From: Litorimonas cladophorae
GTDB taxonomy: Bacteria > Pseudomonadota > Alphaproteobacteria > Caulobacterales > Maricaulaceae
Assembly (NCBI RefSeq): GCF_014652455.1
Contig: NZ_BMYV01000002.1
Span: 835,075-899,074 of the forward strand
Reading direction: 5' to 3'
Length of the DNA: 64,000 bases
Both the position numbers and the translations under genes were made by a program. Every line of letters starts with the position of its first letter. Within the stretch, counting starts at the first letter, position 1. Under the pieces are notes generated by a model. The model had not been told where the DNA came from, searched no databases, and saw only the letters and a list, made by a program, of their open reading frames with translations. This document shows, piece by piece, positions 1 to 64,000 of the stretch.

Positions 1-679
1 GCGATTTGCCCTTAAATACACGACCTTCTTCGATCCGCAGAACGCGCGCGTCTAATTCATCGATCAGATGCGTGTCATGCGTCGCGATCAGAACAGTAGC
101 CCCCATACGGTTCATTTCTGAAAAGAGGCGCAGCAAACGTCTGCCGATGACGGGGTCAACGTTCCCTGTAGGCTCATCCGCAATCAAAAGGTCAGGCTTT
201 GCAATCACGGCGCGAGCGATTGCACAGCGTTGTTTTTCGCCGCCCGACAATGTCGGCGGGAGGGCCTGCATCCGGTGTCCAAGACCGACCCACTGGAGGA
301 GCTCTACCACATCGGCGTTATATGTACTTCTTGATTGACCTGAAACCCGCAGCGGTAAGGCCACATTTTCATAAACGCTAAGATGCTCAATGAGGTGGAA
401 GTCTTGCAAAACCACACCAATTCGACGTTTGATGGCCTGACGTTCTGGGTTTGTAAGGAGGGCGCTATCGCGGCCAAACATCCGGATCAAACCGCGTGAG
501 GGGATGAGTGACAGATAACAGAGTTTAAGCAGCGTCGATTTCCCAGCACCAGAAGGACCCGTTAAAAAGGTGAAGCTACCTTGCGGTAAATCCAATGTGG
601 CATCGGTCAACACTTCAGGTCCGCGCCCGTAGCGAAGGGCGACGCGCTCAAAATTGACTAGGTCCGGCATGGTGGACAT
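1..679 (-). CDS. ftsE: FtsE, cell-division ABC transporter ATPase (cut by window edge)
   Basis: ATP-binding subunit of FtsEX, which couples ATP hydrolysis at the inner membrane to septal peptidoglycan remodelling. The frame runs off the left edge, so the last residues and ftsX, which normally follows, are not visible. Residues 41-49 form a Walker A (GPSGAGKST), followed by an LSGGEKQR signature and a Walker B containing ADEPTGN. I use the ATG at 679; a second ATG nine bases further in (670) is as plausible. The gene to the right starts 63 bases away in the opposite direction. Without ftsX a LolD/MacB-type ATPase cannot be fully excluded, but the adjacent zinc-ribbon gene is a usual alphaproteobacterial neighbour of ftsE. 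Confidence 0.85.
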   Translation of the reverse strand, partial: MSTMPDLVNFERVALRYGRGPEVLTDATLDLPQGSFTFLTGPSGAGKSTLLKLCYLSLIPSRGLIRMFGRDSALLTNPERQAIKRRIGVVLQDFHLIEHLSVYENVALPLRVSGQSRSTYNADVVELLQWVGLGHRMQALPPTLSGGEKQRCAIARAVIAKPDLLIADEPTGNVDPVIGRRLLRLFSEMNRMGATVLIATHDTHLIDELDARVLRIEEGRVFKGKS

Positions 680-742
680 TTGGGCCTGTTGTGGCACGGT
701 CGGATTTACCTTTTGACTGACTCGCAATACGTTCGAACCTCT

Positions 743-1459
743 ATGATACTGACATGCCCAGAATGTTCCACTCGTTATATGGCAAAGGCGGGTACGATTG
801 ACATGAATGGTCGGTCTGTTCGCTGCGCCCGCTGCGAAAATGTCTGGTTTGTTGAGGGGAGCGCACCTGATACGCTGCCTGACGCTTTGGCGTTGGAGGA
901 CAATCAGACGGTCCTAATCGAGGCGGAGCCCGATCCGCAGCCGGAATTGCCCTTCGTTCCGGTCCCATCTGTCCCCCAGATTGGGGCGCATACACGGCTT
1001 CGGGATAAGGTAGACGCTGAGAAAATTGCTAAGCGCCGCCGTTCTCTTCGTTTGATTTGGGCCGTTCCTGTGATCGGTTTGCTGGCTGCAGCTTCAGTTT
1101 CGCTTCTAAAGCGTCAGGCTATTGTTGATCAATATCCTGCTACGGCGACGATTTACCAAGCTCTTGGCTTTAACGTTAAAGCTGGAGGCCTAGATGTCGG
1201 CGATCTTTCGACGGAGACTTTGATCGTCGATGGAGAAACGATTTTGCGGGTGACAGGGCAAGTTCGAAATTTACTCGCCAAGGCGCAAACCTCACCCATG
1301 CTGCAAATGCGGCTCGAAAACCGTTCTGGTGAACCGCTTGCCGATTGGTTTGTCGATGTCGGGCAAATCGAAGCGAAGGGTGTAAAACAGATTGAAACCG
1401 ACTACCCAAACCCACCAATTGATGGCGTAGAGCTCCGATATCGTTTTGTCGAAGACTAG
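743..1459 (+). CDS. Zinc-ribbon (MJ0042-type) single-pass membrane protein
   Basis: A 238-residue protein with an N-terminal zinc ribbon of the MJ0042 type: Cys5 and Cys8 (CPECSTRY) and Cys28 and Cys31 (CARC). An acidic, proline-rich linker follows, then one hydrophobic segment near residues 100-120 (IWAVPVIGLLAAASVSLL) and a C-terminal beta-rich domain of the DUF3426 kind seen in alphaproteobacterial homologues. The family function is not established. A longer TTG start at 680 would put 21 unrelated residues before the zinc ribbon, so the ATG at 743 is chosen. Its stop overlaps the stop of the opposite-strand gene in the tetranucleotide CTAG at 1456-1459. Confidence 0.75.
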   Translation: MILTCPECSTRYMAKAGTIDMNGRSVRCARCENVWFVEGSAPDTLPDALALEDNQTVLIEAEPDPQPELPFVPVPSVPQIGAHTRLRDKVDAEKIAKRRRSLRLIWAVPVIGLLAAASVSLLKRQAIVDQYPATATIYQALGFNVKAGGLDVGDLSTETLIVDGETILRVTGQVRNLLAKAQTSPMLQMRLENRSGEPLADWFVDVGQIEAKGVKQIETDYPNPPIDGVELRYRFVED

Positions 1460-4140
1460 AACCGCTTTAGTAATCTTTCCAAATATTGACGCTCTTCTTC
1501 GTCGCGTTGTTGTTCCGCCGCGCGGCGTCGGAGCTCTTCAAGCAATTCGCGCGAGCGCGTGGCATTATCGCGTTGATCAATGTCCGCCGTTTCATTGCCA
1601 CCATTAAAGCCGTCGTCACTCCGACCCAAGGGATCCTGTCCTTCGCCACTTTCGCTGTCGCCGTTCTGCGACACTGCCGCGGCTAAAGCTTCTCCTGCGT
1701 TGCGCAGGGCCTGCACAGCCTCAGCTTGGGCCTCTCCCGCGATGGCAAGGTCGCCGTTGGAAAGGGCATCTTCACTGCGGCGCATAGCTTCTCTAGCTGC
1801 GCCCAAACCCTCTGCGAGTTGATTTTGGAGGTCCCCTGACCCGCCTGCACCGCCGGTTTCGCCCTGTTGCGGACCCGACTCGGTCCCAGCCCCGGGTGCG
1901 GTTTCACTGCCGCCAGGTGTCTGTCCAGCGTTGCCTTCGGTTTGGCCTTCGCCTTGTCCTTGACCTTGACCCGTTTTGCCGTCCTCACCTTGAGCGCCTG
2001 GATCACCTTGACCGTCTGTGGGTAAGGCGTCGCCTAAATCATCCAACAGATCGCGTAACTCAGCTTGTCGTTTTGCCAACTCTTGAGGGTCTAGCGACTC
2101 TTCGGATTGATCATTCCGGTCGGCGCGATCAGTCTCATCCTGCAAATCGCGCTGCTTGCCTGTCAAATCCGCGAGGTCTTCGAGCTGTTTCTTCTCTTCC
2201 TCAGACATGTCGCCGCTAGACGGTTCTCCGCCTTCGCCGCCTCCACCGCCCTGCGACATTTGGATTTGCATGTTTTCGAGAAGTTCAGCCAGTCGCGCGA
2301 GAGCTAATCGGGCTCCTTCGGTATCCCCAGCGGCGTTCGCTTCCTCAATGGCTTTCATAAGCTCCTGAATTTCATCGAGGCTTCCCATCGGGGAGCTTCC
2401 TCCTCCGCCGCCATTTGCTGCGCTGCTGCCTTCTTCTTGCGCTTTGCGGCGAAGTTCTTCGGTATATGCGTCGACCGCCAAATTATAACGTTCGAAAAGT
2501 GTATCAATCTCACGCTTTGATGCGCGTCGGGCAATTCCCTCGCGGAGCGCGGATTCGGCTTCACGCATTTCTTCCAAAGCGCTGCCCAATGTTCCAAATT
2601 CAGCACGCAGAGCGATCTTCCATAGATTTTCGGGTAGGCTTTGAAGCTCTACTATGCTCTCCGCATGGCGCATTTGGGACCGAATATGGCGGAGCCCCAT
2701 AAAGATTGCCGGGTCTTTGTAAAAGCCAGCAGGCTCTTCGGTGATCGCTTCTATCAGTAACGTTGCGCGCTGGATCGGCGCGGGCGCTCGGTCCCAGTGT
2801 AACCGTGGCTGATATTCATTTGAATAGCCATCACTGGGCACCCACTCTGGCCTAGGGCGCGGCGCGTATGTTTCGTCAAGGCCCGCCATCACGAGCGTGC
2901 GTTGCTCAGCAATGGCTTTTGCTAAGGGTTCGACAAATATTTTGTCCGGGACAGTGAACCAAACGGGCTCGGACACGCCAGTTTGCCCTGCACCATCTTT
3001 GGCAACCAAACGGCCGATAACCTTACGACCCGCATAGCGAGTTTTTGATAGATCTAGCGCGGCTTTCGCCCGCTCTACATTCGTCAAGCTTGACCCTGAT
3101 AGAGGAATATCTGCGCGGATTGTCACGTTATCAAAAGCAGATGCAATTTCAGTGTCATCGCTGAGTAGCGCCATTTCTAGCTCTAAATTTTCGACCCCGA
3201 AATCGTCAATCAGTCCATAAGCCAGAACAAGCCGGTCGCGTTTATCGACTTCCGGCGGGTCAATAATGTCAACGCTGGGTGGGGTATCCTCCGTAACATT
3301 CAAAGCAAATATACGACGCGACAACCCGACCCTAAATTCTATGTTAGCGCTTTCCTCGATGACTTGGCGGATTTCAAAACTTTTTGCCCCAAGCCGTTGA
3401 GGCGTTAAAAATTTAGAGCGCCAGCCTTGCGTCAGGCGCGGGCGGGGTGCGTCTTTCACGCCAGAGAGGCGCGCAACAAATTCACTGCCTGCCGGTACCG
3501 CAATATCCGCGCCATCTTTGAAATAGATTGGCGGGCGTCCCGTATAAGCGGGCGGATCAATCCAAGCTTCATAGCTGATGTCGCTGGACCGAATGTCGGA
3601 CTGCCAACTGGGTGCTGCGGCCGAGCGCAACCGCTCAAATGAAAACCCAGCCATGTAGATTGCCGCTAGACCGAGGGCGACAGGCAGAAAAATTCGAACG
3701 AAGTAAGGGTCAACTGTTGAAAGCGCCGGACGCGGTTTTGCTGACCGTAAGGCTGTTGCCTGCGCGAGCGCGGCCTTTTGATGAGCTGGCCAAGCTTCCG
3801 CTGACAGGGCAGGACGGTCGTCAAGGACGTCCAGCGGACGATGGGCTTGCCCTGAGTCTGCTTCCACACGGCGGCGTGCATCTGATCGGGTTGGTGTGCG
3901 AAGTTTGAGCGCGCGGAGAATGCTCCGTACAACGAAAAACAAGGTTGCGGCGAGCGCAATTAATCGGACTGGGTCGCCAAACCATTGCCAGACGCCGAGC
4001 CACGCCCCGAGTACGAATAGGCCAATCGCGCTCGCTGCAGGTGCGAGGGTCGGGGCGTAGGTTTCCCAGAACAACCGCAGGCGCGCGCGCGCTACAAGGC
4101 GGCGGGTCGTTTGGATAACAGTGTCGAGCGAGTCAGACAT
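1456..4140 (-). CDS. Large membrane protein, DUF4175 / TIGR02302 family
   Basis: An 894-residue protein of the alphaproteobacterial family TIGR02302 (DUF4175), whose function is unknown. Two hydrophobic segments lie near the N terminus (about residues 33-70) and a third near 150-170. A long extracytoplasmic beta-rich part follows, then an alpha-helical region, and a C-terminal third of very low complexity rich in Gly, Gln, Glu and Asp. The C terminus is basic and charged (RRRAAEQQRDEEERQYLERL). It lies downstream of lysA on the same strand with a 36-base gap, the usual alphaproteobacterial order lptM-lysA-TIGR02302, so co-transcription is likely. Confidence 0.8.
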   Translation of the reverse strand: MSDSLDTVIQTTRRLVARARLRLFWETYAPTLAPAASAIGLFVLGAWLGVWQWFGDPVRLIALAATLFFVVRSILRALKLRTPTRSDARRRVEADSGQAHRPLDVLDDRPALSAEAWPAHQKAALAQATALRSAKPRPALSTVDPYFVRIFLPVALGLAAIYMAGFSFERLRSAAAPSWQSDIRSSDISYEAWIDPPAYTGRPPIYFKDGADIAVPAGSEFVARLSGVKDAPRPRLTQGWRSKFLTPQRLGAKSFEIRQVIEESANIEFRVGLSRRIFALNVTEDTPPSVDIIDPPEVDKRDRLVLAYGLIDDFGVENLELEMALLSDDTEIASAFDNVTIRADIPLSGSSLTNVERAKAALDLSKTRYAGRKVIGRLVAKDGAGQTGVSEPVWFTVPDKIFVEPLAKAIAEQRTLVMAGLDETYAPRPRPEWVPSDGYSNEYQPRLHWDRAPAPIQRATLLIEAITEEPAGFYKDPAIFMGLRHIRSQMRHAESIVELQSLPENLWKIALRAEFGTLGSALEEMREAESALREGIARRASKREIDTLFERYNLAVDAYTEELRRKAQEEGSSAANGGGGGSSPMGSLDEIQELMKAIEEANAAGDTEGARLALARLAELLENMQIQMSQGGGGGEGGEPSSGDMSEEEKKQLEDLADLTGKQRDLQDETDRADRNDQSEESLDPQELAKRQAELRDLLDDLGDALPTDGQGDPGAQGEDGKTGQGQGQGEGQTEGNAGQTPGGSETAPGAGTESGPQQGETGGAGGSGDLQNQLAEGLGAAREAMRRSEDALSNGDLAIAGEAQAEAVQALRNAGEALAAAVSQNGDSESGEGQDPLGRSDDGFNGGNETADIDQRDNATRSRELLEELRRRAAEQQRDEEERQYLERLLKRF

Positions 4141-4176
4141 TGATTTGACTATACCGAGAGGAAGACAGCTGTCGCC

Positions 4177-5478
4177 TTAAACTTCCGTGACATTTTCGTC
4201 TTTTGTCAGTGGTGTCTTCAACCATTCCGGCATGGACTCGGTTTTCAAAATGTCTTCCACCGTCGGGCGTGCGCGAATGACGGCATAATCAGCGCCATTG
4301 ACCAAAACTTCAGGCACTAATGGACGGGTGTTATATTGGCTAGCTTGTGCGGCGCCATAGGCCCCAGCCGAATGAAGTGCGATTAAATCACCGCTTTCCA
4401 AGGCCGCCATTTCTCGACCTTTTGTGAATGTGTCACCACTCTCACAAATAGGGCCGACCACATCGTAGGTTTCGAGTTGATCCAAATTACCCTGCTTCAC
4501 AGGTTCGATGTCGTGATAGGCATCATAAAGAGCGGGTCGCAGCAGGTCATTCATGGCGGCATCTATGATCAGGAAATCTCGGTCTTCGCCGCGTTTCACA
4601 TAGAGCACCTCAGAGAGAAGCACGCCGGAGTTACCCGCGATCATGCGGCCAGGCTCAAAGATCATCTCAACATCTAAATCAGCGGTCAGACGTTTGACGA
4701 GCTCCGCATATTCTGAAGGGGGCGGCGGAACGGTTGCATTATTCCCGTAAGGAATGCCCAGACCACCACCAATGTCGAAGCTGGAGATCGTGTGCCCTGC
4801 TTTTCGCAGACGCGCGATCAAGCCGTTGACCTTGAGAATCGCGGCTTCGAAGGGAGCCAAATCAGAGATTTGACTGCCGATATGTACATCGACGCCGACG
4901 ATCTGAATGCCAGGCAAGTCTGCGGCCTCGGCATAGGTGCTTTCAGCCTGCGACCAAGCAATTCCGAATTTGTTCTCTTTTTTACCTGTTGAAATTTTTG
5001 CGTGTCCACCCGCCGTAACATCTGGGTTAACTCGGAAGGCAACAGGAGCCACTTTTCCCATTTCAACAGCTACGGCGTTGAGTACGCGAAGCTCGGCGAG
5101 GCTTTCCACGTTGAAGACGCGAATGCCCGCAGTCAGGGCTTCGCGCATCTCAATGCGGGTCTTTCCGACGCCCGAGAATACAATTTTATCAGCAGGGATG
5201 CCCGCCATGAGGGCGCGTTTAAGCTCTCCGCCTGAAACGACATCTGCGCCCGCACCTTGCTGGGCGAGGGTCGCCAAGACTGCGATATTAGAATTGGCCT
5301 TGACTGAATAGGCGATCAGCGCGCGTGTATCGGCAAAGCTGTCTGCGAAGACGCGGTAATGCCGAGTGAAAGTCGCTGTCGAATAGACATAAACAGGAGT
5401 CCCGACCTCTGCCGCAATCTTTGATAGAGGCACATCTTCGGCAAACATGTTGCCGTCACGATAATCGAAATGACGCAT
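4177..5478 (-). CDS. lysA: Diaminopimelate decarboxylase
   Basis: Converts meso-diaminopimelate to L-lysine, the last step of the pathway, with pyridoxal phosphate. The 433-residue length fits the family. Lys60 in AYSVKANSN is the expected PLP-binding lysine of the fold-III barrel. The glycine-rich DIGGGLGIPYG and EPGRMIAGNSG phosphate-binding segments are present, as is the C-terminal PICESGDTF motif that supplies the active-site Cys from the partner subunit. The start lies 2 bases after the stop of the small lipoprotein gene, so the two are probably translated from one message. Confidence 0.95.
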   Translation of the reverse strand: MRHFDYRDGNMFAEDVPLSKIAAEVGTPVYVYSTATFTRHYRVFADSFADTRALIAYSVKANSNIAVLATLAQQGAGADVVSGGELKRALMAGIPADKIVFSGVGKTRIEMREALTAGIRVFNVESLAELRVLNAVAVEMGKVAPVAFRVNPDVTAGGHAKISTGKKENKFGIAWSQAESTYAEAADLPGIQIVGVDVHIGSQISDLAPFEAAILKVNGLIARLRKAGHTISSFDIGGGLGIPYGNNATVPPPPSEYAELVKRLTADLDVEMIFEPGRMIAGNSGVLLSEVLYVKRGEDRDFLIIDAAMNDLLRPALYDAYHDIEPVKQGNLDQLETYDVVGPICESGDTFTKGREMAALESGDLIALHSAGAYGAAQASQYNTRPLVPEVLVNGADYAVIRARPTVEDILKTESMPEWLKTPLTKDENVTEV

Positions 5479-5480
5479 GT

Positions 5481-5714
5481 TTATTCGTCGACTTCGGGGT
5501 CAGCGAGAGGGTCAAAGTTGTCGTCATCATCATCTTTATCAAGATCTTCTGTCGGGACGCGATCACTATCAGTGACTGAGTCACCCCCAAAAATCGGCGG
5601 CGGGGTTTTTAAATCCCCCCGAATCCCGCATCCCGCCAGAAGGCTGGACGCCAAGAGTGAAAGAATCGTCATTTTTAAGCTGAAGTTCAGCTTGCTAGGG
5701 CTAGTGTTCTGCAT
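5481..5714 (-). CDS. lptM: LptM-like small lipoprotein
   Basis: A 77-residue lipoprotein: a hydrophobic signal ending in the lipobox LLAGC, then GIRGDLKTPPP, which matches the short conserved block of LptM (formerly YifL), the protein that assists disulphide maturation of the LptD/LptE LPS translocon. The tail is strongly acidic with a run of five Asp, which is unusual next to the short enterobacterial form. I choose the ATG at 5714 because GAGGA sits 5-6 bases upstream; the longer ATG at 5744 has no such site. Small lipoproteins of this kind directly before lysA are widespread in proteobacteria. Confidence 0.75.
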   Translation of the reverse strand: MQNTSPSKLNFSLKMTILSLLASSLLAGCGIRGDLKTPPPIFGGDSVTDSDRVPTEDLDKDDDDDNFDPLADPEVDE

Positions 5715-5762
5715 GGTCGTCCTCACTGTCAGGATTGCACGCATATAAGGAAATGGGTTCGG

Positions 5763-6542
5763 ATGAAATACGCAATTGTATCATCGATTGTCACAGTCTC
5801 GTTTCTTTTTGGGCAGACGAGTTTGGCAAATGACGTGGAGTTGCGTGGCGAGACGTTTTGCTTTCCCGCCAAAGACGTTCCCAAATTGGTGCGTAAGCTA
5901 TCAGAAGTGAAAGCAGATCGTCGAGATATTGTAGACGTTCAGCTCGCACCGCGGTTTATTATCAAAGACGAAGGCGTTTGGCCCGAACGGTTCTATCTGG
6001 CGGAAAATGGGGTCGAGGTCACCCCGCTTCCATTTTCTCAAGAGACAGGCGCGGTTCCAACATTCTTAGATGCCACATCAGCGCGTCCAGAGAGCGATAT
6101 TTGCATAGACGACCCGACCCGCGCAGATCGGCCGCGTGACGATGAGGGGCTTTACTTCGAGATGGGTCTTTCTCCTTTTTTCAAAACGTCAACGGGCGCT
6201 CATAGTTTAGCGGAGCTGGAGAAGGGGGCGAAAGATGGAAAGAAATTCTATAAGACGATGTTGCCTAGTTGGGCGGCGCTATTAATGCCAGATGCGGACT
6301 ACTTTGCCATTCGCATGCTGGACCCAAATTTAAAGCCGATGGCTTTCGCGTTGACCGGGCAGGGAGAGATGGCGCTGGACATCAAAGTCGTTAAAGACAT
6401 GTGGATCGTAAGTTTGGACGATATCCAAGCGCTTCAAGCCTCAAAGCTAATCGTTCGCGGTGGGGCTTATAATTTACAGCCCGTTCCGTCACCTAAAAAC
6501 CTCGTTAGATTCGGCTGGGGAGACGCCACAGATGAAAAATAA
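5763..6542 (+). CDS. Exported protein of unknown function, first of a tandem paralogous pair
   Basis: A 259-residue protein with a signal peptide (hydrophobic residues 5-20, likely cleavage after SLA) and no further membrane segment, so probably periplasmic. I recognise no named domain. Its C-terminal half resembles that of the next gene: both have a helix ending in GAKDG(K/S)K, a beta-rich stretch of about 70 residues, then a (D)DI.A..A..L.(V/I).G.Y segment. This suggests an ancient tandem duplication. Two cysteines (FCFP near residue 33 and ICID near 119) could form a disulphide. It starts 48 bases from the oppositely oriented lptM, so the two share a small divergent promoter region, and overlaps the next gene by 11 bases. 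Confidence 0.7.
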   Translation: MKYAIVSSIVTVSFLFGQTSLANDVELRGETFCFPAKDVPKLVRKLSEVKADRRDIVDVQLAPRFIIKDEGVWPERFYLAENGVEVTPLPFSQETGAVPTFLDATSARPESDICIDDPTRADRPRDDEGLYFEMGLSPFFKTSTGAHSLAELEKGAKDGKKFYKTMLPSWAALLMPDADYFAIRMLDPNLKPMAFALTGQGEMALDIKVVKDMWIVSLDDIQALQASKLIVRGGAYNLQPVPSPKNLVRFGWGDATDEK

Positions 6543-7293
6543 GGTCATACTTGCCGGTATTATTGCCGGGGTGAGCTCGCCTGCGTTTGCCGGTGAACCC
6601 TGCCGATCGGCCAAAGATTTTGTTAGACTGGCGCAGGGTTTTTATGGTCCGTCGCCCGAACTAACGAATATTATCACACCAGAGTTGAGTATGGTTTTTC
6701 GTGGTATAAATGGACATCCCGTGCCCTCACACATACTCTTTCGCCACGAAGGGACGGAGCGCCGATTTGCCATTGTCGACGGGACTTTGGTCGGAATAGA
6801 AGAGGTGGCGAAATTCTCGAAAGACTCTGAGATGTGTCGATTGATTGCGGGAGAAATGGCTCCAGATGTAGATGGGGACACGACGGCCGCAAATTTAGTA
6901 TTCACCTTTTCGTACAAGCGCAGAGACGGCAACTTCACGATTGATGAAATCCTTGAAGGGGCCAAAGATGGCTCCAAAGTTTTAAACGGTTTAGCCCCCA
7001 GTGGATTAGGCTTTGCTGTCCCTGGGTTGAAAGCCATTGTAGTGACCCCCGCCGAAGGGAAAACGGACTTGCCCAGTGTTAATTTTTCTCGAAAGGGTAA
7101 AGCTGTTTCCATACCAATCTCTAAAAGTGGAACCGCGCAATTTTTGAGATTAAAGGACATTCGCGCCGCGAAAGCCGACACATTACAGATCGAAGGTGAT
7201 TACAAAATGGTCGCAACTTTCAAATTTGACCCGGATGACATGGCGAAAGAAGAGGCTGCGCGTCTGGCCAAAGTTACAGAGAGCGAAAACTGA
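6532..7293 (+). CDS. Exported protein of unknown function, second of the tandem paralogous pair
   Basis: A 253-residue protein with signal peptide (KKV-type start, hydrophobic core, cleavage near PAFA-GEPC). The mature part starts with a Cys and has a second Cys near residue 100. The C-terminal half aligns by eye with the preceding protein (ILEGAKDGSK against ELEKGAKDGKK; LKDIRAAKADTLQIEGDYK against LDDIQALQASKLIVRGGAY). The start at 6532 is inside the end of the previous gene (11-base overlap), which argues for translational coupling and a joint role. No known family is recognised. Confidence 0.7.
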   Translation: MKNKVILAGIIAGVSSPAFAGEPCRSAKDFVRLAQGFYGPSPELTNIITPELSMVFRGINGHPVPSHILFRHEGTERRFAIVDGTLVGIEEVAKFSKDSEMCRLIAGEMAPDVDGDTTAANLVFTFSYKRRDGNFTIDEILEGAKDGSKVLNGLAPSGLGFAVPGLKAIVVTPAEGKTDLPSVNFSRKGKAVSIPISKSGTAQFLRLKDIRAAKADTLQIEGDYKMVATFKFDPDDMAKEEAARLAKVTESEN

Positions 7294-7331
7294 GACTTTG
7301 CACGTCACATATTGCCAGCTAGGTGGGTGTC

Positions 7332-7544
7332 ATGACGTCTCACTTAAACACCGAAAGCCCATGCAAGCTTATCTGCACACTTGATATTTTGTTAGGAGTC
7401 TGCACGGCGTGCGGGCGCACGAGGGGTGATATTGCGCAATGGACACGCTATAGCGACGCTCAGCGTGCCCTCGCAAATAATGAGGCCAGCAAACGTATGA
7501 AGGCTTTTGCTGAAGCGGACTCCGGCACCGAGAAGGGGAATTAA
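7332..7544 (+). CDS. DUF1289 small cysteine-rich protein
   Basis: A 70-residue protein whose N-terminal half matches the DUF1289 pattern: SPCKLICTLD, then VCTACGRTRGDIAQW with four cysteines in C-x3-C and C-x2-C spacing, then a charged helix starting YSDAQR. The cysteines suggest metal binding, but the family has no established role. The ATG at 7332 is preferred over a GTG nine bases upstream. The stop codon directly abuts the ATG of the next gene (TAAATG), so co-translation is likely. Confidence 0.8.
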   Translation: MTSHLNTESPCKLICTLDILLGVCTACGRTRGDIAQWTRYSDAQRALANNEASKRMKAFAEADSGTEKGN

Positions 7545-8177
7545 ATGACTGATCCTACGCCGAAACCAGACCGCACGGAGATGTGGAAGGCTCTAAAATG
7601 GACGATCATTTTATTGATAACGCTAATCGCGGCGTTCGGCGTTTTTAAAATTTGGCAGGTGGCGACGGCTCCAGCCCGGGTCGTCAGTGACGCGACAAGC
7701 TCAGTCAAAGCGAGCGCATCCGCCATGATGAACCGACTTGAAGTGCCGGTGCGAAACCAACGACGGTTTGACAAAATTGCGGATGAGAGCTTCGAATATC
7801 TGAATAGCATGCCAGAAAAACCGCCCGCTGGCGTCAAAGATCGTGGATTCCGCCTTGCAAATTTACGCGGCGCACAAGATCGTGTTTGCGAGATGTCTCA
7901 TGATTTTGGGAACGGAGACATCCCTGTTTATTTATCCGCTGACAATGCTGCCCATGAGTCAGCAAATGCCGTCGGTTCAAATGCGGATCGTCTCATCCGC
8001 GTTGTCGTGGTCAGCCCAGAACAAACATTAGGTTTAAATGTCGAATATGATCAAGACGCGGACAATTGGACCCTCGGATGGCGTCCAAGTTCGGTAAATA
8101 AACCTTATCCCGACAATTGGGCAGAAGGGCCAATGACAGAAATTCTGGCCCGCGCTCCTAAATCCTGTGGCGCTTAG
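7545..8177 (+). CDS. Membrane-anchored protein of unknown function
   Basis: A 210-residue protein with a short cytoplasmic N terminus, one transmembrane segment (about residues 20-38, IILLITLIAAFGVFKIW) and an extracytoplasmic domain with one conserved-looking CEMS near 105 and a C-terminal CGA. I recognise no family. It is the last gene of a run of four rightward genes that starts at 5763, and ends 3 bases before the stop of the converging argH. The order paralogous pair, DUF1289, membrane protein may be one operon. Confidence 0.65.
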   Translation: MTDPTPKPDRTEMWKALKWTIILLITLIAAFGVFKIWQVATAPARVVSDATSSVKASASAMMNRLEVPVRNQRRFDKIADESFEYLNSMPEKPPAGVKDRGFRLANLRGAQDRVCEMSHDFGNGDIPVYLSADNAAHESANAVGSNADRLIRVVVVSPEQTLGLNVEYDQDADNWTLGWRPSSVNKPYPDNWAEGPMTEILARAPKSCGA

Positions 8178-8180
8178 GGC

Positions 8181-9596
8181 CTAATCTAATTCGGCTTTCC
8201 AACGCGCAACTTGATGGCGCACATTATTGGGTGCGGTCCCGCCATAGCTTGTGCGGCTTGTAGCAGAAGCCAAGGGTGTGAGGACGGAATAAATGTCATT
8301 CGTAATTCGCGCTTCGACAGATTGCATGTCCTTAAGGGACAGCGCGTCGAGGGTTTTGCCTTGGGCTTCAGCTAAGGCGACAATTGTACCTGTGACATGG
8401 TGAGCGTCACGGAATGGCATATTCAAATTCATGACAAGCCAATCGGCAAGGTCTGTGGCCGTTGAGAAAGCGGCACCCGCAGCATCGGCTAGTCGATCTT
8501 TGTTGGGAGTCATATCCGCAACCATGCCCGCCATTGCGGCTAGGCCGAGCTCCAATGCGTCGAAAGCATCGAACACAGGTTCTTTATCTTCTTGCATATC
8601 CTTGGAATAAGCCAGCGGTAGGCCCTTCATCACGACCGCGAGGGATGTCAGCGCACCCAAGATACGTCCAACTTTCGCGCGGACGAGTTCCGCCGCATCA
8701 GGGTTTCGCTTTTGCGGCATAATCGAACTGCCGGTGGTGAACGCGTCCGATAGAGAGATGAAACGGAATTGAGCACTCGTCCAAATGACGATTTCTTCTG
8801 ACAGTCGTGAGAGATGCGTTGCGCAAATCGTCGCCGCTGCGAGCGCTTCCAACGCAAAGTCACGTGCAGATACAGCGTCCAATGAGTTTGCCATCGGGCG
8901 GTCGAAACCTAATGCCTTGGCCGTCATATCACGATCGATATTGTAAGGGGTGCCGGCAAGCGCTGCTGCGCCCAGCGGGCTTTCATTCATGCGCTTCCGC
9001 GCATCTGCGAAACGGGACCGATCCCGCGCAAACATTTCGGCATAGGCCAACATATGATGGCCAAATGTAACAGGTTGCGCGCTTTGCAGATGGGTGAACC
9101 CCGGCATTATCGTGTCAGCATGGGCTTCGGCTTGCGTGACTAGGGCTTCAATAAGCGCCGTGAGTTGTATTCCAAATAAGTCCAGATGATCGCGGGTCCA
9201 GAGACGAAAATCTGTCGCGACCTGATCATTGCGCGACCGACCCGTATGGAGGCGTCCCCCCGCATCACCGATTTTATCCTTCAACCGGGCTTCAATATTC
9301 AGATGAATATCTTCTAGATCGTTAGAGAAGGGGAAGGTGCCCGCATCAATCTCGGCCTTAATGTCATCCAAACCGCCGTGAATGGCGTCGCGGTCGGCAG
9401 GTGTGATAATGCCTTGTTTTGCCAGCATGTCAGAATGGGCTTTCGATCCAGCGATGTCTTGATCAGCCAGACGTTGGTCAAATCCGATGGACACATTGAT
9501 GGCTTGCATCAGCGCGCCAGGGCCTGCGGCGAAGCGTCCGCCCCACATCTTTTGCCCCTTACCTTTTTCCGTCTTGGGCTCTATCTGTTCGCTCAT
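8181..9596 (-). CDS. argH: Argininosuccinate lyase
   Basis: Splits argininosuccinate to arginine and fumarate, the last step of arginine synthesis. The fumarase/aspartase-superfamily signature [12 protein letters not shown] is present, and the N-terminal KMWGGRF and the [12 protein letters not shown] block are diagnostic. Length 471 from the ATG at 9596. A longer start at 9635 exists, but GAGGA lies six bases upstream of 9596. That ATG lies within CATG, where the start codon of the opposite-strand TlpA-like gene also begins (9595), so the two genes start on top of each other. Confidence 0.95.
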
Positions 9597-10179
9597 GACA
9601 TCCTCATTCTTTTCTCTTGGCAATGCGATCCGCACATTTTTTCTCGTGGGGCTTTTCGGCGTGCTATTTGTCGTTGTCCAGTCCTGTCAACAACCCGCAA
9701 GTGGATTAGACCGTTATGCGGTTGGTAGCCTAAAGAAATTGACAGCCCGTGAAGCGCCGCCTGTTCTACCGACGTCCACCTTTGAGACTGCAGATGGTCG
9801 AAAAATGACCCTAGCGGATTATCGCGGAAAGACAGTCGTTCTGAATGTGTGGGCGACTTGGTGCCCGCCTTGTATCAAAGAAATGCCATCTTTGGACCGC
9901 TTGCAAGATATGCGCGGTGGCGATGATTTCGAAGTCATCACAATATCAATCGACCGCACGAAATATGAACCAGCTAAGTTCTTTGCAGATAATGATATTC
10001 AAAACCTTGTGCCCTATCATGACGGGTCTTTTGGCATCCCGGGGAACCTACAACTACGGGGCTATCCCACAACAGTTATTTATAACAGGGATGGCCGTGA
10101 GATCGCGATATTAGAAGGCGAAGCCGAGTGGGACAGCAAAGAAGCATTGGCTCTCATGGATTATTTAATCACGAGATAG
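9595..10179 (+). CDS. TlpA-like membrane-tethered thioredoxin
   Basis: A 194-residue periplasmic thiol-disulphide reductase or protein-folding factor. A hydrophobic N-terminal segment (about residues 14-30) ends in VVVQSC, possibly a weak lipobox, then a thioredoxin fold with WATWCPPC as the redox site and a cis-Pro loop GYPTT. TlpA/ResA relatives keep Cys residues reduced for cytochrome c assembly. The gene diverges from argH, a recurring alphaproteobacterial arrangement. The start is uncertain: ATG 9595 has no visible Shine-Dalgarno site and overlaps the argH start; a GTG near 9646 would remove most of the membrane segment. Confidence 0.8.
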
Positions 10180-10183
10180 CACT

Positions 10184-11659
10184 TCACTCCAATGTCTGCA
10201 GGACCTCAGCGACAAATCGTGGTCCGTCGAAGTAGTTTTCTTGCCAATCGTAGCCACGCCTCACTATGACCGCCTTGCGGGAGGGTATGATAATCAGGAA
10301 CTGACCACGATTGCCCAACGCAGCGTAAGTGTCATTTGGCACGCCAGGATAATTTTCATAACGCCAAAATTGTGCACCATATCCGCGTCCAGCTTCTGAC
10401 GCTGCATCACCCAGCCTATTCGGCGGCTGAGCAGGCGCTGGCGTGGCGACGTAACTCGCCCAGCCCTTAGGGAGAATACGTTTTGGTTTGCCGTCATAAG
10501 CCCAGACACCGTCATCCAAATAAAGCTGCCCTAAACGGCCCAAGTCGCGAGCGGTTGTCCAGACTTGGCTGGATAGAATGAAATCCCCACCCCAATCCAT
10601 TTCTGGTACAGTGTTATACATGCCAATCGGGTGGAGCAGCGACTTAAACGGGAACGCGTGATAGCGTCGGTCATTATCCATGGCCTCGCGCAGGGCTCGC
10701 ATGACTAGCATTGTATCGTTGTTTGCGTATTTCCAGCGGGCGCCCGCCGGGGCCTCCAGTGCATTTCGGGTGGCCTGTTGCGCCATTAATCCGCCGCCGA
10801 AATAGACTTGATCTGTCCGGTTTCCCGCTTTTCCAGCTTCTGGATCGCTATGCAAACCACTGGCCATATGAAGCAAGTTTTCAATTGTGATCGCACGACG
10901 TGGATCGCCGCGGCCTGACCAAGCCTTCAGCCCAGCAGGGGCCGAAACGTCAATATAGTCTTTCTCAACTGCTGCACCGATCAGGCTAGCCCCGATCGAC
11001 TTTGCAACAGACCATGTTCGTTGTGAAGTGTCTTTGGTCCACCCGTCTCGATAGGCTTCCCCTACGAGGCGTGTGTTTTGCAAGATAAGGATAGATGTTG
11101 TCTCTCCTCCAAAACCGCCATCAAAAGCTCTCTTCATAACAGCGTTCAAGGCGGGTTGATCAATTTCGTCTGGCAGGGGTGTATTGGGCAAGCTGTCGCC
11201 CATTGGCCAAGCCACGTCCGACATGTTCCGTTCAGCGGATTTAAGTTTCACCCGGGGTAAATATTTGATCGCAGACATATCCGCACCTTGGGGTAGGGCG
11301 GTGCATCCCAAATGTTCTCGCCAAGCCGAAATGCGCGGCGGCATATCGTCCGCGAAACTGACGCTAACGGTTTTTGAGGCGACATCAATTTGGGCCTGCC
11401 CTGTTGCGCCCATACCCGCCGCGAAATCAGGATAAATATTAGAAAGCTCATCTGACTTGATTTGCTCTACTGACTTACCTGCATTGAAAACGGCGGAGCA
11501 GGTAAACATCGCTTTATAGCCCGCGGCAAGCGCCCGATCCTGTCGGGAAATTTCGGCCGACGTCTGGGTTTGGGCGACGGCGTGAACCCCGACGCCAATT
11601 GTCAACGCAGTTCCATATAAGAGGCCAATGAACGAATTTGGAATCTTGCGCGGCATCAT
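10184..11659 (-). CDS. Serine hydrolase of the beta-lactamase class C / esterase type, exported
   Basis: A 491-residue protein with an N-terminal signal segment (residues 10-30, cleavage near AVAQ). The penicillin-recognising fold shows the SxxK motif at Ser217-Val-Ala-Lys220 and YxN at Tyr311-Ala-Asn313. Substrates in this family include beta-lactams, peptidoglycan peptides and simple esters, and cannot be chosen from the sequence. An N-terminal extension of about 150 residues with two cysteines precedes the catalytic part. It converges with the TlpA-like gene with only 4 bases between the stops. Confidence 0.8.
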   Translation of the reverse strand: MMPRKIPNSFIGLLYGTALTIGVGVHAVAQTQTSAEISRQDRALAAGYKAMFTCSAVFNAGKSVEQIKSDELSNIYPDFAAGMGATGQAQIDVASKTVSVSFADDMPPRISAWREHLGCTALPQGADMSAIKYLPRVKLKSAERNMSDVAWPMGDSLPNTPLPDEIDQPALNAVMKRAFDGGFGGETTSILILQNTRLVGEAYRDGWTKDTSQRTWSVAKSIGASLIGAAVEKDYIDVSAPAGLKAWSGRGDPRRAITIENLLHMASGLHSDPEAGKAGNRTDQVYFGGGLMAQQATRNALEAPAGARWKYANNDTMLVMRALREAMDNDRRYHAFPFKSLLHPIGMYNTVPEMDWGGDFILSSQVWTTARDLGRLGQLYLDDGVWAYDGKPKRILPKGWASYVATPAPAQPPNRLGDAASEAGRGYGAQFWRYENYPGVPNDTYAALGNRGQFLIIIPSRKAVIVRRGYDWQENYFDGPRFVAEVLQTLE

Positions 11660-11670
11660 CGGCTCACCCT

Positions 11671-12810
11671 TTATTTTACTTCACCCGTATCTTCAGTTTC
11701 GATGTCGATGATCGTCACTGTTCCGCGTTTGAACCAAGGCTCTTTCCGCAGTCGTTCAATTTTCTCAGCGCGGTCGACGAAGAATTGTTGGACTTCTTTG
11801 CCGAAAGCGAAACCGTCAATATCAGAGGAGACAGATAAGCGTTGGCGCCCGCGTTCACCCCAGCCTGCTGTTATATCATTTACAGTATTGTCGTACCGAT
11901 TGACCCCTCTGTAACCTTTGTTCGAATACTCGCGGAAGACCTCTTCGCGCATGCGGCGCTGAAAATAGGCGTCTAAGTCGGCGTTCAAGTCTGGGAAATA
12001 CCAAGGCGCAACATCGTGAAAGACACGGCTGACCTTACCATCGTCAATACCGCGTAAGGAATTCACATATTCCTCAGCATTGGCTTTCAATTGCGTGCCA
12101 AGTTCTGATGGAAGATAGGCGACATTTGACAGGGACGGGCTGCTAGCATCGCCAAGGTAGAACGCCATGGGTACGTCTGGGCTTGACCAATTCGGATATA
12201 CGATCCGCTCGCGGATATCGCGTAAGGACAATGGCACACCGTCGATGGTGATAACTTTGGCATCATGTAACGTCAGATCGGAGCCTTCGACGGGCTTGAT
12301 ATTTTCAGGTTTGCGCTGTGGCCCCGGATAATTTTCTGCGACAATATTGATCACCAGCGCATTATGAAGGTTGATCCAATAGGCCAGCTGTTCATTTCGC
12401 GGCATGGCGGGAATGTCGATGCGGTTCCCGATCCCTTCTAGTTCGACGACATATTCTTCGATCGCCGTTTTTATATTCCCACGCATGTAGGGATAAAGCA
12501 CTTTATTGCCTTCCATACGGTAGGGGGAATTATGCGTGCGAGAAATTCTTGATCCCAACTCGCGTTCTGGTGCCTTCCAGTTTTGGCGGGTGCTGGGTCC
12601 CATGAACAAGATGATGTCACCCAATAAATCACTCCACGCGCGATAACCAATTTGCGTGTTTTTCGACGGCTGCGGCGTAAATTGGGTGAGCGGTGCCGCT
12701 TTGGATGTGATCACGACATTTTCGGCCGCTTGGGCGACAGGCGTCGCAACAAAGCTGGCCGTCATCAGCGCCATAGTCACAATGGCTGTACTGGCTAAGA
12801 ATCGTTTCAT
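11671..12810 (-). CDS. DUF547 protein, exported
   Basis: A 379-residue DUF547 protein with a signal peptide (cleavage near AQA-AEN). The family hallmark is present around residues 125-160: NEQLAYWINLHNALVINIVAENYP, here given in part, with the WiNlyNa core. DUF547 domains are found in bacteria and plants and are suspected to be papain-like hydrolases, without firm assignment. A Shine-Dalgarno site (AGGAG) lies 8 bases before the ATG. It is followed on the same strand by the serine hydrolase with an 11-base gap, so both are probably one operon. Confidence 0.8.
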   Translation of the reverse strand: MKRFLASTAIVTMALMTASFVATPVAQAAENVVITSKAAPLTQFTPQPSKNTQIGYRAWSDLLGDIILFMGPSTRQNWKAPERELGSRISRTHNSPYRMEGNKVLYPYMRGNIKTAIEEYVVELEGIGNRIDIPAMPRNEQLAYWINLHNALVINIVAENYPGPQRKPENIKPVEGSDLTLHDAKVITIDGVPLSLRDIRERIVYPNWSSPDVPMAFYLGDASSPSLSNVAYLPSELGTQLKANAEEYVNSLRGIDDGKVSRVFHDVAPWYFPDLNADLDAYFQRRMREEVFREYSNKGYRGVNRYDNTVNDITAGWGERGRQRLSVSSDIDGFAFGKEVQQFFVDRAEKIERLRKEPWFKRGTVTIIDIETEDTGEVK

Positions 12811-12916
12811 GGACGTGTCTCCTTTTCCCGATTTCGGGGGGGTGAATGGCGCCTTGGCACAAGCGCTGGCTTACTTTGTAATGTTGCCTTACCGTATTGT
12901 TACGTCGCTGTGGTGA

Positions 12917-12932
12917 AAATGTGTTCACATTT
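12917..12932. promoter_or_regulatory. Palindrome upstream of the DUF547 gene
   Basis: AAATGTG-TT-CACATTT is a perfect 7-base inverted repeat with a 2-base centre, 107 bases upstream of the DUF547 start. The spacing and the TGTG/CACA arms are typical of a dimeric regulator site, but I cannot name the protein. It lies in a 274-base divergent region between the DUF547 and EF-hand genes. Confidence 0.35.
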
Positions 12933-13084
12933 CTATACGTTAATGCCGACGTTTTTCCTGCAAAAGGGCCGAATTAAGGCGCTTTTTTCCTAACCGCTTT
13001 CTTAAATCCCGTTCACTTGAGCGTAGGTTCGAACACGACCAAAACGTGGCAGCGCTGGGGAGCCTGTTGGAAACGGAGAGAACC

Positions 13085-13534
13085 ATGTCCAATTTTAAAA
13101 TGATGACGACGCTTACCATTGCCGCTCTATTTGCTGCGCCGGCATTTGCACAAGACGCTGAAAATCAAGACGCAGAGCAGGTCCAGATGATTGAGACCGC
13201 GCCTGATGCTGCCGCGGCGCATTTCGCCTCATCCGATCTGGATCAGGACGGGGCTTTGAATGCCGATGAGTTTGTGACCTTTGCGGTGATGCAAGCCGAA
13301 GCGGGCGATCAGGATTTTCGCGATCTTGTCGTATCGGGCGAATATAAAGCCAAATTCACAGCCCATGATACGGATGCGTCGGGCACCCTATCGGCCGAAG
13401 AATTGGGACAGAAGGGCGCTCATCACGATACGCGCTCTGATGACATGCATTCGGATGACATGACATCTGAGGACATGACATCTGAAGACTTGGACCCTGA
13501 TGAGGACGAAATGGAAATGCCCGAAATCAATTAA
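13085..13534 (+). CDS. Exported EF-hand protein with acidic repeat tail
   Basis: A 149-residue protein with signal peptide (cleavage near AFAQ-DAE). Two EF-hand calcium loops are visible: Asp51-x-Asp53-x-Asp55-Gly with Glu62 at position 12, and Asp95-x-Asp97-x-Ser99-Gly with Glu106. The tail after residue 115 is a low-complexity acidic run of SDDM/TSEDM repeats, encoded by a near-perfect DNA repeat of about 15 bases. Likely a periplasmic calcium-binding protein. The ATG at 13085 has GGAGAG upstream; the longer start at 13046 would add residues before the signal peptide. Confidence 0.75.
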   Translation: MSNFKMMTTLTIAALFAAPAFAQDAENQDAEQVQMIETAPDAAAAHFASSDLDQDGALNADEFVTFAVMQAEAGDQDFRDLVVSGEYKAKFTAHDTDASGTLSAEELGQKGAHHDTRSDDMHSDDMTSEDMTSEDLDPDEDEMEMPEIN

Positions 13535-13552
13535 TCCAAGCGCCTGACACTC

Positions 13553-13584
13553 GGACGTCGCGGGGGTAAAACGCGGCGACGTCC
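13553..13584. repeat. Inverted repeat after the EF-hand gene
   Basis: A perfect 9-base inverted repeat, GGACGTCGC and GCGACGTCC, with a 14-base loop, 18 bases after the EF-hand stop. No T-run follows directly, so it is at best an imperfect terminator or an RNA-stabilising stem. Confidence 0.4.
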
Positions 13585-13604
13585 CAAGCGGCTTGATGTT
13601 TTTT

Positions 13605-13629
13605 GGAACCATTCGGTGTTTCAGACGCT
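13605..13629 (+). promoter_or_regulatory. Possible EcfG-type promoter (imperfect)
   Basis: GGAAC, 16 bases, then CGCT, 32 bases upstream of the STAS-like gene. The general stress sigma factor EcfG of alphaproteobacteria uses GGAAC-N16/17-CGTT, so the -10 element has one mismatch here. Confidence 0.3.
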
Positions 13630-13660
13630 GCTGTAGTATCAGAAACTTACAGGAGCCTAT

Positions 13661-14239
13661 ATGAATCCCCTCAAGACGCAGAACCTTGAGCTTACCCTTG
13701 ACGATGAAATCGTCCAAATGTCCGTGAATGGTCCCATGACCAACGAGACCGTCCAGTCCACATTCGAGTGGATCGAAACCGCGCAGGCCGAAGCGGTAGG
13801 TGCGAATGACAACCTCCAACTCTGCGTGGAGATGCAATCTGAGAATTTCACCGATCTGGCAGAGGCCAGCCAGCAGTTCCGCCGTGTGGGCGAAGTTCTG
13901 CGTCGCGCCCATGACATTGATCGTTGCGCCCTGATCACCGATAGCAATTGGATCCGAAACTCCGCCAAAATTGAAGGCGCTGTCATTCCAGGCCTAGAGC
14001 TGATGGCATTTGAGCCAGAAGAAGCGACAGCCGCAAAAAAATGGCTGCGTGACGAACCGCTTGTTGGTGAAGCCGCAGAGCTGACCCCCGCGCTGCACGC
14101 CCAAGAGGCGCAAGACGTCGCAAACACCGCAATCATCACGCCCCAATCGCCACAAAAGGCGACGTCATTACCCAAATCGGCCCCCGCACCCGCCGATAAT
14201 CCGTGGGAGAATTTCAGCGTGAAGAACCTCGACCTATAG
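13661..14239 (+). CDS. Small acidic protein, possibly STAS/SpoIIAA-like
   Basis: A 192-residue soluble acidic protein. Residues 1-125 have an alternating beta/alpha pattern reminiscent of the SpoIIAA-like (STAS/SEC14, DUF3478) fold, known in proteins annotated as lipid- or partner-binding. This is a resemblance by eye only. After a Pro/Ala-rich linker the protein ends in a separate short motif, NPWENFSVKNLDL, which could be a docking peptide. AGGAG lies 7 bases before the ATG. A hairpin terminator follows. A long opposite-strand frame over the same DNA (13657-14328) is a shadow. Confidence 0.6.
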   Translation: MNPLKTQNLELTLDDEIVQMSVNGPMTNETVQSTFEWIETAQAEAVGANDNLQLCVEMQSENFTDLAEASQQFRRVGEVLRRAHDIDRCALITDSNWIRNSAKIEGAVIPGLELMAFEPEEATAAKKWLRDEPLVGEAAELTPALHAQEAQDVANTAIITPQSPQKATSLPKSAPAPADNPWENFSVKNLDL

Positions 14240-14268
14240 GCCGCGCGCACGCATTTGAAATGACCGAG

Positions 14269-14294
14269 CCCTGCTCTTCCGAGCGGGGTTTTTA
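14269..14294 (+). terminator. Intrinsic terminator of the STAS-like gene
   Basis: CCCTGCTC-TTCC-GAGCGGGG (one G-T pair) followed directly by TTTTTA, 30 bases after the stop codon. Confidence 0.8.
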
Positions 14295-14296
14295 TT

Positions 14297-15153
14297 TGGG
14301 AAATATTGAGGCAAGCGTCGTCGCTCACGGCCCATCTAGTGGCAACTAACCGATGTCAACTCAACGCGCGGGTTGGGTCTAGCGAAATTGATCCACGATC
14401 AATTTCTGCAGGGGCGGCAACCCGCAAATCAAGGGCGAAGCCCTTGTGAAAAAGGGACTGTCCGCGTGGCCGATATTCGCGATGGAATACCAGAAGTGAA
14501 ATGTTGTTTTACGCAAATATCGGGAACTGGGTTGTAAATCCAATTCACGAACACGCGGCAGCGGTTTTTGAAGAAGCGGCCAGTCATAAACCCCCGAGTT
14601 CAGACACTTGGACTGACGGGTCGGCTCTCACTCCTAAAGTCCCGGCACCTCTCTGGCTCTCACACCAAAACGCTCAGACCCACCGTCCTCCGAACGAGAT
14701 AGAGAGCGCTACCCTGTCCCCTGTCCGAAAGAACCTAAACACCCTATCATAGGTTTTGAAAGCGGGGACGCATCTCTGGATTTTTTTCTAATACCTCGTT
14801 CTGGGTGCGGCTTTATTGGAAATGGGCGACGCCAGCGGGGATTATAAACGCGGAACATTCTGTTAAGTGGCCTAACCTGCCACCCCCATTGATGAACCAA
14901 CGCTCAAAAAGGCCGGCAAAGACCTTTCGGGAAAGAGCGTTGGTTCCGTCAATGGACGGCGATGTCGGCGCTGCGCCCCAGGGCCGACGTGGGTTAATCC
15001 TCCGATCCTCTGCAGAGACAGGTCAAAGCGTGGGGATTCCGTACTTTGCCGTTTCTGTCAGCGACGCCCCGAAGCGCCCCGCTTCGGGTGACTTCCGTAT
15101 AGGCGGGCGGCAATCTGCCCGACGTGACGACCGTCACGCGATGAGGGTTTTTA
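14297..15153. other. Gene-free region with many strong hairpins, candidate structured RNA
   Basis: No reading frame here has a ribosome site, family match or convincing composition. Perfect or near-perfect inverted repeats are crowded: 14384-14406 (10-base arms, loop CAC), enclosed by GCGGGTTG 14368-14375 pairing with CAACCCGC 14418-14425; 14430-14446 (7-base arms, GAA loop); 14894-14905 with 14935-14946 (12-base arms); 15068-15088 (9-base arms, CCC loop); 15123-15138 (7-base arms). A T-rich stretch at 15144-15160 could end a rightward transcript. I looked for the signature motifs of RNase P RNA, tmRNA, SRP RNA and the cobalamin riboswitch and saw none. Confidence 0.5.
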
Positions 15154-15498
15154 TTATTTTTGCGCCCGACCTTGCGCGCGTTCAATAATGCCTGCTGTGC
15201 CACTGCGAAGGAGTTCGATGAGTTCGGGGTCGTTTTTCTGGTATTCGTCGGGAATATCTAGGACGTGGATTTCGGCAAATTTCGTCGGGGCAGGGAACAT
15301 CCCCCGCAGACGGTTCTTATGCTTGTCCTCCATCACAAAAATCAAGTCGGCCCACGTGACGTCTTTTGCACTCACCGTCCGCCGCGCATTCGGGCTCGTC
15401 CCCGCAGAGCGCACAGACACCCCAGACGTTTTCCAATACAGCGCCTCACCCGTAGGCGACCGCCATTGATTGCGAGAGCAGATGAAGAGAAGGTTCAT
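15154..15498 (-). CDS. Low-molecular-weight protein tyrosine phosphatase-like protein
   Basis: A 114-residue protein beginning MNLLFICSRNQWRSPT. Cys7 and Arg13 form the CX5R phosphate loop of the low-molecular-weight tyrosine phosphatase fold, followed by Ser14, but the loop reads CSRNQWRS rather than the classical CLGNICRS. That marks a shorter subfamily whose substrates are unknown. A DIPDEYQ segment near residue 77 could supply the general acid. It stands alone on the minus strand between the hairpin-rich region and the oxygenase gene. The function is inferred from the loop only. Confidence 0.75.
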   Translation of the reverse strand: MNLLFICSRNQWRSPTGEALYWKTSGVSVRSAGTSPNARRTVSAKDVTWADLIFVMEDKHKNRLRGMFPAPTKFAEIHVLDIPDEYQKNDPELIELLRSGTAGIIERAQGRAQK

Positions 15499-15509
15499 GA
15501 TAACCGCCT

Positions 15510-16529
15510 TTAATGGCGTGCGTCGAGTGCGTATGGCCTTTTCAAATTAGTCTTATAACGCTTCGCGTCATCCCTTTGACAATACGTCCGCATCAGCCAC
15601 CTAACGGCCGAAGCATCCTCTTCAGACACTTGAGCCCGCCCGTGAATGGAGGTCCTGTTGTTGATAAATAGAATGTCGCCCGGTTTCAAAACTACGTCAT
15701 GAGCGGTGGTCCGTATGCACTCTTGCAAATCTATCAGAGCGTCCTTAGTCGCAGGTTGGTTCCCTTTATATGTCACTTTTGAATGACTGTAACGGATGAG
15801 AAAACCGTCGTCCGACTCCGTGATTACAGGTTGTCCCATAACCACCAGATTAGGTAAATTGAAGGTTGATTGGGGTTCAAAAACAAAATCGTTTTCTTGG
15901 AGCATTCTTATAGAGTCGGGTTTTAGAGCTCTGATTATTCTAGAAAGAGGGTGCACTCTCGTCGGAACACTTTTCTCATTTTGCATACCTATCAGGATGA
16001 TGAGATCGGGCCCAGGAGGAAGGTCCTCTAAATTCTCTTGGCCTGTAAGCGGCAGAACCGAGCCGTCAGTGTGTCCTCTGAGGTTTTTTCTCGACTTTTT
16101 TGCATCATCGTCGCCCCCCTCCTTAGGAAACAAGTGTATGAAGAGTTCCCCATCATTTTCGCATCCGTAGCTAATATTGAACAGATCAAACGCTTCAATT
16201 AGATATGCGACCAAAGATGAAACCTGGTGCCATCCTGCCCCTTCGTTTTTATCAACCATGGATTGTGGGCAAATTAAATTGTGATCTTTTGTGAAGACGT
16301 TTTGAATATGAAGGGCGCTTAACGAGTCTTTTGTCAAAAGGTCCATTAAATACTGAGCGTCAGAAAAGCCTTGAACTGTGTCTCTAATTCGTTTGGCCGC
16401 TTGGATAAGTGAAGGACGATTGAGCTGAAGGCCTTGTGGACTAGTGAACGTTTCCGGAAGAGGTAAGGGGGTCTCAAATGTCACCTGCGCGACAGGTTGC
16501 CCAATAGTATGTGTGACTTCGACTTTCAT
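15510..16529 (-). CDS. TauD/AsnO-like 2-oxoglutarate and Fe(II)-dependent oxygenase
   Basis: A 339-residue protein of the clavaminate-synthase-like/TauD group. His153-x-Asp155 in RGHTDGS and distal His296 in NNRTSIHGRAQ form the iron triad, and Arg314 in RWLMRTY fits the 2-oxoglutarate binder. AsnO-type members hydroxylate free amino acids, often for natural products; the substrate here is unknown. The ATG at 16529 is preferred; the frame extends to 16643 but the extra 38 residues look non-coding. Codon use is clearly AT-richer than in flanking genes, suggesting transfer. It faces a ribbon-helix-helix regulator across a 234-base region. Confidence 0.8.
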   Translation of the reverse strand: MKVEVTHTIGQPVAQVTFETPLPLPETFTSPQGLQLNRPSLIQAAKRIRDTVQGFSDAQYLMDLLTKDSLSALHIQNVFTKDHNLICPQSMVDKNEGAGWHQVSSLVAYLIEAFDLFNISYGCENDGELFIHLFPKEGGDDDAKKSRKNLRGHTDGSVLPLTGQENLEDLPPGPDLIILIGMQNEKSVPTRVHPLSRIIRALKPDSIRMLQENDFVFEPQSTFNLPNLVVMGQPVITESDDGFLIRYSHSKVTYKGNQPATKDALIDLQECIRTTAHDVVLKPGDILFINNRTSIHGRAQVSEEDASAVRWLMRTYCQRDDAKRYKTNLKRPYALDARH

Positions 16530-16632
16530 AAAATCCTGCGCGTGATTCGTCTTTATTGGCCTCGGTAGTATGAAAGCGTTAGAACAACTACAGCATGTGG
16601 AATTTTTGGGGAAGTGTCTGTGGATTAAGCTG

Positions 16633-16656
16633 TTGATAACCATATGTAGTTACCAA
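16633..16656. promoter_or_regulatory. Imperfect 24-base palindrome between oxygenase and RHH genes
   Basis: The 24 bases from TTGATAAC to TTACCAA read as an imperfect palindrome: 9 of 12 half-site positions agree with the reverse complement. Placement between divergent genes, one coding for a DNA-binding protein, suggests an operator. Confidence 0.4.
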
Positions 16657-16660
16657 TTTT

Positions 16661-16678
16661 TCTCGCACCTGTGCGAAA
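16661..16678. promoter_or_regulatory. Second palindrome, likely operator
   Basis: TCGCAC-CT-GTGCGA, perfect 6-base arms around 2 bases, 4 bases from the previous palindrome and 86 bases upstream of the ribbon-helix-helix gene. Its short centre suits a symmetric dimer rather than an RNA hairpin. Confidence 0.45.
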
Positions 16679-16763
16679 TTATCTTGATTGCAACCCGAAC
16701 TAAACATAAACGGCGGGGCGAAAAAGTTTTTTTGCTTGGTCAGCTAATTCTTAAAGGCTCGAA

Positions 16764-17384
16764 ATGGTCATGGACAAAACACTTAATGCTTCTGTCTACA
16801 AGCTAGCTCTCAGAAACGTAGAGAAATTTTACCACACTAGCAGTAGAACACATATCTATTACCAGCCGCACATTGGGTCGCTTGGTGTCAAAGGCTTCGG
16901 CGGATTTGCCGATGAAGCCTACGAAAATTACGACTCAAATCTAAGAGAAATTTTAGGTCGCTTGTCAGTTGAGGAACTTTCTCGCTCCATGCAGCTTATT
17001 ATGGATGGACCAAGAGGGATCGAAGCTCGTCGCGAAATTCAAATTAGATTACCAAGTGATCTAAAAAGTAAGTTAAGACAGAATGCAGAAGACAACAGGA
17101 CTTCCATGTCTGACCTTATTATTGAACTCATTGACCAGGCAATGCCCTACACTTCAGATGAGACAGAAATGGTCGTCTGGCGTGAGAAATTTTCAGAGTC
17201 GATGGATGTTGCGAATAAATTGAAAGCATCTTCGACGGTGTCTAGCCTAGTTAGCGTAAGTGTGAGACTTTCGGAGCACAGGCTTGAGGCTATCGAGAAT
17301 GTCGCCGACTCTATGGACGTCCGATTCTCGAAACTATTGGCCGGTATAGTCACTAAACAGGCTAGGGATCTTGTTGCGGCTTAG
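16764..17384 (+). CDS. DNA-binding protein with one clear and one possible ribbon-helix-helix domain
   Basis: A 206-residue protein. Residues about 91-127 (REIQIRLPSDLKSKLRQNAE, then a turn and SMSDLIIELIDQAM) match the Arc/MetJ ribbon-helix-helix pattern of beta strand, helix, turn, helix. A second stretch near the C terminus (SVSVRLSEHRLEAIENVADS, then VRFSKLLAGIV) follows the same pattern less strictly, so the protein may carry two such domains. The N-terminal 80 residues are unrecognised. Probable repressor of itself and of the facing oxygenase gene. AT-rich like that gene, which points to shared origin. Start is the ATG at 16764 or the one at 16770. Confidence 0.7.
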   Translation: MVMDKTLNASVYKLALRNVEKFYHTSSRTHIYYQPHIGSLGVKGFGGFADEAYENYDSNLREILGRLSVEELSRSMQLIMDGPRGIEARREIQIRLPSDLKSKLRQNAEDNRTSMSDLIIELIDQAMPYTSDETEMVVWREKFSESMDVANKLKASSTVSSLVSVSVRLSEHRLEAIENVADSMDVRFSKLLAGIVTKQARDLVAA

Positions 17385-17408
17385 TTATCAAAATCAAGGC
17401 ATCTGAAC

Positions 17409-17429
17409 ATATGCCACTGTGCATATTTT
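17409..17429 (+). terminator. Weak terminator after the RHH gene
   Basis: ATATGC-CACTGT-GCATAT followed by TTT, 24 bases after the stop. The stem is short and AT-rich, so efficiency is doubtful. Confidence 0.4.
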
Positions 17430-17591
17430 CTGGCGATATAATTTTCAGGAAGAAGCAAGTTATAGAGGTTACATTTGATATTTTTCTAACGAGAATAGTG
17501 CTATTTTCTCCCCCGCTTGACGTCCCTCAACAAACCAATTGACACCCACGGCCCGCATCGTGTTCTCTGCGTCCAAAATCGAGGGATGCAT

Positions 17592-18086
17592 ATGACAAAG
17601 TTTTTGACGATGCCACGCGCCAGTCTCGCCGCCACGCTGCTGCTGCTGGCTGTGCCGCAGATTGCTGTGGCGCAAGCTTCCGCGCCGCTTACCGATCTTT
17701 ATGCCTGCGAGGGGGTTGCGGATAAGGCGGATCAACTTGACTGTTTTCTCAAGGAAACCGCGAAATTACGCACAGCGGAAACGGCGGGTGAGTTGGTCGC
17801 TGTTGAGAAAGAAAACGTCGAACAGTTCAAACGCGATTTCGCGGAAAAAACCAAAACGCCCAAGAGCCGATCTCTGGCGATCCGCAGTACCACCACCGTG
17901 GGCGCAAATGGCTATGTCCGGTTCACCCTAGAAAATGGCGAAGTCTGGCAGCAGGCCGAAGCCGCGCGGGTGCGTTTGGGCAAGGCCGAGCCCGATATGT
18001 TGGTGATCAAAAAGGGCCGCATGGGCGGCGTCCTCGGTCTCGTCAACGGCAAGCGTCCGTCCTTCCGCGTGAAACAGATCAAGTAA
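17592..18086 (+). CDS. Exported protein of unknown function
   Basis: A 164-residue protein with a signal peptide (long hydrophobic core, cleavage near AVAQ-ASA). The mature part has two cysteines (YACEG and DCFLK), a charged helix, then a small basic beta-rich C-terminal domain with GYVRFTLENGEVWQQ that resembles the hypothetical periplasmic proteins common in alphaproteobacteria. No function can be assigned. GAGGG at 17581-17585 places the ATG at 17592 at good spacing; ATG 17586 is too close. A shared terminator lies between it and groEL. Confidence 0.7.
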   Translation: MTKFLTMPRASLAATLLLLAVPQIAVAQASAPLTDLYACEGVADKADQLDCFLKETAKLRTAETAGELVAVEKENVEQFKRDFAEKTKTPKSRSLAIRSTTTVGANGYVRFTLENGEVWQQAEAARVRLGKAEPDMLVIKKGRMGGVLGLVNGKRPSFRVKQIK

Positions 18087-18127
18087 GACGCGTCGTCTAA
18101 ATTCACGGATTAAATCTACGCAAAAAA

Positions 18128-18160
18128 AAGGCCGCCCCAATGGAGCGGCCTTCTTATTTT
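18128..18160. terminator. Bidirectional terminator between two converging genes
   Basis: AAGGCCGC and GCGGCCTT arms (18128-18135, 18145-18152) with a 9-base loop, flanked by an A-run on the left and CTTATTTTTTT on the right, so it can end both the rightward gene and groEL. Confidence 0.85.
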
Positions 18161-18194
18161 TTTCTGACGTTAGGTCAGGTAGGATGAGCCGAAG

Positions 18195-19847
<1,653 letters not shown>

Positions 19848-19883
19848 TTAGAGAGTGTTTGGTGTGTAGTTTGATGCCAGGTT

Positions 19884-19950
19884 CCCGCGCCGCATTTGCT
19901 TCGCAATTGCTCCCCGCGGGTTTCGTGTAAATCTGCTTCGCAGAATTTAC
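19884..19950 (-). repeat. Two stem-loops between groES and groEL
   Basis: On the transcript strand the first stem pairs 19926-19950 (arms of about 10 bases with one bulge, GAA loop) and includes the groES stop codon. The second (19884-19920) has an inner 8-base stem with one mismatch and again a GAA loop, closed by CCCGC/GCGGG. Both carry the GCGAAGC mini-hairpin core. Possible roles are processing or differential stability of the two cistrons. Confidence 0.55.
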
Positions 19951-20234
19951 CCGATGATACCCATGATATCCGACTCTTTCATGATCAGCAGGTCTTTGCC
20001 GTCGATCTTGACTTCGGTTCCGCCCCATTTGCCGAACAAAACGCGGTCGCCTTTGCGAACGTCGAGTTCTGCATATTCGCCGTCGTCATTGCGGATGCCT
20101 GGGCCGACTGCGATGACTTTGCCTTCGGAGGGTTTTTCAGTGGCTGTATCCGGGATGATGATCCCGCCAGCCGTCTTAGTGTCTTCTTTGACGCGTTCTA
20201 CAACAACGCGGTCGTGGAGGGGACGAAATTTCAT
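19947..20234 (-). CDS. groES: GroES co-chaperonin
   Basis: A 95-residue lid of the GroEL chamber. It starts [10 protein letters not shown] and carries the mobile loop around residues 20-32 ([12 protein letters not shown]) and the conserved GDRVLFGKW. The ATG at 20234 gives the family length; upstream in-frame starts to 20306 would add 24 unrelated residues and run through the CIRCE site. First gene of the groES-groEL operon. Confidence 0.97.
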
Positions 20235-20269
20235 GCGTCTTCTCTCTTCTCTAGGGTTCAAATATAGGC

Positions 20270-20296
20270 TTGGCACTCGCATAGGCAGAGTGCCAG
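20270..20296. promoter_or_regulatory. CIRCE element (HrcA operator)
   Basis: TTGGCACTC, 9 bases, GAGTGCCAG. The CIRCE consensus is TTAGCACTC-N9-GAGTGCTAA; each arm has matched compensating changes so the repeat is perfect apart from the outer base. It lies 36 bases before the groES start, the expected place for HrcA repression of groESL. hrcA itself is not in the window. Confidence 0.93.
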
Positions 20297-20390
20297 TGGG
20301 CGTCATGTGGGCGAGCCCGAAGGACTCTTCAACCCGTCAACCGAAGATTTTTAGAGGAAACTGTAAATTTTTTGAACGCCCCAACGGCGG

Positions 20391-20984
20391 CTAAAAATTA
20401 TATCCGACGCTAAAGGCTAAAGCGTCCGCGTCTTGGTCATTGCCAAAGTTGTATTCGGTATAATCCATGCGCAGTTGAAACTGGTCCGCATTGCCAAAGT
20501 TAAAGGCCAAACCGCCGCCATATGAGATGCCGTTCAACCCGTCGCCGTCGCCACCAATGACGTTGCGGCTGTCGATATTGGTGACCGCATATCCTGCGCG
20601 GGCGAAAATTTCGAAACCCGTATCGCCAAAGGGCAAGCGCGCGCGGCCATAGCCAGCAAAGCGGCTTTCGTAATCGGCGATTCCATCATCGCTCGCATTG
20701 TCGACGCCAATGGCCGCTTCGCCTTCAACCGCGAAATAACGATGGACCACAACGCCGCCGCGGATAGCCGCCGCAGTTGTGGCCTCTCCGAAGAGACTGA
20801 ATGAGTCGCCCGCGAAACTGTTGAGCTCGATCGCTTCGATGGCAAGGCTGACATAAGCGCCAGTTTTGTCCGCGCCGCGGTCCTTTGACGTGTCAGTCGT
20901 TTGGGCGAAGGCTAAGCCGGGGACAGACACCAAAATGCCTGTGATCAAAGCCTTATTCAGAAACGTGTGGCGAAACATAAGCAT
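20391..20984 (-). CDS. Outer-membrane beta-barrel protein
   Basis: A 197-residue OMP_b-brl-type protein: signal peptide (cleavage near AFAQ-TTD), then alternating amphipathic strands, many with aromatic ends, and a C terminus in Phe (AFSVGYNF) as expected for BAM-dependent insertion. Size suggests an eight-stranded barrel, like OmpW/OmpX or the alphaproteobacterial OmpA-like porin domains. Ligand or role unknown. I use the ATG at 20984; the ATG two codons later is also possible. Monocistronic by position. Confidence 0.8.
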   Translation of the reverse strand: MLMFRHTFLNKALITGILVSVPGLAFAQTTDTSKDRGADKTGAYVSLAIEAIELNSFAGDSFSLFGEATTAAAIRGGVVVHRYFAVEGEAAIGVDNASDDGIADYESRFAGYGRARLPFGDTGFEIFARAGYAVTNIDSRNVIGGDGDGLNGISYGGGLAFNFGNADQFQLRMDYTEYNFGNDQDADALAFSVGYNF

Positions 20985-21107
20985 AAAACTTTCTGTAGAT
21001 GTCGGGGCTTTACACCTCGCAGACTGCAATGAGATCGCAAATCACGCCGTGTTTCGGTATTCTACACTTTGTCCGGGAGGATAAGGTTTGGGCGGCTTCT
21101 AATCGGC

Positions 21108-21563
21108 CTATTTCGCGACGATCATCTGCGTCAACGCCACACCAATGGCGGCGCAGGATCCGGTCAGGACCGTGCCCCAGACAATGTCGATCGCAACCAT
21201 CTTAACAGGCCATCCCTTTAGCGTCGCGAGGTTCGTCAGATCATAGGTCGCGTAGCAGAAGAAGCCAAACAGCCCGCCATAAATCGCGGCGGTCAGGATC
21301 GATCCGCCCAATCCCGCATCGGACATCAGGGCGGGCCGCGCCGCGAAAATGACGATGCCGACCACGTAAAGCAGGTAAAACCCAATCGCGACGCCCCATT
21401 TTGGGCTGTCGGCCATTAACTCGCCCAGTTGCGAACTATAAAAGGATTTCGCCACCACCCCCAACCAGATCAGGTCAATCACGAAAAACGCAATAACCGT
21501 CAAACCATAGCAAATCGCCAAGGTGGAAAAGGGCACAGAGAGAAGGGAAGTTGGATTGGTCAT
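21108..21563 (-). CDS. DUF2177 integral membrane protein
   Basis: A 151-residue protein with about four transmembrane helices. The FFVIDLIWLGVVAKSFY segment, the GFYLLYVVGIVIF helix and GGLFGFFCYATYDLTNLATL are the recognisable blocks of the DUF2177 family. The family has no known function; the conserved Asp and Tyr/Asp within helices suggest transport or a redox-linked role, which is speculation. The ATG at 21563 is used rather than an upstream start at 21578. Confidence 0.8.
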   Translation of the reverse strand: MTNPTSLLSVPFSTLAICYGLTVIAFFVIDLIWLGVVAKSFYSSQLGELMADSPKWGVAIGFYLLYVVGIVIFAARPALMSDAGLGGSILTAAIYGGLFGFFCYATYDLTNLATLKGWPVKMVAIDIVWGTVLTGSCAAIGVALTQMIVAK

Positions 21564-21829
21564 GCAATATCTACGCACGGCACACGCAGATGGTTGCTAG
21601 GTGCTCCAAAATTTGAAAAGCGGGCCTTCCGTCAATCCTGAAAAAAAACGAAGTATCTTTGGATGTATTCTCAAGCGTCCGAGAGTGAGTAGCAGAGAAT
21701 GCGTCTCGCTAGGCCTAGATGTTCACAATCTAATGCTCGCTTATTGGCTCGAAAAATCTTTTCTTGTGGTCGACCTATCTACAATTTTCACGCTAGATTG
21801 AAAGCAAGAGCGTCGCGGGAGAAAATTGA

Positions 21830-22276
21830 ATGAAATATGTGGTTATGGGTCTAGGCATTATGCTCACTGCCTGCGCATCCACCTCTGTCCCTGATGGTTT
21901 TGTTTATGAAACTTCGGTTCGGGGAGAGCAGGGGTGGCAGGGCGCGTCGGCGCGCGCCAAGGCGGCGGAGTCACTGACGAAAGCGAGCGTCGTTGTTCAT
22001 CCTGCGGCTGCGCTGCAAAGCGCCTTGCCATCGGCTGAGGTGAAGGTGAAACGCTGGGGCGTCTCTTATTTTGGCGCAGATTGGACACGCTATCAGGTCA
22101 AGCTGGACGCCGATGTGACCCAAGCTGGTCGCACAAACAAATGCCGCATGCGCGCGCCAGACACACCCGTTGGGGCGATGACGTTAAAAGAAATCCGCGC
22201 CGATGATGGCGCGGCGTTGCAGCAGGTTTTGCAAGAGCTGGTGGCGGCGTGCGTCGCGCAGGTGAGTGCGGGCTAG
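21830..22276 (+). CDS. Small lipoprotein of unknown function
   Basis: A 148-residue protein with a lipoprotein signal (MLTAC lipobox, Cys15). The mature region is alanine- and lysine-rich, then has a short beta-rich segment around WGVSYFGADWTRYQVKLDADV, and two late cysteines. No family recognised. Its stop overlaps the stop of the cytochrome P450 gene on the other strand by 4 bases. A 266-base AT-rich region precedes it and should hold its promoter; I see no clear element there. Confidence 0.65.
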   Translation: MKYVVMGLGIMLTACASTSVPDGFVYETSVRGEQGWQGASARAKAAESLTKASVVVHPAAALQSALPSAEVKVKRWGVSYFGADWTRYQVKLDADVTQAGRTNKCRMRAPDTPVGAMTLKEIRADDGAALQQVLQELVAACVAQVSAG

Positions 22277-23592
22277 CCTAAATTTACCATCAACCTCCCA
22301 ACGGAATGCGTGAAGCCATTGGGTAGGATGTCTTGTTCGCCCGTCCACGATATATTTGGGAAACGCGCCAAGATTTGGCGATACACGACATCCAGTTGCA
22401 TATTGGCCACGCGCTGCCCCAAACAGACATGTGGGCCAATGCCAAAGGCGAGGTGGTCCTTCGCATTTTTGCGATGGATATCGAACAGATTTGGATTTTC
22501 GAAAACACGCGGATCGCGATTGGCCGCACCGTAATACATGATGACTTTGTCACCTTCTGTAATTGTCTGCCCGCCCAGTTCCGCGTTCGTCGTCGCGGTG
22601 CGGCGCATATAGATAACGGGGCTGACCATGCGGATCGCTTCATGGGTCATATTTGGAATTAAGTCTGGGTCTGCGATCAATTCGGCTTTCGCCTCTGGAA
22701 ATTCTGTCAGCAAACGCATCGTGCCGGAGATTGAATTTCGCGTCGTATCATTGCCTGCAAAGACGATCAGTAACCAAGACCCGTCCAGATATTCGTCAGG
22801 TAATTTCGCGCCATCAATCTCGACATTGGCAATCGCCGAGAGCAAGTCCTCGCGCGGATTGGCGCGGCGGTCCTGCAAAATGGCTTGACCATAATCAAAC
22901 AGCGCCTGCACTTCGGAAAGGAAGTGCATGATCATCGCGGGGTCAACGTCACCAAGCTCTTGCTGCTCTAACGTATATTGCGCCAGCTCCAGCATTTGCA
23001 TCCACGCCGCGATTTTTGGGCGATCTTCTGCCGGAATGCCGAGAATTTCGCAGAGCGTGAAGAGCGGCAGCTTCTCGCTGACCGTGGAGACGAGATCACA
23101 GACCGGACCTGCTGCGGCCAAATCATCCATCAGTGTCGTGACATAGGCCTCAACCTTTTCGCGCAGACGTTTGACATAACCCGGCGTGAAATAGGCCATA
23201 TGCTCGCGGCGCAACTGCATGTGATGCGGCGCGTCGAGGCAGATCATCGTGTCGAGGGCTGCGCGATGCAGCAGCGGGTGACGACGCGCTTCGTCCATAT
23301 AGGCCGCTAGAATGCCACCCTTTTGCGAGGAATAGGTTTTTGTGTCCAAGTTGGCCTGACGCACCAAATCATAGGAGGTCAGCGCCCAATATCCAGCGCT
23401 GCCCTTCATTGAATGCCAAGCAATAGGCGCTGTTTCCCGCATAGTTTTAAACGCGTCAAACGGCTGACCAGACGTGAAGTTTCCAGATTTGCTGAGATCA
23501 AGCGGCGGTTTGAAATCATAGATCGGCGCGACAGGCGGCGGCCCCTCGCCAGCATCAGGCGTGTAAGTTTTGGATACGAGTTCTAGGGTCAT
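22273..23592 (-). CDS. Cytochrome P450 monooxygenase
   Basis: A 439-residue soluble bacterial P450. The I-helix FAGNDTTRN carries the acid-alcohol pair for oxygen activation, and FGIGPHVCLGQ places the haem-ligating Cys at 390. The K-helix reads HEAIRMVSP, so the ExxR pair is present as EAIR. It resembles the CYP125/CYP142/linalool hydroxylase side of the family, which oxidise sterol chains and terpenes. The exact substrate cannot be set. Electrons would come from a ferredoxin; the [2Fe-2S] ferredoxin at 38.9 kb is one candidate, not adjacent. Confidence 0.9.
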   Translation of the reverse strand: MTLELVSKTYTPDAGEGPPPVAPIYDFKPPLDLSKSGNFTSGQPFDAFKTMRETAPIAWHSMKGSAGYWALTSYDLVRQANLDTKTYSSQKGGILAAYMDEARRHPLLHRAALDTMICLDAPHHMQLRREHMAYFTPGYVKRLREKVEAYVTTLMDDLAAAGPVCDLVSTVSEKLPLFTLCEILGIPAEDRPKIAAWMQMLELAQYTLEQQELGDVDPAMIMHFLSEVQALFDYGQAILQDRRANPREDLLSAIANVEIDGAKLPDEYLDGSWLLIVFAGNDTTRNSISGTMRLLTEFPEAKAELIADPDLIPNMTHEAIRMVSPVIYMRRTATTNAELGGQTITEGDKVIMYYGAANRDPRVFENPNLFDIHRKNAKDHLAFGIGPHVCLGQRVANMQLDVVYRQILARFPNISWTGEQDILPNGFTHSVGRLMVNLG

Positions 23593-23857
23593 AGGCCGTA
23601 GTCATGCGGAAATTGAGGGCTCTGTCAAAGCGCATTTCTGCATGCGGGGGCGCGGGATATGATTGGCCGGTGCTTCGGTTCTTTCGTGTTTCGAAAATTG
23701 AATGATCTTGCGCGTCAATTAAATCGGATGCGCATATTTATCTTTCGCGCCGGACCATGATTTCGACGGACATTAGATCAGCGGCTTAGAGCCCCGAAAG
23801 AAGGCCGCTGGTCATGTTTGTAAATGAGTTTGATTCTAGAAAACTACTCGATTAGAC

Positions 23858-24439
23858 TCAATCGAAAATAAAAGCTCTCTCAGCAGCGCTCAGGTCCCTT
23901 TTTTTGAACACCCCGCTTTTAAAAAGTTTAATGGTATAATATATCCCTCTAAACAATCTTGTTGGGAAAGATTTTCTCGGTGAGGCCTCGACTAACAAAA
24001 TCCAAGATTTAAGATGTCCACTCTCTGCACTTTCAATCAGCTTGTTTTTCGTCAATGCAAATGTTTCTTCGTCCGGATTGTCCTTAAGAATAAGATGCGC
24101 ATTTAAACTCACCGCAGGTAAGAAATTCTCAGCGGCTAATTTTCGCAATACTTTCAATCCTGTATTGCGATCGTCGTGCAAAATGGAATAGTGCGCCAAT
24201 AAGTACTCTGCGTAAATATCCGACTTTTCTATGAGAAGTTTCCGAAGGATAGATTTAGCAAGTTCCCTGTTACGAAGCCCCCCGTTTCCCCAATAAAGGC
24301 AATGAGCAACTGCTCGCAGCGCCACACTCTCACCTGAAACCGCCCTTTGGACTAACTCCCGATAACTTACCTCATAGGAATGAACTCTGACTGTCTTCCT
24401 TTCGTCGATTTCGTTATATAGTTGTTCTAGCGGCTGCAT
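23858..24439 (-). CDS. Sel1-like repeat protein, AT-rich
   Basis: A 193-residue helical protein without signal peptide. Residues 33-135 show Sel1-like helix pairs (LRAVAHCLYWGNGGLRNREL, then AEYLLAHYSILHDDRN, then AVSLNAHLIL). The C terminus is basic with FKSGVFKKRDLSAAERAF. It is much AT-richer than its neighbours, which suggests recent transfer. The start codon directly abuts a perfect 10-base inverted repeat (24440-24462), so no free Shine-Dalgarno site exists; the message may be leaderless or controlled by that element. Its stop codon lies in the loop of another small inverted repeat (23848-23865). Confidence 0.6.
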   Translation of the reverse strand: MQPLEQLYNEIDERKTVRVHSYEVSYRELVQRAVSGESVALRAVAHCLYWGNGGLRNRELAKSILRKLLIEKSDIYAEYLLAHYSILHDDRNTGLKVLRKLAAENFLPAVSLNAHLILKDNPDEETFALTKNKLIESAESGHLKSWILLVEASPRKSFPTRLFRGIYYTIKLFKSGVFKKRDLSAAERAFIFD

Positions 24440-24462
24440 GGTTTTCTAGTTACTAGAAAACC
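24440..24462. repeat. Perfect inverted repeat touching a start codon
   Basis: GGTTTTCTAG-TTA-CTAGAAAACC: 10-base arms, 3-base loop, ending one base before the ATG of the Sel1-like gene. A related CTAGAAAAC occurs after that gene at 23836-23844. It could be an operator, an RNA switch or the trace of an insertion. Confidence 0.6.
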
Positions 24463-24591
24463 TTAAATTATGTGTCACTTTTGGCGTCATCCGACTGTGT
24501 GGCTTAAAATCGCCCAAAGTAAGACACTGAGCAAGCGTCCTCTTAGAGGGAAAACTTGCTATAGATGTTGCGATTGCAAAGACTGACGGCT

Positions 24592-24882
24592 TTACGCTGG
24601 CGCGCCCAATAACCAATTAAATTCGCGCACACGTCTGAAGGCCGTCAGGCCCGCTTTGTTATAGGGGTCGTCTTCCAACCACGCTTCGACGGCTTTGAGA
24701 TCAGAGCCTTCGACGATAAGAAGGCTGCCGCGCATGTCGCCTGCCTCATCAAGCCACGGTCCCGCAGAAATAAGTTTCACAGTCGGATGGTTGAGCGCCC
24801 ATTCCAAATGCGCTTCGCGCGCTTCCATCCGGACGTGAAGGCTGTCGGCTTTGTCTTCGGTATAGATCAGGAAGTGCGTCAT
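24592..24882 (-). CDS. YciI-family protein
   Basis: A 96-residue YciI-like protein of the ferredoxin-like dimeric alpha-beta barrel group. The REAHLEWAL segment with its His, and the Asp in the [10 protein letters not shown] block, correspond to the proposed His-Asp pair. Substrates in the family are mostly unknown. It overlaps the end of tsaD by 4 bases (ATGA), so it is translated with it. In many alphaproteobacteria the order is tsaD-gpsA-yciI; here gpsA is absent. Confidence 0.85.
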
Positions 24883-26006
24883 GATTTAGGGCCTTTCTTG
24901 CCATGTCCAGATTTGGGTGCGTTCGCGGCAGCGTCTTTATCGAGCGGCCAGCGCGGACGCGCAGGGGCGTCATAACCGTCTGTGATCCCCGCCGCGAGGC
25001 GTTCGGCCCCCGCCAGCGCGATCATCGCGGCATTATCGCCGCAGAATTTGAGGGGTGGCGCGATAAAATCAAAATTGCGCGTTGCAGCCATAGTTTTCAG
25101 ACCCGCGCGGAGTTCCGTATTCGCCGCCACGCCGCCAGCGACCACGAGGCGCGCTCGGCCAGTGTCGCCCGTAGCGTTGCGATATAGCGTTATGGCGCGA
25201 CCGACGCGGTCGAGCATCGTATCCGTCATCGCGCGTTGGAAACTGGCGGCGATATCGGCTTTCGCGGTGTCAGTTTTATCAGACGCGTCCCAGGCGCGGG
25301 CAACCGCAGTTTTAAGCCCCGCAAAGGAAAAGTCCGCGTGGTCGCGGCCTTTCATCGGACGTGGGAATTTAATGGCTTTGGGATTGCCGCGCTCAGCCCA
25401 GCTTTGCACTTTTGGGCCGCCCGGGAACCCAAGACCCATGACCTTGGCGGTTTTGTCAAAGGCTTCGCCCGCCGCGTCATCGACTGTACTGCCCAAACGT
25501 TCATACTCACCCAAACCCGTAACAGACAAAAGCTGTGAATGCCCCCCGGAGACGAGCAAGAGCAGATAAGGAAACGCACAGTCTTCTGTGAGGCGAGGCG
25601 ACAGGGCGTGGCCTTCCAAATGGTTGACGGCAATCAGCGGTTTGTTCAAGGCCATGGCGAGCCCTTTGGCGCTCATCAACCCCGTGATCACGCCGCCGAT
25701 CAAGCCAGGTCCGGCTGTTGCGGCGATCCCATCTAAATCGTCCCAAGATACACCTGATGATTTTACGGCTTTCGCGAGGATAGGTTCAATTTTACGCATA
25801 TGCGCTCGCGCCGCAATTTCTGGCACAACGCCGCCAAATGGACGGTGTTCTTCGTCTTGGCTGGCCACGATATTGGATAGAATTTCGACGCGGCCATCGG
25901 CGTAGCGGCGCAACACACTGGCGGCCGTTTCATCACAAGACGACTCAAGCCCCAAAACGGTGAGGGCCTCATCTTGTTTTACATCTGGTTTCGGGGCATG
26001 TCGCAT
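24879..26006 (-). CDS. tsaD: tRNA threonylcarbamoyladenosine synthase subunit TsaD
   Basis: Transfers the threonylcarbamoyl group onto A37 of ANN-decoding tRNAs, with TsaB and TsaE (tsaE is also in this window, at 39.3 kb). A 375-residue protein with the ASKHA fold: [11 protein letters not shown] at the N terminus, the metal-binding [10 protein letters not shown], the GGHSQL block and [10 protein letters not shown]. The C terminus has a Lys/Gly-rich extra tail ([11 protein letters not shown]). Its ATG at 26006 is 30 bases from the ATG of hemC on the opposite strand, so promoters overlap. Confidence 0.95.
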
Positions 26007-26036
26007 GGCTATCGACCTAAGGATTACCGCCAGATT

Positions 26037-26969
26037 ATGCAATCACCTGCACTCACTATTGGAACACGCGGATCGCCATTGGCGCTGTACCAAGCCAATC
26101 TCGTCCAACGCTTGATCTGTGAGGCCTCTGGCCGTTGCGCCGAACAGGTTGTCATCAAGGTTTTGAAAACGACAGGCGATACCATCAAAGGTGAATTGAA
26201 AGACTTTGGCGGGAAAGGGCTGTTCACGCGTGAACTCGAAATGGCGCTTCTGGACGGCACAATTGATCTGGCTGTTCACTCTATGAAAGATGTCCCGACG
26301 GTCGGACATGAGGATTTAGTGGTCAGTGCGATCCTGCCACGTGCGGATGTACGAGACGCTTTCATTTCCGTGAAACACGGTTCGATTGACGATCTGCCCC
26401 AAGGTGCCTTGATCGGCTCGGCAAGTCTGCGACGTCGCGCACAGCTCTCGGCCATGCGGCCAGATTTGCAGTTCTGTCTCCTGCGCGGAAATGTAGGCAC
26501 GCGATTGAAAAAATTAGAAGCGGGCGTTTGCGATGCAACGATGTTGGCCTGTGCTGGCTTGCGCCGACTGGAACAAGATGATCGAATTACACAAGCCGTT
26601 GAAACGGACATGATGTTGCCGGCACCGGCCCAAGGCGCCATCGGAATCGAAGTGATGCGAAATCGGGCTGACTTAACCGACGTTCTCGCGCCTTTGAATG
26701 ATCGGTCCACAGAGCTGGAGATCACGGCAGAACGCGCGTTTCTTCGGGCGCTGGATGGAAATTGTCGAACCCCCATTGCGGCTCTCGCCAAATTGGACGG
26801 CGAACACTTAACGCTGCGGGGTGAAATTTTAGCCAAAGATGGAAGTTTGCGCATTGCAGATGAATGCGTAGGCCCCGTTGCGACGGCATTCGACGCCTAT
26901 GACCTCGGTTTCAAAATGGGAGCGTCTGTTCGGAAACAGGTCGGCGGGCGCATCACATTTGATGACTAA
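26037..26969 (+). CDS. hemC: Hydroxymethylbilane synthase (porphobilinogen deaminase)
   Basis: Joins four porphobilinogens to hydroxymethylbilane for haem synthesis. The 310-residue protein begins [13 protein letters not shown], contains HSMKDVPT and the cofactor-attaching Cys243 in DGNCRTPIA. The start at 26037 is chosen because the frame further upstream (to 25974) runs through the tsaD start. It leads an operon with hemD (8-base overlap), mic60 and hemY, a typical alphaproteobacterial arrangement. Confidence 0.96.
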
Positions 26970-27627
26970 AACCGTCTGGATCACGCGGACGCAACCCGCC
27001 GCCGATGAGAGCGCAGTTGCGTGGCGAGCCGCAGGATTCGAGCCTTTGGTTCTGCCGCTTCTGGACGTTCGCGCGATCAAGCATGCGCCTTTGCCTGAGA
27101 GCGAGATTGTTATCTTTACCTCGAAAAATGGTGTCGACCATTTTGCAGGGCAGGGCCAACGCGCAGTTTGTGTCGGTGATGCAACAGCCGAGAAAGCGCG
27201 CGCCGCAGGGTATCGCGATGTCGTGTCGGTAAATGGAATATCCGCAGACATTACATCGTGGGTTCGCGAAAACATCCCAGTGCACCAAGCGGTCTGCCAT
27301 GTGTCGGGTTGGCATATACGCGGGACAATCTGCGAAGACCTTCGCGCGCTGGGCTATCCGGCGACGCGTCTGAAGGTGTATCGGTCATTTCCGACAAACG
27401 CTTGGCCCGAACAGCGATTTGATCTCGTCGCATTATATTCACCCTTGGCTGCGCAAACCTTTGCAGATCTGGCAAAGGGGCGAAACCTATCGGACATTCA
27501 AGCTGTTTGCATCAGTGATGCCACTGCGCAGCCGCTGGTGAAATTGGACCTGAAAGGGTGCGTGATCGCGGCAATGCCGCGCGAAGATGAACAGATTTTA
27601 GCTGCGCAAACCACCCCTTGCGGCTAG
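26962..27627 (+). CDS. hemD: Uroporphyrinogen-III synthase
   Basis: Closes hydroxymethylbilane to uroporphyrinogen III. The 221-residue protein has the two-lobed HemD pattern with weak overall conservation: VWITRTQPAAD at the start, FTSKNGVDHF, a GDATAEKARAAGY segment and ALYSPLAAQTFADL in the second lobe. Its ATG lies in the last eight bases of hemC (ATGACTAA), which fixes the start and implies coupled translation. Confidence 0.9.
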   Translation: MTKTVWITRTQPAADESAVAWRAAGFEPLVLPLLDVRAIKHAPLPESEIVIFTSKNGVDHFAGQGQRAVCVGDATAEKARAAGYRDVVSVNGISADITSWVRENIPVHQAVCHVSGWHIRGTICEDLRALGYPATRLKVYRSFPTNAWPEQRFDLVALYSPLAAQTFADLAKGRNLSDIQAVCISDATAQPLVKLDLKGCVIAAMPREDEQILAAQTTPCG

Positions 27628-27653
27628 GGGGCTTCCCACCCTAAGTTAAGCGT

Positions 27654-28679
27654 ATGAATTACGAAGATATGATCACAAAAGATGGCGAACCCGCAGGCGG
27701 TAAAAAAGTCGCTGCCGGCGATGCCCACGTCGCGGCGGCTGTTTCTCCGGATGCTGTCGCTGATGCGTTTGATGAGGCAACGACGCCCGCCAAAACGCCG
27801 AAGCCTTGGAAGGCTGTTATTCTGACAGGCTTTCTCGCGAGTTTGATTGGCGGAGGTCTGGGCGCCTTCGGTATCTATGCTGGATTGAAAGCCCAAGCCC
27901 CCGAGGCCGCGCCTGACTTCAGCGCAGAACTTATGGCCGCAACGCGTCCATTGTCGGAGACCGTCGCAATTTTAGAGCGCCGACTGGCGGGGCTAGAGAC
28001 GGATATAGGTGATATGGATGCGGCGTCTTTAACGCTCGCGGAACCTGTTGACCTGTCAACCATTGAAACCCGCCTGACGACGCTAGAAACAACCGCGCCG
28101 TCTGAAATCGACCCGGCTACAATCGCGGCCTTAAATGCGGCGCAAGCCGATGGATTTAAATGGCCTGATACCTCAGCGCTACAAGCGCGTGTGACGGCTT
28201 TGGAAACAGAGCTCTTGAAGCTTTCCGAGGTGCCAGCATCGGAGATGCCATCAGATTTTCCAGTGGGTTTGACCGAACGCCTAGAGGCGCTTGAAGCTCA
28301 AATCACCCAGTCAAGCTCAACTGAAGATCTATCCGTTATGATGAGCAACGTTCTTGAGACGATTGAAGCCCGCGTTTCAGCGCTTGAAAACGTCGAACCT
28401 ATCGCGCCGCGAGTTGAGCGCATTGCTGTGCTCGCCTTCCCGAAAGAGGCCTTGCTCAAAGCTGTCGAGGCCAATGCGGAAGGTGGGTTTGTGAAAAAGA
28501 CCCTATCCCGACATGTGCGCGTCAAAGATGACGATAACCCCCGCACTTTGATCGACCAGATTGAAGTCGACATTTCCGAAGGCCGCCTTGATGCTGCCGC
28601 AAATAAATTTGAGCGTCTGCCTGCGCCTGTGAAAACGGCGGGCCAAGCGTGGTATGAAAGTGTAAAAGCGAGTCTATGA
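27654..28679 (+). CDS. mic60: Mitofilin-like protein (alphaproteobacterial Mic60)
   Basis: A 341-residue protein with one N-terminal transmembrane segment (about residues 52-72, ILTGFLASLIGGGLGAFGIY), a long coiled-coil region with repeated LETRL/LEALE heptads, and a C-terminal mitofilin signature (LPAPVKTAGQAWYESVKASL). Alphaproteobacterial Mic60 shapes intracytoplasmic or inner membranes and is the ancestor of the mitochondrial crista organiser; its position between hemD and hemY is the known synteny. The stop overlaps the start of hemY (ATGA). Confidence 0.85.
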   Translation: MNYEDMITKDGEPAGGKKVAAGDAHVAAAVSPDAVADAFDEATTPAKTPKPWKAVILTGFLASLIGGGLGAFGIYAGLKAQAPEAAPDFSAELMAATRPLSETVAILERRLAGLETDIGDMDAASLTLAEPVDLSTIETRLTTLETTAPSEIDPATIAALNAAQADGFKWPDTSALQARVTALETELLKLSEVPASEMPSDFPVGLTERLEALEAQITQSSSTEDLSVMMSNVLETIEARVSALENVEPIAPRVERIAVLAFPKEALLKAVEANAEGGFVKKTLSRHVRVKDDDNPRTLIDQIEVDISEGRLDAAANKFERLPAPVKTAGQAWYESVKASL

Positions 28680-30175
28680 CCAAATATGTGATTACGATCC
28701 TTGCCTTCTTGGCGGCATTAGCGGGCCTCTTACTGTGGGTCGGCGACGACATTATGCTGTCGATCAGTTCATCCGCAACCTCCGGGTTTTTCGCTTTCGC
28801 GCCAATTGAGCTAAGCTGGCAATTCGCCATCATCGCGAGTGTTTTTGGGGTGCTGGGTTTGATCGGCCTCTGGTCAGCGTTTCTCTGGCTCTGGCGTTTG
28901 CCACGACGCGTTCGGTCAGGCGTCGGCCTCCGTCGTCGCAACCGAGCATTGGACGCGATGGAAGAAGCTCTGCTGGCGGGTGCTGAGGGTGACGTGAAAA
29001 AATCGCGTAAGAAAGCCGAAATCGCCCGCAACCTGATTGGGTCGACAGAGTTAGGACGCGTGATTTCCGCGCTTTCTGCCGAAGCCGCAGGCGACAGCGA
29101 TGTGGCCGTTGAACATTATCAGGCCATGCTGGAAAGCGATAAAACGCGCGCAACAGGACAGCGTGGGTTGGCGCAAAATATGCTGGCAACCGGTGATTTG
29201 CCAGGCGCGATTGAGCAATCGCGTGAAGCCTACACAAATAATCCAGAGGCCCGTTGGGCTTTTGATACGTTGTTCAAAGCGGAAGTTGCCAACTTTCAAT
29301 GGGAAGATGCCGCAGAAACACTCGAGACAGGCGAAGGCCGCAAACATGTTGAAAAACTCATCGCACGTCGCCGTCGCGCAGTCCTGACAACCGCACAAGC
29401 CGATCTTTTGCATGATGAGGGCCAATTCGGCGAAGCCTTAGAATTGGCTGTTAAGGCGAATGCGCTCGCACCTGAATTTGCGCCCGCGACCGCTTTGGCC
29501 GTCAAACTTTACAAGCTGCAAGGCGATCCGAAAGCGGCCTCAAAGCTCATTGAGAAAAGCTGGGCGCATTCCGCCCATCCTGCCCTGTCATTGGCGTTCT
29601 TGGACTTGCTAGAAGGCGCCGATAATAAGACACGCGATAAACGTTTGGCCGCTTTGGTGAAACAAGCGCCCGATCATCGGGAAACGAAAATTTTGCTGGC
29701 TGAAGATCATTTGCGCCGGGACGATGCGGTCCAAGCTTGGGCTGTTTTACGGCCCTTGCTGCGCGAAGAAGACACGCCGTCCTCACGCCTTTGCGTATTG
29801 GCCGCGCAATCAGAAGAGCGACTAAACAATCCGACGGATGCGCGTCTCTGGCTACAACGCGCCGCGACCGCTCCGCGTGAGGCCGATTGGTCTGATCTTG
29901 ATCCGAGCGGGGAAAGCTTTGACTACACGCCGCAAGACTGGCGTCGTATGGTATTCTCATTCGGCGACACGGGCGAGTTGATACATCCGAGGTTTGATTC
30001 TCGCGCGCCACTACGCCTGCCGGGCGTCGCCGATCTTGGCGAAGAGCCGGATGCCGTTGCTGAAATTGTGGCGGCTAAGCCTGCTATGCAGCCCGACGAT
30101 CCCGGCGTTCCACCCGCAAAGGGCAATGATCTAGCTGATCGTTTGGATAGCCTGCTGGATAAACCTAAGCGTTAG
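28676..30175 (+). CDS. hemY: HemY-type TPR membrane protein
   Basis: A 499-residue protein with two N-terminal transmembrane helices (about residues 5-25 and 40-70), the HemY_N domain, then tetratricopeptide repeats (for example RALDAMEEALLAGAEGDV, and LAVKANALAPEFAPATALAV). It is linked to late porphyrin steps by its operon; the name is shared with, but not homologous to, the protoporphyrinogen oxidase of Gram-positives. It ends 10 bases before the stop of the converging yggT. Confidence 0.88.
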   Translation: MTKYVITILAFLAALAGLLLWVGDDIMLSISSSATSGFFAFAPIELSWQFAIIASVFGVLGLIGLWSAFLWLWRLPRRVRSGVGLRRRNRALDAMEEALLAGAEGDVKKSRKKAEIARNLIGSTELGRVISALSAEAAGDSDVAVEHYQAMLESDKTRATGQRGLAQNMLATGDLPGAIEQSREAYTNNPEARWAFDTLFKAEVANFQWEDAAETLETGEGRKHVEKLIARRRRAVLTTAQADLLHDEGQFGEALELAVKANALAPEFAPATALAVKLYKLQGDPKAASKLIEKSWAHSAHPALSLAFLDLLEGADNKTRDKRLAALVKQAPDHRETKILLAEDHLRRDDAVQAWAVLRPLLREEDTPSSRLCVLAAQSEERLNNPTDARLWLQRAATAPREADWSDLDPSGESFDYTPQDWRRMVFSFGDTGELIHPRFDSRAPLRLPGVADLGEEPDAVAEIVAAKPAMQPDDPGVPPAKGNDLADRLDSLLDKPKR

Positions 30176-30185
30176 GCGATTGCGC

Positions 30186-30488
30186 CTATCCCAGCGTCGC
30201 AATCAAACGCGGTAAAACGTAACCGCTGATCCAGTACAATGTCATCGCAGCAAAGAAAAACGCGAGATCAAGATTGCCCAGTGGTGGTATAATCTTACGG
30301 AAGGGCGAGACGATCGGCTCCACAATGCTGGAAAGAAGACCATATACCTGACGTGCAGTCGGATTGTTTGGGCTGACGATGTTTAGCATGAAAAGCCAGC
30401 TCATGATGACATAGATTAAAAACACAAACAGGATGAGCGACAAAATCGGCGCAACAAAAAAGGATAGGATCGAAGCAGCAATACTCAT
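30186..30488 (-). CDS. yggT: YggT-family membrane protein
   Basis: A 100-residue protein with two or more transmembrane helices: the long N-terminal hydrophobic stretch (LSFFVAPILSLILFVFLIYV) and a C-terminal one (LAFFFAAMTLYWISGYVLP). The central EPIVSPFRKIIPPLGNLDLAF is the diagnostic YggT block. Homologues are linked to osmotic tolerance and to cell-division or photosystem assembly in other groups; a precise role here is not known. Confidence 0.88.
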   Translation of the reverse strand: MSIAASILSFFVAPILSLILFVFLIYVIMSWLFMLNIVSPNNPTARQVYGLLSSIVEPIVSPFRKIIPPLGNLDLAFFFAAMTLYWISGYVLPRLIATLG

Positions 30489-30782
30489 GATAGGTAACTC
30501 AATGTTTGATTCTGAATGCGAGAGGCTCGCGTCTTTGACCTCTATCTAGGGAGGGCACAGCCTCGCGGCAAGGCGTTACGACTGCGTCTGTTATACGTGA
30601 ATGCCACAGCATTGCCTTATTCCCGTCATCACCCCGTCTCACTGCGCATTTATCTCTGAAACTGAGAGCGGTCACATCGTGGCTGAAAACAGGAGAAGGG
30701 TTGAGCCATGCAGTCGATGAGCCTAGTTAGACAAAAAGAATATTCACCGCGACGTGTCGCGGCATCCGCTGGGGAGCGCGCT

Positions 30783-31487
30783 ATGGCTAAAATTTATCTG
30801 GTTGATGATGACGAAAACATTCTGACATCCGTGTCGATGTTCCTCGAAAGCGAAGGCTATGAGGTCAAAAAGTTTCATGATGGGGTGACAGCTCTAGAGG
30901 CGCTACGTGCGTCGCCACCAGATTTGGCTGTCTTCGATGTCAAAATGCCACGCATGGATGGATTGGAGCTGCTTCGTCACTTGCGCAAAACCTCTAACTT
31001 GCCGGTGATTTTTCTGACCTCCAAAGATGATGAGTTTGATGAAGCAATCGGGTTCAATATGGGGGCCGACGATTACATCACGAAGCCTTTCAGCCAACGC
31101 TTGTTGGGTGAGCGCATCAAAGCGGTCCTGCGGCGTGCCCGTCTCACCAATATTGAAATGCCTGAGCCGCAAGAGGGCGATGACAAAGTCATTCGTCGGG
31201 GCAAATTGGTCCTCGACCCAAATCGTCATGCTTGTTCATGGAATGACGAGCCTGTGCGCCTGACCGTGACGGAGTTCCTAATTTTGGAGGCCTTGGCGAA
31301 ACGTCCAGGCTATGTAAAATCTCGGGATCAACTGATGGACGCGGCCTATGACGATCAAATCTACGTCGATGATCGTACAATCGACTCGCACATCAAACGG
31401 CTACGCAAAAAATTCCGCAAGAATGACAAGAGCTTTGACGGCATCGAAACGCTTTATGGCGTTGGCTACAAATATAAAGAAGCCTAG
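30783..31487 (+). CDS. chvI: Response regulator ChvI
   Basis: OmpR-type transcription regulator of 234 residues. Receiver domain starts [13 protein letters not shown]; Asp52 in [10 protein letters not shown] is the phosphorylation site, and the Lys of YITKPF closes the active site. The winged-helix output domain ends in the YGVGYKYKE wing. ChvI with ChvG senses acid or envelope stress in alphaproteobacteria. I start at the ATG at 30783, just before the receiver; an in-frame start at 30708 would add 25 residues unlike the family. Confidence 0.92.
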
Positions 31488-31562
31488 CGTTCAGGTGCAG
31501 CAGACGACGCGCTGGGTTTCCAAATTCTCACAAGACCCGCGCCGCATGGCCTGTTAGAGGCA

Positions 31563-33236
31563 ATGGGTATGTCTGAACCCGTTGAAATTTCCAGAAAATC
31601 GCGCCGCCGTGCAAATCGGCGCGCTGATCGGCGTCGGGGTCCGCGTCGGTCGCTTTGGACGTCGCGCCTCACGCGGAACATTTTTCTCTCTAACTTGGTC
31701 GGATTGATCATATTGGTCTCTGGCATGTTGGCCATGAACCGATTTGAAACGGGATTGATCAACGCCAAAGTTGACAATATCCAAACGTTGTCTTCAACCA
31801 TCACCACCGTCATTGGCGAACAAGCCACGGGATATGGCGGCACCGCAGAACTCGATATAGAGGGCGCGAGTCAGGTTTTACGCGGCGTCAATGTTCCCGA
31901 CGGATGGCGCGTCAGGTTGCATGATAAAGCGGGCCAACTCGTCGCCGATACGTTGACACTCAGTGATACAATTATAACTGAATCCCTTGATCCGATCTTG
32001 GAAGACATACCCGAGCGACCAAAGCAGGATGTTTGGCGCGAAAATATCCGCGGGTGGATGAATAAAACGCTTCATGATTTGCCTTGGCGTAAGGCGCGCC
32101 GCGAAACACTGCGCCGTGATTTGAAATCTGAAATTCGAGCGGGGTTGGAGGGCGATTCTAGCTATGGTCCTCGCTATGACGCGAATGACAATCTGATTGT
32201 CACCGTGTCCCAACCCGTGCAGCGCGTTCAACAAGTTTTGGGTGTCGTGACCGTCGAGAGCAGTGACGTAAGTTCCATCGTTAATGATGCGCGCCAAGCC
32301 CTTATTCCGATCATTGGCTTAGCTTTTCTTGCGATGTTTCTGTCGTCATTGGCGCTGACCCTGTTCATCAGTTTGCCCATGCGACGTCTGGCGCGGGCTG
32401 CAGAAATCGTGACCCGCAGCGCGAAGAAGCGTGACGCAATTCCCGATTTGTCAGCACGTCGTGATGAAATTGGGGACTTGTCGTTGGTGCTGCGCGACAT
32501 GACGCAGGGGCTTTACTCTCGGATTGACGACATTGCGAACTTTGCGGCGGATGTCGCGCATGAGATCAAAAACCCGCTGACAAGTTTGCGTTCGGCCTCA
32601 GACACGCTTCGAGTCGCAAAAACGAAGGAACAGCGCGAGAAACTCATCCATATTATCCAGCAAGACGTCTCGCGTATGGATCGTCTTATTACCGACATTT
32701 CCAAAGCGTCAAAGGTAGACGCAAATTTGGCGCGTGAAACAGCGAAGACTTTGGATGTCGCTGAAATTTCCGAAAATATTGTCGAATTTTATCAGCAAAC
32801 GCGATCTCAAGACGGCCCCAATGTGATCAATGCGACCGTGATTGATCCCGACAATCCAGTCTATATTCGTGCCTATGAAACGCCATTTGCGCAGGTCCTT
32901 AGGAACTTGATTGATAATGCGCTCACCTTTTCTCCGAAAGACGGCGCGGTGACTGTGACCGCGAACAAGGCCGGAAAACGGGTCATTTTCACTGTTGATG
33001 ACGAGGGACCTGGGATTCCGGCAGACAATCTCGATACGGTCTTTGAACGCTTTTACACACAGCGCCCCAAAGGGGCGAGCTTCGGAAGTCATTCTGGTCT
33101 GGGCTTGGCAATTTGTCGACAAATCATAACGGCCCATCGCGGCGTCATTCACGCCGAAAACCGAATAAATGACGCAGGTGACATCGTCGGGGCACGATTC
33201 GTTGTCGATGTTCCACGTCAGAGGCCTTCGGAATAG
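31563..33236 (+). CDS. chvG: Sensor histidine kinase ChvG
   Basis: A 557-residue membrane kinase with a basic N terminus, a first transmembrane segment (about residues 42-58), a periplasmic sensor of about 180 residues, a second segment (about 240-263), HAMP, a DHp domain with His333 in VAHEIKNPLTSL, and an ATPase lobe with NALTFSPK, DDEGPGIP and HSGLGLAI. It lies 75 bases after chvI. In most alphaproteobacteria hprK follows; here an Lrp/dioxygenase pair is found instead. Confidence 0.92.
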   Translation: MGMSEPVEISRKSRRRANRRADRRRGPRRSLWTSRLTRNIFLSNLVGLIILVSGMLAMNRFETGLINAKVDNIQTLSSTITTVIGEQATGYGGTAELDIEGASQVLRGVNVPDGWRVRLHDKAGQLVADTLTLSDTIITESLDPILEDIPERPKQDVWRENIRGWMNKTLHDLPWRKARRETLRRDLKSEIRAGLEGDSSYGPRYDANDNLIVTVSQPVQRVQQVLGVVTVESSDVSSIVNDARQALIPIIGLAFLAMFLSSLALTLFISLPMRRLARAAEIVTRSAKKRDAIPDLSARRDEIGDLSLVLRDMTQGLYSRIDDIANFAADVAHEIKNPLTSLRSASDTLRVAKTKEQREKLIHIIQQDVSRMDRLITDISKASKVDANLARETAKTLDVAEISENIVEFYQQTRSQDGPNVINATVIDPDNPVYIRAYETPFAQVLRNLIDNALTFSPKDGAVTVTANKAGKRVIFTVDDEGPGIPADNLDTVFERFYTQRPKGASFGSHSGLGLAICRQIITAHRGVIHAENRINDAGDIVGARFVVDVPRQRPSE

Positions 33237-33258
33237 AGCTAAGCGACGGCTTGAATTT

Positions 33259-33711
33259 CTATCCGACGCGGTCTTTCGAAGACCCAAGTGAAATATGGGA
33301 CGTAATACTGCCGACCATTGGAAGCGTTCCCAACCGATCAGCGTGAAAAGATTTATAGGCGCTCAGGTCTGCAACTTCTATCCGAAGCAAATATTCTACG
33401 CTGCCGGTGATATTATGACACTCTCGAACTTCTGGCGCGCGCGCCATCGCGGCCTCGAAATCTAGCGCATCTTTCTTCAAATGAGCTGACAGCCCCACCA
33501 TCACGAAAACGACAACGTCTTGCCCCATCGCCTTTCTGTCTAGGACGGCGCGATACCCTTGAATGACGCCCCGTTTTTCCAAATCTTGAACCCGACGTAA
33601 GCAGGCAGACGGGGAGAGCCCGACTTGTTTGGCCAAGGCCGTGTTACTCGTTCGCCCATTACTTTGCAGAGATTGCAATATTTGCGCGTTGATGGGATCG
33701 ATTTCTATCAT
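33259..33711 (-). CDS. Lrp/AsnC-family transcription regulator
   Basis: A 150-residue protein with an N-terminal winged helix (DPINAQILQSLQSNGRTSNT, then VGLSPSACLRRVQDLEKRG as recognition part) and a C-terminal RAM domain for amino-acid binding. The gene diverges from the indoleamine dioxygenase gene with about 100 bases between, so it probably controls tryptophan breakdown, in the way BkdR/KynR-type Lrp proteins do. I prefer the ATG at 33711 to the TTG at 33723. Between the genes CTATATTTTGGAG and CTATATTTGGGGAG form a direct repeat 65 bases apart. Confidence 0.88.
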   Translation of the reverse strand: MIEIDPINAQILQSLQSNGRTSNTALAKQVGLSPSACLRRVQDLEKRGVIQGYRAVLDRKAMGQDVVVFVMVGLSAHLKKDALDFEAAMARAPEVRECHNITGSVEYLLRIEVADLSAYKSFHADRLGTLPMVGSITSHISLGSSKDRVG

Positions 33712-33812
33712 TTGTTGATGCAATTCTCTATATTTTGGAGTGAAAGCAAGGATATTCGAACGGTAACCGCCTAATTATTCGCCACACATAGCCTATATTT
33801 GGGGAGAATGAT

Positions 33813-34991
33813 ATGTCGCTTTTGGCCTTAGACGCTTATGATATGAGCCCCGAACGGGGGTTTCTTTGTCGTTATAATGCGGATGAAGTCATTTTGCCGG
33901 GTGATTGGGCACAAGCCGCTGCGGTTGCACTGCGCCTTCCGCAGTTGCTTCCGACAGGGCGCGTGCGGCATTTGATGTTGCGTGGCCTCCCCATGTTCAA
34001 AGACGGCGACGTTGATCAATTAACGGAGGAAATGGCGCGGGCTGCGATGGCCCATTATAGCTTCTTGGTGCAATCTTATATCTGGGGTGAGGCAGAGACC
34101 GCGTCGGTTCTGCCCGAGAAATTAGCCCGTCCAATGTGTGCGCTTGCCGAGAGGCTAGGGCAGCAGCCTTTGTTGCCCTACAGCAGCTATGTTCTTGATA
34201 ATTGGGCCTTGCACGATCCTGAAGGGCCGATTGAACTTTCCAATATCTACGTGCTTCAGAACTTTCTGGGCGGGCAGGACGAAAACTGGTTTATCTTGGT
34301 GCATGTCGCAATCGAGGCGCGCGCGGGAGCAGCTTTAAACAGAATGAAGCCGATTCTCGACGCTGTCGAGGAAGGTGATATTGCGGCGGTTACGAAACTG
34401 CTGACCGAAACGGCGGAAGTATGGAGCGACTTAAAAGCCATTTTTGATCGTATGCCAGAACGCTGCGATCCCTACGCCTATTTTGAACGCGTCCGGCCCT
34501 ATATTCATGGCTGGAAAGATAACCCCGCGCTGCCAGAGGGCGTCTTATACGAAGGTGTCGTCTCGCATGGTGGGGCGCGTCAGAGTTATCGCGGGCAGAC
34601 AGGTTCACAGTCCTCTATCGTGCCATCGATGGATGCTTTGCTCGGGATCGGTCATGCGGCTGACCCGATGAAAGCTTATCTAGACGAATTGCATATCTAT
34701 CGTCCGCCGGGGCATCGTCGCTTTATTGACGATTTGCGCGAGCAGAGTAATTTGCGCGCCTTCGTCATGATGGCCAAGGACAGTGCCCTGTCGCGCGCCT
34801 ATAACGCAAATGTTCAAGCGGTCGCTGATTTCAGAAGCCGCCATTTGGAATATGCGGCCAGCTACATCAACAAGCAGAGCCGAAATTCGGCTGGTAATGA
34901 CACCGATGTCGGCACAGGTGGCACGCCATTTATGAAATATCTCAGGAAACATCGGGATGAAACCAGCGCAAACCTTTTGCCTGTTACCTGA
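33813..34991 (+). CDS. Indoleamine 2,3-dioxygenase
   Basis: A 392-residue haem protein that opens the indole ring of tryptophan to N-formylkynurenine. Diagnostic blocks are LPYSSYVLDNWAL, FILVHVAIEARAGAAL, RVRPYIHGW, GSQSSIVPSMDALLGIGH and YRPPGHRRFIDDL; His301 in PPGHRRF aligns with the proximal haem ligand (His346 of human IDO1). GGGGAG sits 6 bases before the ATG. Bacterial members of this mainly eukaryotic family are less common than the unrelated-looking TDO (KynA). No kynureninase or formamidase gene is adjacent. Confidence 0.88.
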   Translation: MSLLALDAYDMSPERGFLCRYNADEVILPGDWAQAAAVALRLPQLLPTGRVRHLMLRGLPMFKDGDVDQLTEEMARAAMAHYSFLVQSYIWGEAETASVLPEKLARPMCALAERLGQQPLLPYSSYVLDNWALHDPEGPIELSNIYVLQNFLGGQDENWFILVHVAIEARAGAALNRMKPILDAVEEGDIAAVTKLLTETAEVWSDLKAIFDRMPERCDPYAYFERVRPYIHGWKDNPALPEGVLYEGVVSHGGARQSYRGQTGSQSSIVPSMDALLGIGHAADPMKAYLDELHIYRPPGHRRFIDDLREQSNLRAFVMMAKDSALSRAYNANVQAVADFRSRHLEYAASYINKQSRNSAGNDTDVGTGGTPFMKYLRKHRDETSANLLPVT

Positions 34992-35085
34992 AATGAGTTG
35001 TTAAAATGTGATAGAAAGCGCTTCACAGCCTCGCATTTTTTTGATTAGGTGAAGTCTTAATTTAGGCAAAGTGAGGCGTCCCGTC

Positions 35086-35490
35086 TTGATCGGACTAGTA
35101 ATTGTCACACATGGTCAATTGGCCATTGAGCTGCGACGCGCGACGGAACATGTCGTCGGGCCACAGGACGCTATGGAAACGATCTGTATCGGTCCCGATG
35201 ACGATATGGAACTTCGCCGGGCAGATATCCGTGAAGCTGTTGATCGCGTCGATCAGCGCGCGGGCGTCATCCTGCTGACAGACATGTTCGGTGGCACGCC
35301 GTCAAATTTGGCAATTTCCATGCTGCGCGACGGAAAAGTCGAAGTTTTAGCGGGCGTAAATCTACCGATGCTGATCAAGCTGGCAGAGGCCCGTGAGACC
35401 TCGAACCTTGAAGAGGCCAGCGTCAAAGCCAGAGATGCAGGCAAACGCTATATCGCCATTGCATCCAAAATCCTCGCAGGCGAGAAATAG
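35086..35490 (+). CDS. PTS EIIA component, mannose family
   Basis: A 134-residue EIIA-Man domain: IGLVIVTHGQLA with His9 as the phosphorylated residue, and DMFGGTPSNLA typical of the fold. In alphaproteobacteria this protein belongs to a regulatory PTS without sugar permease, together with HPr (next gene) and EI-Ntr. The start is uncertain. TTG 35086 fits the family N terminus and has GAGG upstream; GTG 35071 gives five more residues. Confidence 0.88.
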   Translation: MIGLVIVTHGQLAIELRRATEHVVGPQDAMETICIGPDDDMELRRADIREAVDRVDQRAGVILLTDMFGGTPSNLAISMLRDGKVEVLAGVNLPMLIKLAEARETSNLEEASVKARDAGKRYIAIASKILAGEK

Positions 35491-35498
35491 CTCTGCTT

Positions 35499-35786
35499 AT
35501 GTCATCGGCATCCGCCAGGCTTACACTCGTCAATAAACGTGGCTTACATGCACGGGCGTCAAATAAATTCATGGAATGCGTCATGCGCTATGACGCGAAA
35601 GTGCGCGTTCGCAGTCATAATGATGTTTGCGCCGAAAGTGTGGAAGCGGACAGTGTGATGGAGTTGTTGCTGCTCGGTTCGGCGTGTGGGGAAGACATAA
35701 CGGTAAGCGCGGACGGCCCACAAGCTCAAGTCGTCGTTGAGGCTTTGAAAAAGCTTGTGCGTAACGGCTTCGGTGAAAACGAATGA
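35499..35786 (+). CDS. ptsH: Phosphocarrier HPr
   Basis: A 95-residue HPr with the active-site histidine at position 17 (NKRGLHARASNKF) and the regulatory region ESVEADSVMELLLLGSA, which contains a serine at the place of the HprK site in related proteins. It lies 8 bases after EIIA and overlaps the next gene by 4. Since no hprK is found at this locus, control by serine phosphorylation would need a kinase elsewhere. Confidence 0.92.
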   Translation: MSSASARLTLVNKRGLHARASNKFMECVMRYDAKVRVRSHNDVCAESVEADSVMELLLLGSACGEDITVSADGPQAQVVVEALKKLVRNGFGENE

Positions 35787-36205
35787 AGGCTTGTTTCGTC
35801 CCATTAAGCCTTTGCGTTTCGAGTGTTTTTATATCGAGTTGCGGTTCTACGACGACATTTAATCCCCGTTCGGCCTATCCGCCCGACCCGTGGGTAAAAG
35901 GCTACTCCAATCCCGACGATTGTATTGGGGGCGAGAAACTGGCGGCAATTGAGTTCGATCTTCCGTCCTATCCAAAATCAGCTTTTCGGAATGGTCAGCA
36001 AGGCTGGGCAATTATACGTTTGAACGTTGATGCGGCGGGTCTCACTCAAAACGTGAAGGTGGAGCGATCCGTGCCGTCTGGCGTGTTTGAGACGGCCTCG
36101 CGCAAAGCTGTTGAGGCTTGGCGGTTTCAACCGCCAGCAAAACCGCTTTCGGATTGTCGCGTACTTCTCCGATATCGCGCGGGAGAAGCGAGCTTGGGCG
36201 GATAG
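35783..36205 (+). CDS. Lipoprotein with TonB-like C-terminal domain
   Basis: A 140-residue protein with a lipoprotein signal (FISSC) and a TonB_C domain: YPKSAFRNGQQGWAIIRLNV, then the helix SRKAVEAWRFQPP. There is no membrane anchor segment as in true TonB, so it is a free-standing, lipid-anchored domain. Its ATGA overlap with ptsH couples it to the PTS genes. Role unknown; homologous domains bind peptidoglycan or outer-membrane receptors. Confidence 0.75.
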   Translation: MKACFVPLSLCVSSVFISSCGSTTTFNPRSAYPPDPWVKGYSNPDDCIGGEKLAAIEFDLPSYPKSAFRNGQQGWAIIRLNVDAAGLTQNVKVERSVPSGVFETASRKAVEAWRFQPPAKPLSDCRVLLRYRAGEASLGG

Positions 36206-36227
36206 ACGCCCCGACGTCTTCTAGACA

Positions 36228-36258
36228 AGGATTTTACAGCTTTTCCGCCGAAAATCCT
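36228..36258. repeat. Inverted repeat after the TonB-like gene
   Basis: AGGATTTT and AAAATCCT with a 15-base loop, 23 bases after the stop. There is no T-run; a weak terminator or an element of the divL leader. Confidence 0.3.
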
Positions 36259-36385
36259 GAGAGTTTCTGAGCCTCAGCCGTAATCGCACCTTTCCCGCAT
36301 CGTCTTGACCCGATACATCTCGAATCACTTCGGGAGTTCTCCGCGCGGTTCAGCACTGCGGCGGATTTGAAAGGCACAAACATCC

Positions 36386-38818
36386 ATGTTCGCAGGAACG
36401 GATATCATGACCTGGGTTGGTCTGGGCGCCGTGGTGGTCGCTTTTTTTGCGATTACCTTCGCGCTTAACCTCTCTTTGCGCGAAGGCGCCACCGCGACGC
36501 GGTGGAAGGCCAAAGCCAATGATCTGGATCGGAAGTTAGGGTCTTATGATGCAATCATGGGGGCTTACCCCGGTCTTATCATGGTTTGGGAAGAAAGCGT
36601 GCACACGGCCGACAACGGGTGGGGCGACCCAAAGGTCTTAGGCAGTCCTGCAGCGTTGGCTTCGATTATGAGGTTCGCAGATCCTGGGCCGTCCAATAAT
36701 TTAGCGAGGCGCATTTTAGATGGCATTGCTGATCTGAATACGATTGCTGAAAGCACAGATTCGCGACCCTTACGTCAATACATCGCTGGACTTCGCACAA
36801 AGGGCGACTCATTTTCGATTTCGATCGTTCTGCCCGAAGGTAATGTGATTGAAGCCGATGGCCGGGTTGCGGGACGTCAAGTTGTTCTCTGGCTTGAGGA
36901 CGCCTCAATTCGCGGCGAAGATGAAAAGACCGCGATTTCACGTTTTGAAAACTCGCGTATCACATCCGAAACCGACCCCATTGCCTTCATCGAAATGATG
37001 AGCCGTGCGCCTTTCCCGCTATGGCGGATGAATAGCGGGGGTCGCATTAACTGGGTCAATGACGCTTATGTCGAGGCGGTCGGCGCCACAGATGTTCGGG
37101 ACGTCACAAAAAACCAAATCCATTTGGACCACCAAGCAAATGAAGACGCCCAAACCGTTCTGTCCGAGCAACGCCAAAAGGACTCGACCCGTCATATGGT
37201 GTTGGGCGGAGAGCGCCGCGCGACGGCTATCTCGCTCTTCCCTGTGAATGGTGGCCTTGCTGGAATTGCTGTAGATGCGAATGAAACGGATGAGCTTCGT
37301 GTACAATTGGGCCAGCAAGTGGCGGCCCATGACAAATTGCTCAATTCCATGGACGAAGCGGTGGTCATATTTGGTAGCGATAAGAAAGCGCGTTTTGAAA
37401 ATGAAGCCTTCCGTCACATGTTTGGTTTGAATGAAGACTGGTCGCGCGACCAACCCAGCCATGGCGAATGGTTGGATCACATGCGTGAACGCGGTCAAAT
37501 ACCTGCGCAGCCAGATCACGGGAAATGGAAATCCGAGGAGTTAAGCCTTTATACGGAATGGCCATCTGAAATGCCGCCCGCACTTTGGCATTTGCACGAT
37601 GGACGGACTTTGCGTTTGGTTCGTATGCGCGATCCGCAAGGCGGCATTGCGCTTATGTTCTCCGATATGACAGACCGGATCGACATGGAAGGTCGTTTGG
37701 GAACCTTGATCAATGTGCAGCGCGCGACCTTGGATAAGCTCTCGGAGGGGATTGCTGTTTTTGGAACGGACGGGCGATTAAAGATTCACAATAATGCGTT
37801 CGCACGGATGTGGAGCCTGTCCGAAGAAGACCTAAAAGAGGCCCCGCGTTTTTCTTCAATCATCGATCTTTGTCTGCCGCTTTATCATGACAAGCTATTT
37901 TGGAATGATCTGAAGGCGCGCGCGACGGACCCGAACCCAGAGGTCAGGCGTCAAGTTGAGGGTGAAATCCGTCGGTCTGACGATAAAATGCTGACGTGGT
38001 TGTCAAAACCGCTTCCCGACGGTGCGACCTTAATCGCGTGGGATGACGTCACCAGCGCGCGCCGCACAGAAGCGGCCCTAATCGAACGCGCCGAAGCCCT
38101 AGAGGAGGCTGACCGCATGAAATCCGAATTCGTGGGTCACGTGAGCTACCAGCTTCGCACGCCTTTGACGACAATCTCTGGCTATGCGGACTTCCTGCAA
38201 AATGGCGGTGCGGGTGAAATGAATGATAAGCAAAGCGAATATGTCTTCGCCATTCAAAGCGCGTCTGAGGACCTTGCAAAGATCATTGACGACATTCTGG
38301 ATATCGCCGCGATTGAAGCGAATGTTCTCGATCTCGATCTGGGGGATGTCGATGTTTATGACGTGTTGTCTCATGCGTTGGACTATGTCGCGACGAAAGC
38401 GGAAGACACCAAGATCTCAATGGAGCTCGATTGTCCGCAAGACATTGGGAAAATTCGGGCAGATGAGACGCGGATAAAACAAGTCGTGTATAATTTGCTG
38501 TCAAATGCGTTACGTTTCACCAAGCCAGGTGGTCTGATCCAACTCGGCGGGCAACGCGCCCCAGGTGGGGGCGTTCGGATTTGGGTGAAAGATGACGGCG
38601 TTGGAATTCCATCGGATCGCCAAAGTCAGGTCTTCGAAAGTTTCGAAAGCTCACGCGGCGGTGCTGGTCTTGGCTTGGCACTGGTTCAACGTTTCGTCGA
38701 ACGTCATGGTGGTTGGGTCGAGTTGGAAAGTGACGAGGGGGCAGGCACCCACGTCACTTGTTACCTGCCAAAAGAAGCCGCTCCAGATGCGGGGCATCCA
38801 GAGCTGTTTGAGGGCTAA
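36386..38818 (+). CDS. divL: DivL-type cell-cycle kinase with Tyr in the H-box
   Basis: An 810-residue sensor-kinase protein: one N-terminal transmembrane segment (about residues 10-28), several PAS-like domains between 100 and 560, a DHp domain and an ATPase lobe (NLLSNALRFT, DDGVGIP, GGAGLGLALV). At the phosphoacceptor place the H-box reads FVGHVSYQLRTPL, so the usual His (VSHELRTPL) is Tyr588. This is the hallmark of DivL, which in Caulobacter promotes CckA-CtrA signalling without acting as a normal kinase. Start is ATG 36386, or ATG 36407 which has AGGA upstream. The downstream tsaE-amgK-murU-addBA order is usual for divL loci in the class. Confidence 0.85.
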   Translation: MFAGTDIMTWVGLGAVVVAFFAITFALNLSLREGATATRWKAKANDLDRKLGSYDAIMGAYPGLIMVWEESVHTADNGWGDPKVLGSPAALASIMRFADPGPSNNLARRILDGIADLNTIAESTDSRPLRQYIAGLRTKGDSFSISIVLPEGNVIEADGRVAGRQVVLWLEDASIRGEDEKTAISRFENSRITSETDPIAFIEMMSRAPFPLWRMNSGGRINWVNDAYVEAVGATDVRDVTKNQIHLDHQANEDAQTVLSEQRQKDSTRHMVLGGERRATAISLFPVNGGLAGIAVDANETDELRVQLGQQVAAHDKLLNSMDEAVVIFGSDKKARFENEAFRHMFGLNEDWSRDQPSHGEWLDHMRERGQIPAQPDHGKWKSEELSLYTEWPSEMPPALWHLHDGRTLRLVRMRDPQGGIALMFSDMTDRIDMEGRLGTLINVQRATLDKLSEGIAVFGTDGRLKIHNNAFARMWSLSEEDLKEAPRFSSIIDLCLPLYHDKLFWNDLKARATDPNPEVRRQVEGEIRRSDDKMLTWLSKPLPDGATLIAWDDVTSARRTEAALIERAEALEEADRMKSEFVGHVSYQLRTPLTTISGYADFLQNGGAGEMNDKQSEYVFAIQSASEDLAKIIDDILDIAAIEANVLDLDLGDVDVYDVLSHALDYVATKAEDTKISMELDCPQDIGKIRADETRIKQVVYNLLSNALRFTKPGGLIQLGGQRAPGGGVRIWVKDDGVGIPSDRQSQVFESFESSRGGAGLGLALVQRFVERHGGWVELESDEGAGTHVTCYLPKEAAPDAGHPELFEG

Positions 38819-38825
38819 GGTAAGC

Positions 38826-38860
38826 CCAATCCTAAGGATTGGATATTGTCTTGTAGTTTA
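38826..38860 (+). terminator. Probable terminator of divL
   Basis: CCAATCC-TAA-GGATTGG (38826-38842), perfect 7-base arms, followed by a T-rich stretch without an uninterrupted run. It lies between converging divL and ferredoxin genes. Confidence 0.55.
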
Positions 38861-38880
38861 TTGGAGGCTTTAGCGGCGGC

Positions 38881-39198
38881 CTACTGGCTTTCAGGTGTTG
38901 TAATCTCGATGCCGTTCAATTCGTCGCTCATGAGGATTTGACAGGACAGACGCGAGTTGTCTTGAACGCCTTCTGCGAAATCTAGCATGGAATCTTCCAT
39001 GTCATCCTTGGCCTTCAATTTTGACAAAAACGCTTCGCCCACAAAGACATGGCATGTGGCGCAGGCACACGCACCGCCACAATCGGCATCGATCCCTGGA
39101 ATCATATTCTGTACGGCGGCTTCCATGACGGAGGTTCCGGCTTTCGCTTCGACATCGCGACGTTCGCCAGCGTGGTCGATGAAGATAATCTTGGGCAT
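38881..39198 (-). CDS. [2Fe-2S] ferredoxin, adrenodoxin type
   Basis: A 105-residue electron carrier. Cys40, Cys46 and Cys49 (CGGACACATC spacing, with an additional Cys44) and Cys86 form the C-x5-C-x2-C-xn-C cluster site of adrenodoxin/putidaredoxin-type ferredoxins. Possible roles are iron-sulphur cluster assembly (Isc Fdx) or electron supply to P450 enzymes, such as the one at 22.3 kb. No reductase is adjacent. Confidence 0.9.
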
Positions 39199-39278
39199 GG
39201 AAGGCTCTCTCTAAATTAGACTGTACTCAGCGATAGGTAAGGCCTTGCACCGTGATTGCAAGGCGCTAGACCCGTTCT

Positions 39279-39707
39279 ATGGATCAGTTCACCCCACAAA
39301 ATGAAGCGGAAATGCTCGCCCTAGGCGCCCGATTGGGAGGGGCGCTGGAGGCCGGCGATACTGTGGCCCTGATCGGGGATTTGGGCGCTGGAAAAACGAC
39401 ATTGGCGCGGGGGCTCGTTCAGGCGGTATTGCCGCAGGAAGTGGTTCCATCTCCAACCTATACGCTGGTCCAGGCTTATGATCTGCCTGAGTTCACGCTT
39501 TTGCATTGTGACCTCTATCGCTTGGAACACCCCGATGAAGCCTATGAAATAGGCCTGATCGACGCGATGGGCGAGGATGTCTGCCTGATTGAGTGGCCCG
39601 ATCGCCTGGGCCCGCACCTTCCGCAGGACGCTATGATTATCGACATAAAATTTGAGGGTGACGGGCGTGTTGTCAGCTTGCGCGGATGGGGCAATCGCCA
39701 TGTTTGA
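39279..39707 (+). CDS. tsaE: tRNA threonylcarbamoyladenosine synthesis ATPase TsaE
   Basis: A 142-residue P-loop protein that supports TsaB/TsaD in t6A37 formation. Walker A GDLGAGKTTLARG near residue 37 and the SPTYTLVQAY and HCDLYRLEHPDEAYEIG blocks are diagnostic. First gene of a tight chain: tsaE, amgK, murU, addB, addA all overlap by 4 to 8 bases, so the five are likely one translational unit. Confidence 0.93.
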   Translation: MDQFTPQNEAEMLALGARLGGALEAGDTVALIGDLGAGKTTLARGLVQAVLPQEVVPSPTYTLVQAYDLPEFTLLHCDLYRLEHPDEAYEIGLIDAMGEDVCLIEWPDRLGPHLPQDAMIIDIKFEGDGRVVSLRGWGNRHV

Positions 39708-40782
39708 TCGAAATGCAGAGATTAAGCGCTTCTTGGCAGATGCAGGTTGGGGAAACGCTGATATTCAGGCCTTTCCAGGCGATGCGTCTTCGCGTCGATA
39801 CTTCCGATTAACGCGGGGCGATGAAGGGGCCGTATTGCAAGATGCACCGCGGGGCGCAGAAAGTCCTGCGGAGCCAGAGGGCGCCAGCGTCGCAGACCGT
39901 CAGGCCTTAGGGTATAATGCGCTTGCACGTTTGGCGGGGCCTGAACCTGCCGCCTTTGCAACTCTTGCGAACGAATTGACGATCCGTGGGTTTTCTGCCC
40001 CGAAATTATTAGCGGCCGATCTTGATGCAGGTTTGATTTTGTTGGAGGATTTTGGTGAGGGCGTTTATGCGGGCGTGATTGAAGGTGACACAGCCCTAGA
40101 AGCGCCCCTTTATGAGGCCGCCGTTGAATGTCTCGCGGAAATCTATCGCAGCTCCTTCCCTGCACAAATGCAATATCGCGATATCACTTGGCGGGTGCGG
40201 GAGTATGACAATATTGCGCTGTTGACGGAGACGCATCTTTTTATCGATTGGTATGCGAAAGACAAAGGTGCCGATATTGATGTCGCTGCCCGGTCACAAT
40301 GGGATCGAATCTGGCAGTCACTTTTCATCGAGTTAAATGCGCATGCACCGGGTCTAGCCCTGCGTGATTTTCACGCGGAAAACCTATTTTGGTTACCAGA
40401 GCGCCAATCGGTTTCGAAAGTGGGATTGATTGATTTTCAAGATGGGCTTTTCGCTCACCCTGCCTATGATCTGGTTAGTTTTCTAGAAGATGCTCGCCGG
40501 CATGTTTCGCCGCATCTAGTTGAGGGATTAATTGATCAATTTATCGATCAGGCCAAGTTGCAGAACCCCGAGGCGTTTCGCCGCGCCTATGCGGTTCTCG
40601 GCGCGCAACGAAACGCCAAAATCTTGGGCATCTTTATCCGTCTGGCCGAACGCGATGGAAAACCTGCTTACCGAGATTTGATTCCGCGTGTGCATGCGCA
40701 TTTTCGCAAAAATCTACAGGGCGATATTTTTGCGGAGCTGCGAGATTGGTTTGCCGAATATTTGCCGGGTGAAATCACATGA
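39700..40782 (+). CDS. amgK: N-acetylmuramate/N-acetylglucosamine kinase AmgK
   Basis: A 360-residue kinase of the aminoglycoside-phosphotransferase fold. The DASSRRYFRL N-terminal segment, LILLEDFGEGVYA, LRDFHAENLFW (Brenner-type catalytic loop) and GLIDFQDGLFAHPAYDL are diagnostic of AmgK, which phosphorylates the anomeric hydroxyl of recovered amino sugars in peptidoglycan recycling. The ATG at 39700 lies 8 bases inside the end of tsaE. Its partner murU follows directly. Confidence 0.88.
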   Translation: MFDRNAEIKRFLADAGWGNADIQAFPGDASSRRYFRLTRGDEGAVLQDAPRGAESPAEPEGASVADRQALGYNALARLAGPEPAAFATLANELTIRGFSAPKLLAADLDAGLILLEDFGEGVYAGVIEGDTALEAPLYEAAVECLAEIYRSSFPAQMQYRDITWRVREYDNIALLTETHLFIDWYAKDKGADIDVAARSQWDRIWQSLFIELNAHAPGLALRDFHAENLFWLPERQSVSKVGLIDFQDGLFAHPAYDLVSFLEDARRHVSPHLVEGLIDQFIDQAKLQNPEAFRRAYAVLGAQRNAKILGIFIRLAERDGKPAYRDLIPRVHAHFRKNLQGDIFAELRDWFAEYLPGEIT

Positions 40783-41501
40783 GCCAAGCTCAAGAAATTA
40801 CGACGGCGATGGTGTTAGCCGCAGGACACGGCACACGTATGCGCCCCCTCACAGATCATTGTTCAAAAGCGATGGTGGAAGTGGGTGGGAAACCTCTGAT
40901 CGACCATATGTTGGACCGATTAGGGGAGGCGGGCATTCAACGCGCTGTTGTAAATGTTCACGCACATGCCGACCATTTGGAAGCGCATTTGAAAATGCGT
41001 CAAACTGGTCCAGACATTATCATCTCTGATGAGCGGGAACAATTGCTAGAGACGGGCGGTGGCATGGTCAAAGCGCTCCCACTACTTGGTGAGGCTCCAG
41101 TCTTGGCCTGCAATATTGATGCAATATGGACGGAGTCAGGGGCGCCGATCATTGCTTCGCTTCTCCAACGTTGGGATCCAGCTCTCATGGATGATTTGCT
41201 GTTATTAGCGCCCATCGAAAAAACTTTAGGGTATCACGGCAAGGGCGATTTCCTATTTGCCCATGATGGCCGTTTGGAACGTCGCGGAGATCATGCACAG
41301 GCCCCCTATGTCTATGCTGGAGTGCAGATCACGAAATTAGACAGGTTGGCAAAACAGCCCGTAGAACCGTTTTCCCGCAACCGAATATGGGATGAGACAT
41401 TAAAGGCGGGAACTATTTTCGGCCACCCGCTTGACGGATTTTGGATGCATGTCGGGGATCCGCAAGCCCGAGATGAGGCCGAACTTCGGCTCAAGACATG
41501 A
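40779..41501 (+). CDS. murU: N-acetylmuramate 1-phosphate uridylyltransferase MurU
   Basis: A 240-residue nucleotidyltransferase making UDP-MurNAc from AmgK's product, bypassing de novo synthesis by MurA. The signature MVLAAGHGTRMRPLTD with downstream VGGKPLIDHML is present, followed by the NVHAHADHL and ETGGGMVKALP blocks and CNIDAIW, whose Asp is the metal ligand. The gene overlaps amgK by ATGA. Confidence 0.88.
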   Translation: MSQAQEITTAMVLAAGHGTRMRPLTDHCSKAMVEVGGKPLIDHMLDRLGEAGIQRAVVNVHAHADHLEAHLKMRQTGPDIIISDEREQLLETGGGMVKALPLLGEAPVLACNIDAIWTESGAPIIASLLQRWDPALMDDLLLLAPIEKTLGYHGKGDFLFAHDGRLERRGDHAQAPYVYAGVQITKLDRLAKQPVEPFSRNRIWDETLKAGTIFGHPLDGFWMHVGDPQARDEAELRLKT

Positions 41502-44491
41502 GTGCGCCCTCGGTTTATAATATGCCGTCTGGCGTCCCGTTTCTCGAAACTTTGGCGCGTGGTTTGCGAAGACGATTTGGTGTGGAACTTCAATCGGGGC
41601 TCATCCTCTTGCCCACGCGCCGCGCTGTACGCGGATTGGGTGATGCCTTTGTGATGGCAGCCGTTGAAGACGGGGTCAGCGCGACACTGCTGCCACGCTT
41701 ACGGCCTTTGGCTGATATTGACCCTGAGGAACCTCCATTCGAACCAGGTGAGCTAGTTGGCAAGGTGGGGCCCGCCATTGACGGAACTCAGCGACGTTTT
41801 GAGATGGCGCGTGTGGTTGCGGCCTATCATGAACGGGCGACGGACCTTCCGCTAGATGCCGCGACGGCACTTGCCATGGCCGACCCGCTCCTCGCAATCC
41901 TTGATGACGCCGCTCTGGAAGAGGCCAAGCTGACTGAGACGGACGCTTGGGCAAGACTGATGGGGGAGGCGGCCAAACATTTCCAAGATGCCGCCACGTT
42001 ATATCGGATCATACAAGATTTTTGGCCTGCGCGACTGGCTGAGCTCAATATGGAAGAGCCGCAAACACGCAAGGTCAAATTGTTGGACGCACTCGTCGAG
42101 CACTGGACAGAAACGCCGCCAGAATATCCCGTCATCATCGCAGGCTCGACAGGTAGCTTGCGCGCGACACGCCGCTTAATGCGGGTCGTGGCACAATTAC
42201 CCCAAGGCATGGTGATCCTCCCGGGGTTTCAGGCGACAGATAATGATGAAACCTGGGCAAAAATTGACGAACAGCATCCCCAATATGCGATGAAGCTTTT
42301 GATCGAAGGCCTCGACGTTGATCGCAGTGACATTCGCGACTTTGTTTCGGATGTCGTTGGCAAGCCCGCGAAAGACGTCCTGCGCCTCGCAAGAACGCGC
42401 GTGTTGGAAGAGGCGCTGGTTCCGGCATCACGGACCGCAGATTGGCTAGAGCGGATCAACAAACTTGAGACAGATTTTGGCCCTGAGATATTTGATCAAG
42501 CCACAGATGGGTTGTCACTCATCGAAGCCCGTTCCGATGCGGAAGAGGCGCTCGCGATTGCTTTGATTTTGCGAGAGGCTTTAGAAACAGAAGGGCGAAC
42601 TGCTGCCCTTGTCACCCCAGACCAAGTCTTGGCGCGGCGTGTCAAAGCGCGACTGGGCCGCTGGGGTGTCGATGTTGACATGTCTCAAGGTGACCCTCTG
42701 GCCGAAACGTCCACGGGTGTCTTTTTAGATGCTGTCTTAGCGCTCTCGCAGAACCCAGAAGGTGCGCTGGAGAAAGCGGTCCTCTTTGGTCATGAATTAA
42801 CGGCACTGGGACGTTCGCCCGACGCGGTGCTTTCATCTTGGCAAGTCATAGAACGACAATATTATCGCCAAGAGCAAAGGCCTAATGCGCCTACGCGCGC
42901 CCTGAGCGACATTGAAGCAGATCTGAACGCTGCCTTATGCCCGCTTGTTGAACTTGAGGGCGACGCGTCAGCCCCTGTCTGGGCCTCGGCCTTAATTTCT
43001 GTCTGTGAAAATATTGCGAGTCACGCGGACCAGCATGGCAGCCATTTTTTATGGCGGGGGCAGTCAGGTGAGCGCGCCGCCCAAATGCTCGAGCATATCA
43101 TTGCCTATGGTCACAATTTACCATATGTGACGGCAAAAGGGTTTCTGCGTCTGATGCGTCAGTTGATGACGGGCATCGTGGTTCGCCCATTTGGCGGAAC
43201 CCATCCACGTCTCTCAATTTTGGGACCTCTTGAGGCCCGTATGCTTTCGGCAGATGTCATCGTTTTAGGCGGGCTGAATGAGGGTATATGGCCTGCAACA
43301 CCAACGCCCGGGCCGTTTCTATCACGCGGCATGCGGCGGCAGATGAAACTATCTCTGCCAGAAAGACGGTATGGTCTGGCGGCGCATGATTTCTTTGAAT
43401 TGGCTGCAAACCCGACCGTCTATTTGACCCGGTCAAAACGCTCAGAGTCTGGGCCCACGGTCGCTTCCCGCTGGGTGTGGCGTTTACAAACTTTGCTTCA
43501 GGGTGCTGTCGGCGAAAATGGCATGAAGGCGCGTCTCAATAGCGCTGATTACTATTTAGACTGGGCGCAAAAGCTGGATTATGTCGCGGCTGGCGGGGTG
43601 AAACCTGCGACCGCCCCCAAACCGCAACCGTCTATCGAGAATAGGTGGAACACAGATAAGGGCCGCAGCCTATCTATTACGGAAGTAAAAACGCTCATCC
43701 GTGATCCCTATTCGATCTACGGACGTCACGTTCTGGGTTTGAAACCCTTGCGAGATTTAGGTCAGGAAAACGGTGCATCCGAATTTGGCTCGGCTATTCA
43801 TCTGGGGATTGAGAACTTTCTGACGGGCAAAAAGCTCCCTCTAGGAGAAGATCAGGACGAAGAATTGATCACGGCTTTGAACGACGCGTTTCACCTTTAT
43901 GGGTATAGTCCCGAGGTCATCGCCAAAGAACGTGCTCGGTTTGAAGTGATCGCAGCGGGCTTGCGAACCGAGCTGAATGCGCGCGAGGCTGACAGTTTTC
44001 AAATTGAAGGTTTGGAGGTCTGGGGCGAGACTGAAATTCCAAATTTGAATTTCTCGATCCGAGGCAAAATGGATTACGTCGAACGCGGTATTGAGGGCTA
44101 CGGCTTTATCGATTTCAAAACAGGCACGCCCGCAACGGATGCGGAAGTTGCAGCCGGCTTTGATCCACAGCTTCCACTTGCGGCTTATATTCTTCGGCAA
44201 GGGGGTCTCAAGGGGCATAAGTCTGGGGCTACGGCGCGCTTAGGATATATGCGGGTCAAAGGTTCGAATGACGGCTTTCAAACTTTCCCAATTGGAAAAA
44301 AGAAACCTGTCGAACAAATAACGGATGAAGCGATCGAAAATCTGACGAAATTAATCCAACGCTTTGATGAATTCAGCACACCTTATGAGTCTCAAGTGCG
44401 ATCAAAATATATCAATAGCTGGTCTGATTTTGATGATCTCGCGCGACGCGGCGAATGGGCTGGCATCGCAGGCGGCGAAAAAGATGACTGA
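41498..44491 (+). CDS. addB: AddB subunit of the double-strand break repair helicase-nuclease
   Basis: A 997-residue subunit of AddAB, which resects double-strand breaks up to a Chi-like site. An inactive helicase-like core is followed by a C-terminal PD-(D/E)XK nuclease with EFGSAIHLGIE, EIPNLNFSIRGKMDYVE and GFIDFKTG (the Asp and Lys of the active site). The alphaproteobacterial AddB lacks the Cys cluster of Gram-positive forms, and I see none. Start ATGA overlaps murU. Confidence 0.93.
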   Translation: MSAPSVYNMPSGVPFLETLARGLRRRFGVELQSGLILLPTRRAVRGLGDAFVMAAVEDGVSATLLPRLRPLADIDPEEPPFEPGELVGKVGPAIDGTQRRFEMARVVAAYHERATDLPLDAATALAMADPLLAILDDAALEEAKLTETDAWARLMGEAAKHFQDAATLYRIIQDFWPARLAELNMEEPQTRKVKLLDALVEHWTETPPEYPVIIAGSTGSLRATRRLMRVVAQLPQGMVILPGFQATDNDETWAKIDEQHPQYAMKLLIEGLDVDRSDIRDFVSDVVGKPAKDVLRLARTRVLEEALVPASRTADWLERINKLETDFGPEIFDQATDGLSLIEARSDAEEALAIALILREALETEGRTAALVTPDQVLARRVKARLGRWGVDVDMSQGDPLAETSTGVFLDAVLALSQNPEGALEKAVLFGHELTALGRSPDAVLSSWQVIERQYYRQEQRPNAPTRALSDIEADLNAALCPLVELEGDASAPVWASALISVCENIASHADQHGSHFLWRGQSGERAAQMLEHIIAYGHNLPYVTAKGFLRLMRQLMTGIVVRPFGGTHPRLSILGPLEARMLSADVIVLGGLNEGIWPATPTPGPFLSRGMRRQMKLSLPERRYGLAAHDFFELAANPTVYLTRSKRSESGPTVASRWVWRLQTLLQGAVGENGMKARLNSADYYLDWAQKLDYVAAGGVKPATAPKPQPSIENRWNTDKGRSLSITEVKTLIRDPYSIYGRHVLGLKPLRDLGQENGASEFGSAIHLGIENFLTGKKLPLGEDQDEELITALNDAFHLYGYSPEVIAKERARFEVIAAGLRTELNAREADSFQIEGLEVWGETEIPNLNFSIRGKMDYVERGIEGYGFIDFKTGTPATDAEVAAGFDPQLPLAAYILRQGGLKGHKSGATARLGYMRVKGSNDGFQTFPIGKKKPVEQITDEAIENLTKLIQRFDEFSTPYESQVRSKYINSWSDFDDLARRGEWAGIAGGEKDD

Positions 44492-47400
44492 GATTTCAGC
44501 CATTATGACGCCAATAGAAAAGGCAACACAGGCGCAGCGCATGGCCGCGGATCCGTCAGGGACTCGCCTCGCGGCCGCAAATGCTGGGTCGGGGAAAACG
44601 CGCGTCCTCGTGGACCGCGTCTCTCGCATTCTTTTGCGTGGGACCGAACCGGAAGATATTCTTTGTTTAACCTACACAAAAGCCGCCGCGTCAGAGATGC
44701 AAGAGCGCTTGTTCTTGACGCTCGGCAAATGGTCAGTTCTGGATGACGTCGCGCTGCGTGATGATTTGATTAAACTTTTTGGACAGCCACCAGAGACGCT
44801 CTCGCCGCCAGTGGCGCTCCCCAAGGCGCGAGAACTTTTTGCCAAAGCTTTGGAAACGCCAGAAGGATTAAAAGTTCAGACCATTCATGCTTTTTGCGAG
44901 CGTATCTTGTCCCGTTTCCCAGTTGAGGCTGGCATCTTGCCAGGTTTTGAGCCGCTGGATGATATCGAAATTTTGAACCTTCGCGCCGATGTTGAGCAGC
45001 AGATTTTGAAGGAGGCGATGGACGCCCCTGATGGCGCGCTGGCGGCGGGCCTGAGACAGCTGACCCTCGTGCGCGCCGATGCCTCACTCGATGAATTATT
45101 CCGATGGATGGCGCAGAGCCCGCAGAAAATCACGGCGTGGCGTAGTGTGGGTTTGGACCCGCTGGCAAAACGCTTAAAGCTGGGAGACCAACGCGACCCA
45201 TCCGACATCGCAGCCACTTTGTGGCGGCGACTGGATAAATCGGAAATGAAACGAGTTGCAGCGGCCTTGGGTGGTGGCGGTGCGACGGACGTGAAACGGG
45301 GTAATTTAATTAACCTCGCATTATCTGAGGACGACCCATTACGGGCTCTGGCCCAGCTAGAAGGTTTGTTTTTCACCAAAAAGAGAACCTATATTAAAGC
45401 CTTTTATAACAAAGGCACCGATGGGAGTGCCAAGGTTTGGATCGATACGCACGCACTTGATATTATTGAGACGATTGAAAAGATTTGGGCGGCGGAAGTT
45501 TTTGCTCTGACCCAAGCGGTTTATGACCTCTCAGGTCGCTACGCTGACATTTATCGAGACGCTAAACATCAAGCGCGGGGGTTGGACTATTCCGATCAAA
45601 TTCTATTTGTTCGCCGCTTGCTGCAAAATTCTGAGGCTGCGGACTGGGTAAAATATAAGTTGGATGGCGGCATTCAGCACATCCTATTGGATGAAGCGCA
45701 AGACACAGCCCCAGAGCAGTGGGAAATCATAAACACGCTAGCGGCTCCGTTTTTCCAGCCGCATCCTGATGATGATCCGAATAAACCTCGGACCCTTTTT
45801 GCCGTGGGAGATGAAAAACAATCTATCTACGGATTCCAAGGCGCACGCCCTGAGCAATTTCTAACGGAAATCCGAAATCATTCAGAACATGCGACAACCG
45901 ATATTCGGATGACGATGTCATTTCGTTCGACGCAGCAGGTTCTAGATGTCGTAGATGCGGTTCTTTTCGACTGCGGTGGTATGCAGGCCATGTTTGACGC
46001 AGAGAGTTTTCCGCCCGCCAGTGATGAAACACGCCATATCGCGCATCGCAAAGACGCGGGTCTCGTCGAGTTATGGCCTGTGACGCCTGCGCCTGATAAA
46101 ATCGAAGATGTCGAACCATGGGACACCAGACCAGTGGATGCTGCTGGGGAAGGGCATCAAATCGAGGTTTTGGCCAAGACCATTGCGCAGACTGTGAAGG
46201 CGTGGATTGACAAAGCGGAACCCGTTTTTGATCGCGAACTTAAACAAACCCGCCCGACTTTGCCGCAGGATGTTCTGATTCTGGTTCGTCGGCGTGGCCC
46301 ACTATTTGATGCGGTAATCCGACAACTCAAGCGCCATGAAGTTCCAATCGCCGGGGCGGATAAGCTAAAGCTGTCAGAAGCGCTCGTCGTCAAAGACTTG
46401 ATCGCGTTGTCGCGGGTATGCCTGTTACCGTCAGACGATTTGTCTTTGGCGGAAACCCTTAAGTCGCCGCTGTTTGGATATGATGATGATCAGTTGATGA
46501 ATGTGGCGATTGGTCGATCTGGAACGCTTTGGGAGTCGCTGGCAGAGAAAGACCCTGAGACATTCTCCCAGCTAGAAACTTTTACGGCTCTCGCGTCTGC
46601 TCTGAATCCCTATGACTTTTATGCACGTGTTTTGGATACGACAGATGCGTCAGGGACGTCGATGCGGAAGCGGTTTTACCAGCGTCTTTCTTTGGAAGCT
46701 CGCGATGCCTTAGAGGCCTTCTTACACCAAGCCTTAGAACATCAAGCTCGCATGGCGCCGAACCTCCAAAGTTTCCTTCGTGCATTTGCAAAGGGCGACG
46801 TCGAGGTGAAACGCGAGCAAGATAGCAGCTTGTCTGAAGTTCGCGTCATGACCGTTCACGGCGCCAAGGGATTGGAAGCCCCCATTGTCATTCTGCCTGA
46901 CACGACAAACGTTCCACCCCTGCGTGAAGTGCTTTTGCCGGACGGTGATCACGAGCAAATTTGGTCAGCGGGGAATATTCCTCATCTAGAACAGGTTAAA
47001 GAGGCCGCTAAAGCGCGGGTGAAGCAAGAGCAACTTCGCCTTCTATATGTGGCAATGACCCGCGCTGAATCACGTTTGATTGTTTGCGGCCCGCATGTGG
47101 GCGCGGCAAATGCTAAGTTGAAGTCTGAGTGTTGGTATGACTGGGTGAAACGCGGAATGGAGGCCTTGGGCGCGCGCGCATATGAAGCGCCGTTCCAACG
47201 AGAGGTCAATGGGGAGCTTATCACCGGGCTTCGCTACGGCCAGCTGCCTGAGCCGAGCAGCGCCAAGGCGTCTAAAAGAGTGACGGAAACCCAGGGTTTG
47301 CCGTCATGGATTACTGAAGCTGCAGCCCCTGAAGGCCGAAGACGCAATCGCGTAACACCTTCACATTTGCTCTCTGACCCGCGTGTCGAAATGGCTGTGC

Positions 47401-47963
47401 GCTCGCCTGGCCAATCAAAGGACCCGAAGGTTTTCCGTCGGGGTAATTTAATTCACAAACTCCTTGAGGTCCTTCCAGATATCGCGCCGGAGCGTCGTCG
47501 CAAAACGGCCCAAAAACTTCTGGAGGGGTACGCTGAATTACCAGACGGGTTGGCGGAGCAAGTTATGGACGAAGTTTTCGCTGTGCTTGAAGATGAAAAC
47601 TTCGCTGATATTTTTGCCTTCGGATCACGCGCTGAGGTAAGTTTGGCGGGTTCGGCGAAAGGCCTGCCAAATGGGCTATACCTCAATGCGCAAATTGACC
47701 GCCTATGCGTGACGGATAAGGCCGTCATGATTGTAGACTATAAATCCAATCGTCCGCCGCCCTCCGACCCGAAAGACGTCTCAGACCTATATTTGGGTCA
47801 AATGGCGGCCTATCGGGAGTTAGCGCGGGAAATATATCCGTCCCGAACCGTCACATGTGCGCTTTTATGGACAGATGTCCCCCGATTAATGGTTCTCCCA
47901 GATTCGTTATTGGATGTCGCCTTGCAGAAAGTCGCCGCGCTTCCTATTTCCAAGTTAACTTAA
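44484..47963 (+). CDS. addA: AddA helicase-nuclease subunit
   Basis: A 1159-residue UvrD-type helicase with a nuclease domain. Walker A AANAGSGKTRVLVDR near residues 32-46, LLDEAQDTAPEQWE as Walker B, MTVHGAKGLEAPIVILPD as motif V, and a C-terminal nuclease with VMIVDYKSNRPPP. The ATG at 44484 lies in the last eight bases of addB (ATGACTGA). Last member of the overlapping chain; trxA follows 21 bases later. Confidence 0.95.
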   Translation: MTEISAIMTPIEKATQAQRMAADPSGTRLAAANAGSGKTRVLVDRVSRILLRGTEPEDILCLTYTKAAASEMQERLFLTLGKWSVLDDVALRDDLIKLFGQPPETLSPPVALPKARELFAKALETPEGLKVQTIHAFCERILSRFPVEAGILPGFEPLDDIEILNLRADVEQQILKEAMDAPDGALAAGLRQLTLVRADASLDELFRWMAQSPQKITAWRSVGLDPLAKRLKLGDQRDPSDIAATLWRRLDKSEMKRVAAALGGGGATDVKRGNLINLALSEDDPLRALAQLEGLFFTKKRTYIKAFYNKGTDGSAKVWIDTHALDIIETIEKIWAAEVFALTQAVYDLSGRYADIYRDAKHQARGLDYSDQILFVRRLLQNSEAADWVKYKLDGGIQHILLDEAQDTAPEQWEIINTLAAPFFQPHPDDDPNKPRTLFAVGDEKQSIYGFQGARPEQFLTEIRNHSEHATTDIRMTMSFRSTQQVLDVVDAVLFDCGGMQAMFDAESFPPASDETRHIAHRKDAGLVELWPVTPAPDKIEDVEPWDTRPVDAAGEGHQIEVLAKTIAQTVKAWIDKAEPVFDRELKQTRPTLPQDVLILVRRRGPLFDAVIRQLKRHEVPIAGADKLKLSEALVVKDLIALSRVCLLPSDDLSLAETLKSPLFGYDDDQLMNVAIGRSGTLWESLAEKDPETFSQLETFTALASALNPYDFYARVLDTTDASGTSMRKRFYQRLSLEARDALEAFLHQALEHQARMAPNLQSFLRAFAKGDVEVKREQDSSLSEVRVMTVHGAKGLEAPIVILPDTTNVPPLREVLLPDGDHEQIWSAGNIPHLEQVKEAAKARVKQEQLRLLYVAMTRAESRLIVCGPHVGAANAKLKSECWYDWVKRGMEALGARAYEAPFQREVNGELITGLRYGQLPEPSSAKASKRVTETQGLPSWITEAAAPEGRRRNRVTPSHLLSDPRVEMAVRSPGQSKDPKVFRRGNLIHKLLEVLPDIAPERRRKTAQKLLEGYAELPDGLAEQVMDEVFAVLEDENFADIFAFGSRAEVSLAGSAKGLPNGLYLNAQIDRLCVTDKAVMIVDYKSNRPPPSDPKDVSDLYLGQMAAYRELAREIYPSRTVTCALLWTDVPRLMVLPDSLLDVALQKVAALPISKLT

Positions 47964-47984
47964 AATACCAGCCCGGAGATTCCC

Positions 47985-48305
47985 ATGGCCACGCACGCCG
48001 TAACCGACGCCTCTTTTGATTCAGATGTTCTTCAATCAGAAACCCCCGTCTTGCTTGATTTTTGGGCTGAATGGTGTGGTCCTTGTAAACGTATGGGGCC
48101 TGCACTCGAGGAGGTTGCTTCGGATTTTGAAGGTCGGATGAAGGTTGCCAAGATGGATATTCAAGCAAATCCAGATACACCCGGTAAATTTCACGTTCGC
48201 GGTATTCCAACGCTGATGATCTTCAAGGGCGGTCAAGTTGTCGCCACGAAGGTCGGCGAAATGAACAAAGCGAAACTGGCAGAGTGGCTTGCTGAGCACG
48301 CCTAA
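47985..48305 (+). CDS. trxA: Thioredoxin
   Basis: A 106-residue cytoplasmic thioredoxin with WAEWCGPCK (Cys31, Cys34), the buried Asp (LLDFWAEWC) and the cis-Pro loop GIPTLMIF. It is located after addA, as in many alphaproteobacteria, and followed by a strong terminator. Confidence 0.97.
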   Translation: MATHAVTDASFDSDVLQSETPVLLDFWAEWCGPCKRMGPALEEVASDFEGRMKVAKMDIQANPDTPGKFHVRGIPTLMIFKGGQVVATKVGEMNKAKLAEWLAEHA

Positions 48306-48324
48306 TCCTCTCCAACAATTGGCT

Positions 48325-48353
48325 AAAAGGCGGTCCGACGAGGCCGCCTTTTT
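48325..48353 (+). terminator. Intrinsic terminator of trxA
   Basis: AAAAGGCGG and CCGCCTTTT arms with a 10-base loop, followed by a T-run, 20 bases after the trxA stop. Confidence 0.88.
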
Positions 48354-48364
48354 CATGTCTGAAG

Positions 48365-48389
48365 GGAACGTTTTCCTGTCGTGTGCATT
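48365..48389 (+). promoter_or_regulatory. Possible EcfG-type promoter (imperfect)
   Basis: GGAAC, 16 bases, CATT, ending 22 bases before the start of the next gene. The -35 box is perfect, the -10 box differs from CGTT at one place. Confidence 0.35.
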
Positions 48390-48410
48390 GCTTTTCCGAA
48401 GGAGAAAAAT

Positions 48411-48746
48411 ATGCCCGACTCAAATCTAAACATTCTTGCGGTTGATACTGCGATTAATTCCGACGGTTATCTTCCCGGACTGGCCAATCCGACGACTGTC
48501 GCGGAAATACGTGACATCTATCTTTCCAGCCAATTTTCGACAGCTGAACGCATTCAACAACTTCGTGATCTTAGAACTGAGATGATGGCGAGACAGTCTG
48601 CTGATGTGGAGGCGGGATTTAACGGCCTCATTTCAGAGATTGATGCAGGTCTGGCCAAGTTGGAGTCAGACGGTCGCGGTAGCGCTGATCCCGACGTCAC
48701 GCAGCACCTCGATACAGCTGTAAACCCTGACAACCTAGGAGAATAG
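48411..48746 (+). CDS. Small protein of unknown function before a peroxiredoxin gene
   Basis: A 111-residue acidic, largely helical soluble protein. The middle (ERIQQLRDLRTEMMARQSAD) is a predicted long helix with possible coiled-coil character. No signal peptide and no known family. GGAG lies 7 bases before the ATG. Its stop is one base from the next ATG, so it is translated with the peroxiredoxin-like protein. Confidence 0.65.
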   Translation: MPDSNLNILAVDTAINSDGYLPGLANPTTVAEIRDIYLSSQFSTAERIQQLRDLRTEMMARQSADVEAGFNGLISEIDAGLAKLESDGRGSADPDVTQHLDTAVNPDNLGE

Positions 48747-48747
48747 A

Positions 48748-49278
48748 ATGCCGAAATTAATTACCCCAAAGAGCCGTTTCCCAGACTTTGATTTCCCCCT
48801 CGTTTCGGGCGAGCGATTTGATTTGCAAGACATGGATCCGCCCGAAGCCTTTACGATAATTGTGGCATATCGCGGGCTACATTGTCCTAAATGCAAGGCT
48901 CAGCTACAAGACATCGACCCTATGGTGAACTCTCTATCGTCGAAAGGGTATCGCGTTGTGGCGGTCTCTATGGATAATGAGTCGCGCGCGAAACAAACCG
49001 TGAAAGACTGGGAGCTGAAAAATATTCCAGTTGCCTATGATATGGGGCTGCTTAGCGCAAAATCCTTTGGCTTATTTATTTCAGACAAGCGCGACGGGTC
49101 CGAAGAACCAGATATCTTCTCAGAGCCGGGAATTTTTGTGATCAAGCCTGATGGCTCGTTGTATGCGCAGTATATTCAAAACACACCCTTTGGGCGTCCG
49201 CCGCTCGGCGACATTATTGATGGCTTAGAATTTGTGAGAGAGCATGATTACCCGACACGGGGCACCAGCGTAGCTTAA
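48748..49278 (+). CDS. Peroxiredoxin-like (AhpC/TSA) protein
   Basis: A 176-residue thioredoxin-fold protein of the AhpC/TSA group. YRGLHCPKCKAQLQDI contains a CxxC pair where peroxiredoxins have a single peroxidatic Cys in PxxxTxxC; the surrounding DFDFPLVSGERFDLQDM and GIFVIKPDGSLYAQYIQNTPFGRPP fit the 'peroxiredoxin-like' family. Probably reduces peroxides or disulphides in the cytoplasm. Its stop overlaps the stop of folC on the opposite strand by 4 bases. Confidence 0.82.
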   Translation: MPKLITPKSRFPDFDFPLVSGERFDLQDMDPPEAFTIIVAYRGLHCPKCKAQLQDIDPMVNSLSSKGYRVVAVSMDNESRAKQTVKDWELKNIPVAYDMGLLSAKSFGLFISDKRDGSEEPDIFSEPGIFVIKPDGSLYAQYIQNTPFGRPPLGDIIDGLEFVREHDYPTRGTSVA

Positions 49279-50582
49279 GCCGAGAGCACTTGACCTGCCA
49301 AATAAAGCGAACCGCAGATTAAAATTCGCGGTGGCGTGATCGTATCTGAAACGGCTTCGCGTGAGAGCGCTTCGCCCGTGTTAATCGCGCGCTGCACAGC
49401 ATCCGTCAGGTTCTCTGCAACTTGCCCAATCATACCTCGGTTTTCGGCCAGTTCCTTGATGGTTTCTGGCGCGAGGGCCGGGGATCCGGGTATATCAACG
49501 GCGATGACTGAACTCGCCAATCCTGTAAATTTGTCTAAAAACTTACCGGCATCTTTGTTCCCTAAGATGCCCATGATCAAAATTAAGACGCGTTCGCTGC
49601 GATCTTGTAATTCGGCCATAGCGTCGGCAAGCGCAGCGGCGGCATGCGGGTTATGTCCTCCGTCAAGCCAGAGCTCGCCATTAGAATCGGCGACCATGTC
49701 TGCATAGAGGCCTGTCGTTAGGCTTTGCAAACGCGCAGGCCATATCACTTTTGACAGACCTTTGCCGATGGCTTCGTCAGAGATACCAATCGCGCGGGCC
49801 GTGGCAATCGCCACTCCGGCATTGTCGATCTGATGCGAGCCAATGAGCGCAGGTTTCGGCAGATCCATTAACACGTCATCCGCGTCAAAAACCATGCGAT
49901 CCTGTTCGCGATAGGCGCGAAAGTCTTCGGTTAAAAATTGGATGGGCGCGCGATGTTTGGCTGCTTCGTTGCGTAAAACTGCGCTGACCAAATCTTCTTG
50001 TCGGCCTGCAAATACAGGCACGTTATCCTTCACAATTCCCGCTTTTTCGCGCGCAATTTTGGCAAGATCGCGACCTAGGAATTCGGCGTGATCATAATTT
50101 ATTGGCGTGATGACGCTGGCGATTGGATCAAATACATTCGTCGCATCGTAACGTCCGCCCAAGCCGACTTCGATCAAGGCATAGTCTGCGTGCGTTTCAG
50201 AGAAGGCCAGGAAAGCTGCGGCCGTCGTTGCTTCGAAGAACGACAGAGGTTGACCCGCATTTGCTTCCATCACCCGTTCTAAAACGTTCAAAAGCGTAGA
50301 GTTAGAAATTTCCTTGGAAGCCAGCGTGATGCGCTCATTAAATCGCACGAGATGAGGCGAAGTATACACATGGGCCGTTTTCCCCTCCGCTTCGACCATG
50401 GCGCGCAGGAACGCGGTCGTTGAACCTTTGCCATTTGTACCTGCAATATGAATTGCAGGCGGCAAGCGAAGATGTGGGTTTCCTAGAGCTTTCAAAACGC
50501 GTTCGATACGTTCGAGGCCAAGATCAATCTTCTTGGGGTGCAGCGCAGTCAGTTGCGCCAACACTTGGTCTAAACTTGCCAT
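49275..50582 (-). CDS. folC: Folylpolyglutamate / dihydrofolate synthase
   Basis: A 435-residue Mur-ligase-like enzyme that makes dihydrofolate and adds glutamates to folates. The P-loop HIAGTNGKGSTTAFLRAM, the YTSPHLVRFNERI block, EVGLGGRYDATNVF and the C-terminal LWLDGGHNPHAA are all typical. It lies 13 bases after accD on the same strand, the usual accD-folC pair. Confidence 0.95.
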   Translation of the reverse strand: MASLDQVLAQLTALHPKKIDLGLERIERVLKALGNPHLRLPPAIHIAGTNGKGSTTAFLRAMVEAEGKTAHVYTSPHLVRFNERITLASKEISNSTLLNVLERVMEANAGQPLSFFEATTAAAFLAFSETHADYALIEVGLGGRYDATNVFDPIASVITPINYDHAEFLGRDLAKIAREKAGIVKDNVPVFAGRQEDLVSAVLRNEAAKHRAPIQFLTEDFRAYREQDRMVFDADDVLMDLPKPALIGSHQIDNAGVAIATARAIGISDEAIGKGLSKVIWPARLQSLTTGLYADMVADSNGELWLDGGHNPHAAAALADAMAELQDRSERVLILIMGILGNKDAGKFLDKFTGLASSVIAVDIPGSPALAPETIKELAENRGMIGQVAENLTDAVQRAINTGEALSREAVSDTITPPRILICGSLYLAGQVLSA

Positions 50583-50595
50583 GATGTCCGAGATC

Positions 50596-51474
50596 TTAAA
50601 CCGGAACAGGCTCTGCGGCGTGGTCGGCCGTTTGCTGTGTCAGGACCGCAAGCAAGTCGCCTAATACACGGCGGAGGTCTGTCCGAGGGACGACACGGTC
50701 AATCATGCCATGTTCTTCCAAATACTCGGCGCGTTGGAACCCTTCAGGTAATTTTTCGCGGATCGTTTCCTCAATCACGCGTGGACCCGCAAAGCAGATA
50801 AGGGCGCCAGGTTCTGCAAGTTGGATGTCGCCTAACATAGCGTAACTTGCGGTGACGCCGCCTGTCGTTGGATCACAGAGCACAACGATATATGGCAATC
50901 CCGCTTCGCGTAATTCTTGCACGGCAATTGTCGTGCGCGGCATTTGCATGAGGGAAAGTGCACCTTCTTGCATACGCGCGCCGCCTGCAGCGGTGAAAAC
51001 AACCAAAGGCAAGCCATTTTCGACGGCATGTTGGGCGGCTTTAATAAAGCCTTCGCCCGCAGCCATGCCAAGGGACCCGCCCATAAAAGCAAAATTCTGA
51101 ACAAGCGCGACTGTTTTGATGCCGCGAATATGGCCAACACCAATCGACATGGCGTCATCATCACCCGTTTTTGCCCGCGCCTTTTTCAGGCGATCCGTAT
51201 ATTTTTGATCGTCTTTAAATTTAAGGGGGTCTTTCGCGACCTCAGGAACGGCAACCGTCTCATATTTTCCGTCATCAAAAGTATATTGCAAACGGAGGTC
51301 TGGCCCAATTCGCATGTGATGTCCCGCAGGCGTAACATGGAGTAATCCTGGCAGATCGGCAGCAAATACCATCTCACCTGATTTTGGACATTTGACCCAA
51401 AGATTATCGGGTGAGTCCTTCTTGGTGAAGATCGATTTGACGCCAGGGGGCGTGAGTTTTTGAAGCCAGTTCAT
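50596..51474 (-). CDS. accD: Acetyl-CoA carboxylase carboxyltransferase, beta subunit
   Basis: A 292-residue carboxyltransferase subunit with AccA for malonyl-CoA formation. Blocks [33 protein letters not shown] and [11 protein letters not shown] are the crotonase-like core. The N-terminal zinc ribbon of the E. coli form is degenerate here, with a single Cys in [12 protein letters not shown], which is common in alphaproteobacteria. The ATG at 51474 is used; a frame to 51537 exists without family support. trpA normally precedes accD; here a TPR gene on the other strand separates them. Confidence 0.95.
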
Positions 51475-51609
51475 GGGGCTATCCTTGCCTGAAAAACTGA
51501 TCGGGTGCAATCGGCATAGCGCCTCAAAGGCTGTCACTTTCTGTGCTTATGTCGCGAGTAAGTTATCGCGGGCTTGCGCCACGGCTCGGCGCCGTATTAT
51601 CGTTGCATT

Positions 51610-53538
51610 ATGAATGATCAAACAAATGCAGGCGGCGATCCGACGATTGCGTCAAAGGCTACATCCAAACCGACCTTAGCGCCCCTGCGGGATCGTGCAT
51701 CCCGAACAATGAAAGTGCTCTGGACGGGTGTGGGCGCTTTGGCGACCCTTGGCGGCGTGATGGGTTTGTTCCAGGTCCTTTCATCGGGCAGTACCGCAAG
51801 TTCTAAAGCCAGTGCCAGTTCCCAAGATGTTTTGATGGAAATGGTCAAAAGCGGCGACATTGAAGTCGCAGACGCTGAACGTTTAGCTGAATTGCTTTAC
51901 GGTGAGAACGGCGGGGCCGCCTCAGAAGGTTTGCAAGACATCGCCAAAACCGGGACAGATCGCCAAAGAGAAGCTCTGTCTTTATTGGCTGAACGTCATA
52001 CGCGGAAAGCGGGCTTAGACCTCTTGGAGGCCGAAGCCACGACGGGGGCAGATTGGCGGCTGATTTCAGAGCTCGCAATCGCGTCCGACCCGAAGCGGTC
52101 TTTGGTTGCGGTCAAAAAGGCCATTGCGCTGGACCCTGAAGATTTCCGTGCCGTGACATTAATGTCTCAGGTGCAGGCGCGAACCGGTGATTATGCGAGC
52201 GCGCAACGCACGTCCAAAACTGCAGAACTGCTTGCCACCACTGAGCGGGAGCGTCTCATGAGTGCGCGCGCCAGTCTCAATATTCTCGTCACGGGTCGGA
52301 ACGTTTCAGAAATACCAGACGGAATTCTTCGTGTGAACACGGCTTTGACGGCCTATGCGCCAATTGTGGAGACAACGCCGCTTCCCGTTCGCTTCGAGAC
52401 AACCCAAGCGGCCGAAAATCATCCCCTTTGGTTACAAGCGTCTTCGAATGAAGCGATGGCGACCGCATCTCTTTACACGAATGAGGTCGAGGCCGCGCTA
52501 CGCTATGCCGAATTAGCCATTCTGGATTTCGAACAAATTGTAAAGCGCGTACCTTCCCAAGATATTCCAAAGATAAAACGCCGAATTGCGGGTAGCTACA
52601 ACAATCAAGTGTATGTGAAATATGCCGAAAAGGACTGGCCAGAAGTTATGCGCCTCGCGAAAGCGCAATTAGATATTTATCGAGAGATCGCAGAATCGGG
52701 TGACAAGGCAGGCCAAGCGGCTTTGCCTGGGCATTTCTCCCGATATGCCTCCTATGCAACTTATGCATCGGAACCTGATATTGTTAGATCTGCGTCCCGT
52801 CGTGCTGTGGATTTGGCCAGACGAGCCGCGGATCGTCGCCCTGATGATATCGACCTGGCGCTAGACCTTGTACAGATTGAGTTTGGACAGGTCATATCTT
52901 TGGTATCAATTGGCGATGACGTCGACCTTCAAGGTTCTCTCGATAAAATGATGACAGCTTTGGAGAACTCTCTTCGGGGACAGCCAGATAACGCTGAGAA
53001 TTCCCCGTGGAATCGCTATACGGCGAGCCTCGTTCAGCTTGTCGCAATCTCCAGACAAGATGAATTTAAAGCCCTATCCGAATTGAGCGATGGATTATTA
53101 GACAGAGCGGAAAAATTCTTGGATCAAGAGATTTTTTCGCGCCCAGAGGCCCATGATCCGCGTCACGCGCGCAACGGCCTGTATATTACAATCGGCGACC
53201 TTCAGAATAAAGATGGTGATGTCGAGGCTGCGCGTGGCTCTTATGCGCGGGCCTCAGAAGATGCGGTTGACATACCGCCAACCGAGGATGAGCCTGATGT
53301 CGTTGAACTTTCCAAGCTGGTCGCTTTGCAGCGCATTGTTGCGCTGGAAGAGGTTGGGGTGGAGCCTAAAGACCGTCCTGAATTACAGCAGGCTATCGAT
53401 TTGGCCACGCGTCTGGACAAAGCTGGGAAGCTGACGACAGGTTACCAATCCATCTTGAGCTATCTAATCGCCATACGTGACGACACAATGCCTGAGTCTC
53501 TCACCCAAACCTCAGCGGAAAAATCTGAAACTAAATAG
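51610..53538 (+). CDS. Single-pass membrane protein with TPR-like repeats
   Basis: A 642-residue protein with one transmembrane segment (about residues 37-57, LWTGVGALATLGGVMGLFQV) and a long helical region with TPR-like units, such as AVKKAIALDPEDFRAVTLMS and ARTGDYASAQRTSKTAELLA. The C-terminal 200 residues are again helical repeats. No enzyme domain. It sits on the plus strand between accD and trpA, which are usually neighbours on one strand, so it looks like an insertion in the cluster. The last base of its stop touches trpA's. Confidence 0.7.
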   Translation: MNDQTNAGGDPTIASKATSKPTLAPLRDRASRTMKVLWTGVGALATLGGVMGLFQVLSSGSTASSKASASSQDVLMEMVKSGDIEVADAERLAELLYGENGGAASEGLQDIAKTGTDRQREALSLLAERHTRKAGLDLLEAEATTGADWRLISELAIASDPKRSLVAVKKAIALDPEDFRAVTLMSQVQARTGDYASAQRTSKTAELLATTERERLMSARASLNILVTGRNVSEIPDGILRVNTALTAYAPIVETTPLPVRFETTQAAENHPLWLQASSNEAMATASLYTNEVEAALRYAELAILDFEQIVKRVPSQDIPKIKRRIAGSYNNQVYVKYAEKDWPEVMRLAKAQLDIYREIAESGDKAGQAALPGHFSRYASYATYASEPDIVRSASRRAVDLARRAADRRPDDIDLALDLVQIEFGQVISLVSIGDDVDLQGSLDKMMTALENSLRGQPDNAENSPWNRYTASLVQLVAISRQDEFKALSELSDGLLDRAEKFLDQEIFSRPEAHDPRHARNGLYITIGDLQNKDGDVEAARGSYARASEDAVDIPPTEDEPDVVELSKLVALQRIVALEEVGVEPKDRPELQQAIDLATRLDKAGKLTTGYQSILSYLIAIRDDTMPESLTQTSAEKSETK

Positions 53539-54336
53539 TTAGGTCGCGTTCCCATGCGTGGCGTCTGCTAATGTCCGGATCAACGCTAACGCAGATTCGG
53601 GTCCGTCTTCATGCAGGGTTTTGACGATGGCGGTTCCGACGACAACACCGTCGGCATCCTTGGCGACTTCGCGCGCACGTTCTGGCGTCTTAACCCCAAA
53701 CCCAACAACAACGGGCAGGTTCGCCGCCTCACGAACGCGAGCGACTTGTTCTTTGACAGACCCGGCTTGCGCAAAACTATCGCCCGTAATCCCTGTCATA
53801 GAGACATAATATACGAAGCCTTTGGTGCCCGCGACGACACGGGGCAAACGCTCTGCGTCAGTGGTGGGCGTTGCAAGGCGAATGAGAGCGAGATCGTGAA
53901 CTGCGAAAGCGTCACGCAACTCACTGTCTTCCTCAGGAGGTAGATCAACGATAATCGCACCGTCCACGCCAGCCGCTTTCGCAGCCGCGGCAAATTTGGT
54001 GTAGCCCATGTGATGCAAGGGATTGGCGTAACCCATCACAATAATAGGTGTCGTGTCATTTGTTTTGCGAAACTCCGTCGCCATTTCCAACACGCTGGTC
54101 AATGTCGTGCCAGCGGCCCGCGCGCGAATACCTGCGTTTTCAATGACCAGACCGTCGGCCATTGGGTCGGTAAAGGGAATGCCGAGCTCAATAATATCCA
54201 CGCCCGCGTCGGGCAGGGCATTGAGAAAAGCTTGGGACGTCCCGCGGTCAGGGTCACCCGCCATCATATAGGCGACAAAGGCGGCTTGGCCTTTGGCTTT
54301 GCGGTCTGCGAAAGTTTGGTCGATGCGGTGGGTCAT
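53539..54336 (-). CDS. trpA: Tryptophan synthase alpha chain
   Basis: Cleaves indole-3-glycerol phosphate to indole, which is channelled to TrpB. A 265-residue TIM barrel with the usual YMMAGDPDRG, ELGIPFTDPMADG (catalytic Glu/Asp), MGYANPLHHMG and VVGFGVKTPERA. Full length, so presumably active. Unlike nearly all trp operons it does not follow trpB: 2.2 kb intervene. The start region contains a 28-base hairpin and lacks a good Shine-Dalgarno site; a second copy of its first 29 bases occurs at 56104-56132. Confidence 0.95.
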   Translation of the reverse strand: MTHRIDQTFADRKAKGQAAFVAYMMAGDPDRGTSQAFLNALPDAGVDIIELGIPFTDPMADGLVIENAGIRARAAGTTLTSVLEMATEFRKTNDTTPIIVMGYANPLHHMGYTKFAAAAKAAGVDGAIIVDLPPEEDSELRDAFAVHDLALIRLATPTTDAERLPRVVAGTKGFVYYVSMTGITGDSFAQAGSVKEQVARVREAANLPVVVGFGVKTPERAREVAKDADGVVVGTAIVKTLHEDGPESALALIRTLADATHGNAT

Positions 54337-54338
54337 GG

Positions 54339-54366
54339 GACGAGGCCTTAAAAGCCAAGGCTCGTC
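54339..54366 (-). promoter_or_regulatory. Hairpin just before the trpA start
   Basis: GACGAG and CTCGTC outer arms with an inner CCTT/AAGG stem, one bulged base, ending 3 bases before the trpA ATG. The only AAGG that could act in ribosome binding lies inside the stem. Possible translational control or a weak terminator for genes upstream. Confidence 0.45.
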
Positions 54367-54435
54367 TTGACCAGAAAATTTAACAATTCTGGTGATATTT
54401 AAACGCCTATATTCCCAGTTTAGTAGGAGATGTTT

Positions 54436-55026
54436 TCAATCCAACTGATCGGCGTCAATTGTCCGCGTGACGGCCTTTGGCGCCGGAGAAGCTGGAATTT
54501 GCAGCGGCGTCCAATCAGGCTCCTCCAAGGGTTCGGCGTCCAGGTCTTGCGCGTAAGGCAGAGATTGCTTCGTCATCGCCATTAACCCGGGCTGCATGCC
54601 CGCGCGCAAAAGCTGTAGCTCCATTTTCAATCGGGATATTTCGAGGTCATAGAGCTGTGTACAGTCAACGCGCTTTGGTCGTTTTCCAATCGGAACAGAT
54701 ACGCGCCCATAGATCGAGACTGAGTCGCGATCAAATAGGTCATTTGACCCTATCACGCCCATATCCAGCTTAGGCCCGCCATGGCCAATTGCGGATTGGC
54801 AGGTAATTCCGGACGTGCTTTTGATGACGTCCTGACCGCTCACAAAAGCTTGCGACGGCAAGTTAAACCCATTTTGGTTGAAAGAGCTGGAAGAACTCGG
54901 AACGATTATTTGTTGGAGCCCATTTTCCTGAACGGTACCGACTATTTGTGCGGCCGACGTCAGGGGAATGAAGAGTGTAAGCAACCCTAGTCCAGTTTTA
55001 ATTTTCTGGCGATGACTTTTGCGCAT
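54436..55026 (-). CDS. Exported protein of unknown function, third gene of the pilin-like cassette
   Basis: A 196-residue protein with a signal peptide (basic start RKSHRQKIK, hydrophobic core, cleavage near TSAAQ). The mature part has a Ser-rich stretch, a middle portion with SIYGRVSVPIGKRPKRVDC, two cysteines (ITCQS and VDCTQ), then a charged helix (LYDLEISRLKMELQLLRAGM) and a Pro/Ala-rich tail. No family recognised. It overlaps the preceding gene by 40 bases, so it belongs to the same message and probably to the same exported complex. Confidence 0.65.
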   Translation of the reverse strand: MRKSHRQKIKTGLGLLTLFIPLTSAAQIVGTVQENGLQQIIVPSSSSSFNQNGFNLPSQAFVSGQDVIKSTSGITCQSAIGHGGPKLDMGVIGSNDLFDRDSVSIYGRVSVPIGKRPKRVDCTQLYDLEISRLKMELQLLRAGMQPGLMAMTKQSLPYAQDLDAEPLEEPDWTPLQIPASPAPKAVTRTIDADQLD

Positions 55027-55391
55027 GCTTCCCCCCGATAGGTAACCCCGACGCCGCGAATGCGTGGAAGTATAGAATTGCAGATATAAACCGTCCGTTG
55101 TCGTGCTCCGTCGAAGGGTAGCATCGTCGTGATCGACATCTTCGATTTTGGTCCCAGACGTGAAACCGCATTCGAAATGTAACTGGCTTCAATAGGGTTC
55201 CAGTTTTCGTCAAAAAGCTTTATCTCGCTTTTCTGTGCCTCTGCATACGTATTACCGATTTCAACTTGAGCGAGAAAGGTATCTCCGAACGAATCGACGT
55301 TCTGTGAAAGCGGCGAAATGCTTTGAGCGTGGGCGACCGAAGTGGTCGCCCAAATTAAAAGAAGACAGAGCAATGCCCAACATTGTCTCAT
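54987..55391 (-). CDS. Short protein resembling the N-terminal domain of a pilus chaperone
   Basis: A 134-residue exported protein (signal peptide, cleavage near AHAQ). The mature part has an Ig-like strand pattern: SISPLSQNVDSFGDTFLAQV, then IGNTYAEAQKSEIKLFDENW, which resembles the first domain of PapD-type chaperones. The second chaperone domain is missing. One Cys pair is near the C terminus (YICNS, GEACAKV). It overlaps the pilin-like gene by ATGA. Identity as a chaperone is a guess from the pattern and the neighbour. Confidence 0.5.
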   Translation of the reverse strand: MRQCWALLCLLLIWATTSVAHAQSISPLSQNVDSFGDTFLAQVEIGNTYAEAQKSEIKLFDENWNPIEASYISNAVSRLGPKSKMSITTMLPFDGARQRTVYICNSILPRIRGVGVTYRGEACAKVIARKLKLD

Positions 55392-55879
55392 GAGGATAGG
55401 CAGCGGACGATTGGAACCATTTGATACGTCCCAGCTTCAAACGTTCCTGTTGTTTTTGTTGCTGATGCATGCACCGAAATCGTCGTCACACCGAGGCTGA
55501 GCGCTGATGTGGTCGACCCGACGATATCGGACAAAATCGTGGAGCCAGATAAGTCGTAATCACCGGCGAATGTGACGTTGTCATCCGCGGAAGCAGGACC
55601 AATCGCAAATGATGTCGGAACAACAACTTGGATATTAGACCCTAAGCCGTTAGTGGTTACGATCGCCGTACCAGCATTTCCGCCCGATTCTTCAGAAGAT
55701 AAAATCGTCTGGTCTGGTGAAACGCCCAGTGTGCCTGGAACGCCGAGCAGAACTGCACATTGCTCTGTGATCAAGCCTGTGAAAGTGATGCCCTGATCTA
55801 CCGCCATCGCTGGCGTTGAAAGACCAAAAATCATGGTCGCTGAGATGGCAGTCGTTTTAATTCGAGAAAGTCTTTTCAT
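55388..55879 (-). CDS. Pilin-like exported protein
   Basis: A 163-residue protein with a clear signal peptide (cleavage near PAMA-VDQ). The mature 137 residues are beta-rich, Thr/Ser/Gly-heavy and nearly devoid of Lys/Arg. One cysteine lies near the N terminus (TEQCAVLL) and one near the C terminus (VRCLSS), as in fimbrial subunits and SCPU-type secreted proteins where the two form a disulphide. It leads a three-gene cassette that is inserted between trpB and trpA. Subunit identity is inference from pattern only. Confidence 0.55.
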   Translation of the reverse strand: MKRLSRIKTTAISATMIFGLSTPAMAVDQGITFTGLITEQCAVLLGVPGTLGVSPDQTILSSEESGGNAGTAIVTTNGLGSNIQVVVPTSFAIGPASADDNVTFAGDYDLSGSTILSDIVGSTTSALSLGVTTISVHASATKTTGTFEAGTYQMVPIVRCLSS

Positions 55880-56103
55880 TAGTTTTCACCTATCAAGTAT
55901 CCCAACTTGGTTGCCCACATTTACAACCATAGGGTGTTTTGATTAACAAAAAGCTTTCGACTTTAGGTAATTCCCGAGAATTTGGGGGCAGGTGCTGTAT
56001 AAATTTTCAACAAATCGGTCAGTCGTCGCCGTCTCAAATTTCGCCGCAATGGCAGAATGGGCATAATCAGGTTAAGATGGGCCCAGCCAAGTTTCAGTGC
56101 GCG

Positions 56104-56132
56104 GCGAAGGTTTGATCGATACGGTGGGTCAT
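56104..56132 (-). pseudogene. Leftover copy of the trpA 5' end
   Basis: Twenty-nine bases from an ATG at 56132 match the start of trpA (54308-54336) with three differences, all at third codon positions, so both encode MTHRIDQTF. The copy then diverges and reaches a TGA at 56094-56096. It begins one base after the stop of the gene at 56134-56580, exactly where trpA would start in a compact operon. Most likely the original trpA start, displaced when the pilin-like cassette was inserted. Confidence 0.85.
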
Positions 56133-56133
56133 A

Positions 56134-56580
56134 TTAATTCGTGCAACTTGGAGTGCTTGCCGAAAATGCAAGGAGTGTATTTGAATTTTTCAGGTTTTCT
56201 ATGGGGGAAATTTTTATCTGTTTAGCGCAATTATTGGGTGTTCGTTTTTGGTAAATTATATGGACGTGGGCAGGCGTCATAAGTGCATCTGTGGAAACAT
56301 ATTCCTCTAGAGGGGGTTCGACCTGCGTCCATCCCGCTTCGTCCAACATGAGGCCGTAAGCGACCATCTTTCCTGCTTTCTCGGCTATATTCAAACCAGT
56401 GAGTTTAACGCAGATGGCCTCTGAATTTAGTTGTTGGTTGTCGCAGGGGATCACGAGGTCATTTGTTAGAAGCGCAATGTCAGTACCTTCTACATTTATC
56501 GTTTTGGCCTTAGCGGCTTTAACACACCCTATTTGAGTGAGAGCAAAGGCTACGAAAACAGCTTTAAATACTGAGTTCAA
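56134..56580 (-). CDS. Exported protein of unknown function coupled to trpB
   Basis: A 148-residue protein with an N-terminal signal sequence ([15 protein letters not shown], a weak lipobox). The mature part has six cysteines, including the last-but-two residue, and no recognised family. It is AT-rich compared with trpB. The start is TTG: TTGA at 56577-56580 joins its start to the trpB stop, and the next ATG is far inside, so TTG is favoured. It lies between trpB and the leftover trpA start, so this gene entered the operon before or with the cassette. Confidence 0.6.
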
Positions 56581-57794
56581 CCGTCCGTACCCTCACTAAT
56601 ATGCTCACCCAACGCGTCCGCAATCGTGAAGACGTCTTTGTCGCCGCGGCCACACATGTTCATGATGATGAGACCGTCTGGACCGAGGTCCTTCGCGAGT
56701 TCTAATGTGCGCGGGATGGCGTGACTGGGTTCTAGGGCTGGCAGGATACCTTCGAGGCGCGCGCAGAGTTGGAACGCCTCAAGCGCTTCATCATCCGTCG
56801 CGCTGACATATTCTGCGCGGCCTATGTCGTGCAGGTAGGAATGTTCGGGTCCAATGCCGGGATAATCGAGACCCGCAGAAATTGAATGGGCATCAGCGAT
56901 TTGGCCATGTTCGTCTTGTAAGAGATAGGTGCGGTTCCCGTGTAGAATTCCCGGCGAACCACCCGTCAGCGACGCCGCATGTAATCCTGATTTGACGCCC
57001 TTGCCTGCGGCTTCGACACCGATGAGGCGGACCTCTTCATTGGGTACGAATTCGTGGAACAGGCCCATCGCATTTGACCCGCCGCCGATACAGGCCACCG
57101 CCGCGTCGGGTAGGCGACCTTCGGCGTCTAGGATTTGTTGCTTGGCTTCGCGGCCAATGACGGCTTGGAAATCACGGACCATAGCGGGGTAGGGATGTGG
57201 ACCCGCAACTGTACCGATGCAATAAAATGTATCGCCGACATTGGTCACCCAATCCCGCAGCGCTTCATTCATCGCGTCTTTGAGTGTCGCCGTGCCCGAG
57301 TGGACGGCGCGCACTTCGGCCCCCAGAAGGCGCATGCGGAAGACATTTGGCTTTTGGCGAACAATATCGACCGCGCCCATATAGACGATACATTCCATGC
57401 CGAGGCGGGCGGCAACGGTTGCCGTGGCGACACCATGCTGACCTGCACCTGTTTCGGCGATGATGCGTTTTTTGCCCATGCGCTTAGCCAGCAAAAGCTG
57501 ACCCATGCAATTATTGATCTTATGCGCGCCGGTGTGGTTCAACTCATCGCGTTTGAAATAAATCTTTGCGCCGCCCGTATGTTCTGTCAGGCGTTCCGCG
57601 AAATAAAGCGGGCTGGGGCGGCCCACATAATGGGCCAGAAAATAGTCTAGCTCCCGCTGAAACGCGGGATCGGCCTTGGCTTCTTCGTAAGCTTTCTCAA
57701 GCTCTAGGATTGGCGGCATTAATGTCTCGGCGACATAGCGCCCGCCAAAATCGCCAAAGCGGCCATTTTCATCTGGAAAAGTCTGATTACCCAT
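56577..57794 (-). CDS. trpB: Tryptophan synthase beta chain
   Basis: PLP enzyme that joins indole with serine to tryptophan. The 405-residue protein has Lys92 in [11 protein letters not shown] as the Schiff-base lysine, [13 protein letters not shown], and the phosphate-binding [10 protein letters not shown]. The ATG at 57794 overlaps the end of trpF by 8 bases. No trpA follows directly, so formation of the alpha2beta2 complex relies on the trpA 2.2 kb away. Confidence 0.96.
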
Positions 57795-58425
57795 TGCGAA
57801 CTGCGTCCATAAAAGCGGTGATTTTCTGCGCATCCTTTACGCCCGCAGACAACTCGACGCCAGAGGAGACATCGACAATTGGCGCACGGGTCGCAGTCAT
57901 CGCCTCCGCAACATTTTCTGGGTTCAGGCCGCCTGCCACTGCGAAGGTTTTTGGCGTGGGCGCGCGCGCGATCACATTCCAATCAATCGCGATTCCGTGC
58001 CCGCCGCGAACTTTTTCGCCTTTTGGCGGCTTGGCATCATAGAGAATGAAGTCTGCCACACCTGCGTAAGCTTCGGCGTCTTTCATATCGTCATCAGAGG
58101 CGATTCCAACCGCTTTGATGATTTTGACTTTAAAGTTTCGCGCAATTTCCGCCGTCCGCGCTGGCGTTTCGTCACCATGTAGTTGAATGTAGTCGGGCGT
58201 CATTTCATCCATAATTCGCGCAAGTAACGCGTCATCGGGGTTGACGGTAACCGCAACACGCTGCGCCGCTAAGGTTGCGGGCGCGATCGCTGCGGCCTGC
58301 GCAACAGAAAGCCGACGCTTCGATGGGCATTCGATGATGAATCCCAAAAATGCTGCGCCATTATCTAAGGCGCAACTCACGTCATCTTTGCGGGTCAATC
58401 CGCATATTTTTACGAGTGTGTTCAT
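57787..58425 (-). CDS. trpF: Phosphoribosylanthranilate isomerase
   Basis: Amadori rearrangement in tryptophan synthesis. The 212-residue TIM barrel starts [12 protein letters not shown] and contains [10 protein letters not shown] and the C-terminal DVSSGVE. The ATG at 58425 is used. First gene of trpF-trpB; its promoter should lie between here and the terminator at 58538. I see no leader peptide or attenuator. Confidence 0.94.
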
Positions 58426-58537
58426 GGACGCGCCTATGACAGGGCGCGTGCAAATAGGCAAATGTCAGACTGACGCGCCGCGCCGCAGACTTTGGTTTTT
58501 ATTCGTTGGGAAAGTAGTAGACGTTACCCGCGCATAC

Positions 58538-58568
58538 AAAAAAGGCGAGCCTTGAGGCCCGCCTTTTT
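58538..58568. terminator. Bidirectional terminator, mainly for the DUF1328 gene
   Basis: AAAAAAGGCG and CGCCTTTTT arms with an inner GCC/GGC stem. It follows the DUF1328 stop by 20 bases on the minus strand, where a T-run is present, and also has one on the plus strand. Confidence 0.85.
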
Positions 58569-58587
58569 CAAATTGGTTTTGTCTGAC

Positions 58588-58746
58588 TTAAATCTTTTTG
58601 CCAGTTAAGAAATGTACGACCAACAATACGAGAAAGATTACGAACAGGACGCCCGCGATATATTGTGCGCCGCCAGCGATGCCGCCGAACCCGAGAACCG
58701 CAGCGATAATTGCGATAATAAAAAAGATAACTGCCCAGCGTAACAT
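58588..58746 (-). CDS. DUF1328 membrane micro-protein
   Basis: A 52-residue protein, too short for many gene finders: it starts [20 protein letters not shown], continues [12 protein letters not shown] and ends in a second hydrophobic stretch before HFLTGKKI. This is the DUF1328 (YtjA) pattern, with two transmembrane helices around a GGIAG turn. GGAG lies 7 bases before the ATG. It has a strong stress-type promoter and its own terminator, so is transcribed alone. Homologues in alphaproteobacteria are often induced by general stress; function unknown. Confidence 0.92.
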
Positions 58747-58779
58747 AATATTTCTCCGTTTGTTGTTATGTGACTAAGC

Positions 58780-58805
58780 AACGGACAAAACTCTGTATTG
58801 GTTCC
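58780..58805 (-). promoter_or_regulatory. EcfG-type general stress promoter
   Basis: Read on the minus strand: GGAAC, 17 bases, CGTT, a perfect match to the alphaproteobacterial EcfG consensus GGAAC-N16/17-CGTT. The -10 element ends 33 bases before the ATG of the DUF1328 gene. Confidence 0.85.
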
Positions 58806-58927
58806 CATCATTCGAAAATAAATCGTCGCCAAGCAATTATTGTGCCGACAACGAGATATTAAACCTTCTTCCGTAAGAACGCCTCAAGCCGAAAAATCGG
58901 CACTGGTGAATGAGAGTGGGTGTGGGT

Positions 58928-60406
58928 ATGGCTTTGGCCCAAAAGTTACAGGCACGGCAGGGCACGCAGCTCGCCATGACGCCGCAATTGCAGCAAGCGA
59001 TCAAGCTATTGCAATTATCAAATATTGAGCTGTCGGCTTTCGTTGAAGAGCAGTTGGAAAAGAATCCGCTCCTTGAACGAGGAACAGGCGATGAAAACCG
59101 TCGCGGTGAAGCCGTGGACGCAATTCCAGAAAGCCCTACCATTTCGACCGATACGGTCAGTTCTTCTGAAGCCATGTCAGACATGGACACGCCTGATCAT
59201 GCACTCGCCCCAGAATCAACCGCCGCAGATGTCGGTGGCTCCGTGGATTGGTCACGGAATGATAGTAATGGCAGTTTCTCCGGGTCTGGGGATTATGACG
59301 CGGCTGCCAATAGTGCGGCTGAAATCACTTTGACCGAGCATATTCATTCGCAATTGGCGATGTTGCGGCTCTCGGATGCCGATCGTCTGGTCGCGCATTA
59401 CCTGATCGGGCAGGTCGATGAGGCTGGTTATTTGCGCATGGATCAGGCCGAAGTCTGTGAAAATTTAGGCGTGGGTCCCGCTCGCGTATCTTCGGTTGTT
59501 TTGCAGTTGCAAACTTTGGAGCCTACGGGCGTTTTCGCGACGTCTTTATCGGAATGTCTCGGATTACAACTCCGCGAAATGGGTCTGCTCGACGGACCCA
59601 TGCAAGCGCTTCTGGATAATCTTGATCTTCTGGCAAAACATGACTTGTCGAAACTCTCCAAAGTCTGCGGAGTTAAAATCGATGGTCTGAAGGCTATGAT
59701 CGCGGCGCTCAAGAAACTATCGCCGAAACCTGGCCAAGCCTTTGGCGGGACGATGGCAGGCGCTGTTGAGCCTGATGTTTTCATTCGTGAAACGCCACAT
59801 GGAGGCTGGGCCGTTGAACTTAATGCCGATACATTGCCGCGCGTGCTCATCAATAAACGCTATTATAATGAGATCAAAAAGGCCGGCGCCGAAGATGAAA
59901 CTGCGCGTAGTTTCATATCCGAATGTCATGCCGATGCGAGTTGGCTGGTGAAGTCTTTGGATCAACGCGCGCGCACAATTCTAAAAGTCTCTTCAGAGAT
60001 CGTGAAACAACAGGACGCATTTTTTGCTTTTGGCATTGATCAACTCAGGCCCTTGAAATTACGAGATGTAGCCGATGCGATCGAAATGCATGAATCCACG
60101 GTAAGTCGCGTAACCTCAGGCAAATATATGCATACCCCGCGCGGGCTATTCGAACTGAAGTTTTTCTTCACAGCCGCGATTGCCAGCTTGGATGGCGGGG
60201 AAGGGCATTCCGCCGAAGCGGTACGCCATAAAATCAAAATCTTGATTGATGAAGAAACCGCAACGACCATCGTGTCCGACGATAAAATCGTAAATTTGTT
60301 GCGCGCCCAAGGGATCGACATTGCGCGACGGACCGTGGCTAAATATCGCGAAACGCTAAATATACCGAGCAGCGTTGAACGCAGGCGTATTTTCAAACAT
60401 GCCTGA
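58928..60406 (+). CDS. rpoN: RNA polymerase sigma-54 factor
   Basis: A 492-residue sigma-54. The N-terminal Gln/Leu-rich activator-binding region (MALAQKLQARQGTQLAMTPQ), an acidic middle, the core-binding region and the C-terminal RpoN box ARRTVAKYR (near residue 475) are complete. A start at 58910 would add six residues; ATG 58928 gives the usual N terminus. The ribosome hibernation factor gene hpf, often next, is replaced by a DUF805 gene 170 bases away. Confidence 0.95.
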   Translation: MALAQKLQARQGTQLAMTPQLQQAIKLLQLSNIELSAFVEEQLEKNPLLERGTGDENRRGEAVDAIPESPTISTDTVSSSEAMSDMDTPDHALAPESTAADVGGSVDWSRNDSNGSFSGSGDYDAAANSAAEITLTEHIHSQLAMLRLSDADRLVAHYLIGQVDEAGYLRMDQAEVCENLGVGPARVSSVVLQLQTLEPTGVFATSLSECLGLQLREMGLLDGPMQALLDNLDLLAKHDLSKLSKVCGVKIDGLKAMIAALKKLSPKPGQAFGGTMAGAVEPDVFIRETPHGGWAVELNADTLPRVLINKRYYNEIKKAGAEDETARSFISECHADASWLVKSLDQRARTILKVSSEIVKQQDAFFAFGIDQLRPLKLRDVADAIEMHESTVSRVTSGKYMHTPRGLFELKFFFTAAIASLDGGEGHSAEAVRHKIKILIDEETATTIVSDDKIVNLLRAQGIDIARRTVAKYRETLNIPSSVERRRIFKHA

Positions 60407-60525
60407 ACATCGAAATAGGTCCAATGGGTTGAGTTAAATTTTAAATCGCGCCCAAAAGCCACAGAATCGAGTGTCCCTATTGTATTCGCAGCCCCGCAAA
60501 TTTTATATTTCCCCTTGAGTGCAGA

Positions 60526-60543
60526 CGTTACCTCGGTGTAACG
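60526..60543. repeat. Inverted repeat before the first DUF805 gene
   Basis: CGTTAC-CTCGGT-GTAACG, perfect 6-base arms, 34 bases before the start codon. A possible operator; no protein can be assigned. Confidence 0.35.
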
Positions 60544-60577
60544 CGAGTTTAAGTTCAAATGTAAGGGGAAGACACTC

Positions 60578-60967
60578 ATGGGATTTCAAGACGCCGTAAA
60601 ATCATTTTTTTCACGCTGGTCAGATTTTAAGACAAGGTCATCGCGCTCAGAGTATTGGTGGTCCTATTTGGGCATAATACTGATCGCATTGGTGGTCGGT
60701 TTTGTCATCGGACTTCTATCCGCTGTTTTAGGCGAAACGATTGGTTCCATTTTGATGGGCGTATTTTATCTCATCATCATCGTGCCTTCGATTGCAATTG
60801 GTGTACGCCGTTTGCATGATCACGATAAAAGTGGTTGGTGGTACCTGCTTGCACTCGTGCCGCTCGCAAACTTCTACATTCTCTACTTGTTTGTTACCAA
60901 AGGCACGGATGGTCCAAACCGTTTCGGTGCAGACCCGTTAGGCAGCGACGCAGCCGTCTTTAACTAG
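60578..60967 (+). CDS. DUF805 membrane protein
   Basis: A 129-residue DUF805 (YhaH/YhaI) protein: the N-terminal amphipathic helix FKTRSSRSEYWWSY, three to four transmembrane helices and the GVRRLHDHDKSGWWYLL motif. The C-terminal TKGTDGPNRFGADPL is also typical. Function unknown. A terminator follows directly. A second member of the family lies at 62.1 kb. Confidence 0.9.
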   Translation: MGFQDAVKSFFSRWSDFKTRSSRSEYWWSYLGIILIALVVGFVIGLLSAVLGETIGSILMGVFYLIIIVPSIAIGVRRLHDHDKSGWWYLLALVPLANFYILYLFVTKGTDGPNRFGADPLGSDAAVFN

Positions 60968-60986
60968 GCGAACAAAGAAAAGACTC

Positions 60987-61015
60987 AAAAGCCCGGTCAA
61001 CTGACCGGGCTTTTT
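60987..61015 (+). terminator. Intrinsic terminator of the first DUF805 gene
   Basis: Perfect 13-base arms (AAAAGCCCGGTCA and its complement) around AC, followed by a T-run. Confidence 0.93.
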
Positions 61016-61022
61016 CTATGAC

Positions 61023-61967
61023 CTATGTCTGTGGGCTTTGTGTGGGCGGCCATGGAAAGAACCCGCTGGTTCGCTTGGCGTATTCCCGATATTTTTTGCG
61101 CTTGTTCATGTCATTTTCGAGCAAACTTTTGCCGGATACGCTTGTGAGCAGATATGTCATGACCAGAGGCGCAAAGATTGTGATCCACCCCGATGGGGCT
61201 TCGCAGGCCACGAGCCAGATACCCCACCACATACAGGCATTGCCAAAATAATTTGGATGGCGTGTATATTTCCAAAGGCCTTCATCCATGACGGGCTTCT
61301 CGTCTTTCGGACCGTCGTAATCTTTATGCCGGTTGATAAAGCGAGTGAGTTGCCAATCCCCGATAGCTTCAAAAAGAAAGCCGATGAGCCAGAGGAGGCT
61401 GCCTATGATGGCGAAGAGGCCTATGTTGATTTCACCTACACGCTGAAAAGCAAAGAGGAGTGTCTGTATAAGAGATTCTTCGGTGTTTTGGGTAAGGGGT
61501 GGATAGCTTATCAGCCCCTCCATGATTGGGTTTTCACGCCACCAATTCGCCGTCGCCATCGCCACCCAAATGGGCGCACTCACAATCATAATCAGCAAGC
61601 CTTGCCCCCAATAGACCGAGAAGATCGTCCGCAACCGCAACGCCATTTCGCTCACGCCCTTTTTCTCAGCACGTTTGCGCATCGCCGTGTAGCGTTTGTC
61701 CTCACCGTGACCGAGGTTCCGTTTTCCAAGATAGAGCGTGAGGCGCAGACCCCAGGTAATGGGTAGGGCGGCGAGCAAAATTAGATAGGGCGTCTTCACC
61801 GGAACCAGATAGAGGCAAACGGCTCCGACAAGTAAAAATCCAAACCCCCAAAATATATCGACAAGGCTGGCATCTTTCGCGGCGACGCTGATAACCCAAA
61901 GCGCGGTTAATGCGCCGAACACAACGACGGCGGCATGGGCAAAATAAACGAGTATATCTGTCAGCAT
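61023..61967 (-). CDS. DUF1295 integral membrane protein (steroid 5-alpha-reductase-like)
   Basis: A 314-residue protein with about seven transmembrane helices. The C-terminal signature DEGLWKYTRHPNYFGNACMWWGIWL is that of the DUF1295/ICMT-like group, which includes NAD(P)H-dependent sterol reductases and isoprenylcysteine methyltransferases. The co-substrate cannot be distinguished here. The gene converges with the first DUF805 gene and diverges from the second. Confidence 0.85.
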   Translation of the reverse strand: MLTDILVYFAHAAVVVFGALTALWVISVAAKDASLVDIFWGFGFLLVGAVCLYLVPVKTPYLILLAALPITWGLRLTLYLGKRNLGHGEDKRYTAMRKRAEKKGVSEMALRLRTIFSVYWGQGLLIMIVSAPIWVAMATANWWRENPIMEGLISYPPLTQNTEESLIQTLLFAFQRVGEINIGLFAIIGSLLWLIGFLFEAIGDWQLTRFINRHKDYDGPKDEKPVMDEGLWKYTRHPNYFGNACMWWGIWLVACEAPSGWITIFAPLVMTYLLTSVSGKSLLENDMNKRKKYREYAKRTSGFFPWPPTQSPQT

Positions 61968-62113
61968 AGCGGGTCTCCGAGGCTCTATTGGTTTTAGATA
62001 CGCATCTGCGCGCGAGGTGGGGTGTGTATACTAAGAATACCTAAAAGGATTTCATAGAGACTGATCCGAGTTGCTGTATTGCGATACGCGCCTTCGCGTT
62101 GTAGCGATCGGCT

Positions 62114-62584
62114 ATGAACTTCCCGCAATCCATTCGTACCTGCTTCAAAAAATATGCTGTCTTCAAAGGACGCGCCACGCGGTCTGAGTTTTGGTGGTTC
62201 CAGCTTTTCCTAGTCGCGATAGAGTTTTTGGCCGTCTGTATTGACAGTCTCTTGTTGGGGTATTCATGGGCGGATGACATGACGCCCATGGTAATATTGA
62301 CGGACATTGCTTTGATTGTCCCAATGGCTGCGGTGACGGCACGGCGGCTGCACGATGTAGGTATGTCGGGTTGGTTCCAAATTCCGATGCTGATGTCCTA
62401 TCTATACTATTTGGAGCTTATTTGGCCAAACATGTTTGATTATACGGCCGTCACCGTGGTCTTAATTGCTATCGTCATTTACCTTGTTTGGTTGCTGATA
62501 AAGCTAATCAAGGACAGCGACTTGCACGGGAACCGACACGGCCCTAGCCCAAAATCAGAAGGTGTCGCGGAAGCCTTCAGCTAA
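62114..62584 (+). CDS. DUF805 membrane protein, second copy
   Basis: A 156-residue DUF805 protein: FKGRATRSEFWWFQL, transmembrane helices, and the VTARRLHDVGMSGWFQIP motif. It has diverged considerably from the copy at 60.6 kb (shared elements are the RSEYWW/RSEFWW and RRLHD.. segments), so this is an old paralogy. It ends 2 bases before the stop of rlmB on the other strand. Confidence 0.88.
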   Translation: MNFPQSIRTCFKKYAVFKGRATRSEFWWFQLFLVAIEFLAVCIDSLLLGYSWADDMTPMVILTDIALIVPMAAVTARRLHDVGMSGWFQIPMLMSYLYYLELIWPNMFDYTAVTVVLIAIVIYLVWLLIKLIKDSDLHGNRHGPSPKSEGVAEAFS

Positions 62585-62586
62585 TC

Positions 62587-63504
62587 CTATTTTTCCCGAC
62601 GCGCCTCATAGAGTGCGATGCCTGCCGCTGTTGCGACGTTCAGGCTTTCGGCTTCCCCAGCAATGGGGGAGCTGCGCATGGGGATGCGAGCGAGGGTATC
62701 ACAAGTTTTACGAACGCGTTCGCGCAGGCCTGGGCCTTCCGCGCCCATTACAATGACTTGCTTTGTATCAGGTTGAAACACATCCGACAGTTCCAGCTGG
62801 GTTTCGCCTGCGAGCCCTGTGACTTGCCAGCCAATGCGTTGAAGATTCTGCAATGTATTTGCGATGTTGGTTTCCAAACACACGGGAATCGATTCCAAAC
62901 AGCCTACCGCGACTTTGGCCAAAGCGCCTGAGAGGGGCGGGGCTTTGCGGGTTTGCATCACAACTGCGCTCACACCAAAGGCTGAGGCGAGACGAAGCAT
63001 TGCGCCGACATTATGTGGATCACTGATCTGGTCGAGAACAAGAATAAGTCCGTCATTCGGAGCCGTATCGGCAATGTCTTCGAGGGACGGCCATTCTAGA
63101 GGCGCGGCTTTCAGGGCGATTCCCTGATGAACGACCCCGCCCGGCAGTTTTCGGTCAATATGATGTGGTTCGACGATTTGCGGCGTGATCCCACCTTTCG
63201 GCACATCGAGCCGATTCGCGGCTGATTCCGTTAAAAGCAGCTCGTGAATCGTACGACGCGGGTTTGATAAGACAGCCAGGCAAGCGTGTGTGCCATAAAT
63301 CCAGCCTGATCCCCCTTCATGCTTGGCTTGCGTGCGTTTACGTGGCGATTTCGGAGACGCGGTTGCACCATGGGACTTCGCACCATAGGCGCGTTTGGGG
63401 GCATCTGCGGCGGGGCCTTTGCTCCCACGGCTCCGTAGGTTCATTTTTTGACCTTTAGCCGCTGATTTTCTTTGCGACTGGCTATTGCGCGAGGCATTTT
63501 TCAT
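62587..63504 (-). CDS. rlmB: 23S rRNA 2'-O-ribose methyltransferase RlmB-like (SpoU family)
   Basis: A 305-residue SPOUT methyltransferase. The TrmH/SpoU motifs are LDQISDPHNVGAMLRLASAF, VIMGAEGPGLRERVRKTCD, and the knot-closing SLNVATAAGIALYE. The N-terminal 60 residues are a basic, disordered extension, longer than in E. coli RlmB (which methylates G2251). RlmB is the best match by its substrate-binding domain (YGTHACLAVLSNPRR); another TrmH-type rRNA or tRNA target is possible. Confidence 0.88.
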   Translation of the reverse strand: MKNASRNSQSQRKSAAKGQKMNLRSRGSKGPAADAPKRAYGAKSHGATASPKSPRKRTQAKHEGGSGWIYGTHACLAVLSNPRRTIHELLLTESAANRLDVPKGGITPQIVEPHHIDRKLPGGVVHQGIALKAAPLEWPSLEDIADTAPNDGLILVLDQISDPHNVGAMLRLASAFGVSAVVMQTRKAPPLSGALAKVAVGCLESIPVCLETNIANTLQNLQRIGWQVTGLAGETQLELSDVFQPDTKQVIVMGAEGPGLRERVRKTCDTLARIPMRSSPIAGEAESLNVATAAGIALYEARREK

Positions 63505-63635
63505 CTTTATAGGTCCTGCGGATTATAGACATCGACTCTGTGGACGACGCGGCTAACAGCTTTCACCGCGAAGTGACAGAGCGTTTTTTGTTGGAGGCAA
63601 CGAAACATCCTATCTAACCAATAGGACTTGTAAAT

Positions 63636-63720
63636 GGAGGGGTGGCCGAGTGGTTAAAGGCGTCAGACTGTAAATCTGATCACTATGTGTACATTGGTTC
63701 GAATCCAATCCCCTCCACCA
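63636..63720 (+). tRNA. tRNA-Tyr (GUA)
   Basis: An 85-base class II tRNA with encoded CCA. Acceptor arms GGAGGGG/CCCCTCC pair fully, anticodon GTA at 63670-63672, a variable arm after ATCTGA, T-arm GGTTCGAATCC. Discriminator A. Confidence 0.97.
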
Positions 63721-63765
63721 CCTCCTTCCCCAGTGATTTTTTGGGGCGGAAATTAAAATAGCACA

Positions 63766-63839
63766 GCGGGCGTTGTGTAGTGGTAAGACCTCAGCCTTCC
63801 AAGCTGATGACGCGAGTTCGATTCTCGCCGCCCGCTCCA
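63766..63839 (+). tRNA. tRNA-Gly (UCC)
   Basis: A 74-base tRNA with encoded CCA. Acceptor arms GCGGGCG/CGCCCGC, anticodon TCC at 63798-63800, T-arm GAGTTCGATTCTC, discriminator T. It precedes tuf as in many alphaproteobacteria. Confidence 0.97.
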
Positions 63840-63940
63840 AACGCTTCTCGTTCCACTAGGGATGAGAAGGGTGAATAAATTCTTAATCGACCGGAACGCC
63901 ATGAGGGTGTCGAGGTCACAACATGTGAGTGAGATGCGAC

Positions 63941-64000
63941 ATGGCAAAAGAGAAGTTTGAACGTAATAAGCCGCATGCGAACATCGGCACAATTGGTCAC
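63941..64000 (+). CDS. tuf: Elongation factor Tu, first 20 codons (cut by window edge)
   Basis: The visible 20 residues read MAKEKFERNKPHANIGTIGH, the standard EF-Tu N terminus up to the start of the P-loop region. The rest is outside the window. Its place after tRNA-Tyr and tRNA-Gly fits the tRNA-tufB type of locus. Confidence 0.95.
   Translation, partial: MAKEKFERNKPHANIGTIGH

What the first reader, a model, noticed from the sequence alone, without database searches (positions are those of the whole stretch)
54308..56132. trpB-trpA pair split by an insertion that left a copy of the trpA start behind
Seen: bases 56104-56132 repeat the first 29 bases of trpA (54308-54336) with three mismatches, all synonymous; the copy starts one base after the preceding gene's stop, as expected for the original trpA position, and soon meets a stop codon. 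The intact trpA begins 1.8 kb further on, behind three exported-protein genes. Known: trpB and trpA are almost always adjacent and coupled. Inferred: a cassette entered exactly at trpA's first codons, bringing or regenerating a second trpA 5' end. A plain target duplication would be unusually long, and the purely silent differences hint that the two ends come from different trpA alleles, i.e. recombination with related DNA.
Basis: partly seen in the sequence, partly recalled or inferred. Interest (0 to 1): 0.78.

Follow-up and report, generated by a model that had tools for sequence, protein, structure and literature searches.

The report
Tryptophan gene start left as scar
In this bacterium other genes separate the two tryptophan-synthase genes, and a 12-codon copy of the second gene's start lies among them, likely a scar left when DNA from a relative recombined there and added genes; three related genomes carry scars of the same kind, so such gene additions could be counted.

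Summary
In detail: 56104-56132 matches the trpA start at 26 of 29 bases, far beyond chance, with three silent differences. In relatives the trpB-trpA gap is a hotspot: of 46 genomes with both genes on one stretch, 18 have gaps of at most 100 bp and 28 have 202-3525 bp, filled with differing genes. Truncated trpA starts ("scars") occur in 3 of 57 genomes scanned: the window's, G005 (two) and G050 of another genus. G068 has a trpB-start scar. The window and G050 scars match other species' trpA better than the intact trpA beside them; in G050 the differences are mostly silent, so that scar diverged inside a working trpA. I read the scar as a seam between two alleles of the locus: homologous recombination in trpA at one end, a non-homologous join at the other. 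This would add genes before trpA and leave the old start behind. No recombinase turned up in the 18 proteins scanned. Direction, donor and exact route are inferred; a mosaic test that seemed supportive failed its control.

The parts
56097..56132 (-). trpA-start scar: 12 codons MTHRIDQTFAAH, then TGA (56094-56096)
   Evidence: 26/29 to own trpA start; 33/36 to trpA of G016; scores 41.9 in a leave-one-out scan against 5.8-6.2 elsewhere in its stretch
53539..54336 (-). intact trpA, tryptophan synthase alpha chain
   Evidence: PF00290, E 2.2e-83
56577..57833 (-). trpB, tryptophan synthase beta chain
   Evidence: PF00291, E 1.7e-40; 94% identical to relatives' trpB
57787..58461 (-). trpF, PRA isomerase
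   Evidence: PF00697, E 1.1e-43
56134..56580 (-). X148, lipoprotein-like ORF between trpB and the scar; TTG start overlaps the trpB stop
   Evidence: no family match above cut-off; relative only in G050 among 137 family genomes
55388..55879 (-). X163, first ORF of the three-gene module after the scar
   Evidence: homologues in the same order in G015, G043 and G050 at this locus
54987..55391 (-). X134, second ORF of the module
   Evidence: homologues 42-52% identical in G015, G043, G050
54436..55026 (-). X196, third ORF of the module
   Evidence: homologues in 10 of 137 family genomes including this one
55880..56093 (-). stretch between the scar's stop and X163; holds the seam
   Evidence: nearly this stretch (from 3 nt after the scar's stop region to X163) matched none of the other fetched stretches by blastn or tblastx

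Best explanation
The 12-codon trpA start at 56097-56132 is likely a leftover seam where two versions of the trpB-trpA locus from related bacteria were joined: incoming DNA would have paired with the resident trpA at one end and been joined without homology inside the first codons of trpA at the other. The incoming trpA start, with its own upstream genes, then supplies the working copy, and the old start stays as a stub between the old upstream gene (X148) and the new module (X163-X134-X196). Shown: the stub, its allele-level difference from the resident trpA, the gene-rich hotspot, and further stubs in G005, G050 and G068. Inferred: one-ended (homology-facilitated illegitimate) recombination, that the module rather than X148 was the newcomer, that the stub has no function, and delivery by gene transfer agent or natural DNA uptake.
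For: Hotspot with varying cargo: gaps of 202-3525 bp in 28 of 46 genomes, 27 of these 28 with at least one ORF of 75 aa or more. Scars in 3 of 57 genomes, two of them in G005, scores 26-45 against background maxima of 11.6 and 13.1. A trpB-start scar in G068. Scars differ from the neighbouring intact gene and resemble other species' alleles: window 33/36 (G016) against 29/36 own; G050 92/111 against 78/111; G068 82/102 against 76/102; G050 scar against G059: 14 of 19 base differences silent, P 4e-6. The G050 seam leads straight into the leader of a gene that stands in the gap of G052, G053 and G055 without a scar. No recombinase among 18 proteins scanned. Own genome encodes a GTA protein, ComEC and DprA domains.
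Against: No donor and no relative with plain trpB-X148-trpA was found. trpA and trpB of the window both group with G008 (98/92 and 87/84), so most of trpA looks native. The mosaic signal at its 5' end is matched by scar-free genomes. For the window scar alone the silent excess is not significant against G016 (P 0.13), and G005's second scar is about as far from its own trpA (33/48) as from the best other (34/48). X148-scar-module occurs in two genera, which needs two parallel joins or transfer of the block. Why all five scars are short starts, with no trpB-end, trpA-middle or trpA-end fragment found, is not explained.
Confidence: 0.5

Rival explanations
1. The incoming fragment (cargo plus the first part of trpA) closed into a circle and entered by a single crossover inside the trpA 5' end, which duplicates that part of trpA on both sides of the cargo.
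For: In an E. coli experiment linear DNA with one-sided homology mostly gave such partial duplications of the target (PCR sign in 56 of 60 clones; 14 sequenced, 109-950 bp) rather than one-ended joins (PMC3240628, passages). It explains a duplication without loss of resident sequence.
Against: The shared stretch would be only 36-111 nt at about 70-90% identity, short for a crossover unless the scars were trimmed later.
Confidence: 0.22
2. The scar is not dead: it is an old part of an X148-scar-module block that is kept, either as a short reading frame that affects expression or as a homology handle.
For: Same order X148-like, trpA start, X163-X134-X196, trpA in G000 and in G050 of another genus; X148 relatives in only 2 of 137 genomes, both in this order.
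Against: G000 and G050 scars are less alike (27/33) than the G000 scar and trpA of its own genus (31/33) and differ in length (12 and 37 codons). The G005 scars are decayed, one without a start codon. No Rfam match and no unusual fold at the scar (z 0.85).
Confidence: 0.1
3. Plain tandem duplication inside one lineage: a segment from the upstream gene to the first trpA codons was doubled and the copies drifted apart.
For: Direct order and short start copies fit the outline.
Against: The genes before and after each scar fall in different similarity groups. The G050 scar differs from its neighbour by 33 of 111 bases but matches other species better.
Confidence: 0.06
4. A site-specific element uses the trpA start as its attachment site and restores the gene on integration.
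For: Short direct repeats at both ends of the inserted genes.
Against: No integrase in the 18 proteins scanned. Seams lie at different codons, and one lies in trpB.
Confidence: 0.03

Closest known systems
Homology-facilitated illegitimate recombination (HFIR; reported for Streptococcus pneumoniae, Acinetobacter baylyi and Pseudomonas stutzeri according to passages of PMC3240628)
   Same: One end would be homologous (trpA), the other joined without homology; foreign genes are gained.
   Different: In the laboratory the gain usually comes with a deletion of similar size and 3-10 bp of microhomology at the join (PMC3240628, passages). Here a gene start is kept in duplicate, repeatedly at trp genes, and microhomology could not be judged for lack of a donor.
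Single-crossover integration of trimmed, recircularised linear DNA (E. coli lacZ experiment in PMC3240628)
   Same: Partial duplication of a gene around foreign DNA.
   Different: Those duplications were 109-950 bp; here they are 36-111 nt and diverged.
Genes of unknown function between trpB and trpA (PMC2395257, passages: a Sargasso Sea contig, some Flavobacterium and Burkholderia)
   Same: Unrelated genes in the same gap.
   Different: The passages seen mention no leftover trpA start; here scars hint at how some of the genes were added.
Integrative elements that insert in the 5' end of a gene and restore it (recalled, not looked up)
   Same: A gene start repeated on both sides of inserted genes.
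   Different: No recombinase found; no fixed seam; more than one target gene.

Membership tests
HFIR product | One junction homologous, the other not | tested here: inconclusive
   The G050 seam joins trpA codon 37 to the leader of another gene with no evident shared stretch; the homologous side is assumed to lie in trpA. The mosaic test failed its control.
HFIR product | 3-10 bp microhomology at the non-homologous join | tested here: inconclusive
   No donor. G005's second seam shows AAAGC-GCAG in both the scar and trpA, which may simply be trpA sequence.
HFIR product | Insertion coupled with deletion of resident DNA | not testable with these tools
   No empty-site strain of the same species was found.
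Single-crossover partial duplication | Part of the target gene present on both sides of the insert | tested here: met
   at 36-111 nt much shorter than most of the laboratory cases (109-950 bp).
Site-specific integrative element | Encodes an integrase or other recombinase | tested here: not met
   Window ORFs X148, X163, X134, X196 and neighbours and ten proteins from relatives, nine of them cargo of the trpB-trpA gap and one the kinase behind the trpB scar; other cargo ORFs were not scanned.
Site-specific integrative element | Fixed attachment core | tested here: not met
   Seams at codons 12, about 15, about 17 and 37 of trpA and about 35 of trpB.
Transposon target-site duplication | Short identical repeat of fixed length and a transposase | tested here: not met
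   36-111 nt, not identical, lengths differ, no transposase in the proteins scanned.

The most novel reading that the evidence does not exclude
trpA and trpB starts act as home-made cassette joints: modules flanked by gene-start repeats are lost and regained by plain homologous recombination across species and genera, a recombinase-free cassette system that stacks genes in front of trp genes and leaves one start scar per addition.
Probability: 0.12. Interest if true: 0.75.

Novelty: new variant of a known kind. Interest (0 to 1): 0.46.

Why it matters
How single genes get slotted between the genes of a conserved operon is mostly inferred, because clean insertions leave no trace. If the reading is right, short gene-start scars mark the seams, and in G005 two of them show successive additions. 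They would let one count such events in public genomes and ask whether related DNA carried by gene transfer agents or taken up from outside is the usual vehicle.

Tried and rejected
Chance match: rejected. Regulatory RNA: no Rfam match at E 1 or better in 53400-58600; ordinary fold at the scar. Sigma-70-like promoters: 0 found in 53500-58600 where shuffles give 4.7, uninformative. Extra partial trpA hits in G120 and G132 are contig ends carrying the same gene (identical 138 nt in G120, strain variants in G132) and were dropped before counting. G042 was left out of the scar scan because its contig starts inside trpA. The partial hits G075 and G128 and the cut gene of G133 were not fetched.

Mosaic test for a foreign 5' end of the window's trpA looked good, but scar-free genomes gave breaks of the same strength or stronger (G011 3.5e-6, G054 1.2e-6 against G000 5.8e-6, G050 5.3e-4), so I do not use it. 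In G050, identity to G052 is higher in the first 360 nt of trpA than later, but permutation p was 0.03-0.27.

Shared ACC at codon 8 in three of the four trpA scars (9 of 47 Thr codons there are ACC in working genes) was found after the fact and is not used. A likeness of the first residues of a G003 cargo protein to a trpA start scored below background and was dropped. One reverse-strand hit inside trpA of G119 to the trpB start profile (35.9) is unexplained and taken as chance.

A scan of 465 ORFs of at least 120 aa in the window and the other 57 oriented stretches, 40 residues from start, end and middle, found as partial matches 2 starts (G050 trpA, G068 trpB), 3 ends (two from one pair of similar genes in G011, one X134 tail in G050) and 2 middles. 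It did not pick up the 12-17 codon scars. The search for homologous proteins for X134 returned none, and for X148 only the window's own protein.

Full report
What is there. On the minus strand the order is trpF (57787-58461), trpB (56577-57833), a 148-aa lipoprotein-like ORF X148 (56134-56580), the trpA-start copy (56097-56132), X163, X134, X196 (55879 down to 54436), trpA (53539-54336), and, beyond a convergent TPR-like gene (51574-53538, plus strand), accD and folC (the names accD, folC and rpoN are recalled from the sequences). The copy matches trpA at 26 of 29 bases with three silent differences, which no shuffle approached. It starts one base after the X148 stop and ends at TGA after 12 codons.

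Setting. The window lies in genome G000 (3.02 Mb in 9 contigs, completeness 100). Among records with names, two of the closest trpA matches are uncultured Caulobacterales bacteria and the third is Robiginitomaculum antarcticum (Alphaproteobacteria, Maricaulales, Robiginitomaculaceae). A family-wide search found trpA in 129 of 137 genomes. I fetched stretches for 58 of those 129: the window's genus, genera with the best trpA matches, and G020. The other 71 were not examined for gene order. In 46 of the 58, trpB and trpA lie on one fetched stretch: 18 have a gap of 100 bp or less (often a 4-bp overlap) and 28 have 202-3525 bp; 27 of these 28 hold at least one ORF of 75 aa or more. Cargo differs between species: DUF418 and Sel1 proteins, a molybdopterin oxidoreductase, a beta-lactamase-family protein, a histidine kinase and many small proteins without a Pfam match. 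In 8 of 10 genomes shown, the first cargo ORF can begin at a GTG or TTG overlapping the trpB stop, the place where trpA itself starts in compact genomes. So this gap is occupied by different genes in many relatives, and the window shows one instance.

Scars. A leave-one-out scan for trpA starts in 57 genomes (G042 left out; 46 with the whole gap, 11 with part of it) found best scores of 28-42 in G000, G005 and G050 against a largest score elsewhere of 13.1. G005 holds two scars: one before a DUF418 gene at the contig's edge, start codon lost, about 17 codons; and one after a Sel1 gene, where about 15 codons run into the frame of a lipoprotein-like ORF. G050, of another genus, has an X148-like gene, a 37-codon trpA start, a small lipoprotein-like gene, X163, X134, X196 and trpA. 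G068 has the first 35 or so codons of trpB about 1.5 kb before the intact trpB, with a reversed histidine kinase gene between. A TrpB-start search of 137 genomes (122 with a match) showed such an extra start only in G068; G108 has a contig-edge piece (residues 42-69), and G074 and G136 have a second long match each. Profiles of trpB ends, trpA ends and the trpA middle gave no extra copies that are not, by position, the genome's own gene in shifted register or at a contig edge.

Whose alleles. The window scar is closest to the trpA of G016 (33/36) and further from its own trpA (29/36). The G050 scar matches G054, G059 and G055 at 92/111 and its own trpA at 78/111. The first G005 scar matches G013 at 41/51 and its own at 38/51; the second hardly decides (34/48 and 33/48). 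The G068 scar matches G074 at 82/102 and its own trpB at 76/102. In G050, 14 of 19 base differences from G059 are silent where 23% would be by chance (P 4e-6), so that scar diverged while part of a working gene and became a scar late. The G005 scars carry 6 and 10 replacement differences from their nearest relatives and look like decaying leftovers. For the window scar the numbers are too small (2 silent and 1 replacement against G016). The G000 and G050 scars are less alike (27/33) than the G000 scar and the trpA of its own genus (31/33), which speaks against one ancient scar inherited by both.

Seams. In G050 the trpA start runs straight into the leader of a small lipoprotein-like gene with a GGGAAC box (EcfG-type promoter and entericidin-like product, labels recalled). 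The same gene and leader stand upstream of trpA in G052, G053 and G055, where no scar was found. The window's sequence after the scar matches none of the other fetched stretches. No transposase or integrase was found in 18 proteins scanned.

Mechanism. The simplest account is that a fragment carrying upstream genes plus trpA from a relative recombined with the resident trpA at one end and was joined without homology at the other, inside the first trpA codons. A join there keeps both the upstream gene and a full trpA; a join further upstream would cut into the old cargo. This is the HFIR class. A closely related route, a trimmed fragment that closes to a circle and enters by single crossover, duplicates part of the target and was the commoner outcome in an E. 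coli experiment (PMC3240628, passages). I cannot separate the two. The genome encodes a gene-transfer-agent protein (PF13547), a ComEC-type (PF03772) and a DprA (PF02481) domain; the last two are also found in most control genomes. GTAs package about 5-15 kb of host DNA for transfer to related cells (abstract of PMC9632790 as listed). Delivery by this route is inference.

Results against. Trees put the window's trpA and trpB with the same relative G008 (98/92 and 87/84 support; G005 has no trpB here), so the bulk of trpA looks native. A mosaic signal at the 5' end is matched by scar-free genomes. The recurrence of X148-scar-module in two genera, with X148 relatives in only 2 of 137 genomes, is awkward: it means two parallel joins, transfer of the block, or a scar kept for a reason. 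The shortness of all scars is not explained.

Print. Genes of unknown function between trpB and trpA have been noted before (PMC2395257, passages). Among the papers listed by my searches (titles and abstract starts only, apart from the two papers named) none announces truncated gene starts left at such insertions; the library holds open-licence papers only, and the lists were capped.

Noticed in passing
window 51574-53538 (+): A convergent TPR-like gene sits between trpA and accD. Homologues sit in the same place in G009 (61%) and G010 (44%), and weaker ones (28-30%) lie downstream of trpA in G014, G007 and G012: a second variable spot beside trpA.
   Followed up: no
window 54337-54366 (-): A stable predicted hairpin (GACGAGCCTT...AAGGCCTCGTC) ends a few bases before the trpA start codon; the 117-nt stretch folds better than most shuffles (z -2.1, 9 of 200 as good). 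It could affect trpA translation.
   Followed up: partly
L141 (G068), oriented 2424-2534: trpB-start scar of about 35 codons about 1.5 kb before the intact trpB, followed by the 3' end of a reversed histidine kinase gene.
   Followed up: partly
L131 (G050), oriented 7045-7137: A 31-residue stretch like the X134 C-terminus (45% identity) lies shortly before trpA, inside the tail of the long X196 homologue: perhaps an end-type leftover of another module copy.
   Followed up: no
X196 homologues, L170-L175: X196 relatives occur in 10 of 137 family genomes: 4 in the trpB-trpA gap (G000, G015, G043, G050) and 6 elsewhere, there too with similar neighbouring small ORFs in several.
   Followed up: partly
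contig ends in G002, G005, G009, G012, G120: Draft assemblies break within 150 bp before a trpA start or scar, as might be expected if strains in a sample differ at this spot.
   Followed up: no
G000:C1:97274-98140: A GTA_TIM domain (PF13547, E 2.7e-130) in a long open frame points to a gene transfer agent in this genome; of 14 control genomes only Caulobacter vibrioides has it.
   Followed up: no
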